DNA of 64,000 bases from Buttiauxella agrestis (GTDB taxonomy: Bacteria; Pseudomonadota; Gammaproteobacteria; Enterobacterales; Enterobacteriaceae), in contig NZ_UIGI01000001.1 of NCBI RefSeq assembly GCF_900446255.1, positions 3,684,763-3,748,762 of the forward strand. The letters run 5' to 3'. How positions within the stretch are numbered: position 1 is the first letter of the stretch; each line of letters starts with the position of its first letter. Under the pieces are notes generated by a model that ran no database searches, had not been told where the DNA came from, and was given only the letters and a program-made list of their open reading frames with translations. Shown in pieces: positions 1 through 64,000 of the stretch. Position numbers and translations under genes: made by a program.

Positions 1-515
1 TGGAGTTTGGTGTCTTCGTCAACACGATCCGCTTTGGTCAGTAAAATGCGATCGGCAAAACCGAGCTGCGAGGCCGCCACCGCATGTTCATCTAGCTGGC
101 GCGAAATATGTTCCGCATCGGCCAACGCGATCACGGCATCAAGGCGCAACGCTTCACGCAGATATTCATCAACAAAGAAGGTCTGGACGATGGGCGCGGG
201 GTCGGCAAGGCCGGTAGTTTCCACAATCAGGCGTTCAAAATTGAGTTGTCCCGCCGCGCGTTTTGCCAACATTTCTCGTAATGCGGCAGTGAATTCCCCG
301 CGTACGCTACAACACACGCAGCCGTTACTTAACTCCACCACGTTAACGTTATCCCCGCCCTTGAGCAGCGCGCCGTCGATGTTTACCGCACCGAATTCAT
401 TTTCCAGAATCGCAACAGGTTGGTTGTCGTTGTGGGCGAGAAAGTAGTTAAGAAGTGTGGTTTTCCCTGAGCCAAGAAAGCCCGTTAACAGAGTGACAGA
501 TACCGCTTGATTCAT
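1..515 (-). CDS. COG0523 (CobW/YjiA-like) GTPase, 3' part outside window
   Basis: N-terminal 171 residues of a G3E-family P-loop GTPase; the gene runs off the left edge. The start is the ATG at 515-513. Visible motifs are the Walker A loop GFLGSGKTT (residues 12-20), the Glu-rich ENEFG stretch after the second strand (about 39-43), and the family CxCC metal-binding motif in NGCVCCS (Cys66, Cys68, Cys69). The family comprises metal chaperones or metal-dependent GTPases, including YjiA, YeiR, CobW and ZNG1 homologues. It lies 15 bp downstream of ybdD and is probably co-transcribed with cstA-ybdD. In E. coli yjiA sits beside the paralogous btsT(yjiY)-yjiX pair instead. The protein resembles E. 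coli YjiA only moderately, so I withhold the symbol. The metal and the client protein cannot be read from the sequence. Confidence 0.9.
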   Translation of the reverse strand, partial: MNQAVSVTLLTGFLGSGKTTLLNYFLAHNDNQPVAILENEFGAVNIDGALLKGGDNVNVVELSNGCVCCSVRGEFTAALREMLAKRAAGQLNFERLIVETTGLADPAPIVQTFFVDEYLREALRLDAVIALADAEHISRQLDEHAVAASQLGFADRILLTKADRVDEDTKL

Positions 516-530
516 GTCATATTCCTTAGA

Positions 531-728
531 TTAACAGCAGCGAGCGCCGCCTTTGCCGCCATAGCGTGCATCCTGACGCTCGCGGAAAAACTCTTCGTAG
601 GTCATCGGCGTCTGTTCAGGATGCGTCAGGCGCACGTGTTGCACATAGTTGTCGTAATCAGGCACGCCAACCATGAGCTTCGCGGCCTGGCCGAGATATT
701 TGCCTGCTTTGGCGAGTGTGTCGAACAT
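531..728 (-). CDS. ybdD: YbdD/YjiX family small protein (DUF466)
   Basis: A 65-residue protein, the same length as E. coli YbdD and nearly identical to it, with the conserved core [18 protein letters not shown] and a C-terminal Cys-Cys pair. It follows cstA with a 109-bp gap filled by a REP pair and precedes the COG0523 GTPase. YbdD/YjiX proteins almost always accompany CstA-type carriers, and in the btsT system the small partner has been linked to transport function. A role as a CstA accessory is inferred from this linkage. A clear ribosome-binding site (gaggga-like) lies just upstream of the ATG. Confidence 0.93.
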
Positions 729-745
729 AGTCCCTCCAGAGAAAT

Positions 746-823
746 GGTGGATGACGCTGGCGCTTATCCCCCCTACAAACCCAAGTGCAGTTGTAGGTCG
801 GATAAGCGCAGTGCCATCCGGCA
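746..823. repeat. Pair of inverted REP sequences (BIME)
   Basis: Two enterobacterial REP/PU units face each other: gatgacgctggcgcttatcc at about 750-769 and its inverted partner ggataagcgcagtgccatcc at 800-819, joined by a short ctac...gtag linker. They fill the gap between cstA and ybdD. REP pairs can stabilise upstream mRNA ends or bind DNA gyrase and Pol I. A role in unequal expression of cstA and ybdD is possible but inferred. Confidence 0.85.
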
Positions 824-837
824 GATTTATTTAACTA

Positions 838-2943
838 TTAATGCGCGCTCTTCGCCTGCACCACAATTTGCTCAACGTCTTCCGGCATCTTCTCGTAAGG
901 CGTTTCCTTCGCGGTTGGCGTGTCCGATTTCAGCGCCTGCATGGCGGTTTTAATCGCAAACAGACCAATCACCACCACAACCACCATAAAGAAGATGGTC
1001 AGCCCGGCATCCAGACGGTTGTTGAACACCAGTTGCGATAGCTGTGACTCGGTGTACTGCGCCGGGATTTTGCCGCTGTCGATCATGGCCTGGAATTTGT
1101 TAGCGATAGCCAGGAAGCCTACTTTTGCATCCGGGCTGAACGCTTTTTGCCAGCCCGCCGTCAAGGTACAGATCAGCAACCACGCGGTTGGCACCAGCGC
1201 CACCCAGGCGTATTTCTGCTTCTTCATCTTGAACAGCACAACAGCGCACAGCATCAGAGCCATACCCGCCAGCATCTGGTTGGCGATACCAAACAGCGGC
1301 CACAGGGTGTTAATCCCGCCGAGCGGATCAACCACGCCCTGGTGCAGGAAGTAACCCCACGCCATTACGCAAAGTGCCGTCGCCAGCAAGTTTGCAGGCA
1401 GCGAGTCAGTCCGTTTAAGCCCCGGCGAGATAACACCCAGCAAGTCTTGCAGCATAAAGCGCGCCGCACGCGTACCCGCATCGACCGCCGTCAGAATAAA
1501 CAGCGCTTCAAACAGAATGGCGAAGTGATACCAGAACGACACATCCATCAGGCCGCCCAGCGCCCCGTGCAGAATGTACGCCATCCCGACCGCAAGCGTT
1601 GGTGCGCCACCCGCACGTGAAATAATGCTCTGTTCTCCCACGTCGTTGGCAATGTTGGTTAAGGTTTCAGGGGTAATATGGAAGCCCCAACTGCTGACTA
1701 CGCCTGCCGCAGAAGCCACAACATCCACGGTACCCGCCGGAGCCAGAACCGCCAGTGGGCTGTTCATCGCGAAGTAAACGCCTGGGTCGATAACACAAGC
1801 CGCCACCAGCGCCATAATCGCCACAAACGATTCCATCAACATGCCGCCGTAACCGATGAAGCAAGCCTGGTTTTCATTAGCCAGCATCTTCGGCGTGGTG
1901 CCAGACGCGATCAGCGCGTGGAAGCCCGAAACCGCGCCGCACGCGATGGTGATAAATAGGAACGGGAACAAATCGCCGGTCCAGACCGGGCCGGTGCCAT
2001 CAATGAACTTGGTCAACGAAGGCATTTGCAGCGTCGGACGCATAATTAAAATGCCAATCGCCAGGCCGATAATGGTGCCGATTTTCAGGAAGGTAGAGAG
2101 GTAATCACGCGGTGCAAGCAGCAGCCAGACCGGCAATACCGCCGCCACAAAACCGTAGCCCACCAGCATCCAGGTCAGTTGCACGCCGGTAAAGTCGAAG
2201 TACGGCGCCCAGGTTTCGCTTTCGGCTACCCAACCGCCGGAGATAATCGCAAAGATCAGCATCACCAGGCCAATTACCGACACTTCGCCAATGCGGCCAG
2301 GGCGCAGGTAACGGATGTAGACGCCCATAAACAGCGCCAGCGGAATGGTAAACGCCACGGTGTACGTGCCCCACGGGCTGTGAGTCAGCGCTTTCACCAC
2401 GATCATCGCCAGCACCGCGAGGATGATAACCATGATCATGAAACAGGCCACCAGCGCGATGACGCCCGCGGTGTTGCCCATCTCTTCTTTGACCAGTTCG
2501 CCCAACGAGCGCCCATCACGGCGTGTCGAGACAAACAGCACCATAAAATCTTGTACCGCACCGGCCAACACCACACCCGCCAGCAGCCAGAGCATGCCTG
2601 GCAAATACCCCATTTGCGCGGCAAGCACCGGCCCGACGAGCGGCCCTGCCCCCGCAATCGCAGCAAAATGGTGACCGAACAGCACTTTCTTGTCGGTCGG
2701 AACATAGTCCAGCCCGTCATTATGGCGCACGGCTGGCGTCATACGAGTGGCATCAACGGTTAAGACTCGTTTAGCGATAAACAAGCCGTAGTAACGATAA
2801 GCGATGAGGTAGACGCAGATTGCAGCAACCACAATCCATAATGCGTTTATCTGTTCGCCACGATTGAGTGCGATATAACCGAGCGCGAATGCACCAATCA
2901 GTGCAAGCACAGCCCATATGAGGTGTTTCCCTGGATTATTCAT
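838..2943 (-). CDS. cstA: Pyruvate/peptide transporter CstA (carbon-starvation protein A)
   Basis: A 701-residue polytopic inner-membrane protein, exactly the length of E. coli CstA and close to it throughout. An N-terminal hydrophobic helix is followed by the hallmark HHFAAIAGAGPLVGPVLA segment (about 91-108) and many further membrane spans; the C-terminus is charged. CstA was first described as a starvation-induced peptide transporter and has since been shown to take up pyruvate. BtsT is the paralogue, but length and sequence here favour CstA. It heads an apparent operon cstA-ybdD-GTPase. In E. coli the gene is controlled by cAMP-CRP; only a weak CRP-like match is visible upstream. Confidence 0.97.
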   Translation of the reverse strand: MNNPGKHLIWAVLALIGAFALGYIALNRGEQINALWIVVAAICVYLIAYRYYGLFIAKRVLTVDATRMTPAVRHNDGLDYVPTDKKVLFGHHFAAIAGAGPLVGPVLAAQMGYLPGMLWLLAGVVLAGAVQDFMVLFVSTRRDGRSLGELVKEEMGNTAGVIALVACFMIMVIILAVLAMIVVKALTHSPWGTYTVAFTIPLALFMGVYIRYLRPGRIGEVSVIGLVMLIFAIISGGWVAESETWAPYFDFTGVQLTWMLVGYGFVAAVLPVWLLLAPRDYLSTFLKIGTIIGLAIGILIMRPTLQMPSLTKFIDGTGPVWTGDLFPFLFITIACGAVSGFHALIASGTTPKMLANENQACFIGYGGMLMESFVAIMALVAACVIDPGVYFAMNSPLAVLAPAGTVDVVASAAGVVSSWGFHITPETLTNIANDVGEQSIISRAGGAPTLAVGMAYILHGALGGLMDVSFWYHFAILFEALFILTAVDAGTRAARFMLQDLLGVISPGLKRTDSLPANLLATALCVMAWGYFLHQGVVDPLGGINTLWPLFGIANQMLAGMALMLCAVVLFKMKKQKYAWVALVPTAWLLICTLTAGWQKAFSPDAKVGFLAIANKFQAMIDSGKIPAQYTESQLSQLVFNNRLDAGLTIFFMVVVVVIGLFAIKTAMQALKSDTPTAKETPYEKMPEDVEQIVVQAKSAH

Positions 2944-2982
2944 CTTTGTTTTCCATGTGTAGACCAGAAGCAGAGGTGTTAC

Positions 2983-3004
2983 CGATTTGTTCTAGATCAA
3001 GCAC
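2983..3004 (-). promoter_or_regulatory. Weak CRP-like site upstream of cstA
   Basis: The centre ctagatca matches the core of the CRP consensus, but over 22 positions only about 13 agree and the TGTGA/TCACA half sites are each imperfect. The site lies some 40-60 bases upstream of the cstA ATG. CRP control of cstA is known in E. coli, so the site is plausible, but the sequence alone does not prove it. Confidence 0.3.
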
Positions 3005-3117
3005 GTGGATTTAACAATATTGAAACGAGAGAATGGAGTGGTTTGACCAGGGATTTACATCAGCTTGTTAAGGGGATCACGATGCTGTGATGGTTATACC
3101 ATTGCTTGATAGGTGAT

Positions 3118-3665
3118 GGTTCCGTTCACCTGGCGTTCAGTGTTCCCAGGAATTACCGAAACGGTGAACGCACAAAGGGTGCTACCGCAGCACCCTTTGC
3201 AATCCCGGCTCCCGGCGTTTAAATCGCCGCTTCGCGGTAAACCTCCGTTTTTCCTTTCAGTCCCTGGGTCGGTTGCGACGCGCTCCCGGCGCTCACAACC
3301 TCTCGCCGTTCCCGACGGCTCGACCCGGCCTTCCAGTCAAAACGGAGGCGATTTATGCCGGACTCAAAGGTCAACGTCAAAAGCTAAGGTCAAAAGCCGA
3401 ACCGGTTTTGACCTTGTCCCCGGTATAAATTGCCCCGGTGTTCCCCATAAGTCAGGGTTGAGCTGCCGTCCGCCGTGAAAGTGAGCGATCGCCGGGAGCG
3501 AATCGCGAACGACCCTGAACGTTGGGGATAAGCTGGGGTTTACCGCGTAGCGGCAATTTAATCACCGGGCGACGGGGTCGCCAGGGGGATGTCGTTATCC
3601 CACTGGCACGTTCACCGTTTTCGGGAATGAAAGAGATAACTGAACGCACGGGTGAACGGAAAACC
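3118..3665. repeat. 0.55-kb imperfect palindrome (foldback/MITE-like element)
   Basis: Almost the whole cstA-entH gap is one long inverted repeat with its dyad axis near 3390.5. Matched blocks are co-linear around that axis: ttccgttcacc at 3120-3130 with its complement at 3651-3661; a 33-bp block at 3211-3243 with 3537-3569 (3-4 mismatches); cgctcccggcg at 3281-3291 with 3490-3500; gcgatttatgccgg at 3348-3361 with 3420-3433 (few mismatches). In each pair the outer coordinates sum to 6780-6781. Close to the centre is a hairpin with 10-bp arms (3386-3395/3406-3415). A separate perfect 11-bp stem (3173-3183/3189-3199) occurs only in the left arm. I see no transposase, no clear target duplication and no credible gene. 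I do not recognise the family; a non-autonomous mobile repeat is the best guess. Confidence 0.85.
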
Positions 3666-3683
3666 TCCGGCTTACAATAAGCT

Positions 3684-4100
3684 TCACCCCATCGTCGCCG
3701 TCGTCAACCGACTCGTGCAACACCGCTTGCCGCGCGCGTCGAAGATGGCAATTTCCCACACCTGGGAAGTCTTCCCAAGATGCAGCGGTTTGCATACGCC
3801 GCGCACTGACCCGGACGCAACAGCGCGATGATGGCTGGCGTTTATCTCCGTTCCCACCACGCACTGCCCGTCAGTGGTCGTCAGAAATCCTGCCATCGAC
3901 CCGAGGGTTTCCGCCAACACCACCGATGCGCCGCCGTGCAGCAAACCAAACGGCTGCTGGGTGCGGTTATCGACCGGCATTTCCGCTTCCAGGCTTTCGT
4001 CGTCCATGCGCGTGTAAACAATACCGAGATGCTCAACCATCGTTCCGGCGCTGGTTTGGTTTAGCTCATCGAGCGATAACTGCCGTTTCCAGATACTCAT
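3684..4100 (-). CDS. entH: Proofreading thioesterase EntH (hot-dog fold)
   Basis: A 138-residue 4HBT-family thioesterase, one residue longer than E. coli EntH (YbdB). The active-site region [18 protein letters not shown] (51-68) carries the conserved His-Gly pair and the catalytic Glu64. EntH is cytosolic and removes wrongly loaded acyl groups from the aryl-carrier domain of EntB, keeping enterobactin assembly running. It is the last gene of entCEBAH, and its ATG (4100-4098) directly abuts the entA stop codon, so the two are translationally linked. The long palindrome begins (in genome order, ends) just beyond its stop codon. Confidence 0.95.
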
Positions 4101-4853
4101 TCAGGCTCCCAACGTAGCGCCGCCGTCAATCACAATATCCTGCAATGTGATGTGGCTGGCGTGCGATGAGGCGAGGAACAGAATGGTGCTGGCAATTTCC
4201 TGCGGACGCGCGATTTTACCCAGCGGAATGCCCAGTTTAAACTGATCCGGGAACCCCTGAATGCGCTGCTGTTCGGCATCCGGCGTTTTCCACAGCGTGC
4301 GCTGCATATCGGTATCGGTCGAGCCGGGCGACACCACATTACAACGCACGCCAAACGGTGCCAGCTCCAGACCCACCGTTAACGCCAGGCTTTTCAGCGC
4401 CGCTTTCGATGCGCCATACGCCGACATTCCGGTGCGCGGCGTGTGGGCCGCGTCCGATGCGACGGTGACAATCGCCCCACTTTGCTGTTCACGCAAATGT
4501 GGCATGACAGCGCGGAACAGATTAAACGCCCCGCCGACGTTTACGGCAAAAGTATCCTGCCAGTCCTGCAACGCCAGCGCGTCCGTCGCCCCCATGCGTA
4601 AAATTCCTGCCGCATTCACCAGTACATCAAGCTGCGGTTCGTCGCTCAATAAACGCTGCGTAACGGCGGCAACCTGCTCGGCGTCTGCCACGTTCAGCAC
4701 TTCCGTGGCGAACGGGTAAACCTCCAGCGGGAAGGCCAAATCGAACCCGACGACGGTCGCCCCGGCGTCGCTAAACGCCCTTGCGGTGTGATACCCGATG
4801 CCTTTGCCCGCGCCAGTTACCCAAACGGTTTTGCCGCTAAAGTCGATGTTCAC
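4101..4853 (-). CDS. entA: 2,3-dihydro-2,3-dihydroxybenzoate dehydrogenase
   Basis: A short-chain dehydrogenase that oxidises 2,3-dihydro-DHB to 2,3-dihydroxybenzoate with NAD+, the last step of catechol synthesis. It shows the Rossmann motif TGAGKGIG (residues 13-20), NAAGI, and the catalytic Tyr-x-x-x-Lys in YGASKAALKS near residue 146. I choose the GTG at 4853-4851, two bases past the entB stop, giving 250 residues (E. coli 248) that begin VNIDFSGKTVWVTG. The open frame extends 10 codons further upstream into entB, but those residues have no match in the family. The spacing to entB suggests translational coupling. Confidence 0.95.
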   Translation of the reverse strand: MNIDFSGKTVWVTGAGKGIGYHTARAFSDAGATVVGFDLAFPLEVYPFATEVLNVADAEQVAAVTQRLLSDEPQLDVLVNAAGILRMGATDALALQDWQDTFAVNVGGAFNLFRAVMPHLREQQSGAIVTVASDAAHTPRTGMSAYGASKAALKSLALTVGLELAPFGVRCNVVSPGSTDTDMQRTLWKTPDAEQQRIQGFPDQFKLGIPLGKIARPQEIASTILFLASSHASHITLQDIVIDGGATLGA

Positions 4854-4855
4854 CC

Positions 4856-5710
4856 TCAGGAACCCCGCGACAGCAGCGCCCACCAGGCGTCAATCGTCGG
4901 GTTTTTCGCCAGCATCACGAAATCGATATCCGCGTGAATTTTGCGCCAGCGAGCCGCCAGCGCCATCATTCGCACCGAATCCAGACCGTAATCAATCAGG
5001 TTTTCGTCATCTTGCGGAATGTCAGATTCATCAAGCAATGGCAGCACGATTTCACGCAATTGCTCTTTACTTTGCGGCGCCGCTTCCGGCAATAAATCAC
5101 GGGTCATGACCACGCGCCCGGAACGGCCTGCGGTGTATTTCAGCGCCATCATGTGTTCTTCGCGGCTGAAATCGGCCAGCGCATCGGCCACCATAAACGG
5201 TTTGATATCACGCATAAACGCGTCGGTTGCCGTCGTCATGCAGCCGATGTGGGCGTACACGCCGCAAATAATCAGCTGATTGCGGCCCGTTTCTTTTAAC
5301 ACTTGCTCCAGCGGCGAGCGGATAAACGCGCTGTAGCGCCATTTGGTCAGCACCGTGTCGTGCTCGTCCGGGGCAAGTTCCGCGACCACTTTCTGGCGCT
5401 CGGGATGTTTGTTTAAACCCGGTCCCCACATGTCGTTCAGCAACGCACGATCTTCATCGCTTTGAGCGTTAGGTTGCGCGGTGTAATAGACCGGAATGTT
5501 GTGGCGTTTGCAGTAATCGCGCAGCGCAGCGATGTTAGCGATAACCTGCTGGATCATCGGGCAATTATCGCCCCAGAAATCAATGAAATATTCCTGCATA
5601 TCGTGAATCAGCAGCGCCGCACGCTCAGGCTCAAACGCCCAATTCACTTTGTTTTCCGGGATGTCGGCAGCCGTCGGTAAGGTGTATGCGTTCAGTTTTG
5701 GAATAGCCAT
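4856..5710 (-). CDS. entB: Isochorismatase / aryl carrier protein EntB
   Basis: A bifunctional 284-residue protein (E. coli 285). The N-terminal isochorismatase domain (about 1-205; LLIHDMQEYF, CGVYAHIGCM) hydrolyses isochorismate to 2,3-dihydro-DHB and pyruvate. The C-terminal aryl-carrier domain has its phosphopantetheine site at Ser245 in YGLDSVRMMALA. EntD primes that serine, EntE loads DHB onto it, and EntF takes the DHB for amide formation. The gene lies 14 bp downstream of entE and is followed two bases later by the entA start, within the Fur-controlled entCEBAH operon. Confidence 0.97.
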   Translation of the reverse strand: MAIPKLNAYTLPTAADIPENKVNWAFEPERAALLIHDMQEYFIDFWGDNCPMIQQVIANIAALRDYCKRHNIPVYYTAQPNAQSDEDRALLNDMWGPGLNKHPERQKVVAELAPDEHDTVLTKWRYSAFIRSPLEQVLKETGRNQLIICGVYAHIGCMTTATDAFMRDIKPFMVADALADFSREEHMMALKYTAGRSGRVVMTRDLLPEAAPQSKEQLREIVLPLLDESDIPQDDENLIDYGLDSVRMMALAARWRKIHADIDFVMLAKNPTIDAWWALLSRGS

Positions 5711-5724
5711 AAATTCTCCGTCTA

Positions 5725-7341
5725 TCAGGAAGCCAGTTGCTTATCAGCAATCAACTGGCGCAAACGTTTTTTGTCCACTTTGCCCACCGCAGTCAGCGGC
5801 AGGTTTTCAACGATTTCAATGCGATCGGGCAGTTTGAAGTCCGCAATGCCGAGCTCACGCAGATAACGGCGAATCTCTACGGCGCGGAACGGGCGCAGGC
5901 CGACGATAAACGCGCAGCTTTTCTCGCCCAGCAGGCTGTCTTCCATCGAAACCAGCGCGGCATGAACGATCTCTTCGTGGCGCAGTAACAGGTTTTCGAT
6001 CTCTTCAGCGGCGATCTTTTCTCCGCCACGGTTGATCTGATCTTTCTCGCGCCCCTGAACCGTGATGTAGCCGTCTTCGGCAATCGAAATCAGATCGCCC
6101 GAGCAGTAGAAACCGTTGGCATCAAAGGCGCTGGCGTTGTGCTCCGGGCTGCGGTAATAGCCACGGAAGGTGTACGGCCCGCGCGTCATCAGGCGGCCCA
6201 CTTTGCCGTGCGGCAATGCATTCCCGTTTTCATCTGCCACCCAAACTTCGTCGTCCGGGCACATCGGTACACCCTGGGTTTTGAAGATGTGCTCATTGTC
6301 GTCATCCAGGCGCGTGTAGTTCACCAGCCCTTCCGCCATGCCGAAAACTTGCTGTAGCCGGCAGCCGATTTCAGCAGGAATACGAGCGGCCAGCGCTTCG
6401 CTTAAACGTGCGCCGCCCACTTGCAACAGTTCTAATGATTCGAGGGATTTATTGCTGCCCCACTCGCCAATCGCTTGCAGCCACAGACTGACAGCAGGCG
6501 GTACCAGCGCGGTGACGTTTATCTGGTGGCGTTCAATCAGCGGGAAGCAGAGCGTCGCGCTCGGGTCGTTTGCCAGCACCACGCGCCCGCCGCCGTAAAA
6601 GACGCCCAGCGAACCCGGCGAACTCAGCGCGTAGTTATGCGCCGCGGGAATCGCGCACAGGAAGCGGGTATGGGCATCAAAACGGCAGATTTCTACGCTG
6701 CGGCGAATGCTGTAGTAGTAATCGTTGTGCGTGCGTGGAATCAGTTTTGGCGTGCCGGTGCTGCCGCCGGAAAGCTGGAAGAAAGCCACTTCGTCAGCCG
6801 CCGATGGGGTGGCGACAAAGTTCTCTTCCGGCTCGCCGATCAATGCGCTCAGCGAACGTTCGCGATCGTTTTCATTGAGCAATACCGCCATACGCAGCGA
6901 GGGATTTTGTTGGCACAGCGCATCAAGGAAATCATCGTGGGCGAACAAATTGTGTTTGCGATCGGCGATCACCACCGCCGGTTCGATTTGGCGGGCATAC
7001 GCTTCCATTTCAGTGCGCTGATGGCTGAACAACGCGTTCACCGGAGCCACGCCAATTTTCAGCAACGCAAACAGCGTGATGTACAACTCAGCCACGTTGC
7101 CCAACTGCACCAGCGCGGTTTCGCCATTGCTCAGGCCGCGTCGTTTTAGCGCACACGCCAGGCGAGTGGCGGCCAGTTCCAGCTCGCGGTAGCTGTAATG
7201 GCGCTCACCTTCAATTAACGCAATCGCGTCATTTTTGGCCTGGCGGGTGAGAATATCGGTCAGCGGCAAATCCGCCCAGTAGCCTTTTTCGCGGTAGTGG
7301 GCGGCCAGGTCATCCGGCCAGCGGGTAAATTCGATAGCCAT
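5725..7341 (-). CDS. entE: 2,3-dihydroxybenzoate-AMP ligase EntE
   Basis: A stand-alone adenylation enzyme of 538 residues (E. coli 536) that activates 2,3-DHB with ATP and transfers it to the EntB carrier domain. The P-loop-like core motif [10 protein letters not shown] lies at residues 191-200. The later A-domain motifs YCSGDL and [14 protein letters not shown] are present, and the catalytic lysine is in [10 protein letters not shown] near the C-terminus. Its ATG directly abuts the entC stop, so entC and entE have no spacer. Confidence 0.97.
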
Positions 7342-8547
7342 TTATTTAATTCCAAAAACGTTGAGCATGGTGGAAAGTTTGACGCCGGTTTCACGCCATT
7401 CAGATTCGGGCGATGACGCCGGAACGATGCCTGCGCCCGCGAACAATCGCACTTGCTTGCCGCCGACGCGCGCGCAGCGAATCGTCACCACCCACTCGCC
7501 ATTCCCCTCGGCGTCGCACCAGCCGACAATCCCGCCAAACAGTTCACGGTCAAACGGCTCAAGTTCGGCAATAAGTTTTTGTGCAGCTTCATGCGGGAAG
7601 CCACTTAACGCGGGCGTCGGGTGCAACAGGCAAGCCAGAGAAAGTGCGTTGTCCTGGCTGTCTTTAATTTGGCCGTAAATCGGCGTGGCGAGGTGCCATA
7701 AGGTCGGCGTGGTGATTAATTCCGGGGTGTCGGAAAGCGTTAAATACTGGCTACGCGGCAGCAAAACATCATGCATCGCCTGCGTCACCAGACCATGTTC
7801 GTGGCGGTCTTTGGTGGAACGCAGTAACTGCGCGCCAATTTCGCTGTCGCGCTGGATATTATCTTTATCACGACGCGCCGAACCGGCGAGCGGCAAGGAG
7901 CTGAAATTCTTGCCTGATTTGCGTAACAGCAATTCCGGGCTGGCGCCCACCAGCGAGCTGCTATCCGGCAACGGCACGTGGAAGTTATAGCTGGTCGGGT
8001 TCTGGCTTATCAGGCGATTAAGCAGCGCGTCGAGGTCAACAACCGCATCGGTTTCAATATCAATCAGGCGCGAGAGCACCACTTTGTCGATATCCGGCTG
8101 GGCGGTAGCGGTGGCGGCATGGGCCACCATTTCCATAAATTTTTCTTGTTCAGGAATCGCCTGGCGCGAGGCAATATTCAGCGACTGGCCGCCGCGTTTT
8201 TGACAAGCCGCATCCTGATGCTGTGCGCGTGAAAACGGCTGCCAGCTTTCGGGGATGAATAATGCAGAAGGCTGGCGCGGGTCGAATGGGATAGCCCCTA
8301 CGACAACAGGCTTTTCGATGCCGTGCTTTCGGGCGCTGTCGAACGCTTCGCGCAACTGAGTTTGCAGATGACCATGGGAATGTGCGCCGTCTAGCGCCGG
8401 GGTATCCAGACGGGTAAAGCAGCCGCTTGTGGAAAAACTGCGGTAAGGCGACATAAAGAAAAAGCTGTCTGCGCAATGCTTCACCGCTTGCCCTGGCGTG
8501 GATGTAAGCGGCTTTTCTTGTGGCGGCTTCGCCATTGACGTTTCCAT
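7342..8547 (-). CDS. entC: Isochorismate synthase EntC
   Basis: A chorismate-binding enzyme (MST family) of 401 residues that isomerises chorismate to isochorismate and commits it to siderophore synthesis. Motifs include VDKVVLSRL, SPELLLRK, LHPTPALSGFP and FGGIVGWCD. The open frame continues 32 codons upstream, but that extension would cover the Fur box. The ATG at 8547-8545 has a strong GGAGG ribosome-binding site 5 bases upstream and aligns with the EntC N-terminus, so I use it. It is the first gene of entCEBAH and is divergent from fepB. Confidence 0.96.
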   Translation of the reverse strand: METSMAKPPQEKPLTSTPGQAVKHCADSFFFMSPYRSFSTSGCFTRLDTPALDGAHSHGHLQTQLREAFDSARKHGIEKPVVVGAIPFDPRQPSALFIPESWQPFSRAQHQDAACQKRGGQSLNIASRQAIPEQEKFMEMVAHAATATAQPDIDKVVLSRLIDIETDAVVDLDALLNRLISQNPTSYNFHVPLPDSSSLVGASPELLLRKSGKNFSSLPLAGSARRDKDNIQRDSEIGAQLLRSTKDRHEHGLVTQAMHDVLLPRSQYLTLSDTPELITTPTLWHLATPIYGQIKDSQDNALSLACLLHPTPALSGFPHEAAQKLIAELEPFDRELFGGIVGWCDAEGNGEWVVTIRCARVGGKQVRLFAGAGIVPASSPESEWRETGVKLSTMLNVFGIK

Positions 8548-8579
8548 GCATCCTCCGTAAAAACATGACAAAAGATAGT

Positions 8580-8598
8580 AATAATGATTATCATTTGC
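8580..8598. promoter_or_regulatory. Fur box between entC and fepB
   Basis: aataatgattatcatttgc matches the 19-bp Fur consensus at about 15 positions and contains a perfect 13-bp dyad (aatgat-t-atcatt). It lies in the 83-bp divergent promoter region, where Fur represses both entCEBAH and fepB in E. coli. Iron-dependent repression of both directions is inferred. Confidence 0.88.
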
Positions 8599-8630
8599 TT
8601 TTCGGTGTCGTAACCTAAAGAGAAAAGGAC

Positions 8631-9596
8631 ATGCTGTCAACAAAGGCTAAATTTTTTTTAACAATTCCCGCACTCGTATTATTGAGTTTGAGTCACCTCG
8701 CCCATTCCGCCGACTGGCCAAGAACCATTACCGACAGCCACGGCTCGCACACGTTTGAACAAGCGCCAGTGCGCATTGTTTCTACCAGCGTGACGTTAAC
8801 CGGCTCGCTGCTGGCGATTGACGCGCCTGTGGTCGCAAGCGGTGCAACCACGCCAGGAAATCGCATGGCGGATTCACAAGGTTTCCTGCGCCAGTGGGGC
8901 GATGTCGCAAAAGCACGCCACGTTCAGCGTTTGTACATTGGCGAAGCGAGCGCCGAAGCGGTGGCCGCACAAATGCCGGATCTGATTTTAATTAGCGCCA
9001 CCGGCGGTGATTCTGCCCTCGCCCTTTACGATCAGCTCTCTGCCATTGCGCCAACGCTGGTCATCAATTACGACGATAAAAGCTGGCAGCAGTTGCTCAC
9101 GCAGTTGGGCGAAATCACCGGGCATGAAAAGCAAGCTGCCGCAAGAATTGCCAGTTTTGACAAGCAATTGAGCGAGTCCAAAATGCATATGACACTGCCA
9201 CCGCAGCCCGTCACAGCGCTCGTTTACACCCCAGCCTCACGCTCGGCAAACCTCTGGACGCAAGAATCTGCGCAAGGGAAATTGCTCCAGCAGCTTGGCT
9301 TCACGTTATCCACTTTGCCGGTGGCGGTTCATGCCAGCCAGAGCATGGGGAAACGTCACGATATCGTGCAATTGGGTGGCGAAAATCTGGCTGCCGGTTT
9401 GAACGGTGAAAGCCTGTTCCTGTTCGCCAGCGATGAGAAAGACGCCACCGCGTTGGAAACTAACCCGCTGCTTTCGCATATTCCTGCCGTGCAGAATAAG
9501 CGTGTGTACGCGCTGGGCACCGAAACTTTCCGTCTGGATTATTACAGCGCCACGCAGATTCTTGAACGCATGAGCCAGTTGTTTGCCAGTAAGTAG
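8631..9596 (+). CDS. fepB: Ferric-enterobactin periplasmic binding protein FepB
   Basis: A 321-residue class III solute-binding protein (E. coli 318). A Sec signal peptide with a long hydrophobic core (about 8-22) ends at a likely AHSA cleavage site near residue 27, followed by a substrate-binding fold typical of siderophore carriers. It carries ferric enterobactin from FepA to FepDG. The ATG has an aggac ribosome-binding site. Its stop codon ends at 9596 and the convergent entS stop begins at 9597, so the two genes meet with no spacer. Confidence 0.96.
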
Positions 9597-10853
9597 CTAT
9601 TTGACGGTTGCCGCTTCGGTTTGCTCCGGGGCGGCTTGCAAATAACCGCGCAATTGCACCAACACAATCGCCAATACCACGCCGCACAACGTTAACGCTA
9701 AACCGCCGTAACTCGCTGCTGCGACTGGCGTTAATGCCACCGTCATTCCGCCCAAAATTGCGGCCCCTATCGCATCGCCCGTCACATTCTGCGCCGTCCA
9801 TAAACCGTTGATGCGCCCTAACATCCCGTCCGGCGTCAGCGTCTGAATTAAGGTGTATTGCAGTAATGAGCTGATAGCACTGAGATAGCCAAACAGCGCC
9901 AGGCACGCCAGCCCAAGTCCCCAAACCGGCATCAGGCTAAAGATGCCAATGGAGATAAACGACACGATTCCCGTCCCCAGCATAATCATGCCTGGGCGAA
10001 CGTGATGCGCGATACGACCGCTGGTCAACGCGCCAATAGCAGCCCCGAGCGGAACGGCGGCGTACATCAGGCCGATTTGCGCCGCGCTCATATTCCAGTG
10101 CCCGGCGAGTGCCGGATACAACACGCGCACCGCGCTCGCCATCGTCAGTAGCGCACCGACTAACGCAATGCCGCCAATAACCGGATGGCCGACCAGGAAA
10201 CGCAGCCCGTTCCACAACGAGAGCAGCGGGTTTTCACGCGCCTGCGGCGGCGGTGCCAGTTTCGGCAAACTCAGCAGCGGCAATAACGTGATAAACGTGC
10301 CGACGGAAGCCAGCGCGTAGTTCCATACCACACCGCCCGATGCCAGCAGCAGCCCGCCAATCATGGGTGAAATCACTGAACCCAGGCGCACGGTGAGCAT
10401 GGTTATAGCGCTCGCCTGCATTAAATTTTCACGCCCAACCAGCGCGGGAGTCGCCGCCAGAAGTGCCGTCACGCCCAGTGCGCCAAAGAATCCATCCCAC
10501 ACGCCAAGCAAGTAAATCGCCGCCAGCGAAGGTTCCGGCAACGCGGCGTTAATCGTCAGGCCAATAAAACCGACGCCACACGTGGAGCGGGCGAGCAAAA
10601 TCAGACGGCGGCGTTCATGACGGTCAGCCAGCACCCCGCCCATCATCAGGCCGATAAACATCGCACTACCGGTTAGCGTCACCGCGAGGCCGACTTGCAG
10701 CGAGGAGCCGGTCAGCGTCTGGATTTGTACCGGAACGGCAACGCCGAGTAACCCCAGCGAGACAATGGAAATAAAGCGAGCAAGGAAGACGGCGCGAAAA
10801 GCGGGATGAGTCTTGAGCAAACTGAGATTTAGCAGCAAAGAATTGCGGTTCAT
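9597..10853 (-). CDS. entS: Enterobactin exporter EntS (MFS)
   Basis: A 418-residue major facilitator protein with about 12 hydrophobic helices (E. coli 416 residues). The MFS signature between helices 2 and 3 appears as [15 protein letters not shown] (about 72-86). EntS moves enterobactin across the inner membrane to the periplasm, from where TolC exports it. It is divergent from fepD and shares the Fur-box region with it, and it runs tail to tail with fepB. Confidence 0.95.
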
Positions 10854-10923
10854 TACAGGGCCTTAAAGCGAATTTTTCTTTCCGGGTGCGAGGCGGCTCA
10901 TGCTAACATAAACAAATAAGAGT

Positions 10924-10942
10924 GATAATGATAATAACTATC
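10924..10942. promoter_or_regulatory. Fur box between entS and fepD
   Basis: gataatgataataactatc agrees with the Fur consensus GATAATGATAATCATTATC at 17 of 19 positions, the best match in the window. It sits in the 112-bp divergent region, 24-42 bases before the fepD ATG, and probably represses entS and fepDGC under iron-replete conditions. Confidence 0.93.
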
Positions 10943-10965
10943 ATTAATTTTCATGAAAGGGATTT

Positions 10966-11973
10966 ATGTTATTTCCACGGCCATCAACACGCGTTGTGAC
11001 GCTGCTGATTCTGTTTTTGCTGTTGCTCTTAATGGCGGTAATGAGTCTGCTTATTGGGGCAAAATCTCTGCCTGTTGAGGTCGTTATCGATGCGTTCAGC
11101 GGTCAATGCCGAAGTGCTGATTGCACTATCGTGCTCGACGCTCGCCTTCCGCGCACGCTGGCAGGCATTCTCGCCGGTGGCGCACTCGGCCTTGCCGGGG
11201 CGCTGATGCAAACTCTGACACGTAATCCCCTCGCCGACCCCGGCCTGCTTGGCGTCAATGCCGGGGCCAGTTTTGCCATTGTATTAGGCGCGGCGGTCTG
11301 GAGTTTTTCCTCACCGATTGCCCTGCTCGGCATGGCCTTTGCTGGTGCGCTGTGCGCAGCCCTGGTGGTGGCATTTACCGGAAGCCAGGGAGGCGGGCAA
11401 CTCAGCCCGGTGCGCTTAACGCTGGCGGGCGTTGCGCTTGCCGCCGTGCTGGAAGGCCTGAGCAATGGCATCGCGCTGCTTAACCCGGTGGTTTATGACC
11501 AGTTACGTTTCTGGCAAGCCGGAACACTGGATATTCGCACCCTCGAAACGCTGAAAATCATCGTGTTGCCGGTGCTGGCAGGCTGCGCCATTGCCCTGTT
11601 TATAAGCCGTTCACTCAACAGCCTGAGCATGGGAACCGACACCGCCACCGCGCTGGGCAGCAAAGTTGTACGCACTCAATTGCTCGGTTTAATCGCCATC
11701 ACGTTATTGTGCGGCAGCGCGACGGCAGCCGTTGGCCCGATTGCGTTTATCGGCCTGATGATGCCGCATCTTTCGCGCTGGCTGGTGGGCGCCGATCACC
11801 GCTGGTCGCTCCCCGTCACCCTGATTGCCACGCCTGCGCTGTTGCTGTTCGCCGATATTGTTGGCCGCCTGCTGGTGCCGGGCGAACTGCGCGTGTCGGT
11901 GGTTAGCGCGTTTATTGGCGCGCCGATGCTGATTTATTTGGTGCGCCGCCAGCGCAAAGGAGCGAATGCATGA
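10966..11973 (+). CDS. fepD: Ferric-enterobactin ABC permease FepD
   Basis: A 335-residue FecCD-family inner-membrane permease (E. coli 334) with about nine or ten hydrophobic segments. The cytoplasmic coupling region GPIAFIGLMMPHLSRWLVG near residues 260-278 contacts the ATPase FepC. It forms the membrane channel with FepG. The stop codon overlaps the fepG start by 4 bp, and fepD-fepG-fepC form one tight operon behind the Fur box at 10924-10942. Confidence 0.96.
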   Translation: MLFPRPSTRVVTLLILFLLLLLMAVMSLLIGAKSLPVEVVIDAFSGQCRSADCTIVLDARLPRTLAGILAGGALGLAGALMQTLTRNPLADPGLLGVNAGASFAIVLGAAVWSFSSPIALLGMAFAGALCAALVVAFTGSQGGGQLSPVRLTLAGVALAAVLEGLSNGIALLNPVVYDQLRFWQAGTLDIRTLETLKIIVLPVLAGCAIALFISRSLNSLSMGTDTATALGSKVVRTQLLGLIAITLLCGSATAAVGPIAFIGLMMPHLSRWLVGADHRWSLPVTLIATPALLLFADIVGRLLVPGELRVSVVSAFIGAPMLIYLVRRQRKGANA

Positions 11974-12962
11974 CCCGTCTCTCTCCTCGCTTACTGTTCG
12001 TCAGCCTGGCGCTATTGCTGTTCAGTTGCGCGTTAGGCATGTGGAGCCTGGGAAGCGGCGTTTTACCGCTTTCAGTAGGCCAGGTGATTGACGCTCTGGC
12101 CGGTTCCGCACCGCGTAATGTCTCACTGGTCGTTGTCGAATGGCGCTTGCCCCGCGTGGTGATGGCGCTACTCATTGGCGCGGCATTAGGCGTGAGCGGT
12201 GCTATTTTCCAGTCGCTGATGCGCAACCCGCTCGGCAGCCCGGATGTGATGGGCTTTAACACCGGTGCCTGGAGTGGCGTGCTGGTGGCCATGGTGCTAT
12301 TCGGCCAACATCAAACCGCCATTGCCACCTCGGCGATGGTCGGCGGCGTTGTTACCGCTCTGGTGGTCTGGCTGCTCGCGTGGCGTAACGGCATCGAAAC
12401 TTTCCGCCTGATCATTATTGGTATTGGCGTGCGGGCGATGCTGGTCGCGTTTAATACCTGGTTACTGCTGCACGCCTCGCTTGAAACGGCCATCTCCGCC
12501 GGGCTGTGGAATGCCGGTTCGCTCAATGGTTTAACCTGGGGGAAAATCTTCCCGGCCGCACCATTAATGCTGTTGGCGTTGGTCGTTGGTGGATTGTTGG
12601 TCCGGCGGATGCGCCTGTTGGAAATGGGCGATGACAGCGCCTGCGCGCTTGGCGTTTCGGTTGAGCGCTCGCGTCTGATGCTGATGTTAACCGGTGTGAT
12701 TCTGACCGCCGCCGCCACCGCACTTGCCGGGCCGATTTCGTTTGTCGCCCTGGTCGCCCCACACATTGCGCGTCGCCTGAGTGGCACTTCGCGTTGGGGT
12801 TTACTGCAATCAGCGCTCTGTGGTTCGGCGTTATTACTGGCGGCCGATTTGTGCGCTCAACATCTTTTCATGCCGTATCAGTTGCCGGTCGGCGTGGTCA
12901 CGGTAAGCCTCGGCGGTATCTATTTAATTGCGTTGTTGATTCAGGAGTCCCGTAAAAAATGA
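11970..12962 (+). CDS. fepG: Ferric-enterobactin ABC permease FepG
   Basis: The second FecCD-family permease subunit, 330 residues, like E. coli FepG. It has multiple hydrophobic helices and the family region GPISFVALVAPHIARRLSG (about residues 253-271), equivalent to the coupling helix of FepD. It pairs with FepD to import ferric enterobactin from FepB. ATGA-type overlaps at both ends (4 bp with fepD, 4 bp with fepC) point to translational coupling. Confidence 0.96.
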   Translation: MTRLSPRLLFVSLALLLFSCALGMWSLGSGVLPLSVGQVIDALAGSAPRNVSLVVVEWRLPRVVMALLIGAALGVSGAIFQSLMRNPLGSPDVMGFNTGAWSGVLVAMVLFGQHQTAIATSAMVGGVVTALVVWLLAWRNGIETFRLIIIGIGVRAMLVAFNTWLLLHASLETAISAGLWNAGSLNGLTWGKIFPAAPLMLLALVVGGLLVRRMRLLEMGDDSACALGVSVERSRLMLMLTGVILTAAATALAGPISFVALVAPHIARRLSGTSRWGLLQSALCGSALLLAADLCAQHLFMPYQLPVGVVTVSLGGIYLIALLIQESRKK

Positions 12963-13759
12963 GCCAGATTTCCGCTCCACCGCGCCTGCATGGCGAACAG
13001 CTCACATTGGGATATGGCAATCATGTGGTCGCCGACGGCCTGACCGTTGCCATTCCTGACGGGAAATTCACCGCCATTATCGGCCCCAACGGCTGCGGGA
13101 AATCCACGCTGCTGCGCACCCTTAGCCGCCTGATGAAACCGATGCACGGCCAGGTGTGGCTCGATGGCAATGAAATCCACCGTTTTGCGACCAAAGAAGT
13201 GGCGCGTCGCGTGGGTTTGCTGGCGCAAAACTCCAGCGCACCGGGCGATATCAGCGTCGCGGAACTGGTGGCGCGTGGGCGATATCCACATCAGCCGATG
13301 TTTTCCCGCTGGCGAGAAGAAGACAAACTGGCGGTGGAACGGGCGTTAAAAGCGACGAATATTGAGGATTTGGCTGACCAACCCGTTGATACGCTTTCCG
13401 GCGGACAGCGCCAGCGTGCCTGGATTGCGATGGTGCTGGCGCAGGAAACGTCCATTTTGCTGCTGGATGAACCCACCACCTGGCTTGATATCAGCCATCA
13501 AATTGATTTGCTGGAACTGCTGCGCGACCTGAACCAAAAGCAAGGTTTTACCCTTGCCGCAGTGCTGCATGATTTGAACCAGGCCTGCCGATACGCGACT
13601 CACTTAATCGCGCTGCGAGATGGCAAAATTATCGCTGAGGGCGCACCGACAGAGATTGTCACGCCCGAGCTTATCGAAGCGATTTACGGCCTGCGCTGCA
13701 TGATTATCGAAGATCCGGTAGCGCATACACCGCTGGTCGTGCCGCTCGGGCGTGGGTGA
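12959..13759 (+). CDS. fepC: Ferric-enterobactin ABC transporter ATPase FepC
   Basis: A 266-residue ABC ATPase (E. coli 271). Walker A is GPNGCGKST (42-50), the ABC signature is LSGGQRQR (147-154), Walker B is ILLLDEPT (167-174), and the switch His is in VLHDLNQA. It powers import of ferric enterobactin through FepDG. It is the last gene of fepDGC. In E. coli fepE follows between fepC and entF; here a toxin-antitoxin pair occupies that position. Confidence 0.96.
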   Translation: MSQISAPPRLHGEQLTLGYGNHVVADGLTVAIPDGKFTAIIGPNGCGKSTLLRTLSRLMKPMHGQVWLDGNEIHRFATKEVARRVGLLAQNSSAPGDISVAELVARGRYPHQPMFSRWREEDKLAVERALKATNIEDLADQPVDTLSGGQRQRAWIAMVLAQETSILLLDEPTTWLDISHQIDLLELLRDLNQKQGFTLAAVLHDLNQACRYATHLIALRDGKIIAEGAPTEIVTPELIEAIYGLRCMIIEDPVAHTPLVVPLGRG

Positions 13760-13801
13760 AAATCAATCTAGTTAAAATGTTTGCGTAGCATCTCGCAAAG
13801 A

Positions 13802-13820
13802 TGCACACTAGCACTGTGCA
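13802..13820. promoter_or_regulatory. Candidate operator of the higBA module
   Basis: tgcacactagcactgtgca is a dyad with 6-bp arms (tgcaca/tgtgca) lying 55-73 bases before the chosen higB start. Type II antitoxins of the HigA class usually bind such palindromes to repress their own operon. A second short dyad (tttgcg/cgcaaa) lies just upstream. Binding by this HigA is inferred only. Confidence 0.4.
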
Positions 13821-13874
13821 AGCATGCAATCCGTGTTTCAATGCCCCACTGATTTCTCAGATGGAATTAGCATC

Positions 13875-14189
13875 ATGGAAAAGATGCGCACCATAGTTAG
13901 TTTCAGGGACTCGTGGCTTGAGGATTTCTTTCTTTTCACCAGGCAACACAGAAAGATTCCTCCTGATCTCGTCAGCGTTCTGGCGCGAAAACTAGATTTG
14001 ATTAATGCCGCCGCGACCAGGCAGGATTTACGATCGCCTCCTGCCAACCGTTATGAAGATCTCAGGCCACCGCTCAATGGCTACTCTTCCATACGAGTCA
14101 ACAACAAGTACAGACTGATCTTCATCTGGCAAGAGAGTAAAGCGCACGATATTTACCTCGATGATCACAGTTACAGATGGCACAGTTGA
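13875..14189 (+). CDS. higB: HigB/RelE-family toxin (putative mRNA interferase)
   Basis: A small basic protein of 104 residues from the ATG at 13875. An ATG at 13884 and a longer frame from 13824 are alternatives; the long one lacks a ribosome-binding site. The C-terminal half has the HigB pattern RPPLNGYSSIRVNNKYRLIF followed by a YLDDHSY motif, as in RelE-superfamily toxins that cut mRNA at the ribosome. The toxin precedes the antitoxin, the HigBA order, and the gap to higA is 32 bp. Function is inferred from family and context. The pair interrupts the fepC-entF neighbourhood. Confidence 0.85.
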   Translation: MEKMRTIVSFRDSWLEDFFLFTRQHRKIPPDLVSVLARKLDLINAAATRQDLRSPPANRYEDLRPPLNGYSSIRVNNKYRLIFIWQESKAHDIYLDDHSYRWHS

Positions 14190-14221
14190 ATCGGTCGATA
14201 ACCACACAATAAGGATTAAGT

Positions 14222-14551
14222 ATGGTCCAGGCACAACGTAAACCAACCTCTGTCGGCGACGTGCTTCTTTATGAATATCTCGAACCAACAGGCCTGCGAA
14301 TTAACGATCTGGCTGATATGCTTCAGGTCCATCGCAACACGGTCAGTAAACTTTTAAATAACAACAGTAAACTCACCACTGACATGGCTTTCAGACTCGC
14401 AAAGGTATTTGAAACCTCAGTGGAGTTTTGGCTCAATCTGCAAACGAATGTGGATATCTGGGAGATCCAGAATGATCCCCGTACTCAGGAAGAAATCAGC
14501 CGCATCGTGACGCTCAGCGAAATGCTCAAACGTAAAACTCGTGCAGCATGA
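14222..14551 (+). CDS. higA: HigA-family antitoxin (XRE helix-turn-helix)
   Basis: A 109-residue antitoxin of the HigA/VapI group. A helix-turn-helix spans about residues 24-50 (LRINDLADMLQVHRNTVSKL). It is followed by the family signature for amphipathic helices TDMAFRLAKVFETSVEFWLNLQ. It should neutralise the upstream HigB-like toxin and repress the operon. It begins 32 bp after higB and is separated from the convergent entF stop by a REP pair. Confidence 0.9.
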   Translation: MVQAQRKPTSVGDVLLYEYLEPTGLRINDLADMLQVHRNTVSKLLNNNSKLTTDMAFRLAKVFETSVEFWLNLQTNVDIWEIQNDPRTQEEISRIVTLSEMLKRKTRAA

Positions 14552-14558
14552 AATGAAC

Positions 14559-14620
14559 GGTGGATGAGGCTGTCGCTTATTCCCCCAACAAAATCAGGAT
14601 AAGCGCAGCGTCATCCGGCG
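14559..14620. repeat. Pair of inverted REP sequences between higA and entF
   Basis: Two REP-type units face each other: a degenerate unit at about 14559-14586 (ggtggatgaggctgtcgctt) and the classical ggataagcgcagcgtcatcc at about 14598-14617. They lie between convergent higA and entF, ending one base before the entF stop codon. Such pairs commonly sit at the ends of convergent operons. Confidence 0.75.
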
Positions 14621-14621
14621 C

Positions 14622-17600
14622 TTACGCCAACACTCGCTGCAATACCGGCCCTATTTCCTCAAAAGATTTTGGGGAAATAATATCGACGTGGGCGCAGTCG
14701 AGGCGGAAGACTTCAAGCTCGCCAATCCACGGCGCCCAGGTTTTTTGCGGGTCCATTCCTTCGGGTAACGTTCTCTGGGCCACAAACAACGTCGCTTTCC
14801 CGCCAAACGGCACACTGTTTGCGGTCGTCAGCAGGCGCACCGCATCGGCGTAATTCCCTTCGATAGCCTGGAATAAAGCATCTGACGTTTGACCACGTTG
14901 TGCGGCGACAAAAGCCTCACGTTCGCGGTTGATTTCATCCAGCACCGCCGGATCGAGTTCGTTTGCCGCCTTCTCCGTCCAGTTTTGCGTTTCTGGTGGC
15001 CAGGTATCCAGCAGGCCGAGGAACGCAACTTCTTCCCCTGCCGCTTCGAGACGTGCCGCAATGCCTTGCGCCAGCGTGCCGCCGAGCGAATAGCCCATCA
15101 GATAATACGGGCCGTGGGGCTGAAGCTCGCGCAGGGTTTGCAAGTGCGTTTCGCAAACCTGCGCCAGGTTTTCGGCTTGCTGCATCGGGCCATTCGGGCG
15201 CGGAGATTGAATACCCGTAATCGACCAGCGCGGGTCGAGATAACGCTGCAATACGCTGAATTGCCAGGCAAAGCCCGACGCCGGATGGAAGCAATAGAGC
15301 GTCGGCCCACTGCCTTTACGCAGCGGCAGCACCGTATCAAAACCCGCGCGGCTGGCTTCTTCTTCGCTCAGTTGCTGCCCCAGAATTTCCGCAAGTTGGC
15401 CGACGGTTGACGCCACCATCACCTGCCCGACCGTGACTGGCCTTGCGAGTTTTTCGCGTAACTGTGCCGCCAGGCGCATCGCCAGCAGCGAATGCCCGCC
15501 GAGCGCAAAGAAGTCATCATTAACCGAGTGAATTTCGCAGCCTAAAAGCTGTGAAAATGCGTCGGCGATGGCGATTTCCAGGCTCGATTCGGGAGCACGC
15601 CCGCCCCCGCGCTGCGCCAGTTCCGGCAAAGGCAGCGCTTTTCTGTCCAGCTTGCCATTCGCGCTGAGGGGGAAATCATCCAGCTGAATTAACGCGACCG
15701 GAACCATGTGTGCAGGCAGCACGGCAGCCAGGCGTTCGCGCAGGGTATCGAGAGCCAAAACCTCGCTGGAGGCTGACACCAGATACCCCACCAGTTGACG
15801 GGCATCACCGCCGCTGACGGCATCTTTATTCAACACGCAGGCGTGCGTCACGGCCTGAGCGACGCCCGGTAGCGTCAGCATCGCCCGGTCGATATCCCCC
15901 AGTTCGATCCGCTGGCCGCGAATTTTGAGCTGATCGTCACTGCGCCCGAGATATTCCACGGCACCGTCATCCAGCCAACGCGCGACATCGCCGGTGCGGT
16001 ACATGCGTTCACCTGCATCAAAAGGATCGGCCACAAAGCGGCTGGCGGTGAGATCCGGGCGCGATAAATAACCCTGCGCCAACTGAATTCCGGTGAGATA
16101 CAGATCGCCTGCGATCCCCGGCGGAACGGGGCGCATCGCCGAGTCCAGAATGCGTAAACCGGTATTCCATACCGGCCAGCCAATCGGCACACTGCTGCCT
16201 GAAACCCGCGCCAGCTCTTCGCCAAACGCCGGATACCAGCTGACATCAACGGCGGCTTCGGTTGGGCCGTAGAGATTATGCAATGGTGCGTGAGTGAGTT
16301 GTTCCCACTGGCGACAAAGTTCAGTCGGTAGCGCTTCCCCGCTACAGAACACCCGGCGCAGAGTGGCGCATTTTGCTCTCGCGTCATCATTGGTTAATGC
16401 CGCGACAAACGCCGCTAACATTGACGGAACAAAGTGCGTGGTGGTCACGCCGTAGCGGGCAAAAAGCTGCTGCAACGCTTCCGGGTCACGATGCGCTTCT
16501 GGCGGAGCCATCACCAGTTGCGCCCCAACGATATACGGCCAGAAAAACTCCCATACGGACACGTCAAAACTGCACGGCGTTTTCTGTAAAACCACGTCCT
16601 CGCCATTCAGCGGATAGTGATTTTGCATCCACAGAAGACGGTTAACGATAGCCTGCTGCCCGACCATGACCCCTTTTGGCCGCCCGGTCGAACCGGAGGT
16701 GAAAATCACATACGCGGTGTGTTCCGGGCGTGAGAGATGAGGGATTTCCGGCACATTAGCCGTATCCATAATGCTTTGATAGCAGAAGGTTTTCAGGCCA
16801 TTTACGGCACTAAATCGCGGTAATTGAGAGTCAGAAGTCAGCAGTAAACGCGGAGCGGCATCTTCAAGCATCATCTGCAAACGATCGTCGGGATAACCGG
16901 TATCAAGCGGCAGCCAGGCCGCCCCGACTTCAACAATCGCCTGCAACGCGAGCGATAAAAACACCGAGCGCGGTAGCGCGACAGCCACTACATCCCCCGG
17001 TTTCACGCCGCGTGAAATGAGTTCTGCGGCCAGCGCCCGCACCTGTTCGCGCATTTGGCGATAGTCGAACTGAGTGTTTTCGTCAGCCAGCGCGGGCGCA
17101 TGGGGAGTTCTTGCGGCCTGGTCAGCAATTAACTGGCTTAACGTCGTGACCGGAACCGCCGTTTGCGTGGCGTTAACGCTTTCCAGCCGTTCGATTTCGC
17201 AAGGGTGCAGCAGTTGCGCATCCACACAACGTAATGCGGGACTGGCCGCAAACTGGCGCAAAAGAAGCGGCAAGCGGGCGATGTGCTGTTGCAACGTGGC
17301 AGCATCGTAGCGCTGCGCATTTGCCAGCAGTTCGAGGGAGAACTCGCCCTGTTCGCTGATATACAGCGCAATTTCTAAATCGCGCACCGGGCCGGAAGCC
17401 AATTGATGCGTAATGCCTTCGATGCCGTTGAAATCAAGGCGGTAATCGAACATTTTCAGGTTCAGCACCGGGCCATACAACGGCTCACCGCTGGTGACTT
17501 TCCCTGAATCACGCAGGATTTGTTCAGCATCGTAGCGCTGGTAACGGCGCAGGCTTTTGAGTTCTTTCGCAAGGTTTGCGGCGAATTCCGGCAGGGTAAA

Positions 17601-18566
17601 ATCGGGTTCGATGCGTACACCAAACGGCAACACATTTAGCACTGGCCCGGTGGCACACAAAGCAGCGGAACCCATGCGGCGCATAAAGATAAAGCCCGCG
17701 GAGTAATCAGCCCGTCCGCTTAAACGCCCGAGCCACAGCGCCACCAGCCCTAATGCCATATCGGCAGCCGTCAGGTTTTTCTGGCGGGCGTTATCCATCA
17801 GCAGGTGGAAATCTGCGCTCTCAAAATTCAGCGACTGGCGAATCAATTGGGTGGTGGAACCCAAATCTGTGAGTGGTTTTGCTGAAAGCGTGGCAGGCGG
17901 CGGTAACTGGCGAGTTTTATCAGCCCAAAACGCCGCGTCGCGCAGCCTGGCGTCGGATTTGCGGTAATGCTCGTATTCCGCAACGACATCACTAAACGGG
18001 GTAAATGGGCTGGGTTCAGGATTTTGATTTTGACAATACGCACTGTAAATATTGGCAATACGGCGGGTAATTGCGGTGAAACTGAAGCCATCAACCACCA
18101 AATGGTGAAAACGTTGATACCAGAACCAGCGCGTTTCGTCGATGCGCAGGAGTTGATGATGATAAAGCGGTTTACCGCTGCTGATACGCAAATCCTGCTC
18201 AAGATCCTCACGCATCAGTGCCAGGGCAGCCGTTTCAGGTTCAGCGACGCCGCGTAAATCACGGCAAAGCGGGGCTGTAAATGTTGCATCAGGATCGACC
18301 CACTGGCGCGCCTCGCCGTCCACTTCACTAAAACGCAGACTCAGCGTATCCGCCTCTTTCAGGCCCGCTACTATCGCCTTGCACAGCAGTGCTTCATTAA
18401 GCTCGCCGTTAAGTTCGCCCCCGCAGTTTAATTCAATATAGTGCGCAACGCTCCACGCGTTGGCCTGGGGCGAAAGCTGATCGGCCATCCAGATGCCGGG
18501 TTGCGCCGCCACCAGCGGCAGAGTTTCGGTGGGTGCGAGTATCGGCGCCATGATTAATTCACTCAC
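14622..18566 (-). CDS. entF: Enterobactin synthase EntF (C-A-PCP-TE)
   Basis: A 1314-residue non-ribosomal peptide synthetase module (E. coli 1293). The condensation domain has HHLVVDG at 154-160. The adenylation domain, for L-serine, has FTSGSTGRPKGVMV. The carrier domain has its phosphopantetheine serine in ALGGHSLLAM. The C-terminal thioesterase has nucleophile Ser1160 in GYSLGGT and His1293 near the end. It joins DHB from EntB to serine and cyclises three DHB-Ser units into enterobactin. The GTG at 18566-18564 overlaps the ybdZ stop and has a GAGG ribosome-binding site; the ATG five codons later is an alternative. It is transcribed as fes-ybdZ-entF. Confidence 0.96.
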   Translation of the reverse strand: MSELIMAPILAPTETLPLVAAQPGIWMADQLSPQANAWSVAHYIELNCGGELNGELNEALLCKAIVAGLKEADTLSLRFSEVDGEARQWVDPDATFTAPLCRDLRGVAEPETAALALMREDLEQDLRISSGKPLYHHQLLRIDETRWFWYQRFHHLVVDGFSFTAITRRIANIYSAYCQNQNPEPSPFTPFSDVVAEYEHYRKSDARLRDAAFWADKTRQLPPPATLSAKPLTDLGSTTQLIRQSLNFESADFHLLMDNARQKNLTAADMALGLVALWLGRLSGRADYSAGFIFMRRMGSAALCATGPVLNVLPFGVRIEPDFTLPEFAANLAKELKSLRRYQRYDAEQILRDSGKVTSGEPLYGPVLNLKMFDYRLDFNGIEGITHQLASGPVRDLEIALYISEQGEFSLELLANAQRYDAATLQQHIARLPLLLRQFAASPALRCVDAQLLHPCEIERLESVNATQTAVPVTTLSQLIADQAARTPHAPALADENTQFDYRQMREQVRALAAELISRGVKPGDVVAVALPRSVFLSLALQAIVEVGAAWLPLDTGYPDDRLQMMLEDAAPRLLLTSDSQLPRFSAVNGLKTFCYQSIMDTANVPEIPHLSRPEHTAYVIFTSGSTGRPKGVMVGQQAIVNRLLWMQNHYPLNGEDVVLQKTPCSFDVSVWEFFWPYIVGAQLVMAPPEAHRDPEALQQLFARYGVTTTHFVPSMLAAFVAALTNDDARAKCATLRRVFCSGEALPTELCRQWEQLTHAPLHNLYGPTEAAVDVSWYPAFGEELARVSGSSVPIGWPVWNTGLRILDSAMRPVPPGIAGDLYLTGIQLAQGYLSRPDLTASRFVADPFDAGERMYRTGDVARWLDDGAVEYLGRSDDQLKIRGQRIELGDIDRAMLTLPGVAQAVTHACVLNKDAVSGGDARQLVGYLVSASSEVLALDTLRERLAAVLPAHMVPVALIQLDDFPLSANGKLDRKALPLPELAQRGGGRAPESSLEIAIADAFSQLLGCEIHSVNDDFFALGGHSLLAMRLAAQLREKLARPVTVGQVMVASTVGQLAEILGQQLSEEEASRAGFDTVLPLRKGSGPTLYCFHPASGFAWQFSVLQRYLDPRWSITGIQSPRPNGPMQQAENLAQVCETHLQTLRELQPHGPYYLMGYSLGGTLAQGIAARLEAAGEEVAFLGLLDTWPPETQNWTEKAANELDPAVLDEINREREAFVAAQRGQTSDALFQAIEGNYADAVRLLTTANSVPFGGKATLFVAQRTLPEGMDPQKTWAPWIGELEVFRLDCAHVDIISPKSFEEIGPVLQRVLA

Positions 18567-18780
18567 CTTTCACCTCTGCTTTCGCAAAGTTTGCCGGTTG
18601 TAATTGGGTCCAGTTAGCGAGCAGCCACTGATTGCACTCTTCGTTCGATGCCGGTTCACAAACTACCTGCCAGCCATCGGGCAAGGCACAGTGTTCAGGC
18701 CATAAGCTGAACTGGCTCGCGGCATTTTCAAGGATGAAAAAACGACTCTGCGGCGAGTCGAAGGGATTACTGAATTCCAT
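18559..18780 (-). CDS. ybdZ: MbtH-like protein YbdZ
   Basis: A 73-residue MbtH-family protein (E. coli 72) with the signature NAASQFSLWPEHCALPDGW and a second conserved tryptophan near residue 55. MbtH-like proteins bind NRPS adenylation domains and aid their folding or activity; YbdZ does this for EntF. The gene overlaps the entF start by 8 bp and starts 17 bp after the fes stop. Confidence 0.95.
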   Translation of the reverse strand: MEFSNPFDSPQSRFFILENAASQFSLWPEHCALPDGWQVVCEPASNEECNQWLLANWTQLQPANFAKAEVKGE

Positions 18781-18797
18781 ACTTCATTCCACTCCTG

Positions 18798-20015
18798 TCA
18801 AAGAGACGCTTTCCAGAGCCAGGCTAAGCCGTTAATCAGCCCGCCCCGCCAGCAAAGCGCATCGTGCCCACCGTCAACCTGACGGTAGAAAACTGCTCGC
18901 TGTGTTTGTTGTAGTAAGGGATAAATTCGTTGATTAACCTGATGGATAAGAGGTTCTCTGACCCCTGCCTCAAGATAGATTCGCAGCGGTTTGTCGCACA
19001 CCAGCCCATCTTCAAGTCGCTGGATTAATTGCCCGCCCTGCGGATTGCTTCCGCGATTAGGCCACCAGTAAGAACCGGACTGGCTCAACACGCAGCCAAA
19101 TTGTTCCGGCCAGTGAAGTGCGGCATAAAGCGAAGAAAGTCCGCCAAAACTTTGCCCGGCCACCACGGTGGTTTCGGGTTTTTCATTCCAGCGAGTGAGG
19201 GTGCACAGGTGCGGTAATAACTCTTCCTGCAACGCCTGCCAGAACTGCGCATTACACGGCAGTTCGTTGCTACGGGTGTCGTTATCAATCACGTCAATCA
19301 GCACGTAAACCGCAGGCGGTAGCGCTCCGGCGTCAGTTTGTGCCTGAAGCGCAGGCCACACCGGCATGCTTTCGGCCCAGAATTGGCCGTCGAGCAAAAT
19401 CGCCAGCGGGCGCTCTTCGGGTTTTGCGTCACCGGTCGCAAAAATCCACACTTTGCGCTGATTTTTCAGACCCGGGCTATCCCAGGTGATGCATTGCACT
19501 GCGCAATGCGGCGTGTTGGGGTTATCCCAGCCAGGCTGCTGTGGTGCGTCAGGAAGATGGAGTGCGGACATCGGATGCCCGCGCCCGCCCAGCCAACTTT
19601 CCGGGTTCAGCGGATCGGCAATGGCTCGCGGCAGCAGTTTGCGCCAGCCTTCACGTAGCGCCATACGCGCCGGTTCGATACCCTCGAACGCTTGCGCGGG
19701 GAAATCCTCTTCGCAGACCGACGGGATAAAACAATAACTGCCGCGCCATGTGCTGCCGAGGCGAGTTTGCCACTGCCAGACATCCGTCCCAGGCACGCGT
19801 TCCAGAGTTTGCGGGCGAGATTTTTGGTGATGGTCGGTCACGCCGGTGATGTAAATCCAGACTCGCTTTATCGGTGAGGTTTTCTCGCAGCCTTGCGGAT
19901 CACGCCACAAAAAACGCACCTCACACTGATTGTCACTTTTACAGGTAACGGCGGGGATCCCTTGCGCCTGTTTTTCCTGCCACCAGCACTCACTTCCTGT
20001 CAGCAAATTTGTCAC
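18798..20015 (-). CDS. fes: Enterochelin esterase Fes
   Basis: A 405-residue cytoplasmic esterase (E. coli 400 by the same start). The N-terminal beta-rich domain (RVWIYITGVTDHH) is followed by an alpha/beta-hydrolase domain with the nucleophile elbow VVAGQSFGGLSS and the C-terminal GGHDALCWR containing the catalytic His. It hydrolyses the trilactone of imported ferric enterobactin so that iron can be reduced and released. The start is GTG at 20015-20013, with aagg 10 bases upstream, and the first residues align with E. coli Fes. It is divergent from fepA across a Fur-box region. Confidence 0.95.
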   Translation of the reverse strand: MTNLLTGSECWWQEKQAQGIPAVTCKSDNQCEVRFLWRDPQGCEKTSPIKRVWIYITGVTDHHQKSRPQTLERVPGTDVWQWQTRLGSTWRGSYCFIPSVCEEDFPAQAFEGIEPARMALREGWRKLLPRAIADPLNPESWLGGRGHPMSALHLPDAPQQPGWDNPNTPHCAVQCITWDSPGLKNQRKVWIFATGDAKPEERPLAILLDGQFWAESMPVWPALQAQTDAGALPPAVYVLIDVIDNDTRSNELPCNAQFWQALQEELLPHLCTLTRWNEKPETTVVAGQSFGGLSSLYAALHWPEQFGCVLSQSGSYWWPNRGSNPQGGQLIQRLEDGLVCDKPLRIYLEAGVREPLIHQVNQRIYPLLQQTQRAVFYRQVDGGHDALCWRGGLINGLAWLWKASL

Positions 20016-20081
20016 TCGAGCATAACCTTATGAAATTATTGATAACGGTCAACAATCTTGAAATATATTGATAATACTATT

Positions 20082-20100
20082 GATAATTATTTTCATTTGC
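20082..20100. promoter_or_regulatory. Fur box region between fes and fepA
   Basis: gataattattttcatttgc matches the Fur consensus at 14 of 19 positions, and a further gataat-rich stretch overlaps just upstream (about 20069-20087), suggesting tandem Fur binding. The 280-bp divergent region 20016-20295 is AT-rich at the fes end and otherwise shows no other recognised element. In E. coli Fur represses both directions here. Confidence 0.8.
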
Positions 20101-20295
20101 AATAGCGTATTTCCGCGCTTTGAGCTACCAGCTTCCGGGTGCAAAAACAATAAATTGCCGAACTTGAAGGCACGATTCCCTCATTTCAGGGCGAATGCTG
20201 GACAGATCCCGGTATGACTAAGTGAAAACCATGCTGCGCCCGATCCCTATGGGAATGGAATGACACCGGGCGAAGCGGAAAAGCAGGCCGCCATA

Positions 20296-22572
20296 ATGAA
20301 TAATAAAATTAACTATTCCCTCGCGATGCTGATTAATCTGGGGATATACGGGGTCGCCCAACCTGCCTTTGCGGCAGATCAAGCAGCACCGGCAACGGCG
20401 CAAGCCGCGGCACCCAGCAACGACGACTCGCTCACTCATGAAGACACTTTGGTTGTTACCGCTGCCGAGCAAAATTTGCAGGCGCCAGGCGTTTCGACCA
20501 TCACAGCAGAAGAACTCAAAAAGCGCCCACCGGCGCGTGATATTTCCGAAATCGTTCGTACCATGCCGGGCGTTAACCTGACCGGTAACTCCACCAGCGG
20601 CCAGCGCGGCAACGGTCGCCAGATTGATATTCGCGGTATGGGCCCGGAAAACACGCTGATTCTTATCGATGGTAAACCCGTGACCAGCCGTAACTCTGTG
20701 CGTCTGGGCTGGCGTGGCGAGCGTGATACTCGCGGCGATGCAAGCTGGGTTCCGCCAGAAATGGTTGAGCGTATTGAAGTTATTCGTGGCCCAGCCGCCG
20801 CACGTTACGGCAACGGCGCGGCTGGCGGCGTGGTGAATATCATCACCAAAAAAGGCACCAACGAATGGCACGGTTCCTGGAACACCTATCTGAATGCGCC
20901 AGAGCACAAAGACGAAGGTTCTACCAAGCGCACCAACTTTAGCCTGAATGGCCCGCTGGGCGGGGATTTCAGCTTCCGTCTGTACGGCAACCTCGATAAA
21001 ACCCAGGCCGATGCATGGGACATCAACCAGGGCCATCAGTCTGAACGTACTGGTATTTACGCCGATACGCTGCCCGCCGGGCGCGAAGGCGTGATTAACA
21101 AAGACATCAACGGCGTGGTGCGTTGGGACTTTGCGCCAATGCAATCTTTGGAACTGGAAGCGGGCTACAGCCGCCAGGGCAACCTGTATTCCGGCGATAC
21201 CCAAAACACCAACACCAACAAAATCGTTAAAGATAACTATGGCGAAGAGACAAACCGTCTGTACCGCCAGAGCTACTCTCTGACCTGGAATGGCGGTTGG
21301 GATAACGGCCTGACCACCAGCAACTGGGTGCAGTACGAGCACACGCGCAACTCGCGTATGCAAGAAGGCCTGGCCGGTGGCACCGAAGGGATTTTCTCCA
21401 GCGATCAATTCAGCGATATCGATCTGAGCGACGTGCTGCTGCACAGCGATGTGAATATCCCGATTGATTTTATCGTGAATCAGAACCTGACGTTGGGCAC
21501 CGAATGGAACCAGCAGAAGATGAAAGATTTGTCTTCAAACAACCAGACCTTTATGGGCGGACCGGTTCCAGGTTCATCCAGCACCGGTCGTAGCCCGTAT
21601 TCCCAGGCTGAAATCTTCTCCCTGTTTGCCGAAGACAATATGGAGCTGACGGACAGCACCATGCTGACGCCGGGCGTGCGTTTTGATCACCACAGCATTG
21701 TGGGCAGCAACTGGAGTCCGTCACTCAACCTGTCGCAAGGTTTAGGTGATTATTTCACGCTGAAAATGGGTATCGCCCAGGCGTATAAAGCGCCAAGCCT
21801 GTATCAAACTAACCCGAACTACATTCTGTACAGCAAGGGTCAGGGTTGCTACGCAAGCAGCACTGGCGTGGGCTGCTACATGATGGGTAACGAAGACCTT
21901 AAGGCTGAAACCAGCGTTAACAAAGAGATTGGCCTTGAGTTCAAAAAAGACGGCTGGCTCGCAGGTGTGACCTGGTTCCGTAACGATTACAAAGACAAAA
22001 TCGAAGCGGGCTATGCCCCTATCGGCCAGACCTCTTCCGGCAAAACCAAGACCGATATTTACCAGTGGGAAAACATCCCTAAAGCACTGGTAGAAGGGCT
22101 TGAAGGAACGTTAAACGTACCGGTTTCCACCACGGTAAGCTGGACGAACAACGTCACCTATATGCTGGAAAGTAAGAACAAAGAAACCGGCGAGCGCCTT
22201 TCTGTTATCCCGGAATACACGCTCAACTCAACGCTGAGCTGGCAGATTCGCCAGGACGTTTCTGTGCAATCCACCTTTACGTGGTACGGCAAACAGCAGC
22301 CGAAGAAATACAACTACAAAGGTCAGCCAGCAACAGGTCCAGAAACCAACGAAGTTAGCCCATACAGCATCGTTGGCATGAGCGGAACCTGGGATGCAAC
22401 GAAGAATGTCAGCCTGACGGCGGGTATCGACAACCTGTTCGACGAGCGCCACTGGCGTGCGGGCAATGCCCAGACGACGGGTGGTGACAATGGTTATATG
22501 TACGGCGCGGGTGCCGCAACTTATAACGAGTCAGGCCGTACTTACTACGTCAGTTTGAACACGCACTTCTAA
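20296..22572 (+). CDS. fepA: Ferric-enterobactin outer-membrane receptor FepA
   Basis: A 758-residue TonB-dependent receptor. A signal peptide ends near Ala26 (AFA). The TonB box DTLVVTA lies at about 50-56, the plug domain carries RQIDIRGMGPENTLILIDG and GNGAAGGVVNIITKK, and a 22-strand barrel ends with a C-terminal Phe (SLNTHF), typical of outer-membrane insertion. It imports ferric enterobactin. I choose the ATG at 20296 because it starts the signal peptide; the frame extends 12 codons upstream without similarity. A 408-codon open frame on the opposite strand is an antisense shadow. entD follows after a short repeat. Confidence 0.97.
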   Translation: MNNKINYSLAMLINLGIYGVAQPAFAADQAAPATAQAAAPSNDDSLTHEDTLVVTAAEQNLQAPGVSTITAEELKKRPPARDISEIVRTMPGVNLTGNSTSGQRGNGRQIDIRGMGPENTLILIDGKPVTSRNSVRLGWRGERDTRGDASWVPPEMVERIEVIRGPAAARYGNGAAGGVVNIITKKGTNEWHGSWNTYLNAPEHKDEGSTKRTNFSLNGPLGGDFSFRLYGNLDKTQADAWDINQGHQSERTGIYADTLPAGREGVINKDINGVVRWDFAPMQSLELEAGYSRQGNLYSGDTQNTNTNKIVKDNYGEETNRLYRQSYSLTWNGGWDNGLTTSNWVQYEHTRNSRMQEGLAGGTEGIFSSDQFSDIDLSDVLLHSDVNIPIDFIVNQNLTLGTEWNQQKMKDLSSNNQTFMGGPVPGSSSTGRSPYSQAEIFSLFAEDNMELTDSTMLTPGVRFDHHSIVGSNWSPSLNLSQGLGDYFTLKMGIAQAYKAPSLYQTNPNYILYSKGQGCYASSTGVGCYMMGNEDLKAETSVNKEIGLEFKKDGWLAGVTWFRNDYKDKIEAGYAPIGQTSSGKTKTDIYQWENIPKALVEGLEGTLNVPVSTTVSWTNNVTYMLESKNKETGERLSVIPEYTLNSTLSWQIRQDVSVQSTFTWYGKQQPKKYNYKGQPATGPETNEVSPYSIVGMSGTWDATKNVSLTAGIDNLFDERHWRAGNAQTTGGDNGYMYGAGAATYNESGRTYYVSLNTHF

Positions 22573-22590
22573 TTACCTCTCCTGAGAGTC

Positions 22591-22620
22591 CCCTCTCCCT
22601 CAGGGAGAGGGTTAGGGTGA
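22591..22620. repeat. PU-like GC hairpin between fepA and entD
   Basis: A perfect 10-bp stem with a single central base (ccctctccct-c-agggagaggg, 22591-22611) is followed by ttagggtga. This is the widespread 'ccctctcc...ggagaggg' type of intergenic repeat. No U-run follows on the + strand, so I read it as an mRNA-stabilising or attenuating hairpin between fepA and entD rather than a terminator. Confidence 0.7.
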
Positions 22621-22634
22621 GGGGGAAACATCTC

Positions 22635-23318
22635 ATGAAAACCCAGCTCACAAATTTCAGCTTCCCCCATACTGGGCAACGAATCGTCCGCGTGGATTTT
22701 GACGCCACAACCTTTCAGCCCGACGATCTGTTATGTCTGCCGCATCACCCTCGCTTATCCAACGCCGTTGTTAAGCGCAAAGCCGAGCATCTCGCAGGAA
22801 GGATCGCGGCATCTGAAGCGCTACGTTTTCATGGCGTAAATGACTATGTGCCGGGAATTGGATTGCACCGTGAACCCTGCTGGCCACCTGGATTCACCGG
22901 CAGCATTACGCACAGCGGCAATGTGGCATTCGCGACGGTGGTGGCTGATTCTGCGGATATGCGCGAGGGAATCGGTATCGACTATGAAGAAATTATTGCC
23001 CCGCACATCGCCGAAGAAATTGATGGTGGAATTATCGATTGCGCAGAAAAAGAACTGCTGCGCCAATCCCCTTACCCTTTCCATTACGCGTTAACCATGG
23101 CCTTTTGCGCAAAAGAAAGTTTATTCAAAGCCATGTTCCGCCATGTGGGTCGTTACTTTGATTTTTCTTATGCATCAATAAGTAAAATAGATGACACGCG
23201 ATTAATCCTGACCCTCAATCATTCACTTGGCCCATACAAAAAAGGCAATACATTCATAGCGATATGGAATAATGACGCAGGTAAATTAATAACGCTAATA
23301 CAGCTTGGGCGGCAATAA
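22635..23318 (+). CDS. entD: 4'-phosphopantetheinyl transferase EntD
   Basis: A 227-residue Sfp-type transferase that moves phosphopantetheine from CoA to EntB and EntF carrier serines. The metal-binding motif GIGIDYE lies at 112-118, and the second family motif FCAKESLFKA (WxxKExxxK type, with Phe-Cys in place of Trp) at 157-166. The ATG at 22635 is preferred over an upstream ATG at 22617 that lies within the repeat region. The ribosome-binding site is weak, as suits a low-level enzyme. It lies downstream of fepA, as in E. coli. Confidence 0.93.
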   Translation: MKTQLTNFSFPHTGQRIVRVDFDATTFQPDDLLCLPHHPRLSNAVVKRKAEHLAGRIAASEALRFHGVNDYVPGIGLHREPCWPPGFTGSITHSGNVAFATVVADSADMREGIGIDYEEIIAPHIAEEIDGGIIDCAEKELLRQSPYPFHYALTMAFCAKESLFKAMFRHVGRYFDFSYASISKIDDTRLILTLNHSLGPYKKGNTFIAIWNNDAGKLITLIQLGRQ

Positions 23319-23412
23319 AAAGAAATCGCTTGCGGTTCAGTAATAAGTGAATGTTATATTCGGAGAACACAACACATATATAACATCTACTATTACAAGG
23401 ACTTTTTGGACT

Positions 23413-24756
23413 ATGGAAAACACGCTTTCCCTCGAATCATTCCTGACCTCTGTTCAACAACGCGATCCAAACCAACCTGAATTTGCCCAGGCAGTACGCG
23501 AAGTCATGACCACGCTCTGGCCGTTCCTGGAGCAAAACCCGCAATACCGCCGTTCGGCACTTTTAGAGCGCCTTGTGGAACCTGAACGCGTGATTCAGTT
23601 CCGCGTGACCTGGGTTGATGATAAGAATCAAGTGCAGGTAAACCGCGCCTGGCGCGTGCAGTTCAGCTCAGCCATTGGCCCATTTAAAGGCGGAATGCGT
23701 TTCCACCCCTCCGTTAACCTCTCGATTCTGAAATTCTTAGGCTTTGAACAAACCTTCAAAAATGCGCTGACCACGCTGCCAATGGGCGGCGGGAAAGGCG
23801 GCAGCGACTTTAACCCGAAAGGTAAAAGCGAAGGCGAAGTGATGCGTTTTTGCCAGGCACTGATGATGGAGTTGTATCGCCATCTGGGACCAGACACTGA
23901 CGTACCGGCAGGCGATATCGGCGTTGGCGGGCGCGAAGTGGGCTTTATGGCGGGGATGATGAAAAAGCTCTCCAACAATACCGCGTGCGTGTTTACCGGA
24001 AAAGGTTTGTCGTTTGGCGGCAGCCTGATTCGCCCGGAAGCCACCGGTTACGGGCTGATTTATTTCACCGATGCGATGCTGCAACGCCACGGCCTGGGCT
24101 TTGAAGGCATGCGCGTGGCGGTTTCTGGCTCCGGCAACGTTGCGCAATACGCCATCGAAAAAGCGCTGTCATTGGGCGCTCGGGTCGTAACGGCGTCTGA
24201 TTCCAACGGAACCGTCGTCGATGAAGCGGGCTTTACCACCGAAAAACTGGCGCGTTTGACTGAGATTAAGTCCAGCCGCGACGGACGTGTGGCCGATTAC
24301 GCCCGCGAATTTGGTCTGAAATATCTCGAAGGCCAGCAACCGTGGAGCGTTCCGGTTGATATCGCGCTGCCATGTGCCACGCAAAATGAGCTGGATACCG
24401 AAGCGGCACGTACGCTTATCGCCAACGGCGTGAAAGCGGTCGCTGAAGGCGCAAATATGCCCACCACTATTGAGGCGACGAATCTGTTCCTTGATGCGGG
24501 CGTATTGTTTGCACCGGGCAAAGCAGCCAACGCCGGTGGTGTGGCGACATCTGGCCTGGAAATGGCGCAGAATGCGGCGCGGCTGGGCTGGAAAGCGGAG
24601 AAAGTGGATATTCGCCTGCACCACATCATGCTCGATATTCACGAAGCCTGCGTGAACTACGGCGGCGAAGAGAAACAAACGCATTATGTTCGCGGCGCGA
24701 ATATTGCGGGCTTTGTAAAAGTGGCCGACGCGATGTTAGGGCAAGGCGTGCTGTAA
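23413..24756 (+). CDS. gdhA: NADP-specific glutamate dehydrogenase
   Basis: A 447-residue enzyme of the Glu/Leu/Phe/Val dehydrogenase family, the same length as E. coli GdhA and very similar. It catalyses reductive amination of 2-oxoglutarate with NADPH. Visible motifs are the catalytic-lysine region LPMGGGKGGSDFNPKG, the substrate loop GGMRFHPSVNLSILKFLGFE and the nucleotide-binding GSGNVAQYA. The ATG at 23413 aligns with the known N-terminus; the open frame extends 22 codons upstream with no similarity. In E. coli this gene is far from ent, so the entD-gdhA junction is a rearrangement breakpoint. Confidence 0.96.
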   Translation: MENTLSLESFLTSVQQRDPNQPEFAQAVREVMTTLWPFLEQNPQYRRSALLERLVEPERVIQFRVTWVDDKNQVQVNRAWRVQFSSAIGPFKGGMRFHPSVNLSILKFLGFEQTFKNALTTLPMGGGKGGSDFNPKGKSEGEVMRFCQALMMELYRHLGPDTDVPAGDIGVGGREVGFMAGMMKKLSNNTACVFTGKGLSFGGSLIRPEATGYGLIYFTDAMLQRHGLGFEGMRVAVSGSGNVAQYAIEKALSLGARVVTASDSNGTVVDEAGFTTEKLARLTEIKSSRDGRVADYAREFGLKYLEGQQPWSVPVDIALPCATQNELDTEAARTLIANGVKAVAEGANMPTTIEATNLFLDAGVLFAPGKAANAGGVATSGLEMAQNAARLGWKAEKVDIRLHHIMLDIHEACVNYGGEEKQTHYVRGANIAGFVKVADAMLGQGVL

Positions 24757-24770
24757 CTCTTTGATGTAAA

Positions 24771-24850
24771 TGGTGGATGACGGCTAACGCCTTATCCACC
24801 CTACGTTTTTCATATTTTCGTAGGTCGGATAAGCGTTAGCGTCATCCGAC
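24771..24850. repeat. Pair of inverted REP sequences between gdhA and opgB
   Basis: ggatgacggctaacgccttatcc (about 24775-24797) faces ggataagcgttagcgtcatcc (about 24827-24847), separated by a ctacg...cgtag spacer. The pair fills the 96-bp gap between convergent gdhA and opgB and ends just before the opgB stop. Confidence 0.9.
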
Positions 24851-24852
24851 AA

Positions 24853-27141
24853 CTAACTTGCCGGAACGACCTTAATATCTTCCATCCCAATCCCCAATTT
24901 GCGCGGTTCATGGCCGAGAATATTGCCTTCATTGGATAACTTCGGCTGCGGCGGAATAATTTCCAGCAGATTGCTGCCCTCCGGGTTATCAAAATGCAAG
25001 GTAGTGGTACTTAATTCTTCGCCAAGCGTGAGTGTCTGCTGCTGGTTTCCTACTTTCACCGGCACCGGCTGGCCAATATTCGGGCCAAACGCTTTAGCCG
25101 TAATGACCAGGTCAAATTTCTCCGGCAGCGGTTCGGCATATTCAATTTTCACTTCCGGTGCCAGATTAGCGTTTGACCAGCGACCCCAGTCTTCCGGGCG
25201 TGAAATCCCGCTAAACTCTTTGACGTTATCTGGCGCACCCGGCACGTTGAAAATAAAACTATCGGCCTGGTAGCGAATGGCATTTTCATCCACTTTGAGC
25301 AACGCGACATTCTTTTTAAAGCGCGTTTTGTCGATATCCTGCCTGGCGAATTCAACCGCATGCTGTTCCTGCTGCTGTTCGATTAAGCGCACCGTAGGTT
25401 GACCACCCATTTGCCCCTGAGCCACGCACAGCCCGGTGGAAAGTGCCAATTTTGAATCCCACAGACGCGCCATTTTAAAACAGCGATCGACCCAAATGAA
25501 TTTATCGTTTTCTTTAAAGTCAGCCAGTTGATAACGCAGCGGCGCGGAATATTCGCTTTCAGGTAACGGCTCGATTTTTTTATCCAGAATACGCAACAGC
25601 AGTGGCATTTTGAAATGTGCGCCAGAGTAGCTGAAGGTATTTTTCTTCTGGTCAATTTCGTATTGAGTAATGGTTTTCGGGAAATTCCACAGATCGATAA
25701 CGTCCGGTTTCCACTCCATCACTTTTTCTTTGACGTTAAGGAATACAGATGCAATCGACTGCCCGGATAAACTGCTGCGCCCTAATCCAAGGTAATTATC
25801 ACCACCCAGAACATCCAGCACCGTCGCTCCGTTATCCAGAGTGCTGCGTTTAACGGGCACCAAATCAGACTGCGGTTTATCACCACGGAGAATAAAGAAC
25901 AGGTTATTACGCTCGTGCTGATTGAGGTATTTATATGCAGTATTGTTCATTGCCAGATGGTCAGAACTCACCACAATCACGGTATTTTTAAAATATGGTG
26001 AGGCTTTTATTTTTTCGATAAGAGCGGCAATATGTTCCTGGCTACAGGCCACTGCGCTAAATGACTGGTTTTCTTTGCCGTCAAAATTATAGCTGCGGCG
26101 TTTGCAGGTTTTTGAGATAAAACCATCCGGGTGATGAGTATCAACCGTGAGCGTAAACAGCGAGAAACGTTTATTCGCTTTCGACAATTCCACATACTTC
26201 TCAAAGACTTCGTCCAGCACCGTATCGTCATAAAAACCCCAGTTGTTGCGGTACTGCGGGTCAGCAACCATGGTTTTCAGCTCTTGCGCACCGTACATGT
26301 GGTCAAAGCCGTGAGATTGTAAAAAGACGTCTTTGCCGGCAAAGCGTAAATCTGCGCCCTGCATAAAATAGTTTTCATAGCCGGACGCTTTCAGGATATC
26401 GCCCAGGCAAATATTCTTCGGGAAGAAACTCGATAACGAAGCGGATGAATTCCCTTCGAACGGTGCAAATAATGGAATGCCGCATTGCGAAGCGACCATT
26501 CCGGCAATCGTGTAATCGGTGCCCGGTAATTGCACGGTATGGCTGAAATCTATTCCTTCATTTTTAAGTCCGGTTAATTCCGGTGCTAAATCAGGGAATA
26601 ATTCGGGTTCGAAATAGGTGCGCTCAAGACTTTCGCCATAAATATAAACCAGGTTGAGTTTTGGATTTTTAATCACTCCCTGCGGAACCTGATAATACAC
26701 AGCGAAGTCGGAATCACCCGAGCGCGTTTGTGATTTCACCAGCTCAGTCACCTGACGAAAAGCCGGTGACGCATCCACCGAGGCCAGCGCCAAAACCAAC
26801 GCCAACAAGCTGTAGCCAAAATGATGCGGATAACCTTTTCGGCGGCGTAAAACCCAGGTCAACGCGCCAAAAACCGCCACCAGCGCAACAAACACACCCA
26901 CGCCCGGCAGGATGTATTTACCTATTCCGGCTCCGGTCATGCTGCTGGTCAGCGTGTACAGTACCGCGTCGTTGATCCCTTCACCGGTAAAGTAGTTACT
27001 GGCAACAAAAGTGACGTTCAGGACAATATACAGACCCAAAATAAGAAGGATGACGCTAAACCACCAGATATTACGTCCAGCTTTAGCGGCATACACGGCG
27101 ATGGCTGCAACAAACAACACAATTGAAAGCATTTCCGACAA
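24853..27141 (-). CDS. opgB: Phosphoglycerol transferase I (OpgB/MdoB)
   Basis: A 762-residue membrane protein (E. coli 763) that adds phosphoglycerol from phosphatidylglycerol to osmoregulated periplasmic glucans. Four N-terminal hydrophobic helices (within about 1-140) precede a periplasmic sulfatase-fold domain with the [16 protein letters not shown] nucleophile region, [15 protein letters not shown] and the metal-site [12 protein letters not shown] use the TTG at 27141-27139: it gives a protein starting [10 protein letters not shown] that aligns with E. coli MSELLSF and has a gaggg ribosome-binding site 7-8 bases upstream. The next in-frame ATG is three codons later. The open frame runs further upstream to 27306 without similarity. 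Confidence 0.94.
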
Positions 27142-27393
27142 CGCCTGACCCTCGAAATAAACGCGCTCACTGGCGCTAAGCTGTACCCAGTCATTTCTGA
27201 AGGCTAAATCTAACGTTGTTGTCACATTCCTGCAATTTCCATGACATGAAAGTGTGCTGCATTTCGGAATTGTACGTGTTCTGTTGGCAGATGAGTCAAT
27301 GTTCAATAGCTGGCAGCTATCACAGTCATCGTTAATACAACGATTGGGCGGATTGACCGATGCGCGGCATCAATGATTTAATCCCGTCGCTGT
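27142..27393. other. Intergenic region opgB-ahpC, left part
   Basis: The 434-bp gap between divergent opgB and ahpC (27142-27575) holds no gene that I can support. The left part should contain the opgB promoter on the minus strand. A short frame continuing upstream of opgB to 27306 lacks protein-like character. The right part is covered by the candidate RNA, its terminator, and the ahpC promoter and ribosome-binding site. I could not find a clean OxyR site by eye. Confidence 0.5.
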
Positions 27394-27463
27394 TATGATT
27401 TTTTAAAGTGGAATTGTAACGCGCAACAAATATAGACCACCCGGCAACGGGTGGTTTTTTTTT
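27394..27463 (+). ncRNA. Candidate short RNA upstream of ahpC
   Basis: An extended -10 element (tgttatgat, 27391-27399) is followed about 37 bases later by a textbook Rho-independent terminator (27436-27463). No + strand gene lies upstream for over 2 kb, so the terminator needs another transcript to end. A start near 27405 would give an RNA of about 58 nucleotides with a single-stranded A/U-rich 5' part and an Hfq-friendly poly-U tail. There is no good -35, and I do not recognise the RNA. Confidence 0.35.
27436..27463 (+). terminator. Rho-independent terminator upstream of ahpC
   Basis: The stem accacccg/cgggtggt with loop gcaa-type centre is followed by nine T residues on the + strand. The minus strand has no U-run after the stem, so it acts only rightwards. 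It lies 113 bases before the ahpC ATG and insulates ahpC from anything transcribed upstream, or ends a short RNA. Confidence 0.88.
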
Positions 27464-27575
27464 ACCTGTCGCTCAGGTTGTTAGGTTATACCTTTTGATT
27501 CGATACAGCCTACCCATTAGAACCAAATGCTTATATTCGGTACCTTTCTCCCATCGCAAAACGGAGGAAGTACAG

Positions 27576-28139
27576 ATGTCTTTAATTAATACAAAAATCA
27601 AACCATTCAAAAACAGCGCTTTTAAAAACGGTGAATTCGTTGAAGTTACCGAGCAGGATGTAGAAGGTCGCTGGAGCGTTTTCTTCTTCTATCCAGCTGA
27701 CTTTACTTTTGTATGCCCAACTGAATTGGGTGATGTTGCTGACCACTACGATGAATTCCAGAAACTGGGCGTGGATATCTACTCTGTTTCCACCGACACC
27801 CATTTCACTCACAAAGCATGGCACAGCAGCTCTGACACTATCGCGAAAATCAAATACGCGATGATCGGCGACCCAACTGGCGCACTGACTCGTAACTTCG
27901 AAATCATGCGTGAAGACCGGGGCCTGGCTGACCGCGGCACCTTTATTGTTGACCCACAGGGCATCATTCAGGCTATCGAAGTGACTGCCGAAGGCATTGG
28001 TCGTGACGCATCTGACCTGCTGCGCAAAGTGAAAGCCGCTCAGTATGTGGCTTCTCACCCAGGTGAAGTTTGCCCGGCTAAATGGAAAGAAGGCGAAGCG
28101 ACTCTGTCTCCGTCTCTGGACTTGGTCGGCAAGATTTAA
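27576..28139 (+). CDS. ahpC: Alkyl hydroperoxide reductase subunit C (peroxiredoxin)
   Basis: A 187-residue typical 2-Cys peroxiredoxin, the same length as E. coli AhpC. The peroxidatic Cys47 is in TFVCPTE, and the resolving Cys166 in GEVCPAK. It reduces hydrogen peroxide, organic peroxides and peroxynitrite in the cytosol and is recycled by AhpF. The ATG at 27576 has an acggagg ribosome-binding site; the longer frame from 27495 covers the promoter. It lies upstream of ahpF, separated by a terminator-like hairpin. In E. coli OxyR activates this operon. Confidence 0.97.
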
Positions 28140-28162
28140 GTTACCCGCATTATTTCTAATTT

Positions 28163-28188
28163 ATCGGCTGCGCTTGCAGCCGATTTTT
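28163..28188 (+). terminator. Attenuating hairpin between ahpC and ahpF
   Basis: A 9-bp stem (atcggctgc/gcagccgat) with a gctt loop is followed by five T residues, 23 bases after the ahpC stop and 24 before the ahpF start. It should end a share of transcripts, giving more AhpC than AhpF, in line with the known excess of AhpC over AhpF. Confidence 0.8.
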
Positions 28189-28211
28189 CTCGCCATCAGG
28201 GAGATTTACCC

Positions 28212-29771
28212 ATGCTCGACAACAATATGAAAAACCAACTCAAGGCCTACCTTGAGAGATTAACCAAACCTGTTGAGTTGATTGCCACGCTGGATGACAG
28301 TGCAAAATCAGCGGAGATAAAGGAACTGCTGGCTGAGATCGCGGAGTTATCGGACAAGGTTTCCTTCACCATTAATAACGATTTGCCGGTGCGCAAACCG
28401 TCGTTTTTAATTACCAACCCAGGCTCCGATAAAGGCCCGCGTTTTGCCGGTTCCCCACTCGGCCACGAATTTACTTCTCTGGTTTTAGCTTTGCTGCAAA
28501 CCGGGGGACACCCGTCGAAAGAGTCGCAGGATTTGCTGGAGCAAATTCGTGAAATCGACGGCGATTTCCATTTTGAAACCTATTACTCGCTCTCCTGCCA
28601 CAACTGCCCGGACGTGGTGCAGGCGCTGAACCTGATGAGCGTGTTGAACCCGCGTATCAGCCACACGGCGATTGATGGCGGCATTTACCAGAATGAGATT
28701 ACGGATCGCAATATCATGGGCGTACCTGCAGTATTCCTGAACGGTAAAGAGTTCGGCCAGGGGCGCATGACGCTGGCTGAAATCGTCAGCAAAATTGATA
28801 CCGGTGCTGAAAAACGTGCTGCCGAAGCGCTGAACAAACGCGAAGCTTACGACGTGTTAATCGTCGGCAGCGGCCCGGCAGGTGCAGCGGCGGCGGTGTA
28901 CTCCGCACGTAAAGGCATTCGCACCGGTCTGATGGGCGAGCGTTTTGGCGGCCAGGTTTTAGATACCGTTGATATCGAAAACTACATTTCAGTGCCAAAA
29001 ACTGAAGGCCAGAAACTGGCAGGCGCACTCAAAGCGCATGTTGATGATTACGACGTAGACGTTATCGACACGCAAAGCGCCAGCAAACTGATCCCGGCGC
29101 AAACCGAAGGCGGATTACACCAGATTCAAACGGCCTCAGGTGCCACACTGAGTGCACGCAGCATCATCATTGCGACGGGTGCAAAATGGCGCAACATGAA
29201 TGTGCCGGGCGAAGAACAGTACCGCACCAAAGGCGTGACGTACTGCCCGCACTGCGACGGCCCGCTGTTTAAAGGCAAACGCGTCGCGGTGATCGGCGGC
29301 GGCAACTCCGGCGTGGAAGCGGCGATTGATCTGGCGGGTCTTGTTGAACACGTTACGCTGCTGGAATTTGCCCCGGAAATGAAGGCCGACCAGGTCTTGC
29401 AGAAGAAACTCCGCAGCCTGAAAAACGTCGATATCATTTTGAATGCCCAAACGCTGGAAGTGAAAGGCGACGGCAGCAAAGTGACCGGATTAAAGTATAA
29501 GGATCGTGTGACACAAAAAGTACATGATATTGAACTGGCAGGTATTTTCGTACAAATCGGGCTGTTGCCGAACACCAACTGGCTGGAAGGCAGCGTTGAG
29601 CGTAACCGCATGGGTGAAATCATCATTGATGCGAAGTGCGAAACCACAGTGAAAGGCGTATTTGCGGCGGGTGACTGCACCACCGTCCCCTACAAACAGA
29701 TTATTATCGCCACCGGCGAAGGTGCCAAAGCCTCTCTGAGCGCATTTGATTATCTGATTCGCCAGTCATAA
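28212..29771 (+). CDS. ahpF: Alkyl hydroperoxide reductase subunit F
   Basis: A 519-residue flavoprotein disulfide reductase (E. coli 521). The N-terminal tandem thioredoxin-like domain carries the redox pair Cys129-His-Asn-Cys132. FAD binding is at [18 protein letters not shown] (about 215-232), the thioredoxin-reductase-type redox pair is Cys345-Pro-His-Cys348, and NAD(P)H binding is at [12 protein letters not shown]. It passes electrons from NADH to AhpC. It ends in a strong bidirectional terminator shared with the convergent regulator gene. Confidence 0.97.
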
Positions 29772-29772
29772 T

Positions 29773-29807
29773 AAAAAGCGGCTCACCATTTGATGAGCCG
29801 CTTTTTT
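29773..29807. terminator. Bidirectional terminator ahpF / IprA-like gene
   Basis: A run of A residues, a 13-bp stem (agcggctca/tgagccgct core) and a run of T residues make this hairpin function on both strands. It lies directly after the ahpF stop, and its T-run overlaps the stop codon of the convergent regulator gene (29806-29808). Confidence 0.9.
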
Positions 29808-30468
29808 AATATTCTTTCGGCAAATATTTTACCGTGACCAGCCTTCCGCGCTTTATCTCAACATAATCCCCACGGCGTAATTCACCCAGAATCGCCATGA
29901 TGGTGCTTCGGGCAAGTTGCGTACGTTCCTGAATAAAGTCCGCCACATTAATATTGCAACGCATCTCAGGCGCCAGGGTTTGAAGCTCAATTAATTTATT
30001 GCGCACCATGACATACGCCGACACCCCCACAAGATGCTCTTCACGCAGGGAGTAAATCTGCAAAAACCAGGAAAGAATGCTCGCGACCGGTTCCCATAAC
30101 TGTTGTTGCGTAAAAATGGCAAATGCCTGATCGGCTGGCACAACGCGCGCCGTGCAGGTTTCTTCAACCTTTAAAAACCAGCCACCCCGTGGTCTCATAC
30201 ATTCCGCGATGCCAAAAATCAGCTCTCCGCGAACCGAAGAAAGCACCAAACCGTCAACGCTACGAATCGCGCTAAAATACCCGTCGGCAAATAAATAGAG
30301 GGATTTTTCATTTTCCCGAATAGCGTAAATCTCATCGCGAGGATGAAAAACGTGATCGGTTCCCACCGCATTAAGCGCCTGACGCAACAACGCTATTTCA
30401 GTGACTGGACGAGGAGGATAAAAAGAAGGATAGCTGTGGCCGTTGTTTTGATTATTTGCGGTATCCAT
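29806..30468 (-). CDS. Crp-like regulator of the IprA/YaiV family
   Basis: A 220-residue protein with a cyclic-nucleotide-binding-like beta-roll at about 35-115 and a C-terminal winged helix-turn-helix (about 174-210: ERTQLARSTIMAILGELRRG, then DYVEIKRGRL). The C-terminal 40 residues closely follow E. coli YaiV (IprA), including the terminal LPxEY, but the N-terminus diverges, so this may be a paralogue. IprA was described as an inhibitor of hydrogen-peroxide resistance. Here the gene is convergent with the peroxide-scavenging ahpCF operon, not beside ampH as in E. coli. The ATG has an aaagg ribosome-binding site. The effector is unknown. Confidence 0.8.
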   Translation of the reverse strand: MDTANNQNNGHSYPSFYPPRPVTEIALLRQALNAVGTDHVFHPRDEIYAIRENEKSLYLFADGYFSAIRSVDGLVLSSVRGELIFGIAECMRPRGGWFLKVEETCTARVVPADQAFAIFTQQQLWEPVASILSWFLQIYSLREEHLVGVSAYVMVRNKLIELQTLAPEMRCNINVADFIQERTQLARSTIMAILGELRRGDYVEIKRGRLVTVKYLPKEY

Positions 30469-30510
30469 GAATAAACCTTTTTTATTCTTATCTCCAATAT
30501 AATAGCTGAT

Positions 30511-30537
30511 AAAAAAAGCGGCCTAAGCCGCTTTCTG
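30511..30537 (-). terminator. Rho-independent terminator of cysS
   Basis: Read on the minus strand, the stem aagcggc/gccgctt with a ttag loop is followed by seven T residues, 20 bases beyond the cysS stop. The A-run side makes it work mainly for cysS. Confidence 0.88.
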
Positions 30538-30556
30538 TATTATTGAATGAATAAAA

Positions 30557-31945
30557 TTACTTGCGGCGCCAGGTGGTACCCTGCGCACCGTCTTCCAGCA
30601 CGATACCCATTTCATTGAGGCGGTCACGAGCCTGGTCTGCCAGCGCCCAGTCTTTAGATTGACGCGCATCGTTACGCTGTTTGATAAGCGCCTCGATTTC
30701 AGCCACTTCGCTGTCGTCGGACTGTGCACCGCCTTGCAGGAATGCTTCTGGATCCTGCTCAAGCAAGCCCAACACGCCTGAAAGCTGGCGTAACGCCGCC
30801 GCCAGGCCATTTGCTGCCGCCAAATCTTCTGTTTTTAAGCGGTTCACTTCACGCGCCATATCGAACAGTACGGAATAGGCTTCCGGGGTATTGAAGTCGT
30901 CATCCATCGCTTCACGGAAACGCGCTTCAAACGCTTCGCCACCGGCAGGCTGAACACTTGAATCCGTGCCGCGCAGTGCAGTGTACAAACGATCCAGAGA
31001 AGTACGCGCCTGTTTCAGGTTTTCTTCGCTGTAGTTCAACTGGCTGCGATAGTGACCGGACATCAGGAAGTAGCGAATGGTTTCCGCGTCGTAATATTTC
31101 AGCACGTCGCGCACGGTGAAGAAGTTGCCCAGTGATTTGGACATTTTCTCGCGATCGACCATCACCATGCCCGAGTGCATCCAGGTGTTAACGTATTCGC
31201 CGCCGTGCGCACAGGTGGACTGCGCGATTTCGTTTTCGTGGTGCGGGAACATCAAATCTGAACCGCCACCGTGAATATCAAAATGGTTGCCGAGCTGTTT
31301 GCAGTTCATCGCCGAACATTCGATGTGCCAGCCTGGACGGCCCTCGCCCCACGGCGACTGCCAGCTTGGCTCGCCCGGTTTAGACATCTTCCACAACACG
31401 AAATCCATTGGGCTGCGCTTAACGTTCGCTTCGACTTCAACGCGAGCACCAGCTTGCAGTTGATCCAGATCCTGACGCGAAAGCTTGCCGTAATCCGCGT
31501 CGGTTTCCACGGAGAACATCACATCACCATTGCTGGCAACATAGGCGTGATTACGCTCGATAAGCTGTTCAACAATTTCGATGATGTCTGGGATATGTTT
31601 GGTGGCGCGAGGCTCGCTGTCCGGGCGCAAAATGTTCAGCGCGTCGAAATCGGTGTGCATTTCAGCCACCATGCGATCAACCAGCGCCACGAAGTCTTCG
31701 CCGTTTTCGTTAGCGCGTTTGATAATTTTGTCGTCGATATCCGTAATGTTGCGCACGTATTTCAGCTTATAGCCGATAAAACGCAGGTAACGTGCGACCA
31801 CATCAAAGGCAACAAAAGTACGGCCATGTCCGATATGACACAAATCGTAAACGGTGATACCACACACGTACATGCCAACCTCTCCGGCATGAATAGGTTT
31901 GAATTCCTCTTTTTGGCGACTCATTGTATTGAAGATTTTTAACAT
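30557..31945 (-). CDS. cysS: Cysteinyl-tRNA synthetase
   Basis: A class I synthetase of 462 residues (E. coli 461) that charges tRNA-Cys. The catalytic HIGH motif lies at 37-40 and KMSKS at 267-271. The active-site zinc ligands are visible as Cys28, Cys210, His235 and Glu239. The start at 31945 ([11 protein letters not shown]) matches the family; the open frame continues 12 codons upstream. It is divergent from ppiB, and the string cysS-ppiB-lpxH-purE-purK is the E. coli order. Confidence 0.97.
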
Positions 31946-32134
31946 CAGGGGATTCCATGTAAGTGTGTCGAAACGGTGCAATTGGCTATATTAAACCATA
32001 ATTTTACCCAGAGGCAGTGTGCTTTGCGAGGATATAGCTTACTGACTCACAGTGTACAGTTATGCTATAACAACCACCTTGTGTGGCGGCACCGTCTGCC
32101 GGAACACTGTCTGACTAAATATAGGATGCACAGC

Positions 32135-32629
32135 ATGGTTACTTTTCATACTAATCACGGCGATATCGTAATCAAAACTTTTGATGATAAAGCGCCTGAA
32201 ACTGTTAAAAACTTCCTCGAGTACTGCCGCGAAGGTTTCTACGCCAACACCATTTTCCACCGTGTGATCAACGGTTTTATGATCCAGGGCGGCGGTTTTG
32301 AACCGGGTATGAAGCAGAAAGAAACCAAAGACACCATTCAAAACGAAGCGAATAACGGCCTGAAAAATACCAAGGGCACGCTGGCAATGGCTCGTACCCA
32401 GGCGCCACATTCTGCAAGCTCCCAGTTCTTCATTAACGTAGCGGATAACGATTTCCTGAACTTCAGCAGCGAAAGCATGCAAGGTTGGGGTTATTGCGTA
32501 TTTGCCGAAGTCGTTGAAGGCATGGACGTAGTAGAAAAAATCAAAGGCGTGTCCACGGGTCGCAGCGGTATGCACCAGGACGTTCCTAAAGAAGACGTGG
32601 TTATCACTAGCGTAACCGTAAGCGAATAA
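32135..32629 (+). CDS. ppiB: Peptidyl-prolyl cis-trans isomerase B (cyclophilin)
   Basis: A 164-residue cytoplasmic cyclophilin, the same length as E. coli PpiB and nearly identical. The catalytic [14 protein letters not shown] region (about 43-56) and [14 protein letters not shown] are present. I choose the ATG at 32135, after ggatgcacagc; the open frame starts 53 codons earlier, in the promoter region shared with divergent cysS. lpxH follows 8 bp downstream. Confidence 0.96.
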
Positions 32630-32637
32630 TTCGCCCG

Positions 32638-33363
32638 ATGGCGATGACGCTTTTTATCGCAGATTTACATCTGTGTTCAGAAGAACCGGCGATCACCGCC
32701 GGTTTTCTGCGTTTTCTGGCAGGCCGCGCTCGGGAAGCAGACGCGCTTTATATCCTTGGCGATCTGTTTGAAGCCTGGATTGGCGACGACGATCCGGAAC
32801 CGCTGCACCGCCAAATCGCGCTAGCAATCAAAGACCTGGTGGATTCTGGCGTGCCCTGTTTCTTTATTCATGGCAACCGGGATTTCCTGCTTGGCAATCG
32901 CTTTGCCCGCTTAAGCGGTATGACGCTGCTGCCAGAAGAAAAAATCGTTGAACTGTATGGCCGCAAAATTTTGCTGCTGCACGGCGACACGCTCTGTACT
33001 GACGACCACGGTTATCAGGCATTTCGCAAAAAAGTCCATCAGCCCTGGCTGCAATGGTTATTCCTCGCCCTACCGCTGTTTATCCGCAAACGCGTCGCCG
33101 CCAAAATGCGTGCTGACAGCAAAGCCTCAAATAGCAGTAAATCTATGGCGATTATGGATGTGAACACGCACGCGGTTATCGACGCCCTCGAACGCCATCA
33201 GGTGCAATGGATGATCCACGGTCATACCCATCGCCCGGAAATTCATCCGATTTCAGCCAATGGTAAACCCGCGTTTCGCTGCGTGCTTGGCGCATGGCAC
33301 ACACAGGGATCGATGATTAAAGTGACTGCTGAAGACGTCGAGTTAATTCCTTTTTCTTTTTAA
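32638..33363 (+). CDS. lpxH: UDP-2,3-diacylglucosamine pyrophosphatase LpxH
   Basis: A 241-residue metallophosphoesterase (E. coli 240) acting at the inner-membrane surface. It cleaves UDP-2,3-diacylglucosamine to lipid X and UMP in lipid A synthesis. Metal-binding motifs appear in order: DLHL (9-12), [19 protein letters not shown] and HGHTHRP. An ATG two codons in (32644) would align equally well. It starts 8 bp after ppiB. Confidence 0.95.
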
Positions 33364-33396
33364 ACAAAATCACCTCTTTTTGCCGCTTTGTTAACC

Positions 33397-33412
33397 ACGC
33401 AACCGTTTTCCT
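33397..33412. promoter_or_regulatory. PurR operator upstream of purEK
   Basis: acgcaaccgttttcct matches the PurR consensus ACGCAAACGTTTTCNT at all but one defined position. It lies 90-105 bases before the purE ATG, where E. coli has its PurR site, and should repress purEK when hypoxanthine or guanine is abundant. Confidence 0.9.
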
Positions 33413-33501
33413 TGCTCTATGTTCATGGTATTCTCTGAGCCCTTCTGACCGACCGAGCCACGTTCGGTGATGTTTGCATACCCACAGGAGTTTTGAGACG
33501 C

Positions 33502-34011
33502 ATGTCCTCCAACCAGACCCCAGCGCGTATCGCCATTGTCATGGGTTCCAAAAGTGACTGGGCTACCATGCAGTTTGCCGCAGAAATCCTCACCGCCCTT
33601 GAAGTCCCGCACCATGTAGAAGTGGTTTCCGCACACCGCACTCCCGATAAACTGTTCAGTTTTGCCGAACAAGCAAGCGACAACGGTTTGCAGGTGATTA
33701 TTGCTGGTGCAGGCGGAGCGGCACATTTGCCGGGCATGATTGCGGCGAAAACGCTGGTCCCCGTGCTGGGCGTGCCCGTTCAAAGTGCGGCATTAAGCGG
33801 CGTAGACAGTCTCTATTCTATTGTGCAAATGCCGCGTGGTATTCCCGTCGGCACGCTGGCGATTGGCAAAGCAGGTGCTGCAAATGCCGCGCTGCTGGCC
33901 GCTCAAATTCTTGCCCTGCATGACAGCGGCTTGCATCAGCGCCTGCAAGCGTGGCGTCAAAGTCAGACTGACGAAGTGCTGGAAAACCCTGATCCACGGG
34001 GTGATGCATGA
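33502..34011 (+). CDS. purE: N5-carboxyaminoimidazole ribonucleotide mutase PurE
   Basis: A 169-residue class I PurE, the same length as E. coli. It moves the carboxyl group of N5-CAIR to C4, giving CAIR, in de novo purine synthesis. Active-site motifs are [16 protein letters not shown] and [11 protein letters not shown]. The ATG at 33502 follows an aggag ribosome-binding site. It overlaps purK by 4 bp (ATGA). Confidence 0.97.
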
Positions 34012-35072
34012 AACGCGTCTGCGTATTAGGGAATGGTCAGTTAGGCAGAATGCTGCGCCAGGCGGGTGAACCGCTGGGCATCGCCGTTTATCCGGTTGGC
34101 CTTGATGCCGAACCTGAAGCCGTGCCATTTGCACAAAGTGTTATCACCGCAGAAATTGAGCGCTGGCCTGAAACCGCCCTCACCCGTGAATTAGCGCGTC
34201 ATAACGCGTTTGTGAATCGTGATGTTTTCCCGATTATCGCCGACCGCCTGACGCAAAAGCAGCTATTCGATAAGCTCGAACTGGCTACCGCACCGTGGCA
34301 ACTGCTCTCTGGCCGTGATGAATGGACGAGTGTTTTCCAAAATCTGGGTGAGTTAGCCATTGTGAAACGCCGCGTTGGCGGTTACGACGGGCGCGGACAG
34401 TGGCGTTTACGCAGCCATGAAACCGATCAGTTGCCTGACGATTGCTATGGCGAGTGCATCGTTGAGCAAGGGATTAACTTTTCGGGCGAAGTTTCGTTAG
34501 TAGGCGCTCGCGGTCACGATGGCACAACCGTGTTTTATCCGCTGACGCATAACCTGCATCAGGACGGCATTCTGCGCACCAGCGTGGTGTTCCCACAGGC
34601 GAACATTGAGCAGCAGCAACAGGCGGAAGCCATGCTTTCGGCGATTTTGCACGAGCTGAACTATGTTGGCGTGATGGCGATGGAGTGCTTTATCACTCCC
34701 GCCGGGTTGCTGATTAACGAGCTTGCGCCGCGCGTGCATAACAGCGGGCACTGGACGCAAAACGGCGCATCCATCAGCCAGTTTGAACTGCATCTGCGGG
34801 CGATTGTGGATCTGCCACTACCGCAACCGGTGGTGAACTCGCCTTCAGTGATGGTCAATCTTATCGGCACCGACCTGAATTATGACTGGCTGAAACTGCC
34901 ACTGGTTCATTTGCACTGGTACGATAAAGAAGTGCGCGAAGGTCGCAAAGTCGGCCATCTCAACCTGAACGACAGCGATACCGGCAGACTGAGCGCTTCT
35001 CTCGAGGCACTGGTACCGTTGCTTCCAGCGGAATACGCCAGCGGCATTGCCTGGGCGCAAAGTAAGTTCTAA
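34008..35072 (+). CDS. purK: N5-carboxyaminoimidazole ribonucleotide synthase PurK
   Basis: A 354-residue ATP-grasp ligase (E. coli 355) that carboxylates AIR with bicarbonate and ATP to N5-CAIR, the substrate of PurE. It shows the N-terminal GNGQLGRML loop, the ATP-grasp lysine region [13 protein letters not shown], and the metal-binding [13 protein letters not shown]. It overlaps purE by 4 bp. Confidence 0.97.
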
Positions 35073-35195
35073 TCACAGTGGCGGGTGGCATTTTTGCTCA
35101 CCCGCTCTGCCCCTCAAGTTCCCCAGCCTTTCTTTTCTATACGCGAAAGCGCACAATCCACGGCGTTTCTGGCCTCACTCGCTCTAAGGTTTTAT

Positions 35196-36293
35196 ATGCA
35201 AAACGCTCGTCCTAATACTCAAGATTATGACCATCTGCTGCGCAACGGTACGGCGCTTATCGACGTGCGCGCGCCGGTTGAATTCAGCCAGGGAGCGATG
35301 CCTGGCGCGCTGAATTTACCGCTGATAACCGATGAAGAGCGTGCAGCCGTAGGCACTTGCTACAAGCAGCATGGGCAGCAGGCGGCGGTGAAATTAGGGC
35401 ATAGTCTGGTTCATGGCGAAATCCGCGAGGCGCGTTTGCAAAAGTGGCTTGCCGCCTGCCGCGAGAATCCGCAGGGTTATTTGTGTTGCGCGCGCGGAGG
35501 AATGCGTTCGCATCTGGTTCAGCAGTGGTTACGCGAAGCGGGCGTTGACTATCCGCTGGTCGAAGGCGGTTATAAAGCACTGCGCCATTACGCAATGGAC
35601 GTGATTGAAACCCGTTCACGCTGGCCGATGATTTTGGTCAGCGGTAACACCGGCGGGGGCAAAACGATTCTGATTCGCTCGCTGCCAACCGGTGTTGATC
35701 TTGAAGGGCTGGCGCACCATCGCGGTTCCTCATTTGGCCGCACGATTGTGGAACAACCCTCGCAAACGAACTTTGAAAATAACCTTGCTGTTACCCTGCT
35801 GAAGAAAAGTGACGGTGGCGAAGTCACCTGGGTTATTGAAGATGAAGGCCGCATGATTGGCTCGCGCCATATTCCTGAATGCTTCAGAGAGCAGATGTTA
35901 CGTTCACCGATTGTGGTGATTGAAGACCCGTTTGAGCAGCGTTTAGAGCGCCTGAAAACCGAATATTTCCAGCAAATGAGCAGTGCGTTTTTGTCGATTC
36001 ATGACGAAGAAACGGCCTGGCAAAACTACGGTGAATATTTGCATCATGGCCTGTTTGCCATCCGCCGTCGTTTAGGCCTGGAGCGTTTTGCTCAGTTCAG
36101 CAAACATCTGGATAACGCGCTGGAATTGCAACGTAAAACCGGTTCCGTTGAGGGGCATCTGGCCTGGCTTGCGCCACTGCTCGAAGAGTATTACGACCCG
36201 ATGTATCGCTATCAGCTCAGCAAAAAAGCGGGAAATATTGTGTTTCGTGGCGACTACAGCCAGGTCGAATCCTGGCTGCGCAGCCGGACATAA
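35196..36293 (+). CDS. mnmH: tRNA 2-selenouridine synthase MnmH (SelU/YbbB)
   Basis: A 365-residue protein (E. coli 364) that replaces sulfur by selenium at the wobble uridine of certain tRNAs, via a geranylated intermediate. The N-terminal rhodanese domain has its active Cys in [11 protein letters not shown] (about 96-106). The P-loop domain has GNTGGGKT. I start at the ATG 35196 ([11 protein letters not shown]); the open frame goes back to 35085 without similarity. In E. coli ybbB lies beside allS at the other end of the island; here it follows purK, so a rearrangement has moved it. Confidence 0.93.
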
Positions 36294-36324
36294 CGCGGAC
36301 AACTTGCGTCATCCGCCATAAAAC

Positions 36325-37227
36325 TTACAACGCGATGCAGGTTCCGGCTTCACCCGCCAGAATCTGTTCAATCTGATCCAACGCCCCAATCCATGCTGGT
36401 TTGTTGTGTTGGCGAACAAAACTGCTGACCGCCGCCACTTTTGGCCCCATTGAACCATCTGATTTAGCAAACGGTGCCAGCGCGTCGGGTGTTGCCCGGC
36501 GAATTGCCCGTTGCTGTGGCGCGCCCCAGTTTTCATACACCGCATCGGCATCGGTCAGAATCAGTAGCCCGTCAGCGTCAATCTGTTGCGCCAGTAACGC
36601 CGCCGCCAGATCTTTATCAATCACCGCTTCCACCCCTTCCAGCCCATTTTTGCCTTCGACCATCGCCACCCCGCCGCCACCGCTGCACACCACCATATGG
36701 TTATGTTTTAACAGCAGTTCGATAGCTTCGCTGTCGATAATTTTCAGCGGAGCCGGTGACGCCACGACGCGGCGAATATAGCGCCCATCGGCTTTCATCA
36801 GCCAACCGTGCTGCGCTTCAAGGGCGGGTTGTTGCTCCGGGGAATAAACCGGGCCGATGAACTTTTCGGGGAATGTAAACGCCGGATCCTCGCGGTCCAC
36901 CAGCATACGCGTCAACACGGCGGTAACTGGCGGCATATGTGGTTGCTGCGCCATACGCTGCGCCAGCATATAGCCAATCATGCCCTGGCTTTCGGCCACC
37001 AGAACATCGAGCGGATAAGCCGCGACCTCTTTATACGCCTGGTTTTGCAGTGCCAGCAGCCCCACCTGCGGGCCGTTGCCATGCACCACCGCAACGCGAA
37101 AATCTTTCGCCAGCCGCGCCAGCGCACTCGCCACTTTATCAATATTGCGGTACTGATTTTCCACGCTCAGCGCTTCACCACGCTGTAGCAGCGCGTTCCC
37201 GCCAAGAGCTACGACTAAAGTTTTCAT
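36325..37227 (-). CDS. allK: Catabolic carbamate kinase AllK (YbcF)
   Basis: A 300-residue carbamate kinase that makes ATP from carbamoyl phosphate formed by the oxamate carbamoyltransferase AllFGH. Typical amino-acid-kinase motifs are VALGGNALLQRG, VVHGNGPQVGLLALQ, VCSGGGGVAMV and LTDADAVYENWG. The ATG at 37227 follows aggat and matches E. coli YbcF (MKTLVVALGG); a GTG one codon earlier is the longer alternative. It is the last gene of allFGHK. Confidence 0.95.
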   Translation of the reverse strand: MKTLVVALGGNALLQRGEALSVENQYRNIDKVASALARLAKDFRVAVVHGNGPQVGLLALQNQAYKEVAAYPLDVLVAESQGMIGYMLAQRMAQQPHMPPVTAVLTRMLVDREDPAFTFPEKFIGPVYSPEQQPALEAQHGWLMKADGRYIRRVVASPAPLKIIDSEAIELLLKHNHMVVCSGGGGVAMVEGKNGLEGVEAVIDKDLAAALLAQQIDADGLLILTDADAVYENWGAPQQRAIRRATPDALAPFAKSDGSMGPKVAAVSSFVRQHNKPAWIGALDQIEQILAGEAGTCIAL

Positions 37228-37245
37228 CACATATCCTTGTAAACG

Positions 37246-38055
37246 TTACAGCACGACCCGCTGCCCTAACCAAAAACCCAGCAAAGTATCCGCGCCCGAA
37301 GTGTGTCCGAGCGATAACAACTGCCGGGTGGCAAACGGCAAGCGAGCCGGTGAAGTTAATGAATGTGCAAAATGCAGTAATGGCGAGGAGAACACGCCCT
37401 GTGCGGCAAAGCGCAGATAGTTAACGCTCACTTGCGTTGTCGTCGCGCGTAAATCAACGGAGGCGTCAAAAAAATGCGCGCCGCATTCTGCATTTAATCG
37501 ACGGTGATACCAGCCTGCCAGCAGCATGCCGACCAGAATGTCGTCATGAGTCGGCGTCAAACCTGGGCCTTTCCCGAGCATCCGGCACCAGTTCACCATC
37601 TTGCCTGCAAGCGATGCGCGGAAACTACGCTGAAACTGGCGTAACTCTACCGGTAACGGCTGGCTGGCAATCGTAGAAAGCGGGCCATAAAGCCCGGTTT
37701 CCGCATTGCAATACAACAGCGAGGTTTGCAAACTGGGTTCAGCCGGGTTGTCCGGCAAGCGAAGCGAGCACTCACGTTGAGGCGCAACCAGATGATATCC
37801 GGCTAAATTCAGCCCCTTCTCGGTAACGCTGATTGGGGTATCACGCTTAAGTGCCAGCCGCAGGCGCTGATGATCATCATGGCGCAGCACCCATCCCATC
37901 GGGCTGACACCTTCACCGGCGCGGTGCAGCGTAAGCAAAGCGCCGTCGTTGGCGGCTAAATTGATGGTGCGTGGGTATACTCCCGCGACACGCCAAAGCT
38001 GGCGGAATGCGGGAGCCTGACGACTCCGCAGCAACGGTAATAAGCACTCGCTCAC
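37246..38055 (-). CDS. allH: Oxamate carbamoyltransferase subunit AllH (YlbF)
   Basis: A 269-residue DUF2877 protein (E. coli YlbF 271). With AllF (FdrA) and AllG (YlbE) it has been shown in E. coli to form oxamic transcarbamylase, which converts oxalurate and phosphate to oxamate and carbamoyl phosphate. The best conserved stretch is GKGPGLTPTHDDILVGMLLAG (about 170-190), with its Pro-Thr-His-Asp-Asp core. It starts 2 bp after the allG stop and is followed by allK 18 bp later. Confidence 0.9.
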   Translation of the reverse strand: MSECLLPLLRSRQAPAFRQLWRVAGVYPRTINLAANDGALLTLHRAGEGVSPMGWVLRHDDHQRLRLALKRDTPISVTEKGLNLAGYHLVAPQRECSLRLPDNPAEPSLQTSLLYCNAETGLYGPLSTIASQPLPVELRQFQRSFRASLAGKMVNWCRMLGKGPGLTPTHDDILVGMLLAGWYHRRLNAECGAHFFDASVDLRATTTQVSVNYLRFAAQGVFSSPLLHFAHSLTSPARLPFATRQLLSLGHTSGADTLLGFWLGQRVVL

Positions 38056-38057
38056 TT

Positions 38058-39317
38058 TTATTCCACACCCAAAGATTCAGCCAACGCCTCAAGCGCCTGC
38101 TCAAAACAGGCCAGCGGCGCACGCACTGTACCCGCGCCAATCTGCCCGACTCCCGCGTCTTTATGAGCGATACCGGTGTTGATTAGCGGCGTAATCCCCG
38201 TTTCGACGATGCGACGAATATCCAGCCCCAGACATGCGCCCTGGAAATCCCAACCTGGAATCGTGAGTTGCATATTGCGCTCGAGGAAAATCTCCGCCAT
38301 TTCTTCGGATACGGTCTGCGCCGCGTCCATACCGCCCGCGCCCACAAAGCGCGTCACGCCGGGTGCTGCAATCATTGCCGCGCCGCCGATACCGAAGGTT
38401 TCGGTAATGGCGCTATCGCCCATATCCGGGTTGGCCTGCTCCTGGGAATAACCGGTGAAGAACAACCCCTGCGGCGTATTGACGGGAGCGGTGAACCAAC
38501 GGTCACCCAGACCGCTGACGCGAATACCGAACTCATGCCCGTTGCGCGTCATCGCCGTCACGATGCTGCCCGCTTTAATTTCCGCTCCGGCGTCCATTGC
38601 CGCTTTGCAATATGCCATCGCCAGATTCAGGAAGAACTGATCGGTGACGCTCAGGAAATCCATCACTTGCGCAAGCTCGGCTTTATCGTGATTCAGGCGG
38701 ATAATGTGCGGTGCCAGCGTGCGCATCAGCAATGCGGAGGTCGCGATATTACGCTGGTGAAACTCATCGCCCATCGTGATGCCCTGCGCCATCATGGCGG
38801 TGAGGTCAACCCCACGTTCCATTTGCGAAAGTGCGGCGCTCAATACCGGAGCCAGCACATCACGCATCCAGCGATGACGCGCCTGCACATCTTCACCGTA
38901 GGCACCAAAGCGCATCACTTTGCCGATACCTTCGTTGAGATTGCAGTAGGCGCGGTTGCCGTCAGTGATATTTTCCACCACCAGCATCGGCATATGCGCC
39001 GAGGTGATCCCGCCCATCGGGCCAACGGCATTAACGTGGTGGCAAGGCACAAAAGTGACATCTCCGCCCTCCAGCAATTGCAGCGCCTGCGCTTCATCTT
39101 TCGTCCAGCCTTCGAACAGGCATGCGCCGATGCAGGCCCCTTTCATTGGCCCGGTCATGTTTTCCCATGCCATTGGTGGCCCGGCGTGTAACAGCGTCAT
39201 GCCACGGTTTAGCACACTAATCAGCGAGCCTGCGGGTTTAACATCCAGCCAGTGTGGACGGGCTTTGCGAATACGTTCAATCACTGCGGTGTTGGCTTGC
39301 GCCACAGATGTAGTCAT
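38058..39317 (-). CDS. allG: Oxamate carbamoyltransferase subunit AllG (YlbE)
   Basis: A 419-residue DUF1116 protein equivalent to E. coli YlbE. Conserved parts include GPPMAWENMTGPMKGACIGA, PCHHVNAVGPMGGITSAHMP and TSALLMRTLAPHIIRL. It is a subunit of oxamic transcarbamylase with AllF and AllH. It begins 9 bp after the allF stop and ends 2 bp before allH. Confidence 0.92.
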   Translation of the reverse strand: MTTSVAQANTAVIERIRKARPHWLDVKPAGSLISVLNRGMTLLHAGPPMAWENMTGPMKGACIGACLFEGWTKDEAQALQLLEGGDVTFVPCHHVNAVGPMGGITSAHMPMLVVENITDGNRAYCNLNEGIGKVMRFGAYGEDVQARHRWMRDVLAPVLSAALSQMERGVDLTAMMAQGITMGDEFHQRNIATSALLMRTLAPHIIRLNHDKAELAQVMDFLSVTDQFFLNLAMAYCKAAMDAGAEIKAGSIVTAMTRNGHEFGIRVSGLGDRWFTAPVNTPQGLFFTGYSQEQANPDMGDSAITETFGIGGAAMIAAPGVTRFVGAGGMDAAQTVSEEMAEIFLERNMQLTIPGWDFQGACLGLDIRRIVETGITPLINTGIAHKDAGVGQIGAGTVRAPLACFEQALEALAESLGVE

Positions 39318-39326
39318 AACAACCTC

Positions 39327-40988
39327 TTACTGTAAACGAGCTAATAAACGGGCCAGATGAGGATTGCCACCGGCAATCGGCGCCCACTGGAAATGCACCA
39401 CGGCGGTAGATGTCGCCTGTAAATCCTGAGCAAAGCTGCGCAGCCCGGCGTTAATGACCGCCACGCCATCGAGCAATGAAGGTGCGGATTGCGTGACTTG
39501 CGTCAGCGCTGAAGAAATAAGTGAGCTGGCAAGCTGCGTGGCCTGCGGCAAGGTGTCCATCACCATCACGCCCGCTTCACGCAAAATTGCGCGTTGCCCG
39601 GAGCGGCACTGCGGGTCTTGTTCGGTTCCGGTGACGGTAGCGATAATCGCCAGCGGCGTAGCGCGTTTGGCTTTGAGCGCACAAATCGCTTCTGCAAGCG
39701 TAGCGGCGGGGTTTTCCTGAGCGCCGTAACCGATCACCACATCGAGCAATAACACACCGACTTCCGGCTGGTTCGCCAGATCTTTGATCATTTGATTACG
39801 CGTGGAGGGGTCAATCATCGGATGCGGTTTGCCGACGGTGTAGAAATCATCCCCCAGATCGATGACCCGGTGGCCGCCGGCATCCAGCATGGTGCCATAA
39901 TGGTGCGTGTCGTCGGCCTCCACACCCAGCTGTTCGGCCAGCAACATCGCGGTTTCCGCCGCCAGCGTGCCGCCAGTAAACAGGCCACTGATTTTGCCGC
40001 CTACCACATTGGGTGAAAGCGCCCGCGCACGTTCAACGCTGCCGAGCAAGCATGCAATACGCGCCGCTTCGTCAATGGTGTCGGCAAACCAGATATTGCC
40101 ATCGCGTTTTGTGGCAGATTTATGGCCAAGAAACAGCGCCACCACGGGTTTGCTTTGCGTCTGCATTGCCGCGATGACTTTCTTACGCACCGCTTCAGCA
40201 GGCGGTTTCGAAACAAACGCCAACACCTGGCTTTGCGCGTCGGCGCTCAGCATTTCCAGAGCGCTTAACGCGCTAATGCCGCCAACCTGCGCCGATAAAT
40301 CACGCCCGCCTAATCCCAGGGCATGAGTAATCCCTTCCCCGCCGAGTGCGATTTGTGAAATCAGCTCCTGAATACCGGTGCCGGATGCGCCAATCACGCC
40401 GATGTTGCCCTGTGGCATCACGTTGGCGAACGCCAACGGCGTACCCGCGACAATGGTGGAGCCACAGTCCGGCCCCATCACAATCAAACCTTTCTCGCGG
40501 GCTTTGGTTTTCAGCGCGATTTCATCTTCAAGCGACACATTGTCCGAGAAGATCATCACGTTTTTATCGCTATCCAGCGCCTGATTTGCGAGTTGCGCCG
40601 CATATTCCCCGGCGATGGAAATCAGTGCCAGATTAGCTTTTGGGAGCTTCTGGCAGGCACTTTCCCAACGCCTTGCCTGCACCAGTTTTTGCCCGTTGCC
40701 GCCAGCCTGCCCGGCGCTTTCAAGCGCTGCATCAAGTTGCTGGCAAATGAGTTGCACAATCGCGGCATCTTCGTTCTCACTGCGAATGGCCACACAAATA
40801 TCGTTAGGCGTTGCCCCAGCAAAATCTTTATGCCAGAAGCCCGTGTTTTCGAGCAGCGTCTTATTAGCAGGCGTGCCCATCATTACCGAAACATCATCGA
40901 CACCTTCGGTTTCACTCAGCTTGCGGGAAATAAGCATTAAGCTGACCGAATCCTGAAAACATCCTTTCTTAATAAAGGCGTGAATCAT
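39327..40988 (-). CDS. allF: Oxamate carbamoyltransferase subunit AllF (FdrA)
   Basis: A 553-residue FdrA-family protein (E. coli 555) related to succinyl-CoA synthetase alpha/beta folds. A CoA-binding-like Rossmann loop (IGVIGASGTGIQELISQIALGG region, about 196-217) is followed by a ligase-like C-terminal half. In E. coli allFGH encodes oxamic transcarbamylase. It heads allF-allG-allH-allK and is divergent from allD. FdrA was once linked to protein secretion suppression; the enzymatic role is the one supported by context. Confidence 0.93.
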   Translation of the reverse strand: MIHAFIKKGCFQDSVSLMLISRKLSETEGVDDVSVMMGTPANKTLLENTGFWHKDFAGATPNDICVAIRSENEDAAIVQLICQQLDAALESAGQAGGNGQKLVQARRWESACQKLPKANLALISIAGEYAAQLANQALDSDKNVMIFSDNVSLEDEIALKTKAREKGLIVMGPDCGSTIVAGTPLAFANVMPQGNIGVIGASGTGIQELISQIALGGEGITHALGLGGRDLSAQVGGISALSALEMLSADAQSQVLAFVSKPPAEAVRKKVIAAMQTQSKPVVALFLGHKSATKRDGNIWFADTIDEAARIACLLGSVERARALSPNVVGGKISGLFTGGTLAAETAMLLAEQLGVEADDTHHYGTMLDAGGHRVIDLGDDFYTVGKPHPMIDPSTRNQMIKDLANQPEVGVLLLDVVIGYGAQENPAATLAEAICALKAKRATPLAIIATVTGTEQDPQCRSGQRAILREAGVMVMDTLPQATQLASSLISSALTQVTQSAPSLLDGVAVINAGLRSFAQDLQATSTAVVHFQWAPIAGGNPHLARLLARLQ

Positions 40989-41283
40989 TGATAATTCCTC
41001 ATCACCGAAAAGCCTGTTGAATGGCTTGCAGATTATTTCCTCAATGAATTAATTAAGGTGACAAATATCACAACAAATTTATTAGCAAAGTTATTCAAAT
41101 AGTCACGCGGGAATTATTTAATATTATCTGCATATCTATTAATTAAAATTAATTACAGAAAACACAGCCATCTTCAAATTAATTCTAACAATAAAAATAA
41201 CCCTATTGAGATCACAATTTTTATCATCCCAGCGGGTATGTTATGGCGGAATTAAGCTCTATGGGTAACAGAAAGGAAGACAG
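40989..41283. promoter_or_regulatory. AT-rich divergent promoter region allF / allD
   Basis: This 295-bp intergenic region is much richer in A and T than its neighbours (runs of attaat and aataaaa near 41050-41215). It should hold the promoters for allFGHK (minus) and allDCE (plus). In E. coli AllS activates in this region. I find no copy of the TTGGAA-N5-TTCCAA AllR-type palindrome here and no other clear operator. Confidence 0.6.
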
Positions 41284-42333
41284 ATGAAAATCAGTCGGGA
41301 AACACTCCAGCAGCTCATCATAAATAAATTATCCGCGGCCGGACTCAAGATAGACCATGCGGCTACCGTGGCAGAAGTGCTGGTCTATGCCGATGCTCGT
41401 GGGATTCATTCTCACGGGGCGGTACGTGTTGAATACTACGCACAGCGCATCTCGCAGGGTGGAACAAACTGTAATCCGCAGATCCGCTTTGAACAGACTG
41501 GCCCATGCTCCGCCATTTTGCATGGTGACAACGGTGCCGGCCAGGTGATGGCAAAACTGGGTATGGAACACGCCATCAGCATGGCGAAAGAGAACGGCGT
41601 GGCGGTGGTCGGTATTCGTAGTATGGGCCACAGCGGGGCGCTTTCGTACTTTGTGCAACAGGCTGCGAAAGCCGGTTTGGTAGGGGTTTCAGTTTGTCAG
41701 TCCGACCCGATGGTGGTGCCGTTTGGCGGCGCAGAAATCTATTACGGGACGAATCCTCTGGCGTTTGCGGCCCCTGGTGAAAACGATGATGTTGTCACGT
41801 TTGATATGGCAACGACCGTGCAGGCGTGGGGCAAAATTCTGGACTCGCGGGCGCGCAACACGCCAATTCCGGACAGCTGGGCGGTAGATAAAAATGGCCA
41901 GCCGACCACAGATCCGTTTGCCGTTCATGCTTTACTGCCAGCCGCCGGGCCGAAGGGCTACGGGCTGATGATGATGATTGATGTGCTTTCCGGCATTTTG
42001 CTTGGCCTGCCGTTTGGCAAACAGGTCAGCTCAATGTATGACGATTTAAGTGCCGGTCGTAATCTTGGCCAATTGCATATCGTAATTAATCCCGACTATT
42101 TTGGTGGCAGTGATTATTTCCGCAGAGCAATAACGCAAACCATGCAGCAATTAAATGCGGTTAAACCCGCTCCGGGATTCTCACAAGTTTATTATCCTGG
42201 TCAAAATCTGGATATTTACGAGAAAACGACTGCGCGTGAAGGCATCGAGATCGTTGAAGAAATTTACGAGTATTTAATTTCCGATGCGTTATATACCCGT
42301 TCTTATGAAACCAAAAATCCTTTCGCGCAATAA
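41284..42333 (+). CDS. allD: Ureidoglycolate dehydrogenase (NAD+) AllD
   Basis: A 349-residue member of the malate/L-lactate dehydrogenase (LDH2) family, the same length as E. coli AllD. It oxidises (S)-ureidoglycolate to oxalurate. Family hallmarks are the GIHSHGAVRVEYY region (about 39-51, with the catalytic His), SMGHSGALSYFVQQAA, and the NADH-binding AAGPKGYGLMMMID. It has a strong aaggaagacag ribosome-binding site. It is the first gene of allDCE, 15 bp before allC. Confidence 0.96.
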   Translation: MKISRETLQQLIINKLSAAGLKIDHAATVAEVLVYADARGIHSHGAVRVEYYAQRISQGGTNCNPQIRFEQTGPCSAILHGDNGAGQVMAKLGMEHAISMAKENGVAVVGIRSMGHSGALSYFVQQAAKAGLVGVSVCQSDPMVVPFGGAEIYYGTNPLAFAAPGENDDVVTFDMATTVQAWGKILDSRARNTPIPDSWAVDKNGQPTTDPFAVHALLPAAGPKGYGLMMMIDVLSGILLGLPFGKQVSSMYDDLSAGRNLGQLHIVINPDYFGGSDYFRRAITQTMQQLNAVKPAPGFSQVYYPGQNLDIYEKTTAREGIEIVEEIYEYLISDALYTRSYETKNPFAQ

Positions 42334-42348
42334 TTAAGGATAATCATC

Positions 42349-43581
42349 ATGACTTCGTTTCAGTCTGACATAGAAGAAACTTTGCCCTGGCTTTCGTCTT
42401 TTGGTGCCGCACCTGACGGCGGAATAACACGTTTGCTTTATTCCCCGCAGTGGCTTGAAGCGCAACAGCAGTTTAAATCGCGCATGCAGCAAGATGGTCT
42501 GCAAACTCGCTTTGATGAAGTGGGCAATTTATATGGCCGCATCAATGGAACGCGCTATCCCGGCGAGGTGATTCTGACCGGTTCGCATATCGATTCTGTG
42601 GTTAACGGTGGCAATCTAGATGGGCAGTTTGGTGCTTTAGCCGCCTGGCTTGCGATTCGCAGGCTTTATAAAACTTACGGCGCACCGCTACGCACCTTAG
42701 AAATGGTGGCGCTGGCAGAAGAAGAAGGAAGCCGTTTTCCCTATGTTTTCTGGGGCAGTAAAAATATCTTCGGCCTGGCCGATCCTGAAGATGTGCGCCA
42801 TATTTCAGACGCCAAAGGTATTCCTTTCACTCAGGCGATGAGCGAATGCGGCTTCACCCTTGCCGCCGCCCCACTAAAACCACGGGCTGATATCAAAACC
42901 TTTGTGGAATTGCATATTGAACAAGGGCGTATTCTGGAAACCCATCAGCAAGAGATTGGTGTAGTTACCGCGATTGTCGGCCAACGTCGCTACACCGTGA
43001 TGTTGAGCGGCGAGTCAAACCACGCGGGCAGCACGCCGATGAGTTATCGCCGCGACACGGTTCATGCCTTTAGCCGCATCTGCTGCGAAAGCATTGCAAA
43101 AGCACAAGCGATGGGCGACCCGCTGGTGCTGACCTTCGGCAAAGTGGAACCGCAGCCCAATACCGTGAACGTGGTGCCGGGAAAAACCTGTTTCACCATT
43201 GATTGCCGCCATACCGATGCCGCCCTGCTCAAAGCCTTTACCGGGGAAATTGAGGCCGATATGCGCCGTATTTGTGATGAGATGAATATCGGTATTGATA
43301 TTGATTTGTGGATGGACGAAGCCCCGGTGCCAATGGATACGCATTTGGTGGATAAACTTGAAACCATTTGCCAGTCCGAGAAGCTGAATTATCGCCTGAT
43401 GCACAGCGGAGCCGGGCACGATTCACAAATTTTCGCCCCGCAGGTACCGACCTGTTTAATTTTCATGCCGAGCATTGGCGGTATTAGCCATAACCCCGCA
43501 GAAGCAACACATATAAAAGATTTGGCCGCAGGGGTGAAAACCCTGGCGTTAATGCTTTACGAACTGGCTTATAAAGAATAA
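42349..43581 (+). CDS. allC: Allantoate amidohydrolase AllC
   Basis: A 410-residue M20-family amidohydrolase (E. coli 411) that hydrolyses allantoate to ureidoglycine, CO2 and ammonia. Metal-binding motifs are TGSHIDSVVNGGNLDGQFG (His and Asp ligands), EEEGSRFPYVFWGS, and LHIEQG. The C-terminal GAGHDSQIFA and GGISHNPAEAT carry the last His ligand. Requires Mn2+ in the family. It lies between allD and allE. Confidence 0.96.
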   Translation: MTSFQSDIEETLPWLSSFGAAPDGGITRLLYSPQWLEAQQQFKSRMQQDGLQTRFDEVGNLYGRINGTRYPGEVILTGSHIDSVVNGGNLDGQFGALAAWLAIRRLYKTYGAPLRTLEMVALAEEEGSRFPYVFWGSKNIFGLADPEDVRHISDAKGIPFTQAMSECGFTLAAAPLKPRADIKTFVELHIEQGRILETHQQEIGVVTAIVGQRRYTVMLSGESNHAGSTPMSYRRDTVHAFSRICCESIAKAQAMGDPLVLTFGKVEPQPNTVNVVPGKTCFTIDCRHTDAALLKAFTGEIEADMRRICDEMNIGIDIDLWMDEAPVPMDTHLVDKLETICQSEKLNYRLMHSGAGHDSQIFAPQVPTCLIFMPSIGGISHNPAEATHIKDLAAGVKTLALMLYELAYKE

Positions 43582-43594
43582 GGAAGAAAAAGAA

Positions 43595-44380
43595 ATGGGT
43601 TATCTTAATAACAACACGGGTTACATCAGCGATTTACTGGCTTCGCGCTCCATTATTAAACGTGGCAACTATGCGTTAATTACGCCCGACGGTTTGGTGA
43701 AAAATATTATCCCCGGTTTTGATAATTGCGATGTGACAATTTTATCGACCCCTAAACTGGGCGCCACGTTCGTCGATTACCTGGTCACTCTGCATCAGGA
43801 TGGCGGGAACAATATCGGCTTTGGCGGCGACGGCATTGAAACCTTTGTTTATGTTATCGACGGTGCTATCAAAGCCCGCGCTGGCGAACAGAGTTTCACA
43901 CTCACACAAGGGGGGTATTTATATTGCCCACCAGATACCGCAATGACTTTTATTAACAATCACTCGCAAGACAGTCGCCTGTTTTTATATAAACGCCGCT
44001 ATATTCCAGCTAACGGGCACAAGGCTCATATCGTCAGCGGGAATGTGAATCAGCTTGAGCGTATTGAATATGAAGGTATGAGCGACGTGATTTTGCAGGA
44101 TCTGCTGCCGAAAGATCTCGGCTTCGATATGAACATGCACATTCTGTCATTTGCTCCGGGTGCATCCCACGGCTATATCGAAACCCATGTTCAGGAGCAC
44201 GGTGCCTATATCCTCAGCGGTCAGGGCGTTTACAACCTCGATAACGAATGGATACCGGTAAAACAGGGCGATTACATCTTTATGGGCGCTTATTCATTGC
44301 AGGCGGGTTATGGCGTCGGACGCGGTGAGGCATTTAGCTATATCTATTCAAAAGATTGCAATCGCGATGTAGAAATTTAA
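43595..44380 (+). CDS. allE: (S)-ureidoglycine aminohydrolase AllE (YlbA)
   Basis: A 261-residue bicupin protein, the same length as E. coli YlbA. It deaminates (S)-ureidoglycine to (S)-ureidoglycolate stereospecifically. The second cupin holds the metal-site motif HGYIETHVQEHGAYILSGQG (about 188-207). It is the last gene of allDCE and is followed 26 bp later by a strong + strand terminator. Confidence 0.95.
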   Translation: MGYLNNNTGYISDLLASRSIIKRGNYALITPDGLVKNIIPGFDNCDVTILSTPKLGATFVDYLVTLHQDGGNNIGFGGDGIETFVYVIDGAIKARAGEQSFTLTQGGYLYCPPDTAMTFINNHSQDSRLFLYKRRYIPANGHKAHIVSGNVNQLERIEYEGMSDVILQDLLPKDLGFDMNMHILSFAPGASHGYIETHVQEHGAYILSGQGVYNLDNEWIPVKQGDYIFMGAYSLQAGYGVGRGEAFSYIYSKDCNRDVEI

Positions 44381-44405
44381 AAAGGTTTTCTTAGCTTGTC
44401 GGTTT

Positions 44406-44434
44406 GGCCACGGATAATACCGTGGCCTTTTTTT
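44406..44434 (+). terminator. Rho-independent terminator of allDCE
   Basis: The stem ggccacgg/ccgtggcc with loop ataata is followed by eight T residues on the + strand. The T-run overlaps the end of the convergent glxK (stop 44433-44435). No U-run exists on the minus side. Confidence 0.92.
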
Positions 44435-45578
44435 ACGCCGGAATCGCCTGCCCCAACTTCATCGCCTGAGCGATATTCCGTGCACAATGTTGCAGGTTAA
44501 TTTCCCCCTGCAATAACACGGTGGCAAGCGGAGCAAGGCGCGGGAGGATGCTGAATACGGCGTCGATACCATGTTGATGCACCACTTCCACTCCTTCCCC
44601 GAGCACACCGGCCATGCCGATAACGGGTACACCGAGGCGGTGAGCCACTCGTGCAACACCGATTGGCGCTTTGCCGCCGACGGTCTGGCTGTCGATGCGC
44701 CCTTCGCCGGTGATCACTAAATCAGCGCCTTCGAGTACCTGTTCAAGGTTGACCGCATTCATGATGATGTCGATGCCCAGTTTCAATTTGCCGCCGAGGA
44801 AAACCTCTGCTGCAATGCCCATACCCCCAGCCGCTCCGCCGCCAACAATCGCGTTAATATCACGCCCCGTCTGCGCTCCCAGAATTTCAGCCAGATTTGC
44901 CAGACCATTATCAAGCTGGATGACCATTTCCGGCGTCGCCCCTTTTTGTGGGCCAAACACCGCAGCCGCCCCTCGCGGCCCGGTGAGTGGGTTATCCACA
45001 TCGCAGGCAATTTCGAAATGACACTCTTTGACTCGCGGGTCGATTTGCTGCTGGTCGATATGGGAAAGAGAACTCAATGCACCGCCGCCCTCGGCCAGTT
45101 CGTTGCCATCAGCATCGTAAAAATGCACGCCCAACGCCTACGCCATGCCGATACCTCCGTCAACGGTCGCGCTGCCGCCGATGCCGAGAATAATGTGGCG
45201 GATACCCGCATTAAGCGCGTGTTTGATAAGCTCCCCGGTGCCAAAACTGGTGGCAGACATCGGGTTACGTAATTCGGGTTCCACCAGCATTAAACCACTG
45301 GCCGCAGCCATTTCAATCACCGCCGTGCGCCCGTCCCCGGTGACGCCATAGAATGCCTCTACCGGCTGGTTCATTGGCCCGCTCACGGTCAGCGTCACAA
45401 GCTTCCCGCGAGTGGCCGCAATCATCGCTTCTACCGTCCCCTCCCCACCGTCGGCAATAGGCAGGCAGACGTATTGGGCCTCTGGGAAAATTTCCTCAAA
45501 CCCTTTTTTAATGGCCTGCGCCGTGCGTTCCGCGCTCAGGCTTTCTTTAAATGAATCCGGTGCAATCACAATTTTCAT
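44433..45578 (-). pseudogene. glxK: Glycerate 2-kinase GlxK, interrupted by an in-frame amber codon
   Basis: The whole frame spans 382 codons including the natural stop, the same as E. coli GlxK (381 residues), and is read without any shift. Codon 147 is TAG (45140-45138). The flanking residues GGIGMA and [11 protein letters not shown] align with the family stretch in which Gln stands at this position (CAG), so one C-to-T change explains it. The N-terminal part keeps [12 protein letters not shown], and the C-terminal part keeps [11 protein letters not shown]. The enzyme would phosphorylate D-glycerate made by GlxR. Unless suppressed, only 146 residues are made; a TTG two codons past the stop could restart the C-terminal 233. 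A sequencing error cannot be excluded. Confidence 0.9.
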
Positions 45579-45604
45579 TATTTATTCCTTAACAATGTGG
45601 GGCG

Positions 45605-46906
45605 TTATTTCACGCGATCCCAGGGAAAGAGATTTTCCAGCACCACAGCAAGCAGCACGCCCATCAACAGGCCGTTGCTGAGTAACGGACGCACCAATAA
45701 CGGAAGCTGCTGCAAATACGCCCCCGGGACGCCCATCAAAAACACGCCGCAGAACAGCGGAATAGCGATGCGATAAATGTTGCGTGAGTTCAGTGTGGTG
45801 AGATTTACAAACAGCAACGACGACCACAGCAACGGCAGGTACGCCACCAGCATCACGGCACTGCTAATTGTGAGCGGAATAGCGCAGAAAAAACGCGTCA
45901 GCGGTGGAAAGAGACCAATCAACAAAAACAGCAGGCTGCCGACGACAAATGCGCGGCGCGTCGCATCCTGGGTTTGAGTAATCAGGCCAATTGAGGAGAC
46001 GAAGGGCGAGAAAGGGATCACACCCAGCGGTGCACCAATTAATGTCATCGCGCCGGAAACAACAAAACTGCGCCGGTATAGCGCAGGCATAGCTGGCGAG
46101 TTGCCATAAAAAGTGTCGCTGCCACGGATCGCGCCAAACGTGTTGGAGATATTCACCAGCCCCGTCAGCACAGCGGTAATCACAATGCCGGGTTTAATAT
46201 CCAGAGAATGCCCAAGCGGGAACCATTGCCAGCTCTGGGTTTGCGTTGCGACGTGAGTATTCCCAAACCAGCAAACGTAAATGCCCCAGCCCAGAATGGT
46301 GCCGAGCAAAACGGCAAATTTCCCGATGCGCTGCGGGAGAATCACAATAAAGGCGACGATAAAAATCACCACCGCAACGGCGAGGGAAAATGCCGCTCCG
46401 TTGAGATCAACCGGCCCGTTCACCGCACCAAACGGCATCCCAAGCATGCCTTTAAAAAAGATGGTGGTAAGCTGCGCGCCGAGTAAGAACATAAACACAA
46501 TCATTACGGCCGGGCAAAACAGCCTGGCAAGCCACGGCCCTAATCCGCTAAACCCAATCACCATTGTCAGAACCCCCGCCAGCGCAATGCCCAATGCGAG
46601 GCTGCCGCCAATCGAGGCAAGGGACGTTCCTTGCGCGGACTCAGCCAGCGTGAGAGTTAAAATCGTGCCCCACCACAGTCCGCCCGGCCCTTCCATCAAT
46701 GCACGACGATGGCCAAAAAAAGCCTGAAGCAGACAAGCCAGCGCGGTCGTCAAAAAAGAATATTGCGTCAGCACAAATGTCGTGGCGGAAGCGAGATGAA
46801 ATGCGGATTGCAACGTCGGCGGGATAACCACCGTATTGCAGAAAATAAAGAAGAACCACTGAAAACCAGACAGCCAGGTATCCCGACTAAGACGCGCAGC
46901 TTCCAT
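45605..46906 (-). CDS. ybbY: Putative purine permease YbbY (NCS2 family)
   Basis: A 433-residue nucleobase-ascorbate transporter (E. coli YbbY 433) with about 12-14 hydrophobic segments, inner membrane. Conserved stretches are SGFQWFFFIFCNTVV, MEGPGGLWWGTILT, GLVNISNTFGAIRGSD and VIPFSPFVSSIGL. The substrate is not proven; its place between allB and glxK suggests a purine or ureide. It ends 26 bp before glxK. Confidence 0.92.
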   Translation of the reverse strand: MEAARLSRDTWLSGFQWFFFIFCNTVVIPPTLQSAFHLASATTFVLTQYSFLTTALACLLQAFFGHRRALMEGPGGLWWGTILTLTLAESAQGTSLASIGGSLALGIALAGVLTMVIGFSGLGPWLARLFCPAVMIVFMFLLGAQLTTIFFKGMLGMPFGAVNGPVDLNGAAFSLAVAVVIFIVAFIVILPQRIGKFAVLLGTILGWGIYVCWFGNTHVATQTQSWQWFPLGHSLDIKPGIVITAVLTGLVNISNTFGAIRGSDTFYGNSPAMPALYRRSFVVSGAMTLIGAPLGVIPFSPFVSSIGLITQTQDATRRAFVVGSLLFLLIGLFPPLTRFFCAIPLTISSAVMLVAYLPLLWSSLLFVNLTTLNSRNIYRIAIPLFCGVFLMGVPGAYLQQLPLLVRPLLSNGLLMGVLLAVVLENLFPWDRVK

Positions 46907-46972
46907 AATCCCACCCTGTAAAATGACAAAAAGCCGCGCCCGGGATCAACGAGCGCAGCTGCAAGTAAACGA

Positions 46973-48334
46973 CTACTGCTGGTGTTTCAGAATGAATTTA
47001 CCGATTGGTTTCGCGCCAAATCCGCTTTCAATGTCGTAAATCACCTCTCCACGCAGAATAGTTTTCAGGATGCGTGCACCGATGGTGCGACCGACGTAAG
47101 GGCTGACTTTGTGGCGATATTCCAGATCTTCGTTTTTCAGCACGTAAGACGAGTTTGGCTGGATGAACACCAGATCCGCATCTTTGCCCGGCGCGATATG
47201 GCCTTTATGTTGCAAACCAAAGATATCTGCCGCATTGCCCGACATCAGTTTGGCGAAGGTCGGCAGCGACATTCCACGCTTTTGCACCGCTTCATCAAAC
47301 ATCACATCCATACAGCTTTGCAGGCCAGCAATGCCGCCCCAGGCCTGCATGATGTTGCCTGCTTTCATATCTGGCGGGCATGGTGAGTGGTCAGAAACCA
47401 GGCAGTCGATTTCACCGTTGAACAGTTTTTCCCACATACCTTTCTGGTTTTGCGCATCGCGAATCGGCGGCGAGCATTTTGCCAGGGTGCCGATTTCTTC
47501 AAACTGATCGGTATCGAGCACAAAGTAATGTGGGCAGGATTCGCAAGTAACATCCTGGCCTTCCTGGCGTGCACGAGTGACTTCAGCCACACCTTCCGGG
47601 CTGCTGATGTGACAAACGTGCAGGCGGCAACCGGCAACTTTTGCGAGGTACAAAATACGGCGAATCGCTTCGACTTCGGTGAAGACCGGGCGTGAGGCCA
47701 CGTAGTCGTGTGCCGTCACACGGCCTTCGCGTTTCGCTTCGTCACCCAATTCGTCACAAATCAGCGCATTTTCGCAGTGCACTAATACTGGCTGGCCCAA
47801 TTTTCCGAGCTTCTGAGCGCCTTTGAAGAACTGGAAGTCGTTCACGTCGCGGAAGTCGTTGTCGATACCGCGATCGCCACAAGTGGCGACGAAGCATTTG
47901 AAGCCAACCACGCCGACTTCGTCCAGTTCATGCAGACGGTCGATGTTGTAAGAAACCAGGCCACCGAGCTGCGCAGCATCAATGGTCAATTTGCCTGCGG
48001 CGGCATCGAATTTCATTTCAATGCTGGCGCGGTCAACCGTAGCAGGGAGCTGGTTGAGCGGCATTTCGATCATCGTGGTGATGCCGCCTTTAGCCGCAGC
48101 ACGTGTGCCAGTGGCGTAGCCTTCCCAATGGCTGCGGCCTGGTTCAGAAATATGGGTGTGAGCATCGACCATGCCAGGCGCAACTATCAGACCGGTAGCA
48201 TCCATCACCTTCGCTGCGCCGTTCAGACCATTGCCGATGGCGGCTATTTTGCCGTCTTTAACTGCAATATCGGTAACTAATGCTTCGTTGTCTAAAATGA
48301 CGGTGCCGTTTTTAATAATCAGATCGTAAGACAT
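46973..48334 (-). CDS. allB: Allantoinase AllB
   Basis: A 453-residue cyclic amidohydrolase, the same length as E. coli AllB. It hydrolyses allantoin to allantoate, the first step of the pathway. The binuclear metal site shows [17 protein letters not shown] (about 58-74), the carboxylated Lys in [12 protein letters not shown] (near 146), HVCHISS, and the Asp in [11 protein letters not shown]. It lies between allP and ybbY on the minus strand. Confidence 0.96.
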
Positions 48335-48396
48335 AAACTTCTCCTTGTAAGGGTACAGAGTTTTATTAAGTACAGGGGTAAGACGTTATTTTTATA

Positions 48397-49860
48397 TCAA
48401 GCTGTTTTATGCTCGGTAGATATTCCTGGTGCGTCGCGTTTTTTCAGCAATACGTATAAAACGAAAGCGGTAATCACACCAACAAACCATGACACGCGTG
48501 ACAATGGCTCAAACAGGGGAATAAATTTCCCGCCTAACGAAAGCACAACCGCAATTAAAGTGACAGAGAACGCCGTGACGTTAAAACCATTATCGTAAAA
48601 CTTATAATCACCGGCTTTTGTATATAAAGTATCCAGGTCGATTTGCGAACGCATCACAATAAAGTAATGTGCCATCATCACGCCGATGACCGGCCCTAAC
48701 ATTCCACCGATGATATCGAGGAATAAATAGATGCTGTTTTGGTTTTCCATTAATTTCCATGGGCAAATCAGCAGGCTGATAATACTGGCAATGAGTACGC
48801 CGTTTTTATAGGTCAGTTTGGTCGGAGCAATAGCCGCAATCTGGTATCCCGCAGGGATGATATTACCCGTGGCATTGGTTGAAATCGTGGTCATCAGAAT
48901 CACTAACACCGCGAAGAATGAAGCAAACAGGCTGTCCCACTTTTGCACGATATCCAGCACGTTCCACGTGTCTACGCCGTAGTGAATACTGGCCCCAGCG
49001 ATAATACACACACCTGCCACCGCAAACAGAATGTAGGCCACCAATAACCCTAAAGTTTGCCCTAGTGCCTGCTGACGGAAGCTTTGCGCATTCTGGGTAA
49101 AGTCAGATGCACTCACTGCCGGTGCCGCCCAAACAGCCACTACGGCGTTAATCACCACCAGGAAGAGGAAGCCACTATTTTCTGCTTTCTGAACACCTGT
49201 CGGAACGTAGTCCAGAATAGGTTGAATCCCCACCAGGGAAATAGCCCAGATAGCCATGCCGCCGAAGACGATGTAAATACAAGGGTTGAGAACCGCAGTG
49301 AATTTATTGAGCACTCCACCACCACCAAAACCAATGGCGACGTTGATTGCCCAGAAGAACAGGAAGGCAATCAGTCCCGGCAAATTAAGACCCAGGATAT
49401 TGAAATCGCCGCCGAGGGAGAGGAAGCCTGGCCAGATTTTGCCAATCAGAATTAAGAAGGCGAGCGAACCGGCATAGCATTGCAGGCCGAACCACATAAT
49501 CGCTGCAATCCCACCACGTAAAATGCCGGGGAACAGTGAACCGCGCACGCCATAGGAAGCACGTAAAATCATGGCAAACGGCACGCCGTATTTGGTTCCT
49601 GCCGCGCCGTTCATTACCATGACAAAAGCAATAAAAAACGCGCTCAGAATAATCGCCAACATAATACTTAATGTTGACAATCCTAATATAAAGAAGCCGC
49701 CGACCATGACATAGTTTGGAACGTTATGAACTGACCCCATCCATAGGGTAAAATAGTTAAATGCTTTCCAGGTTTGTTTCTCTTTTTCTTTTGGAAGAAG
49801 ATCGTCGCTATAGCCCCTGGCCCGATAAAGCTCTCTCTGCTGCTGTTCCTGTCTTTCCAT
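48397..49860 (-). CDS. allP: Allantoin permease AllP (YbbW, NCS1 family)
   Basis: A 487-residue NCS1 transporter (E. coli 484) with about 12 hydrophobic helices. Family features are the N-terminal NYFTLWMGSVHNVPNYV region, MILRASYGVRGSLFP and SASDFTQNAQSFRQQ. It imports allantoin across the inner membrane. allB begins 62 bp downstream. Confidence 0.94.
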   Translation of the reverse strand: MERQEQQQRELYRARGYSDDLLPKEKEKQTWKAFNYFTLWMGSVHNVPNYVMVGGFFILGLSTLSIMLAIILSAFFIAFVMVMNGAAGTKYGVPFAMILRASYGVRGSLFPGILRGGIAAIMWFGLQCYAGSLAFLILIGKIWPGFLSLGGDFNILGLNLPGLIAFLFFWAINVAIGFGGGGVLNKFTAVLNPCIYIVFGGMAIWAISLVGIQPILDYVPTGVQKAENSGFLFLVVINAVVAVWAAPAVSASDFTQNAQSFRQQALGQTLGLLVAYILFAVAGVCIIAGASIHYGVDTWNVLDIVQKWDSLFASFFAVLVILMTTISTNATGNIIPAGYQIAAIAPTKLTYKNGVLIASIISLLICPWKLMENQNSIYLFLDIIGGMLGPVIGVMMAHYFIVMRSQIDLDTLYTKAGDYKFYDNGFNVTAFSVTLIAVVLSLGGKFIPLFEPLSRVSWFVGVITAFVLYVLLKKRDAPGISTEHKTA

Positions 49861-49991
49861 ATATCCCTCTACTAATCACGTAATAAAAACGCTATGGGCT
49901 TAGCTTTTCGGAGACACAAATAAAACAAAAAGAAAAAAGTCAACTCTATTGGCACTGCGCCTCTTTGTGCGCAGTGCTTATATTTCAACAA

Positions 49992-50870
49992 TCAGGAAAT
50001 TTTGTGATTCGCCATTAATTCCAACGACTGAATTAGTGCAGAATGGTCTAGCTGGCTACCGCCATTCGCCGCACAGGTATTAAATAATTCCTGGCAGGTG
50101 GCTGTATTTGGCAATGTAATCGCCAGTGCTTTGGCACTTTGTAGCGCCAGATTTAAATCTTTCTGGTGTAGAGCAATTTTAAAACCAGGCGCAAACGTCC
50201 GTTTGATCATGCGCTCGCCGTGAACTTCGAGAATACGTGAAGACGCAAATCCACCCATTAATGCCTGGCGAACGCGTGCAGGGTCAGCTCCGGCCTTAGA
50301 GGCAAACAGTAAGGCTTCAGAAACCGCTTCAATGTTTAACGCCACGATAATCTGGTTTGCCACTTTGCAGGTTTGACCGTCGCCATTCCCACCCACCAAC
50401 GTAATGTTTTTGCCCATCACTTCGAACAGCGACTGCACACGTTCAAACACTTCTGGCTTGCCGCCCACCATGATTGAAAGCGTGCCTTCTTTAGCGCCCA
50501 CCTCGCCGCCGGAAACCGGTGCATCAAGGTATTCGCCGCCGCGTTCAATTACCTTTTGAGCAAAGCGTTTGGTTTCGATAGGGGAAATTGAACTCATATC
50601 AACAATGGTTTTGCCCTTCAGTGAAGCCTGCGCACAACCTTCAGGCCCAAACAGCACCTCTTCGACCTGCGGTGTATCTGGCACCATGATAAAGATGATG
50701 TCTGATTTTTCTGTTACGTTGCGCGCCGTTTCGCAGTTTTCAGCCCCTAATGAATAGAGTTTGTCTGAAACGGGGCCAATAGTGCAGACGCGAAGCTTAT
50801 GCCCCACTTGCGCCAGGCGCTGCGCCATAGGTGTGCCCATAATACCCAAACCAATAAAGCCGAGATTCAT
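49992..50870 (-). CDS. glxR: Tartronate semialdehyde reductase GlxR
   Basis: A 292-residue beta-hydroxyacid dehydrogenase, the same length as E. coli GlxR. It reduces tartronate semialdehyde to D-glycerate. NAD(P)-binding GFIGLGIMGTPMAQRLAQVG spans about residues 4-22. The substrate loop DAPVSGGEVGAKEGTL (about 116-131) and catalytic Lys in GDGQTCKVANQ are present. It receives substrate from Gcl/Hyi and feeds GlxK. Confidence 0.95.
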   Translation of the reverse strand: MNLGFIGLGIMGTPMAQRLAQVGHKLRVCTIGPVSDKLYSLGAENCETARNVTEKSDIIFIMVPDTPQVEEVLFGPEGCAQASLKGKTIVDMSSISPIETKRFAQKVIERGGEYLDAPVSGGEVGAKEGTLSIMVGGKPEVFERVQSLFEVMGKNITLVGGNGDGQTCKVANQIIVALNIEAVSEALLFASKAGADPARVRQALMGGFASSRILEVHGERMIKRTFAPGFKIALHQKDLNLALQSAKALAITLPNTATCQELFNTCAANGGSQLDHSALIQSLELMANHKIS

Positions 50871-50970
50871 TGTTTAATTCCTTTCAGGTTATTTCAGGCA
50901 ATAAGCGACCTTATCCATTATTCGGATATTAATTTATTGCCTGTTTATATTGTCTATTTAAAAAATAATA

Positions 50971-51747
50971 CTAGCGGTAAGGGCTAATCCACGACATCCC
51001 TTCTTCGGCGGTGGTTTTCGGTTTATACTCACAACCCACCCAACCGTCATAATCTAATTTATTAATTACCGAGAAAAGATAATCATAATTAATTTCACCG
51101 GTTCCTGGCTCACCACGCCCAGGATTATCCGCTAATTGTATATGGCCAATTTTTGCTGATTTCCCCGTTAGCGTATTGGCTAACTCCCCTTCCATACGTT
51201 GCATATGATAAATGTCATATTGCACGCGTATGTTATCGCAACCCACTTCATCAATCAGGTCGATAGCCTGCTGGGTGCCAGTCAGGTAAAAGCCGGGCAT
51301 ATCAAAATGATTGAGCGGTTCAATCACTAACAGAATGCCTTCTTTTGCCAGTTCACTTCCGGCGTAACGCAGGTTTTCAACCAGAGTCTCGCGGACTTTT
51401 TCAGCACTTACGCCTGCTGGCGTTTTCCCGACCAGGCAATTGATTTTGCTGTTGCCCAGCGCTTTGGCATACAAGATTGCAGCTTGTACACCACTTCGAA
51501 ACTCAGCTTCACGTCCAGGAATACAAGCAATACCACGCTCGCCTTTATCCCAGTCACCCGCCGGTAAGTTATGTAGCGTGTGTTCAAGTCCGTTAGATTT
51601 TAACTTTTCCTGCAACACCGCAACGCTGTATCCATACGGGAACATAAATTCTACCGCTTTAAACCCAGCCGCTGCGGCACGTTCAAAACGGTCAAGAAAA
51701 TCATATTCCAGAAACAGCATCGATAAATTAGCCGAAAAACGTAGCAT
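50971..51747 (-). CDS. hyi: Hydroxypyruvate isomerase Hyi
   Basis: A 258-residue TIM-barrel isomerase (E. coli 258) interconverting hydroxypyruvate and tartronate semialdehyde. Metal-ligand regions are VIEPLNHFDMPGFYL, VQYDIYHMQRMEGEL and HIQLADNPGRGEPGTGEINY. It starts 11 bp after the gcl stop, and a 100-bp gap separates it from glxR. Confidence 0.95.
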   Translation of the reverse strand: MLRFSANLSMLFLEYDFLDRFERAAAAGFKAVEFMFPYGYSVAVLQEKLKSNGLEHTLHNLPAGDWDKGERGIACIPGREAEFRSGVQAAILYAKALGNSKINCLVGKTPAGVSAEKVRETLVENLRYAGSELAKEGILLVIEPLNHFDMPGFYLTGTQQAIDLIDEVGCDNIRVQYDIYHMQRMEGELANTLTGKSAKIGHIQLADNPGRGEPGTGEINYDYLFSVINKLDYDGWVGCEYKPKTTAEEGMSWISPYR

Positions 51748-51758
51748 AATATTCTCCG

Positions 51759-53540
51759 TTATTCATATTTCATAAAGCAGGTTTCAGTCGGTGCGTCCGC
51801 GGCACTTTCAGCAGTGGCTTCAAACTCATTAACGTTATCCAACTCGCTTCCCATTGAAATATTGGTGACGCGCTCAAGAATAACTTCCACCACAACTGGC
51901 ACGCTGTATTTCGCCATTAACTCTTTTGCTTGCTCAAATGCCGGAGCAATATCTTCCGGTTTAAATACGCGAATCGCTTTACAACCTAAACCTTCAGCGA
52001 CTTTGACGTGGTCAACACCGTATCCATTAACTTCTTCAGAATTAATATTTTCGAAAGCTAACTGGACGCAATAATCCATATCGAAGGCGCGCTGTGACTG
52101 GCGAATAAGACCTAAATAGGCGTTATTCACCACAACGTGGATATATGGAATATTGAATTGCGCGCCGACAGCCAACTCTTCAATTAAGAACTGGAAGTCG
52201 TAATCGCCGGAAAGCGCAACGACATTACGTTTTGGATCGGCGACACAAACACCAAGCGCGGCCGGAATTGTCCAACCCAGCGGACCGGCCTGCCCGGCAT
52301 TAATCCAGTGGCGATCGTGGAAAACATGCAGCATCTGCGCCGCAGCAATTTGCGACAGGCCGATGGTGGTGACATAACACGCCTCGCGGCCAAAGGCTTT
52401 GTTCATCTCTTCATAAACGCGCTGCGGTTTGACCGGCACATTGTCGAAATGAGTTTTGCGCAGCAGAGTACGTTTGCGCTGCTGGCAATCAGCAATCCAT
52501 GCTTTGCGATCCGGTAAGCGCCCTGCTTTTTTCAGCTCTTCTGCGACATCGACCAACAAGGTGAGAGCCGCTTTTGCGTCAGAAACAATGCCGAGATCCG
52601 GACATAACACGCGGCCAATTTGCGTTGGTTCAATATCGATATGCACGATTTTGCGACCGGCAGTGTATTTCTCAACCGTACCGGTGTGACGGTTCGCAAA
52701 GCGGTTGCCGATACCAAACACCAGGTCAGAAGCCAGCAGGGTGGCGTTGCCATAACGGTGCGCGGTTTGCAGCCCGACCATGCCTGCCATCAGTTCGTGA
52801 TCGTCCGGAATCGTGCCCCAGCCCATCAGCGTAGGAATGACCGGCACCTGGGTAATCTCCGCAAAACGTTGCAACAATGCCGCCGCATCCGCGTTGATAA
52901 CGCCACCACCAGAAACGATAACCGGGCGTTCGGCCTGCATCAGCATCTCAAGTGCTTTGACGATTTGCTTGCGCGAAGCTTCAGGTTTGTAGACTGGCAG
53001 CGGCTCATAGGAGTCTGGATCGAATTCGATTTCCGCAACCTGCACGTCAAACGGTAAGTCCACCAGCACAGGGCCTGGACGACCAGAGCGCATTAAGTGG
53101 AACGCCTGTTGCAATACACGTGGCACCAGCGCAGGTTCCAGAACCGTGACGGCCATTTTGGTGACAGGCTTGGCGATAGATTCGATATCTACCGCCTGGA
53201 AATCCTCTTTGTGCAAACGCGCACGCGGAGCCTGGCCGGTGATGCAAAGAATTGGAATAGAGTCAGCAGAAGCGGAATAAAGTGCGGTAATCATATCCGT
53301 ACCCGCTGGGCCTGAAGTACCAAGGCACACGCCGATGTTACCGGCTTTAGCGCGGGTATATCCTTCCGCCATATGGGATGCCCCTTCAACATGGCGAGCA
53401 AGGACATGGCGAATGCCGCCATGCTGACGCATTGCCGAATAGAATGGGTTAATCGCCGCACCGGGTACGCCAAATGCGGTATTCACACCTTCTTTTTCCA
53501 GGACATACATTGCCGCATCGACGGCTTTCATTCGGGCCAT
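51759..53540 (-). CDS. gcl: Glyoxylate carboligase Gcl
   Basis: A 593-residue ThDP enzyme (E. coli 593) that joins two glyoxylates into tartronate semialdehyde with loss of CO2. It has the acetohydroxyacid-synthase-like three-domain form: the N-terminal PYR domain ([11 protein letters not shown], near 24-34), the central FAD-binding domain, and the C-terminal diphosphate site [19 protein letters not shown] through NNAYLGLI. The family lacks the usual ThDP-activating Glu, replaced by Val. It is the first gene of gcl-hyi-glxR, downstream of an AllR-type operator. Confidence 0.96.
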
Positions 53541-53566
53541 GGTACTTTTCCTTTTTTGATTTCATT

Positions 53567-53585
53567 GTTGGAAACTTTTTCCAAC
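53567..53585. promoter_or_regulatory. AllR operator upstream of gcl
   Basis: gttggaaactttttccaac is a perfect dyad with 8-bp arms and a 3-base centre, 27-45 bases before the gcl ATG. Its TTGGAA-N5-TTCCAA form recurs at the allA-allS promoter, and AllR is known to repress gcl in E. coli at such a palindrome until glyoxylate binds it. Confidence 0.88.
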
Positions 53586-53636
53586 TTGAAGTAAGTTCAA
53601 AAAAATCCCGCACACAGACTGACGGGAATTTTGTTT

Positions 53637-54455
53637 CTAGCGTGCCGGAGTATTCAGACCAAGCGCCGCACTAATATCAGTTGCCGTATCGCGAACTAAT
53701 TCGCCCAGGTTTAAAAATCTTTCCGGCGTTAATCTGGAGCTTGGGCCAGAGATGGAAATGGCCGCTACTACGTTGCCGGTACTGTCGTATATCGGTGAGG
53801 CTATGCAATTTAGCCCTAGAACATGCTCTTCTTTATCAACGACATAACCACGTTCACTGGAAAGCTGCAAATCCTTCTTCAGCTGATGCAGGTCTGCAAG
53901 CGTTCCCGGCGTAAAACTCTTAAGCCCGGTTTTCACTATCAGGTCCATCAGCTCATCTTCCATCAGTGGATAGAGTAATGCTTTACCCGCACCGGACGCA
54001 TGAAGCGGCAGGCGGCTACCCAGTGGCGCACACATGCGCACCATTGACTGGCATTCGAGTTGGCCAATCAGCACCGCTTCGCCACCGTTACGAATCGCAA
54101 CGTTGACCGTCTCCCCTGAATGCACCATCAGGCGGCGCATGAAAGGTGCCGCAACGGATAACACGTCCCGGTTGTGGATATAGGCCGAACCGACGTTAAA
54201 CACGCCAAGACCGATATGCCACCAGCCTAACTGGCTGTCCTGATAGATAAAATCGGCATTCTCCAGCACTTTAAGTAAGCGAAAAGTGGTGGAGAGAGGC
54301 AATTCGAGGTTTTCGGCGATATCAGTAACCGAAGAGCTGCCACCCGCCTGCGCCAGATACTGCAAAATGGCGATGCCGCGTTCCAGTGCCTGCGCGCCTT
54401 TCTGCGAGCCGGACTCCGGTTGGCTTGGTCGTCCGCGACGTCTTAATTCAGTCAT
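53637..54455 (-). CDS. allR: IclR-family repressor AllR
   Basis: A 272-residue regulator (E. coli 271). The N-terminal winged helix-turn-helix covers about residues 22-85 ([20 protein letters not shown]), and the C-terminal effector domain ends with [12 protein letters not shown]. Glyoxylate lowers its DNA affinity and allantoate affects related control. I use the ATG at 54455 ([12 protein letters not shown]); six more codons upstream have no counterpart. It lies between gcl and allA, all on the minus strand. Confidence 0.95.
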
Positions 54456-54580
54456 TCTTCTATTATCTCCCACCCCAGAAACTTTACGGGAAGCGTGCTA
54501 CGTCAATGAATTTAACGCGCCATCTTATGAAAGATACTTTGAAGCGTCACGGGATTTATCCTAAATAAAACTGGATAGAA

Positions 54581-55063
54581 TCAGCTCAATAGCAGTTCTT
54601 TTGGCGCAACATTCACTAAATCGCAATTATCGCTACCGCCGCGATCCACCGTTAAAAAATCCGTCACTTTTTGCCATGCAAACAACGGGTGATGCCAGAC
54701 GTTGCGATGATAGTTCACGCCCTGACGGCCATCGGTGATAAAACCGAGCATAGTTTCAGGATCTGGCTGCTCATCCCCCAGTGCTACCACCACGATAAAA
54801 CGCTCGCCGTTAAGGGGAATAAACGCCTGCGAGCCAAGTGGATGGCGTTCGAGCTGCGTGACGGTTATTGGCATTTCCAGCGGCTGGGCGCGGTTGATGC
54901 TGACGAGGGCACGATCCTGCTGGAGGATTTCAACAAACGCCAAATCGTGATAGCGCTCGGTTTGCCCGTTATTGATATGGAAAAATTCCTTTCCTTCGGT
55001 TCCGATAACGTCGCCATAAGGCGAAAAAGCCTCTTGAGTCAGAGGTAACAACTTGAGTTTCAT
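54581..55063 (-). CDS. allA: Ureidoglycolate lyase AllA
   Basis: A 160-residue cupin-like enzyme, the same length as E. coli AllA. It splits (S)-ureidoglycolate into glyoxylate and urea. Conserved regions are [33 protein letters not shown] and [16 protein letters not shown]. It supplies glyoxylate, both the Gcl substrate and the AllR effector. It is divergent from allS across a 197-bp region with an AllR-type palindrome. Confidence 0.95.
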
Positions 55064-55164
55064 TCCGTGTTCCTGCTCCTGATGATCCTTTTGCCATTTA
55101 TGTTGATCAAAATGGCACCGCTGACAGCAATCTAAAACCTAACCTCGCTTGATGCAATATTAAA

Positions 55165-55181
55165 TTGGAATATTTTTCCAA
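55165..55181. promoter_or_regulatory. AllR operator between allA and allS
   Basis: ttggaatatttttccaa, a TTGGAA-N5-TTCCAA dyad, shares 15 of 17 bases with the core of the operator before gcl (53568-53584). It lies 102 bases before the allA ATG and 80 before the allS ATG, and should serve both. Confidence 0.88.
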
Positions 55182-55260
55182 CAATGAGATTTACGCCACA
55201 TCATTTTTAAGGTCAATATGCAAATATCATTAAAAATCATTGATATATAAAGGCCTGACA

Positions 55261-56196
55261 ATGCTTGACCAGGAAACCATCCGCACCTTTCTCACCGTGG
55301 CCGAAACTGCCAGCTTTTCTAAAGCGGCTGAGCGTTTACACAAAACCACGGCGACGATCAGCTATCGCATTAAGTTGCTTGAGGAAAGTACGGGCGTGCC
55401 GCTGTTTCAGCGAACGACGCGCAGCGTTCTGCTGACCACTGCGGGCATTCACTTGCTGGAGCGTTCGAAAGAGTGGCTGGCGTGGCTCGATGCCATGCCC
55501 GGTGAGCTTAAGCAAATCAATGATGGCGTAGAACGTCAGGTCAATATTGTTATCAATAACTTACTGTATGAACCTGCGGCGATTGCTACTCTGCTTGCAC
55601 ATTTAGTAGCGCGTTTTCCGCTGACGCAATTCACCCTTTCACGCCAGATTTATATGGGTGTCTGGGATGCGTTATTGCATGGAGATTTTTCGCTGGCGAT
55701 TGGCGTTTCGGGAACTGAAACGCTGTCCGAAACCATCAGCCTGCTGCCGCTTGGGGAGATCGACTGGGTATTTGTGCTGGCGGCACACCACCCGTTAGCG
55801 ATCGAAACAGGGCCGTTAAACGAGGCTAAACTGCGCCAGTATCCGGCGATTAATATTGAAGACAGTGCCCGTCACATCACCAAACGCGTGGCATGGCGAC
55901 TGACCGGGCAAAAAGAGATTCAGGTTTCAGATTTGAGCACTAAAATTGCCGCGCACGTGGCGGGGGTGGGAATTGGATTTTTGCCCAGAAAATTGTGTCA
56001 GCGCTATCTGGATAGCGCTGAATTGGTGACGCGCACCATTCCGGCGATGCGCCCGCCTTCCCCGCTCGGCCTGGCCTGGCATCATGCGCAGGCCGGGAAA
56101 GCGGCGCTGGAAATTGTCCGTTTATTTGAGGAAAACTCCAGCACCATTCAGGGCTTTTTAACGCCATTAAACTCAGGCAACAAACTGGCGGAATAA
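55261..56196 (+). CDS. allS: LysR-type activator AllS
   Basis: A 311-residue LysR regulator (E. coli 308). The N-terminal helix-turn-helix (about 18-38: [19 protein letters not shown]) is followed by an effector-binding domain with [14 protein letters not shown]. In E. coli AllS activates allDCE and the fdrA side under anaerobic growth on allantoin. I take the ATG at 55261 ([10 protein letters not shown]). Its last 24 bases overlap the 3' end of the convergent ybbP. Confidence 0.94.
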
Positions 56197-58587
56197 CGCT
56201 TTGCCTTTTAGCAATCGCACGCCCAGCCAGCCGCCACACACCGAAAGTAACAGCGCACCGGTGAGAGGCAGAATGACCCACAGCCGCCAGTCCGGTTCCC
56301 ATGGAAAATCAAATACCTGGGTTTGCAGCAGGCCGAGCGCGGTTTCAGCGCCAATGGCGGCCACCAGCCCGGAAACCAGTCCTAATACCGCAAATTCACA
56401 CCATAACGTGGTGCGCAGCAGGCGCTTCCCGGCCCCTAACGTGCGATAAACCACCAGTTCCTGATGCCGCTGACGCATGCCCACCTGCACTTGCGCGAGC
56501 AACAGCAGCACGCCACAAGCCGTCACCAGCACCACCATCACTTCCAGCGCCCGGCTCACCTGTTCCAGCACTTGCCCAACCTGACGCAAAATTGCCCCGA
56601 TATCCAGCAAACTGAGCGTCGGGAACTCACGATTGAGCTGGGTTAGCACGCCATTTTTACCCTCCAGATGGAAGCTGGTCAGCCAGCTTTGCGGCTGGTT
56701 ATCTAACGCCCCCGGCGGGAAGATAAAGTAGAAGTTAGGCCGCAGGCTTTCCCAGTCAACTTTACGCAGGCTGGAAACTTTGGCGGAGAAATCCTGGGTA
56801 TCGCCCATAAAAGTGACGGTATCGCCAAGTTTGATCTTCAGGCGTTTAGCCACGCCTTCATCCATGGACACTTCACCCGCTTTTGGCGGCCAGCTACCCG
56901 CAAGAATCGGGTTATGCGCCGGCTTCTGGCTTTGCCACGTCAGGTTTAGCTCGCGGTTAAGCGCTTCGTCAGGGTTGCCTTCGGTTGATTTTCCGTTAAT
57001 CGCCGTCATGCGCACGCGCACAATCGGGTAGAAAGACTCGGGGATAATCTGGTGTTCAGCCAAAAACTCTTTCACCGGCTGCACCTGTTCGGTGGCAATG
57101 TTGAGCAGGAAATAGTTCGGGCTTTCCGGCGGCAGTTGTTGCTGCCAGCGATCGAGCAGATCGCCTCGTAGCACCAACAGTAACGCCAGCAACATAAACG
57201 ACAGTGAGAACGCCGCCAGTTGACTGAGTGTCGCCCACGGCTGGCGCAGCAAGCGGTTCACCGCCAGGCGCAGCGCGAGATTTTTTAGCGTCAGCTTTTT
57301 GAGCAGGCGCAGCACGCCCCAACCGACAATCCCGCATAGCGCCGCCAGAACGACCGTACCCGCCAGCACCGCCCACAAAAGCGTGCTGCCACCCATCAGC
57401 AATGCCAGTAACGCCACCACCACGATAGTGATCATCGGCAGGTAGATTTTCAGCGGCCAGACGTTTGCCACGGCATCCCGGCGCAAAACCCGCAGCGGTT
57501 GTGTTGCCAGCAACAGACGATAAGGGCGCAAACCTACGAGCAACGAAATTACCACCATCGAACCGATAGCCCACACCCACGGCCAGAGGCTCGCTGGCGG
57601 TAATGCCGCCGGTAAAACCGGTTTGAGCAGGCGCATCAGCACCGCCTCAAACACCAGTCCGGCAGCACCTCCGGCTATCGCCGCCAGGGCGAGAACCATT
57701 AACCACTGGCCGATAATCAATTTGCGCAGCGCCGCACGCCCTGCCCCAAGCGTTTTCAGAATCGCGACTAAATCGTAACGGCTGCGGCAGTAATGGTTCA
57801 TCGCCACAGCGACAGCAGCCACCGCCAGCAGCAGCGTCAGGAGTGCGGAGAGCAGCAAGAATTGTTGTGAGCGCTCAAGGGATTTGCCCAGCGCCCCGTC
57901 ATCTTGTTCCATGCCGTACCAACGCTGTTCCGGTTTCAGCAGCGGCACAACAAACTTTTCAAACTTATCGAGCTGCTGCGGCGTACCACCAAATTTATAG
58001 CGCCATGTGATGCGGCTTCCCGGCTGAACCGCGCCGGTTTTTTCCACATCCGCGAGGTTCATCATTAAACGCGGGGCCATCTGGAACGGATTAAAACCCG
58101 AGTCCGGCTCCTGAATCACTTCGCCCGCAATAAGCAAAGTGGTGTCGCCGACCTCCAGTGAATCCCCGACTTTGAGATTGAGCAATGCCATCAGACGCGG
58201 CGCCAGCAGTACGCTTCCCGGCTCGGGTTTCAGCCCAGGCGGATTGGTATCCAGCTCGCCATACATCGGATAAACATCATCGACGGCTTTAACAGATGCC
58301 AGTTGCGGCGTGTCTTTGGCAAACGTCATGGTCGCAAAAGTCAGCTGCTTGCCAACTTTCAGCCCCTCTTTTTGCGCCCTTTCCAGCCATTCTTGCGGCA
58401 CTTCACGTGCGCTACGCAATGCGCGGTCGCCCGCCATAAAGTCACGGCTTTGCTGGTTTAGCCCTTGCTCCATGCGGTCGCTGATATTGCCCAGCGCCAG
58501 CACACACGCCACCGCAAGGCTTAAGGCCAGCCAGACAATCAGTAGCGATGGCGAGCGCCATTCACGCCAGAACCAGCGGGCAATCAT
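56173..58587 (-). CDS. ybbP: FtsX-like ABC permease YbbP
   Basis: An 804-residue inner-membrane protein, the same length as E. coli YbbP. It has an N-terminal helix, a large periplasmic domain, and two FtsX/MacB-like permease halves with ten or so spans. With the ATPase YbbA it forms a type VII ABC (mechanotransmission) system, proposed to assist extraction of lipids or hydrophobic substrates with TesA. The exact substrate is unproven. The ATG at 58587-58585 overlaps the ybbA stop (ATGA), which decides the start. The 3' end overlaps allS by 24 bp. Confidence 0.95.
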
Positions 58588-59270
58588 GCTTCCTCCCACA
58601 ATTTACCTTCACGCAGGCGCAAGCGGCGGTCGCAACGGGCAGCGAGTTGTTCATCGTGCGTGACCAGAATCAGCGTGGTGGCGAAATCTCGATTGAGTGA
58701 AAAGAGTAAATCCGCAATTCTGTCGCCGGTCTGGCGGTCGAGGTTGCCGGTCGGTTCATCGGCAAACAACACCGCAGGCCGCCCGTTAAAGGCGCGAGCC
58801 AAAGCCACACGCTGTTGCTCGCCACCGGAAAGCTGTGCCGGAAGGTGATCAAGACGTTTGCCCAGGCCAAGTTGTTCGAGCAGTGCTTTAGCCTGCGCAC
58901 GGCTGGAAGAGTCTTTTTCACCGCGTAACAGCGCCGGCAGTTCGACGTTTTCCAGCGCGTTCAGGGTTGGCACTAACATGAATGACTGGAAGACAAAGCC
59001 GACGTTTTTCGCCCGCAGCGCCGCGCGCGCTTCTTCATCCATGCTGTGTAACGGTTCGCCGCACAGGTGAACTTCCCCTTCGCTACCATCATCAAGCCCG
59101 GCGAGAATCGCCAGTAGTGTAGACTTGCCGGAACCTGACTCACCAATTAAGGCAATGGTCTGCGCCGGTTTGACAACCAGCTCAACTCCGGTAAGGATGG
59201 AAAGCTGATGCTCCCCCAGACCTACGGACTTACTAAGATGATGAACTTCAACAATGTTTTCCGCTGGCAT
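58584..59270 (-). CDS. ybbA: ABC transporter ATPase YbbA
   Basis: A 228-residue LolD/MacB-type ATPase (E. coli 228). Walker A is GESGSGKST, the signature is LSGGEQQRVALARA, Walker B is VLFADEPTGNLD, and the H-loop is LVTHDEQ. Partner of YbbP. I take the ATG at 59270 (MPAENIVEVHHL); 15 upstream codons lack similarity. The 5' end overlaps divergent tesA by 33 bp, as in E. coli. Confidence 0.95.
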   Translation of the reverse strand: MPAENIVEVHHLSKSVGLGEHQLSILTGVELVVKPAQTIALIGESGSGKSTLLAILAGLDDGSEGEVHLCGEPLHSMDEEARAALRAKNVGFVFQSFMLVPTLNALENVELPALLRGEKDSSSRAQAKALLEQLGLGKRLDHLPAQLSGGEQQRVALARAFNGRPAVLFADEPTGNLDRQTGDRIADLLFSLNRDFATTLILVTHDEQLAARCDRRLRLREGKLWEEA

Positions 59271-59867
59271 TTGCCCTTCCTGTTTCTGGCTTTGATGGCC
59301 TTTCGCGCCGCGCATGCGGACACGTTGTTGATATTAGGTGATAGCCTGAGCGCGGGTTACCGGATGTCGGCGACGGCGGCCTGGCCTGCCTTGCTGGATA
59401 AGAAATGGAACCAGCAAAATACTAAAGTCGTGAATGCCAGTATCAGTGGCGACACCGCGCCACAAGGGTTGGCGCGATTGCCGGCACTGCTGAAGCAACA
59501 TCAGCCTCGCTGGGTATTAATCGAACTGGGCGGCAACGATGGTTTGCGCGGTTTTCAACCGCAAGCCATCGAAAAAAGCCTGCGCCAGATTATCAACGAT
59601 GTAAAAGCGGCGAACGCTCAACCATTGCTGATGCAAATACGTCTGCCGGCAAACTACGGTCGTCGTTATAATGAGTCGTTTAGCGCTATTTATCCGCAAC
59701 TTGCCAAAGAGTTTTCGATTCCTCTGCTGCCATTTTTTATGGAGGAGGTCTATCTGAAACCGCAATGGATGCAGGATGACGGTATTCACCCGAATAGCGA
59801 TGCGCAGCCGTTTATCGCCGACTGGATGTCTTCTCGTCTGGCACCTTTAGTTAACCACGACTCATAA
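59238..59867 (+). CDS. tesA: Acyl-CoA thioesterase I / lysophospholipase TesA
   Basis: A 209-residue SGNH hydrolase (E. coli 208), exported to the periplasm by a signal peptide cleaved after Ala27 (AHA). The GDSL block ILGDSLSAGYR has the nucleophile Ser36. The other SGNH blocks are GGNDGLRG and the C-terminal DGIHPN with catalytic Asp and His. It cleaves fatty-acyl thioesters and lysophospholipids. The start is within the divergent ybbA coding region. Confidence 0.96.
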   Translation: MMNFNNVFRWHLPFLFLALMAFRAAHADTLLILGDSLSAGYRMSATAAWPALLDKKWNQQNTKVVNASISGDTAPQGLARLPALLKQHQPRWVLIELGGNDGLRGFQPQAIEKSLRQIINDVKAANAQPLLMQIRLPANYGRRYNESFSAIYPQLAKEFSIPLLPFFMEEVYLKPQWMQDDGIHPNSDAQPFIADWMSSRLAPLVNHDS

Positions 59868-59895
59868 ACAATCGGGACGTTCATCGGGTAAAGTT

Positions 59896-60666
59896 ATGCA
59901 AAAATCAGTTTTAATTACAGGTTGTTCCAGCGGAATTGGCCTCGCCTGCGCCCATGAATTACACCAGCAGGGGTTTCGCATTCTGGCCGCCTGCCGAAAA
60001 CCCGAAGATGTTGAGCGCATGAATCAGGCCGGTTTTACCGGCGTGCAGCTCGATCTCGACTCGCCTGAAAGCGTGCAAGCCGCAGCGGCGAAGGTGATTG
60101 AACTCACCGGGAATCGTCTGTACGGGCTGTTTAATAATGGCGGTTACGGCGTTTACGGCCCGCTACAAACCCTTTCCCGCGAACAGCTTGAACAACAATT
60201 TTCGACCAACTTTTTTGGCACCCATCAGCTCACCATGCTGCTGCTTCCGGCGATGTTGCCGCACCGTGAAGGGCGCATTGTGATGACCAGTTCGGTGATG
60301 GGACTGGTTGCAACGCCTGGGCGTGGTGCCTACGCCGCCAGCAAATACGCGCTGGAAGCCTGGTCTGACGCGCTGCGAATGGAGCTGCACCACAGCGGTA
60401 TTAAAGTCAGTTTGATTGAACCTGGCCCTATCCGCACTCAGTTCACGCAAAATGTGAATCAAACGCAATCCGACCACCCGGTAGAAAACCCTGGAATTGC
60501 CGCACGCTTTACGCTCGGCCCGGAAGCGGTAGTGGAAAAAGTGCGCCATGCTTTTGAAAACCCGAAGCCGAAATTGCGCTATCCGGTGACGCTGGTCGCC
60601 CACGCTTTAACGTGGTTGCGCCGCCTGTTGCCGACCCGCATGTTAGATAAAATTTTACGTGGTTAG
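59896..60666 (+). CDS. ybbO: Short-chain dehydrogenase YbbO (aldehyde reductase)
   Basis: A 256-residue classical SDR with the coenzyme loop TGCSSGIGLACA (8-19), NNGGYG (usually NNAG; the Ala is Gly here), and the catalytic YAASKYALE. E. coli YbbO has been shown to reduce medium and long-chain aldehydes with NADPH. E. coli lists an N-terminal extension; here no upstream start is open. It follows tesA after 28 bp and precedes cnoX. Confidence 0.92.
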   Translation: MQKSVLITGCSSGIGLACAHELHQQGFRILAACRKPEDVERMNQAGFTGVQLDLDSPESVQAAAAKVIELTGNRLYGLFNNGGYGVYGPLQTLSREQLEQQFSTNFFGTHQLTMLLLPAMLPHREGRIVMTSSVMGLVATPGRGAYAASKYALEAWSDALRMELHHSGIKVSLIEPGPIRTQFTQNVNQTQSDHPVENPGIAARFTLGPEAVVEKVRHAFENPKPKLRYPVTLVAHALTWLRRLLPTRMLDKILRG

Positions 60667-60723
60667 TTGAAGCGTTTGCCGCCAACCCCCATGTAAAAGC
60701 AAATCTTTATAAGGAATTGATTT

Positions 60724-61572
60724 ATGTCTTACAACATCGACATTACCGAAGCGAACATGCACCAGGTGCTGGAACAGTCTGTTACTACGCCTGTTCTTTT
60801 CTATTTCTGGTCTGCTCGTAGTCAGCATTGTGAACAGCTCACGCCGGTTCTGGATAAACTTGCCGCACAGTATCAGGGCCAGTTTATTCTTGCCAAAGTG
60901 GACTGCGATGCCGAACAAATGGTCGCTTCACAGTTTGGTTTGCGCAGCATTCCAACCGTTTATCTGTTCCAGAATGGCCAGCCGGTAGACGGTTTCCAGG
61001 GGCCACAGCCAGAAGAAGCGATTCGTGCGTTGCTGGAAAAGGTTCTGCCGCGTGAAGAAGAGCTGAAAGCGCAAGAAGCGATGTTGTTGATGCAAGAAGG
61101 CAAACACGCCGAAGCGCTGCCGCTGCTGAAAGATGCGTGGCAGCTCTCAAATCAGAACAGCGAAATTGGCCTGATGCTGGCGGAAGTGCAGATTGCGCTG
61201 AACCGTAGCGAAGATGCAGAAGCGGTGCTGAAAACTATTCCGTTGCAGGATCAAGACACGCGTTATCAGGGTCTGGTCGCACAGATTGATTTGATGAAAC
61301 AAGCGGCTGACACGCCGGAAATTCAGTTGTTACAACAGCAAGTGGATCAAGATCCTGAAAACGCACATCTTGCCAGCCAACTGGCGTTGCAACTGCATCA
61401 GGTTGGGCGTAACGAAGAAGCGCTGGAATTGTTGTATACCCATCTGAAGAAAGATTTGGGTGCGGCCGATGGGCAAGTGCGCAAAATGCTGATGGAGATT
61501 CTGGCGGCATTAGGCACCGGTGATGCGCTGGCATCAAAATATCGCCGCCAGATGTATTCGTTGTTGTATTAA
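60724..61572 (+). CDS. cnoX: Chaperedoxin CnoX (YbbN)
   Basis: A 282-residue protein (E. coli 284). The N-terminal thioredoxin-like domain has SQHC (33-36) in place of CxxC, so only one cysteine remains, and a C-terminal TPR-like helical domain runs from about 120. In E. coli CnoX protects hypochlorite-damaged proteins and hands clients to GroEL/DnaK. The ATG has an aagga ribosome-binding site. It lies between ybbO and qmcA. Confidence 0.95.
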
Positions 61573-61683
61573 TTAGTCGGAAGACGCTGAAAAAACCGTT
61601 GGGTTAATTCAGACCAGGAAGTCGCTGAATGTTTCTGCGTTAGGGGTTAGACTTACATCAAATAAACAATGGAGGTTTTTTTG

Positions 61684-62598
61684 ATGTTAATCGTCATTCC
61701 CGTACTGATCCTCGTCGCGCTGATTATCGTCGGCGCCGGGGTAAAAATCGTGCCGCAGGGCTACCAATGGACCGTAGAACGCTTTGGCCGTTATACCAAA
61801 ACTCTGATGCCAGGCTTAAGCCTTGTGGTGCCGTTTATGGACCGCATTGGCCGCAAAATCAATATGATGGAGCAAGTGCTGGATATCCCTTCCCAGGAAA
61901 TCATTTCCAAAGATAACGCCAACGTCGCCATTGACGCGGTGTGCTTTATTCAGGTTGTCGATGCCCCGCGCGCGGCGTATGAAGTCAGCAATCTTGAGCT
62001 GGCAATCATGAACCTCACCATGACTAACATTCGTACCGTGCTGGGTTCGATGGAACTGGACGAAATGCTGTCGCAGCGCGACAACATCAACACCCGTCTG
62101 CTGCATATCGTGGATGAAGCGACCAATCCATGGGGCATCAAAATCACCCGTATCGAGATTCGCGATGTTCGTCCACCGGCTGAATTGATTGATGCGATGA
62201 ATGCGCAGATGAAAGCCGAGCGAACCAAACGCGCTTATATTCTGGAAGCCGAAGGGATCCGCCAGGCTGAAATCGTGAAGGCCGAAGGTGATAAGCAGTC
62301 GAAGATCCTGAAAGCGGAAGGTGAACGCCAGTCCGCGTTCTTGCAGGCGGAAGCCCGTGAACGTAGCGCTGAAGCAGAAGCAGCGGCAACAAAAATGGTT
62401 TCTGAAGCTATTGCTGCGGGTGATATTCAGGCGATTAACTACTTCGTCGCGCAGAAATATACCGACGCGCTGCAACAGATTGGTTCGGCCAATAACAGCA
62501 AAGTGGTGTTGATGCCGCTCGACGCCACCAGCCTGATGGGCTCAATTGCCGGTATCAGCGAACTTATCGCACAAAGCGGTACCGAGCGTAAAAAATGA
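61684..62598 (+). CDS. qmcA: SPFH/stomatin membrane protein QmcA
   Basis: A 304-residue protein (E. coli 305) with one N-terminal membrane helix (about 2-20), an SPFH/band 7 domain (about 20-200), and an Ala/Glu-rich coiled-coil segment ([20 protein letters not shown]). It probably forms an inner-membrane ring that organises microdomains and can suppress loss of FtsH/HtpX. The ATG at 61684 is the family start; five earlier codons are open. It overlaps ybbJ by 4 bp. Confidence 0.95.
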
Positions 62599-63041
62599 TA
62601 GCCCTGCTGTTTACCCACGCGCATATCTTCTGGCTCACGCTGGGCGGCTTGCTGCTGGCGGCTGAAATGCTTGGTGCCAGCGGTTATTTGCTGTGGAGCG
62701 GAGTGGCAGCGGTACTCACCGGTTTACTGGTGTGGATTGTGCCGCTCGGTTGGGAATGGCAAGGCGTGTGCTTTGCTGTTCTCACACTGGTTGCGGCCTT
62801 TCTGTGGTGGCGCTGGCTCTCGACGCGTAAACAGCAAGAACCCGGCGAAGTGCTCAATCAGCGCGGCCATCAGTTAATTGGCCGCCGGTTGCGTCTGGAA
62901 ACTACGCTGGTGAATGGCCGCGGCCATATCCGTGTAGCAGATAGCTCATGGCCAGTCATGGCAGACAGCGATTTAACGGCAGGCACAGAAGTGATTGTGA
63001 CCGCCGTTGAAGGTATTACGTTGAAAATACAGGCGCTTTAA
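62595..63041 (+). CDS. ybbJ: NfeD-like membrane protein YbbJ
   Basis: A 148-residue protein (E. coli 152). Two or three hydrophobic helices lie in the first 80 residues, followed by a C-terminal OB-fold NfeD domain ([19 protein letters not shown]). NfeD-type proteins partner SPFH proteins; the 4-bp overlap with qmcA supports that. A long perfect hairpin follows its stop. Confidence 0.94.
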
Positions 63042-63047
63042 GTCTGT

Positions 63048-63086
63048 TTCTGTTGATGGCAGCATTCCGTGCTGCCATCAACAGAA
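63048..63086. repeat. Perfect 17-bp inverted repeat after ybbJ
   Basis: Arms 63048-63064 and 63070-63086 are exact complements with a 5-base loop (ttccg). No T-run follows on either strand, so it is not a typical Rho-independent terminator, though it may end or protect the qmcA-ybbJ transcript. It marks the join between the conserved ybb module and the vgrG region. The rest of 63087-63301 is AT-rich and holds only the vgrG leader. Confidence 0.85.
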
Positions 63087-63301
63087 GATACTTCTCATGC
63101 TAAGCACCTGTAGAACAGGTGATTCATTTTGTAAGATTTCATATTCTTCCTTATGTGATGTTCATCACAGTCAAACCCCTGTCCGCAAACTATCTTTCAT
63201 GCCCACTACGTTATTGATTTAATTATATTTATCTGGATGATAGTTCAGTTGTGACTATGTGCTCTGGTCAATAACTCCACGGACAGGAAAGGACTTCCAT
63301 C

Positions 63302-64000
63302 ATGGCTTCAGACGGCACCCGCTTTACCTTCACCGCCGGGCATACTCCGGCGGACACCTTTGCGGTGGTGGGTTTTAAGCTCAAACAATCCCTCTCTTCC
63401 CTGTTCAACCTGGAGATCACCGTCGCCTGTAATGACCCGGCGATTGGCTTTCAAAAACTCCTCGATGAATACGGGGTTCTCACCATCTGGCAGGGCGAGG
63501 TGATTAAACGCCGGGTACGCGGTATCGTCACCTTCTGCGAACAGGGTGACAGCGGCAAGCACCAGACGCTTTACTCGATGACGGTGCGCCCTGAGTTCTG
63601 GCGCAGCTCGCAACGGCAGAACTGCCGCAGTTTTCAGAATTACGACATCCAGTACATCTTCGCAAAGTTGCTCAAAGAAATGCGTATCCGCACGCATGAT
63701 GCGCTGTTCCGGCGTCCGCATCCGCCGCGCGAATTCTGTGTTCAGTTTATGGAATCGGATTACGATTTTATTGCCCGCCTCGCCGCGGAAGAAGGGATAT
63801 TCTTTTTCGAGGATGAATACCTCGACGACAGAGACCAGAAGCTGACCTTCACCGACGACCGCAGCAATCTGCGCGGCCTCGGGGCGTTTCCGTATAACCC
63901 GAACGCCGCCTCGGAATCGTCCATCTACTGCATCAACATCTTTCGCCGCAGCGCGCAAATCCGCCCGGCAAAAGTCACCACCCAGGATTACACCTTCACC
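63302..64000 (+). CDS. vgrG: Type VI secretion spike protein VgrG (TssI), 3' part outside window
   Basis: The first 233 codons of a VgrG protein, open to the right edge. The Gp27-like N-terminal domain is recognised by LFNLEITVACNDP, CVQFMESDYDFIARLAAEEG and IFFFEDEYLDD. VgrG trimers tip the T6SS tube and carry effectors, so an effector or its adaptor may follow beyond the window. The ATG has aggaaagga-type ribosome-binding bases upstream. Its place next to ybbJ may be a variable insertion point; E. coli carries the rhsD locus on the other side of this module. Confidence 0.93.
   Translation, partial: MASDGTRFTFTAGHTPADTFAVVGFKLKQSLSSLFNLEITVACNDPAIGFQKLLDEYGVLTIWQGEVIKRRVRGIVTFCEQGDSGKHQTLYSMTVRPEFWRSSQRQNCRSFQNYDIQYIFAKLLKEMRIRTHDALFRRPHPPREFCVQFMESDYDFIARLAAEEGIFFFEDEYLDDRDQKLTFTDDRSNLRGLGAFPYNPNAASESSIYCINIFRRSAQIRPAKVTTQDYTFT

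Follow-up and report, generated by a model that had tools for sequence, protein, structure and literature searches.

The element described here lies between cstA and entH in a 64,000-nucleotide stretch of the Buttiauxella agrestis genome (the window), to which all coordinates without a locus name refer. The features that we assign at this locus are as follows.

cstA, gene flanking the element: starts 2943, minus strand
Whole element, imperfect 0.55-kb palindrome: 3118..3665, no strand (inverted repeats, folding z, absence at the same gap in relatives)
Left unit, in RNA sense: 3119..3379, minus (model R1 match 3201-3362, 103 bits, E 1.3e-23; outer hairpins)
H4, terminal hairpin of left unit (GTTCACC/GGTGAAC): 3119..3170, minus (inverted repeats, fold)
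H3, GC-rich hairpin of left unit: 3173..3199, minus (11/11 pairs)
GGA in hairpin 2 loop (CGGGA), left unit: 3284..3286, minus (fold)
GGA in hairpin 1 loop (CGGGA), left unit: 3310..3312, minus (fold)
Centre between the units, 56 bp: 3363..3418, no strand (own small hairpin 3386-3395/3406-3415)
Right unit, in RNA sense: 3400..3661, plus (model R1 match 3419-3579, 75 bits, E 6.2e-17)
GGA in hairpin 2, right unit: 3495..3497, plus (fold)
H3, GC-rich hairpin of right unit: 3580..3607, plus (fold)
H4, terminal hairpin of right unit: 3609..3661, plus (inverted repeats, fold)
Inverted repeat: 3193-3254/3526-3587, 62 nt, 77%
Inverted repeat: 3133-3161/3619-3647, 29 nt, 72%
Inverted repeat: 3159-3170/3609-3620, 12/12 matched
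Inverted repeat: 3120-3130/3651-3661, 11/11 matched
entH, gene flanking the element: ends 3684, minus strand

The palindrome is a pair of outward-facing units

The symmetry about a single axis that had been read from the letters of this locus (the original prediction) is real: the nested inverted repeats share a common axis with coordinate sums of 6779-6781, and 3110-3670 folds as RNA at an energy far below that of dinucleotide shuffles (z of -14.7 and -12.1 on the two strands), none of 100 shuffles folding as low on either strand. The two arms are 71% identical across 263 aligned positions with 22 gap positions. Shuffling the arms in 3-base blocks with gapped alignment (n=50) gave a mean of 0.63 and a best of 0.73 against the observed 0.71, and we base the palindrome on the inverted repeats and the dinucleotide-shuffle folding, not on these arm shuffles. 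It consists of two back-to-back copies of a structured unit of ~260 bp that face outward. The covariance model R1, built from 22 units of which none came from the window and two came from Buttiauxella sp. A111, matched exactly these two units in the 64 kb at E up to 1, and nothing else. In the fold of the right unit hairpin 1 carries no GGA. A perfect H3 stem of 8 bp or more is present in 72 of the 80 named loci listed, with 28 different arms; a fold of a 121-nt stretch in which H3 and H4 mispair with the outer stem was left aside.

The claim of one continuous foldback did not survive, as the window element is an inverted dimer in which each homologous unit folds alone, and single units exist elsewhere (the E. 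coli locus L097, and Enterobacter). Across 39 mixed-type dimers the two halves of the same copy were 0.676 identical, compared with 0.686 for halves of different copies, and 0.96 of permutations reached the observed own-copy mean; halves of the same type in these dimers were 0.79-0.80 identical. Because the arms of one copy do not co-evolve we reject a continuous foldback, and the long palindrome is therefore a by-product of the head-to-head arrangement. Judged by these identities, the dimer halves are old paralogues on separate evolutionary paths. Outward facing is the rule for neighbouring unit pairs (36 of 39, from 60 sources), the other three lying between dimers of the L227 tandem array, and it holds in all 40 dimers of the Buttiauxella set, where the gap between units is 36-137 bp. 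The array itself (L227 of genome G023, 1019-3100) holds seven units whose orientation alternates, spaced at a period of ~640 bp.

One strand of the unit is selected to fold

A multi-helix fold is shared by 70 distinct units: an outer stem, an inner stem and two neighbouring hairpins, with a small hairpin preceding the 3' side of the outer stem, followed by the GC-rich H3 and then by H4 (GTTCAC/GTGAAC). These units came from 71 of the 80 loci listed, and omission of four as misaligned (L143, L145, L148 and L139) left a 66-row alignment; a further 40 listed loci (L179-L218) contributed names only, two of them also the end analysis. Covariation over 99 R1 matches was strong, at 0.445, compared with 0.144 for shuffles and 0.04-0.07 for slid partners, with none of 500 shuffles as high and both sides varying in 34 of 41 pairs; in the 96 units of the Buttiauxella set alone it was 0.310 versus 0.121. 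Pair counts from the alignments A2 and A3, which were fitted to the model, lean towards it; in the unfitted alignment (66 rows) at least two Watson-Crick types occur at 26 of 49 strand-neutral pairs.

We did not use an initial wobble count made on strand-specific structures, since a structure chosen for one strand is biased towards that strand. When only strand-neutral pairs are used, the unfitted 66 rows have 73 wobble cells on the sense strand and 8 on the other, and a more diverse set (47 pairs; 60 of the 99 rows, once those exceeding 25 gaps and those 90% or more identical to a retained row had been removed) has 58 versus 27, with 22 versus 17 pairs showing any wobble cell. Selection has maintained the fold of the ~260-nt unit in one of its two strands. 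It is one strand that folds, and wobble asymmetry cannot tell RNA from single-stranded DNA; a structured RNA, raised as a possibility in the original prediction, is likely.

The element is an insertion at cstA-entH

As had been proposed from the far shorter gap in E. coli, the element is an insertion, the cstA-entH gap being 740 bp in the window and thus longer than in 11 of 12 Buttiauxella genomes (161-332 bp); it is 252 bp in G001, the nearest genome compared (98% identity over 586 bp of flank), and 879 bp in G003. Of these 12 genomes one has the full element at this site (G003), two have short remnants (G004 and G008) and nine lack it. No target duplication was seen by eye around the window copy. 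What occupies the gap of G001 in place of the element is presumably a REP-type repeat.

Which repeats occupy the same gap (window 2944-3683, L031-L042) varies from one Buttiauxella genome to another; CCCTCACCC/GGGAGAGGG-type repeats are present in, e.g., G005, G011 and G012, and the gap resembles a landing site for intergenic repeats. The short versions in G004 (L033) and G008 (L040) are ~50-110 bp long and comprise the outer hairpins only, that of G008 in reverse orientation. The G004 version could have arisen by deletion between GGTGAACG direct repeats; alternatively, both could represent a short form of the element family. Units of ~236-238 nt in the model match occur at L034 (G003, the same site), L018, L060, L061 and L062, and an additional segment of the G003 copy contains a GTCACAGGGATGTGAC hairpin, whose ANGGAN loop is lost from the usual Buttiauxella units.

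A dispersed repeat family of the Enterobacteriaceae

A search of related genomes, the check suggested with the original prediction, returned many copies at varied sites with empty sites in relatives, so that the sequence is a dispersed intergenic repeat with copies at many places and not a structure confined to this locus; as had also been noted, the element has no transposase of its own. A DNA search finds it in 14 of 40 relatives and in all but one of 12 Buttiauxella genomes, and G009 alone has it at 35 separate places, counting fragments. Weak DNA matches were found in 17 of 5,426 E. coli genomes and in one of 72,556 plasmid records, a Citrobacter plasmid. The E. coli locus examined has one unit, between mmuM and tauA, and the Citrobacter plasmid an inverted unit pair, between torD and yeiP; it was through these weak matches that the element was seen to be composed of units. 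A plasmid or phage origin was considered and rejected, with that single plasmid record and none of the phage records matching the element.

A pattern scan of named genomes gave at least 120 stretches, and the matches listed include Enterobacter, Leclercia, Lelliottia, Silvania, Citrobacter, Phytobacter, Pseudescherichia, Superficieibacter, Atlantibacter, Huaxiibacter, Entomohabitans and Buttiauxella. R1 matched 48 of 149 Enterobacteriaceae genomes sampled across the family and 12 of 197 genomes across the order, five of those 12 outside Enterobacteriaceae; at most 19 (family) and 14 (order) candidates were scored per genome, and numbers per genome are lower bounds. With a simple ORF finder, the 80 loci listed divide into 32 convergent, 6 divergent and 23 tandem settings, with 19 left without assignment, and the tandem settings split 13 to 10 by strand, i.e. 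without strand preference.

At the curated thresholds of Rfam 15 there was no match in the window or in L097, L098, L027 and L012, and at E up to 10 weak matches stayed at chance level (0.97, 5.5). The unit was also unmatched in 10 further loci, where the sole match was Ysr251 in L107; this was discarded as an identity for the unit since it sits thousands of bases from it, in a stretch whose reading frame we take to be PhoH-like. A description of the unit was not found in the open-access literature searched. There is thus a structured, covarying unit in about one third of the Enterobacteriaceae genomes sampled that has no Rfam match in the loci searched.

Some copies carry transposon-like ends

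In E. hormaechei DSM 14563, ends similar to CTGAGGG(A/T)(A/T)CCCC flank 12 of 13 loci on both sides, 427-429 bp apart, and in the Buttiauxella set CTGTCTCTTATACACA-like ends occur on both sides of 11 of 31 elements and at one end only in 6 (up to three mismatches allowed per end). Exact 9-bp duplications accompany 4 of the 12 two-ended E. hormaechei loci and 2 of the 11 two-ended Buttiauxella elements, with 8 of 9 positions matched in one more of each. We take these mobilising ends to resemble those of IS50 and IS10; the letters of the IS10 end were not found in open-access literature. Both kinds are absent from the window copy, where the IS50-like one was sought within 110 bp of the core; it is an eroded copy without transposon-like ends. 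Since the mobilised ends lie outside the unit and vary between hosts, the unit looks like a passenger. No autonomous partner was found in G009, where by eye 23 of 23 matches of a 16-base end adjoin copies of the element, and the Tn5-type transposase family PF02281 gave no match in 12 Buttiauxella genomes, a search in which the control was equally silent.

The insertions in E. hormaechei are inside CCCTCTCCC/GGGAGAGGG dyads. The two kinds of ended vehicles, from Enterobacter and Buttiauxella, are found in the same dyad repeats (L105, L108, L113, L121 and other E. hormaechei loci; L047-L059), and palindromic repeats act here as targets for other mobile repeats.

Two conserved GGA loops per unit

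Outside Buttiauxella, the loops of the two neighbouring hairpins contain GGA in 45 of 45 (hairpin 1) and 43 of 45 (hairpin 2) non-redundant units, with ANGGA in 41 of 45 for hairpin 1 and ANGGA or CAGGA in 41 of 45 for hairpin 2. Over 60 units the ANGGA count per unit is 2.02 in sense, 0.17 in antisense and 0.87 in mononucleotide shuffles; units of L229 (G092, of another genus, with Buttiauxella-like loops) are grouped here with Buttiauxella (15 units) and not with the other 45. In the 66-row alignment the A and GGA of the loops are 95-100% conserved and the two N positions 64-76%, while stem pairs exchange. Among 93 distinct Buttiauxella units GGA is kept in 88 in each hairpin, and the A before NGGA is kept in one (hairpin 1) and in none (hairpin 2). 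The product of csrA is encoded once per genome in 7 of 7 genomes, with differences only near the C-terminus. A scan of the element gave neither a promoter nor a terminator consensus, and one promoter-like site was located beyond it, at 2963-2935.

Discussion

Taken together, our folding, covariation and distribution data describe a mobile family whose unit folds as one strand and, outside Buttiauxella, displays several GGA hairpin loops of the consensus kind expected of a CsrA sponge. In the excerpted sources, the SELEX consensus for CsrA is RUACARGGAUGU, mostly in six-base loops, and the RsmE complex has an ANGGAN hexaloop (PMC7652899), with hairpins of CsrA sites generally paired (PMC4383904) and affinity strongly dependent on loop context (PMC4005645). 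It is because the paired, conserved GGA loops match this published site that we propose a mobile CsrA-binding RNA, acting as a CsrA decoy or as a platform at 3' ends; we infer its transcription and CsrA binding, and we regard it as the best explanation, tentatively and with a confidence a little short of even. Transcription would either read through into the unit from an adjacent gene or start at a promoter that our scan did not pick up, and the RNA of the unit would present two adjacent GGA hairpin loops to dimeric CsrA; numerous copies could then act as a CsrA decoy, or could recruit CsrA to mRNA 3' ends. Counted against this are the loss of the A in Buttiauxella, the lack of GGA in hairpin 1 of the right window unit, the even split between strands in tandem settings, the lack of an internal promoter or terminator consensus, and a wobble asymmetry that fits single-stranded DNA as well as RNA and is weaker in the more diverse set. 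For the window copy itself, CsrA binding is expected to be weaker or altered because Buttiauxella loops are CGGGA and not ANGGAN.

A less probable reading keeps the same mobile structured RNA and has it act in cis, as part of a 3' UTR that alters the stability of the neighbouring mRNA without CsrA, either as an RNase substrate or by blocking 3' exonucleases, as has been suggested for the YPAL and ERIC repeats. The excess of convergent over divergent settings (32 versus 6 of the 80 loci listed, by simple ORF finder) and the very stable folds speak for it, as does the statement in excerpts of PMC2229807 that YPAL might affect upstream transcript stability and that ERIC does so in Yersinia. However, a barrier hairpin requires neither fixed loop letters nor a complex multi-helix fold nor a strand preference, and the unit has all of these.

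It is improbable, more so than action in cis, that the fold works at the level of DNA, with a single strand exposed in replication or transposition being recognised by a transposase or repair enzyme and RNA uninvolved. Single-stranded DNA likewise tolerates G-T mismatches, which accommodates the strand asymmetry, and copies are mobile by their ends and duplications; however, the mobilised ends are external to the unit and vary with the host, and this reading leaves the paired ANGGAN loops unexplained. Finally, a half-kilobase foldback element kept as one long palindrome, the main reading in the original prediction, could draw on the 71% identity of its arms and on folding far below shuffles, but in the 39 mixed dimers the halves of a copy resemble each other no more than they resemble halves of other copies, single units occur, and with Buttiauxella itself already contradicting it we consider it very improbable.

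Returning to the CsrA-binding RNA, it has a wider version in which mobile enterobacterial repeats, namely this family and YPAL, by convergence or deep descent, are travelling cassettes of CsrA sites, and this we offer as a speculation with the chances clearly against it. Transposition would spread paired GGA hairpins, titrating CsrA or bringing new genes into the CsrA regulon, and the CGGGA variant of Buttiauxella would be one in which both loops were altered together. If CsrA were bound, mobile repeats would supply new CsrA control, and the long-standing puzzle of repeat function would be reducible to one binding assay.

Comparison with known systems

The closest known family that we found is YPAL/RU-2 of Yersinia, which is similarly dispersed between genes and carries two adjacent ANGGAN hairpins inside a long stem. 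The RU-2 sequence as printed in the excerpted part of PMC2759123 folds with two ANGGAN hairpins inside a longer stem, and 7 of 8 RU-2-like loci have two ANGGAN motifs 23-24 nt apart, although these loci are not independent, since they were chosen by likeness to RU-2. In the present family this arrangement is found outside Buttiauxella, the window copy having CGGGA loops instead. Dyad symmetries are reported as YPAL targets (PMC2229807, in excerpt), and the present family shows the same in E. hormaechei. YPAL is a single short unit of ~168 bp, with duplications of 3-26 bp reported in the same excerpts, whereas the present family has ~260 nt per unit, is often an outward dimer and has 9-bp duplications in copies with ends. 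Membership in YPAL is not supported, because R1 fails to recognise eight YPAL-like loci even with filters off (best E 0.18); a DNA search with RU-2 likewise gave no match in G001 and G003 at E 1e-5. YPAL-like stretches with paired ANGGAN motifs occur at L275-L282 in several Enterobacterales families, and genus g165 (G266 and G338) carries both these and the present family, at different places. The two families may have a similar mode of action. CsrA is unmentioned in the excerpted YPAL accounts of PMC2229807 and PMC5193452.

With regard to mobility, the family is a dispersed, non-autonomous intergenic element and hence a MITE in the wide sense, having many copies, empty sites, and ends and duplications in some members. 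It resembles IS4-type MITEs in the flanking IS50-like or IS10-like ends and 9-bp duplications of some copies and differs from them in that the window copy has no MITE-type ends. ERIC/RU-1 and BIME/REP are likewise dispersed, palindromic, intergenic and enterobacterial in the excerpts of PMC2759123 and PMC2229807, the latter giving ERIC as 127 bp with TA termini; a likeness in sequence or fold to ERIC or BIME was not noticed, on informal comparison.

With CsrB/CsrC/RsmY-type RNAs the unit shares its paired GGA hairpin loops and the ANGGAN hexaloop, as far as the excerpted accounts describe them. It differs in being multi-copy and mobile, in having no Rfam match and no promoter or terminator consensus, and in that its transcription is presumed. 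Moreover, CsrB has many loop sites, as opposed to two in each unit of the present family.
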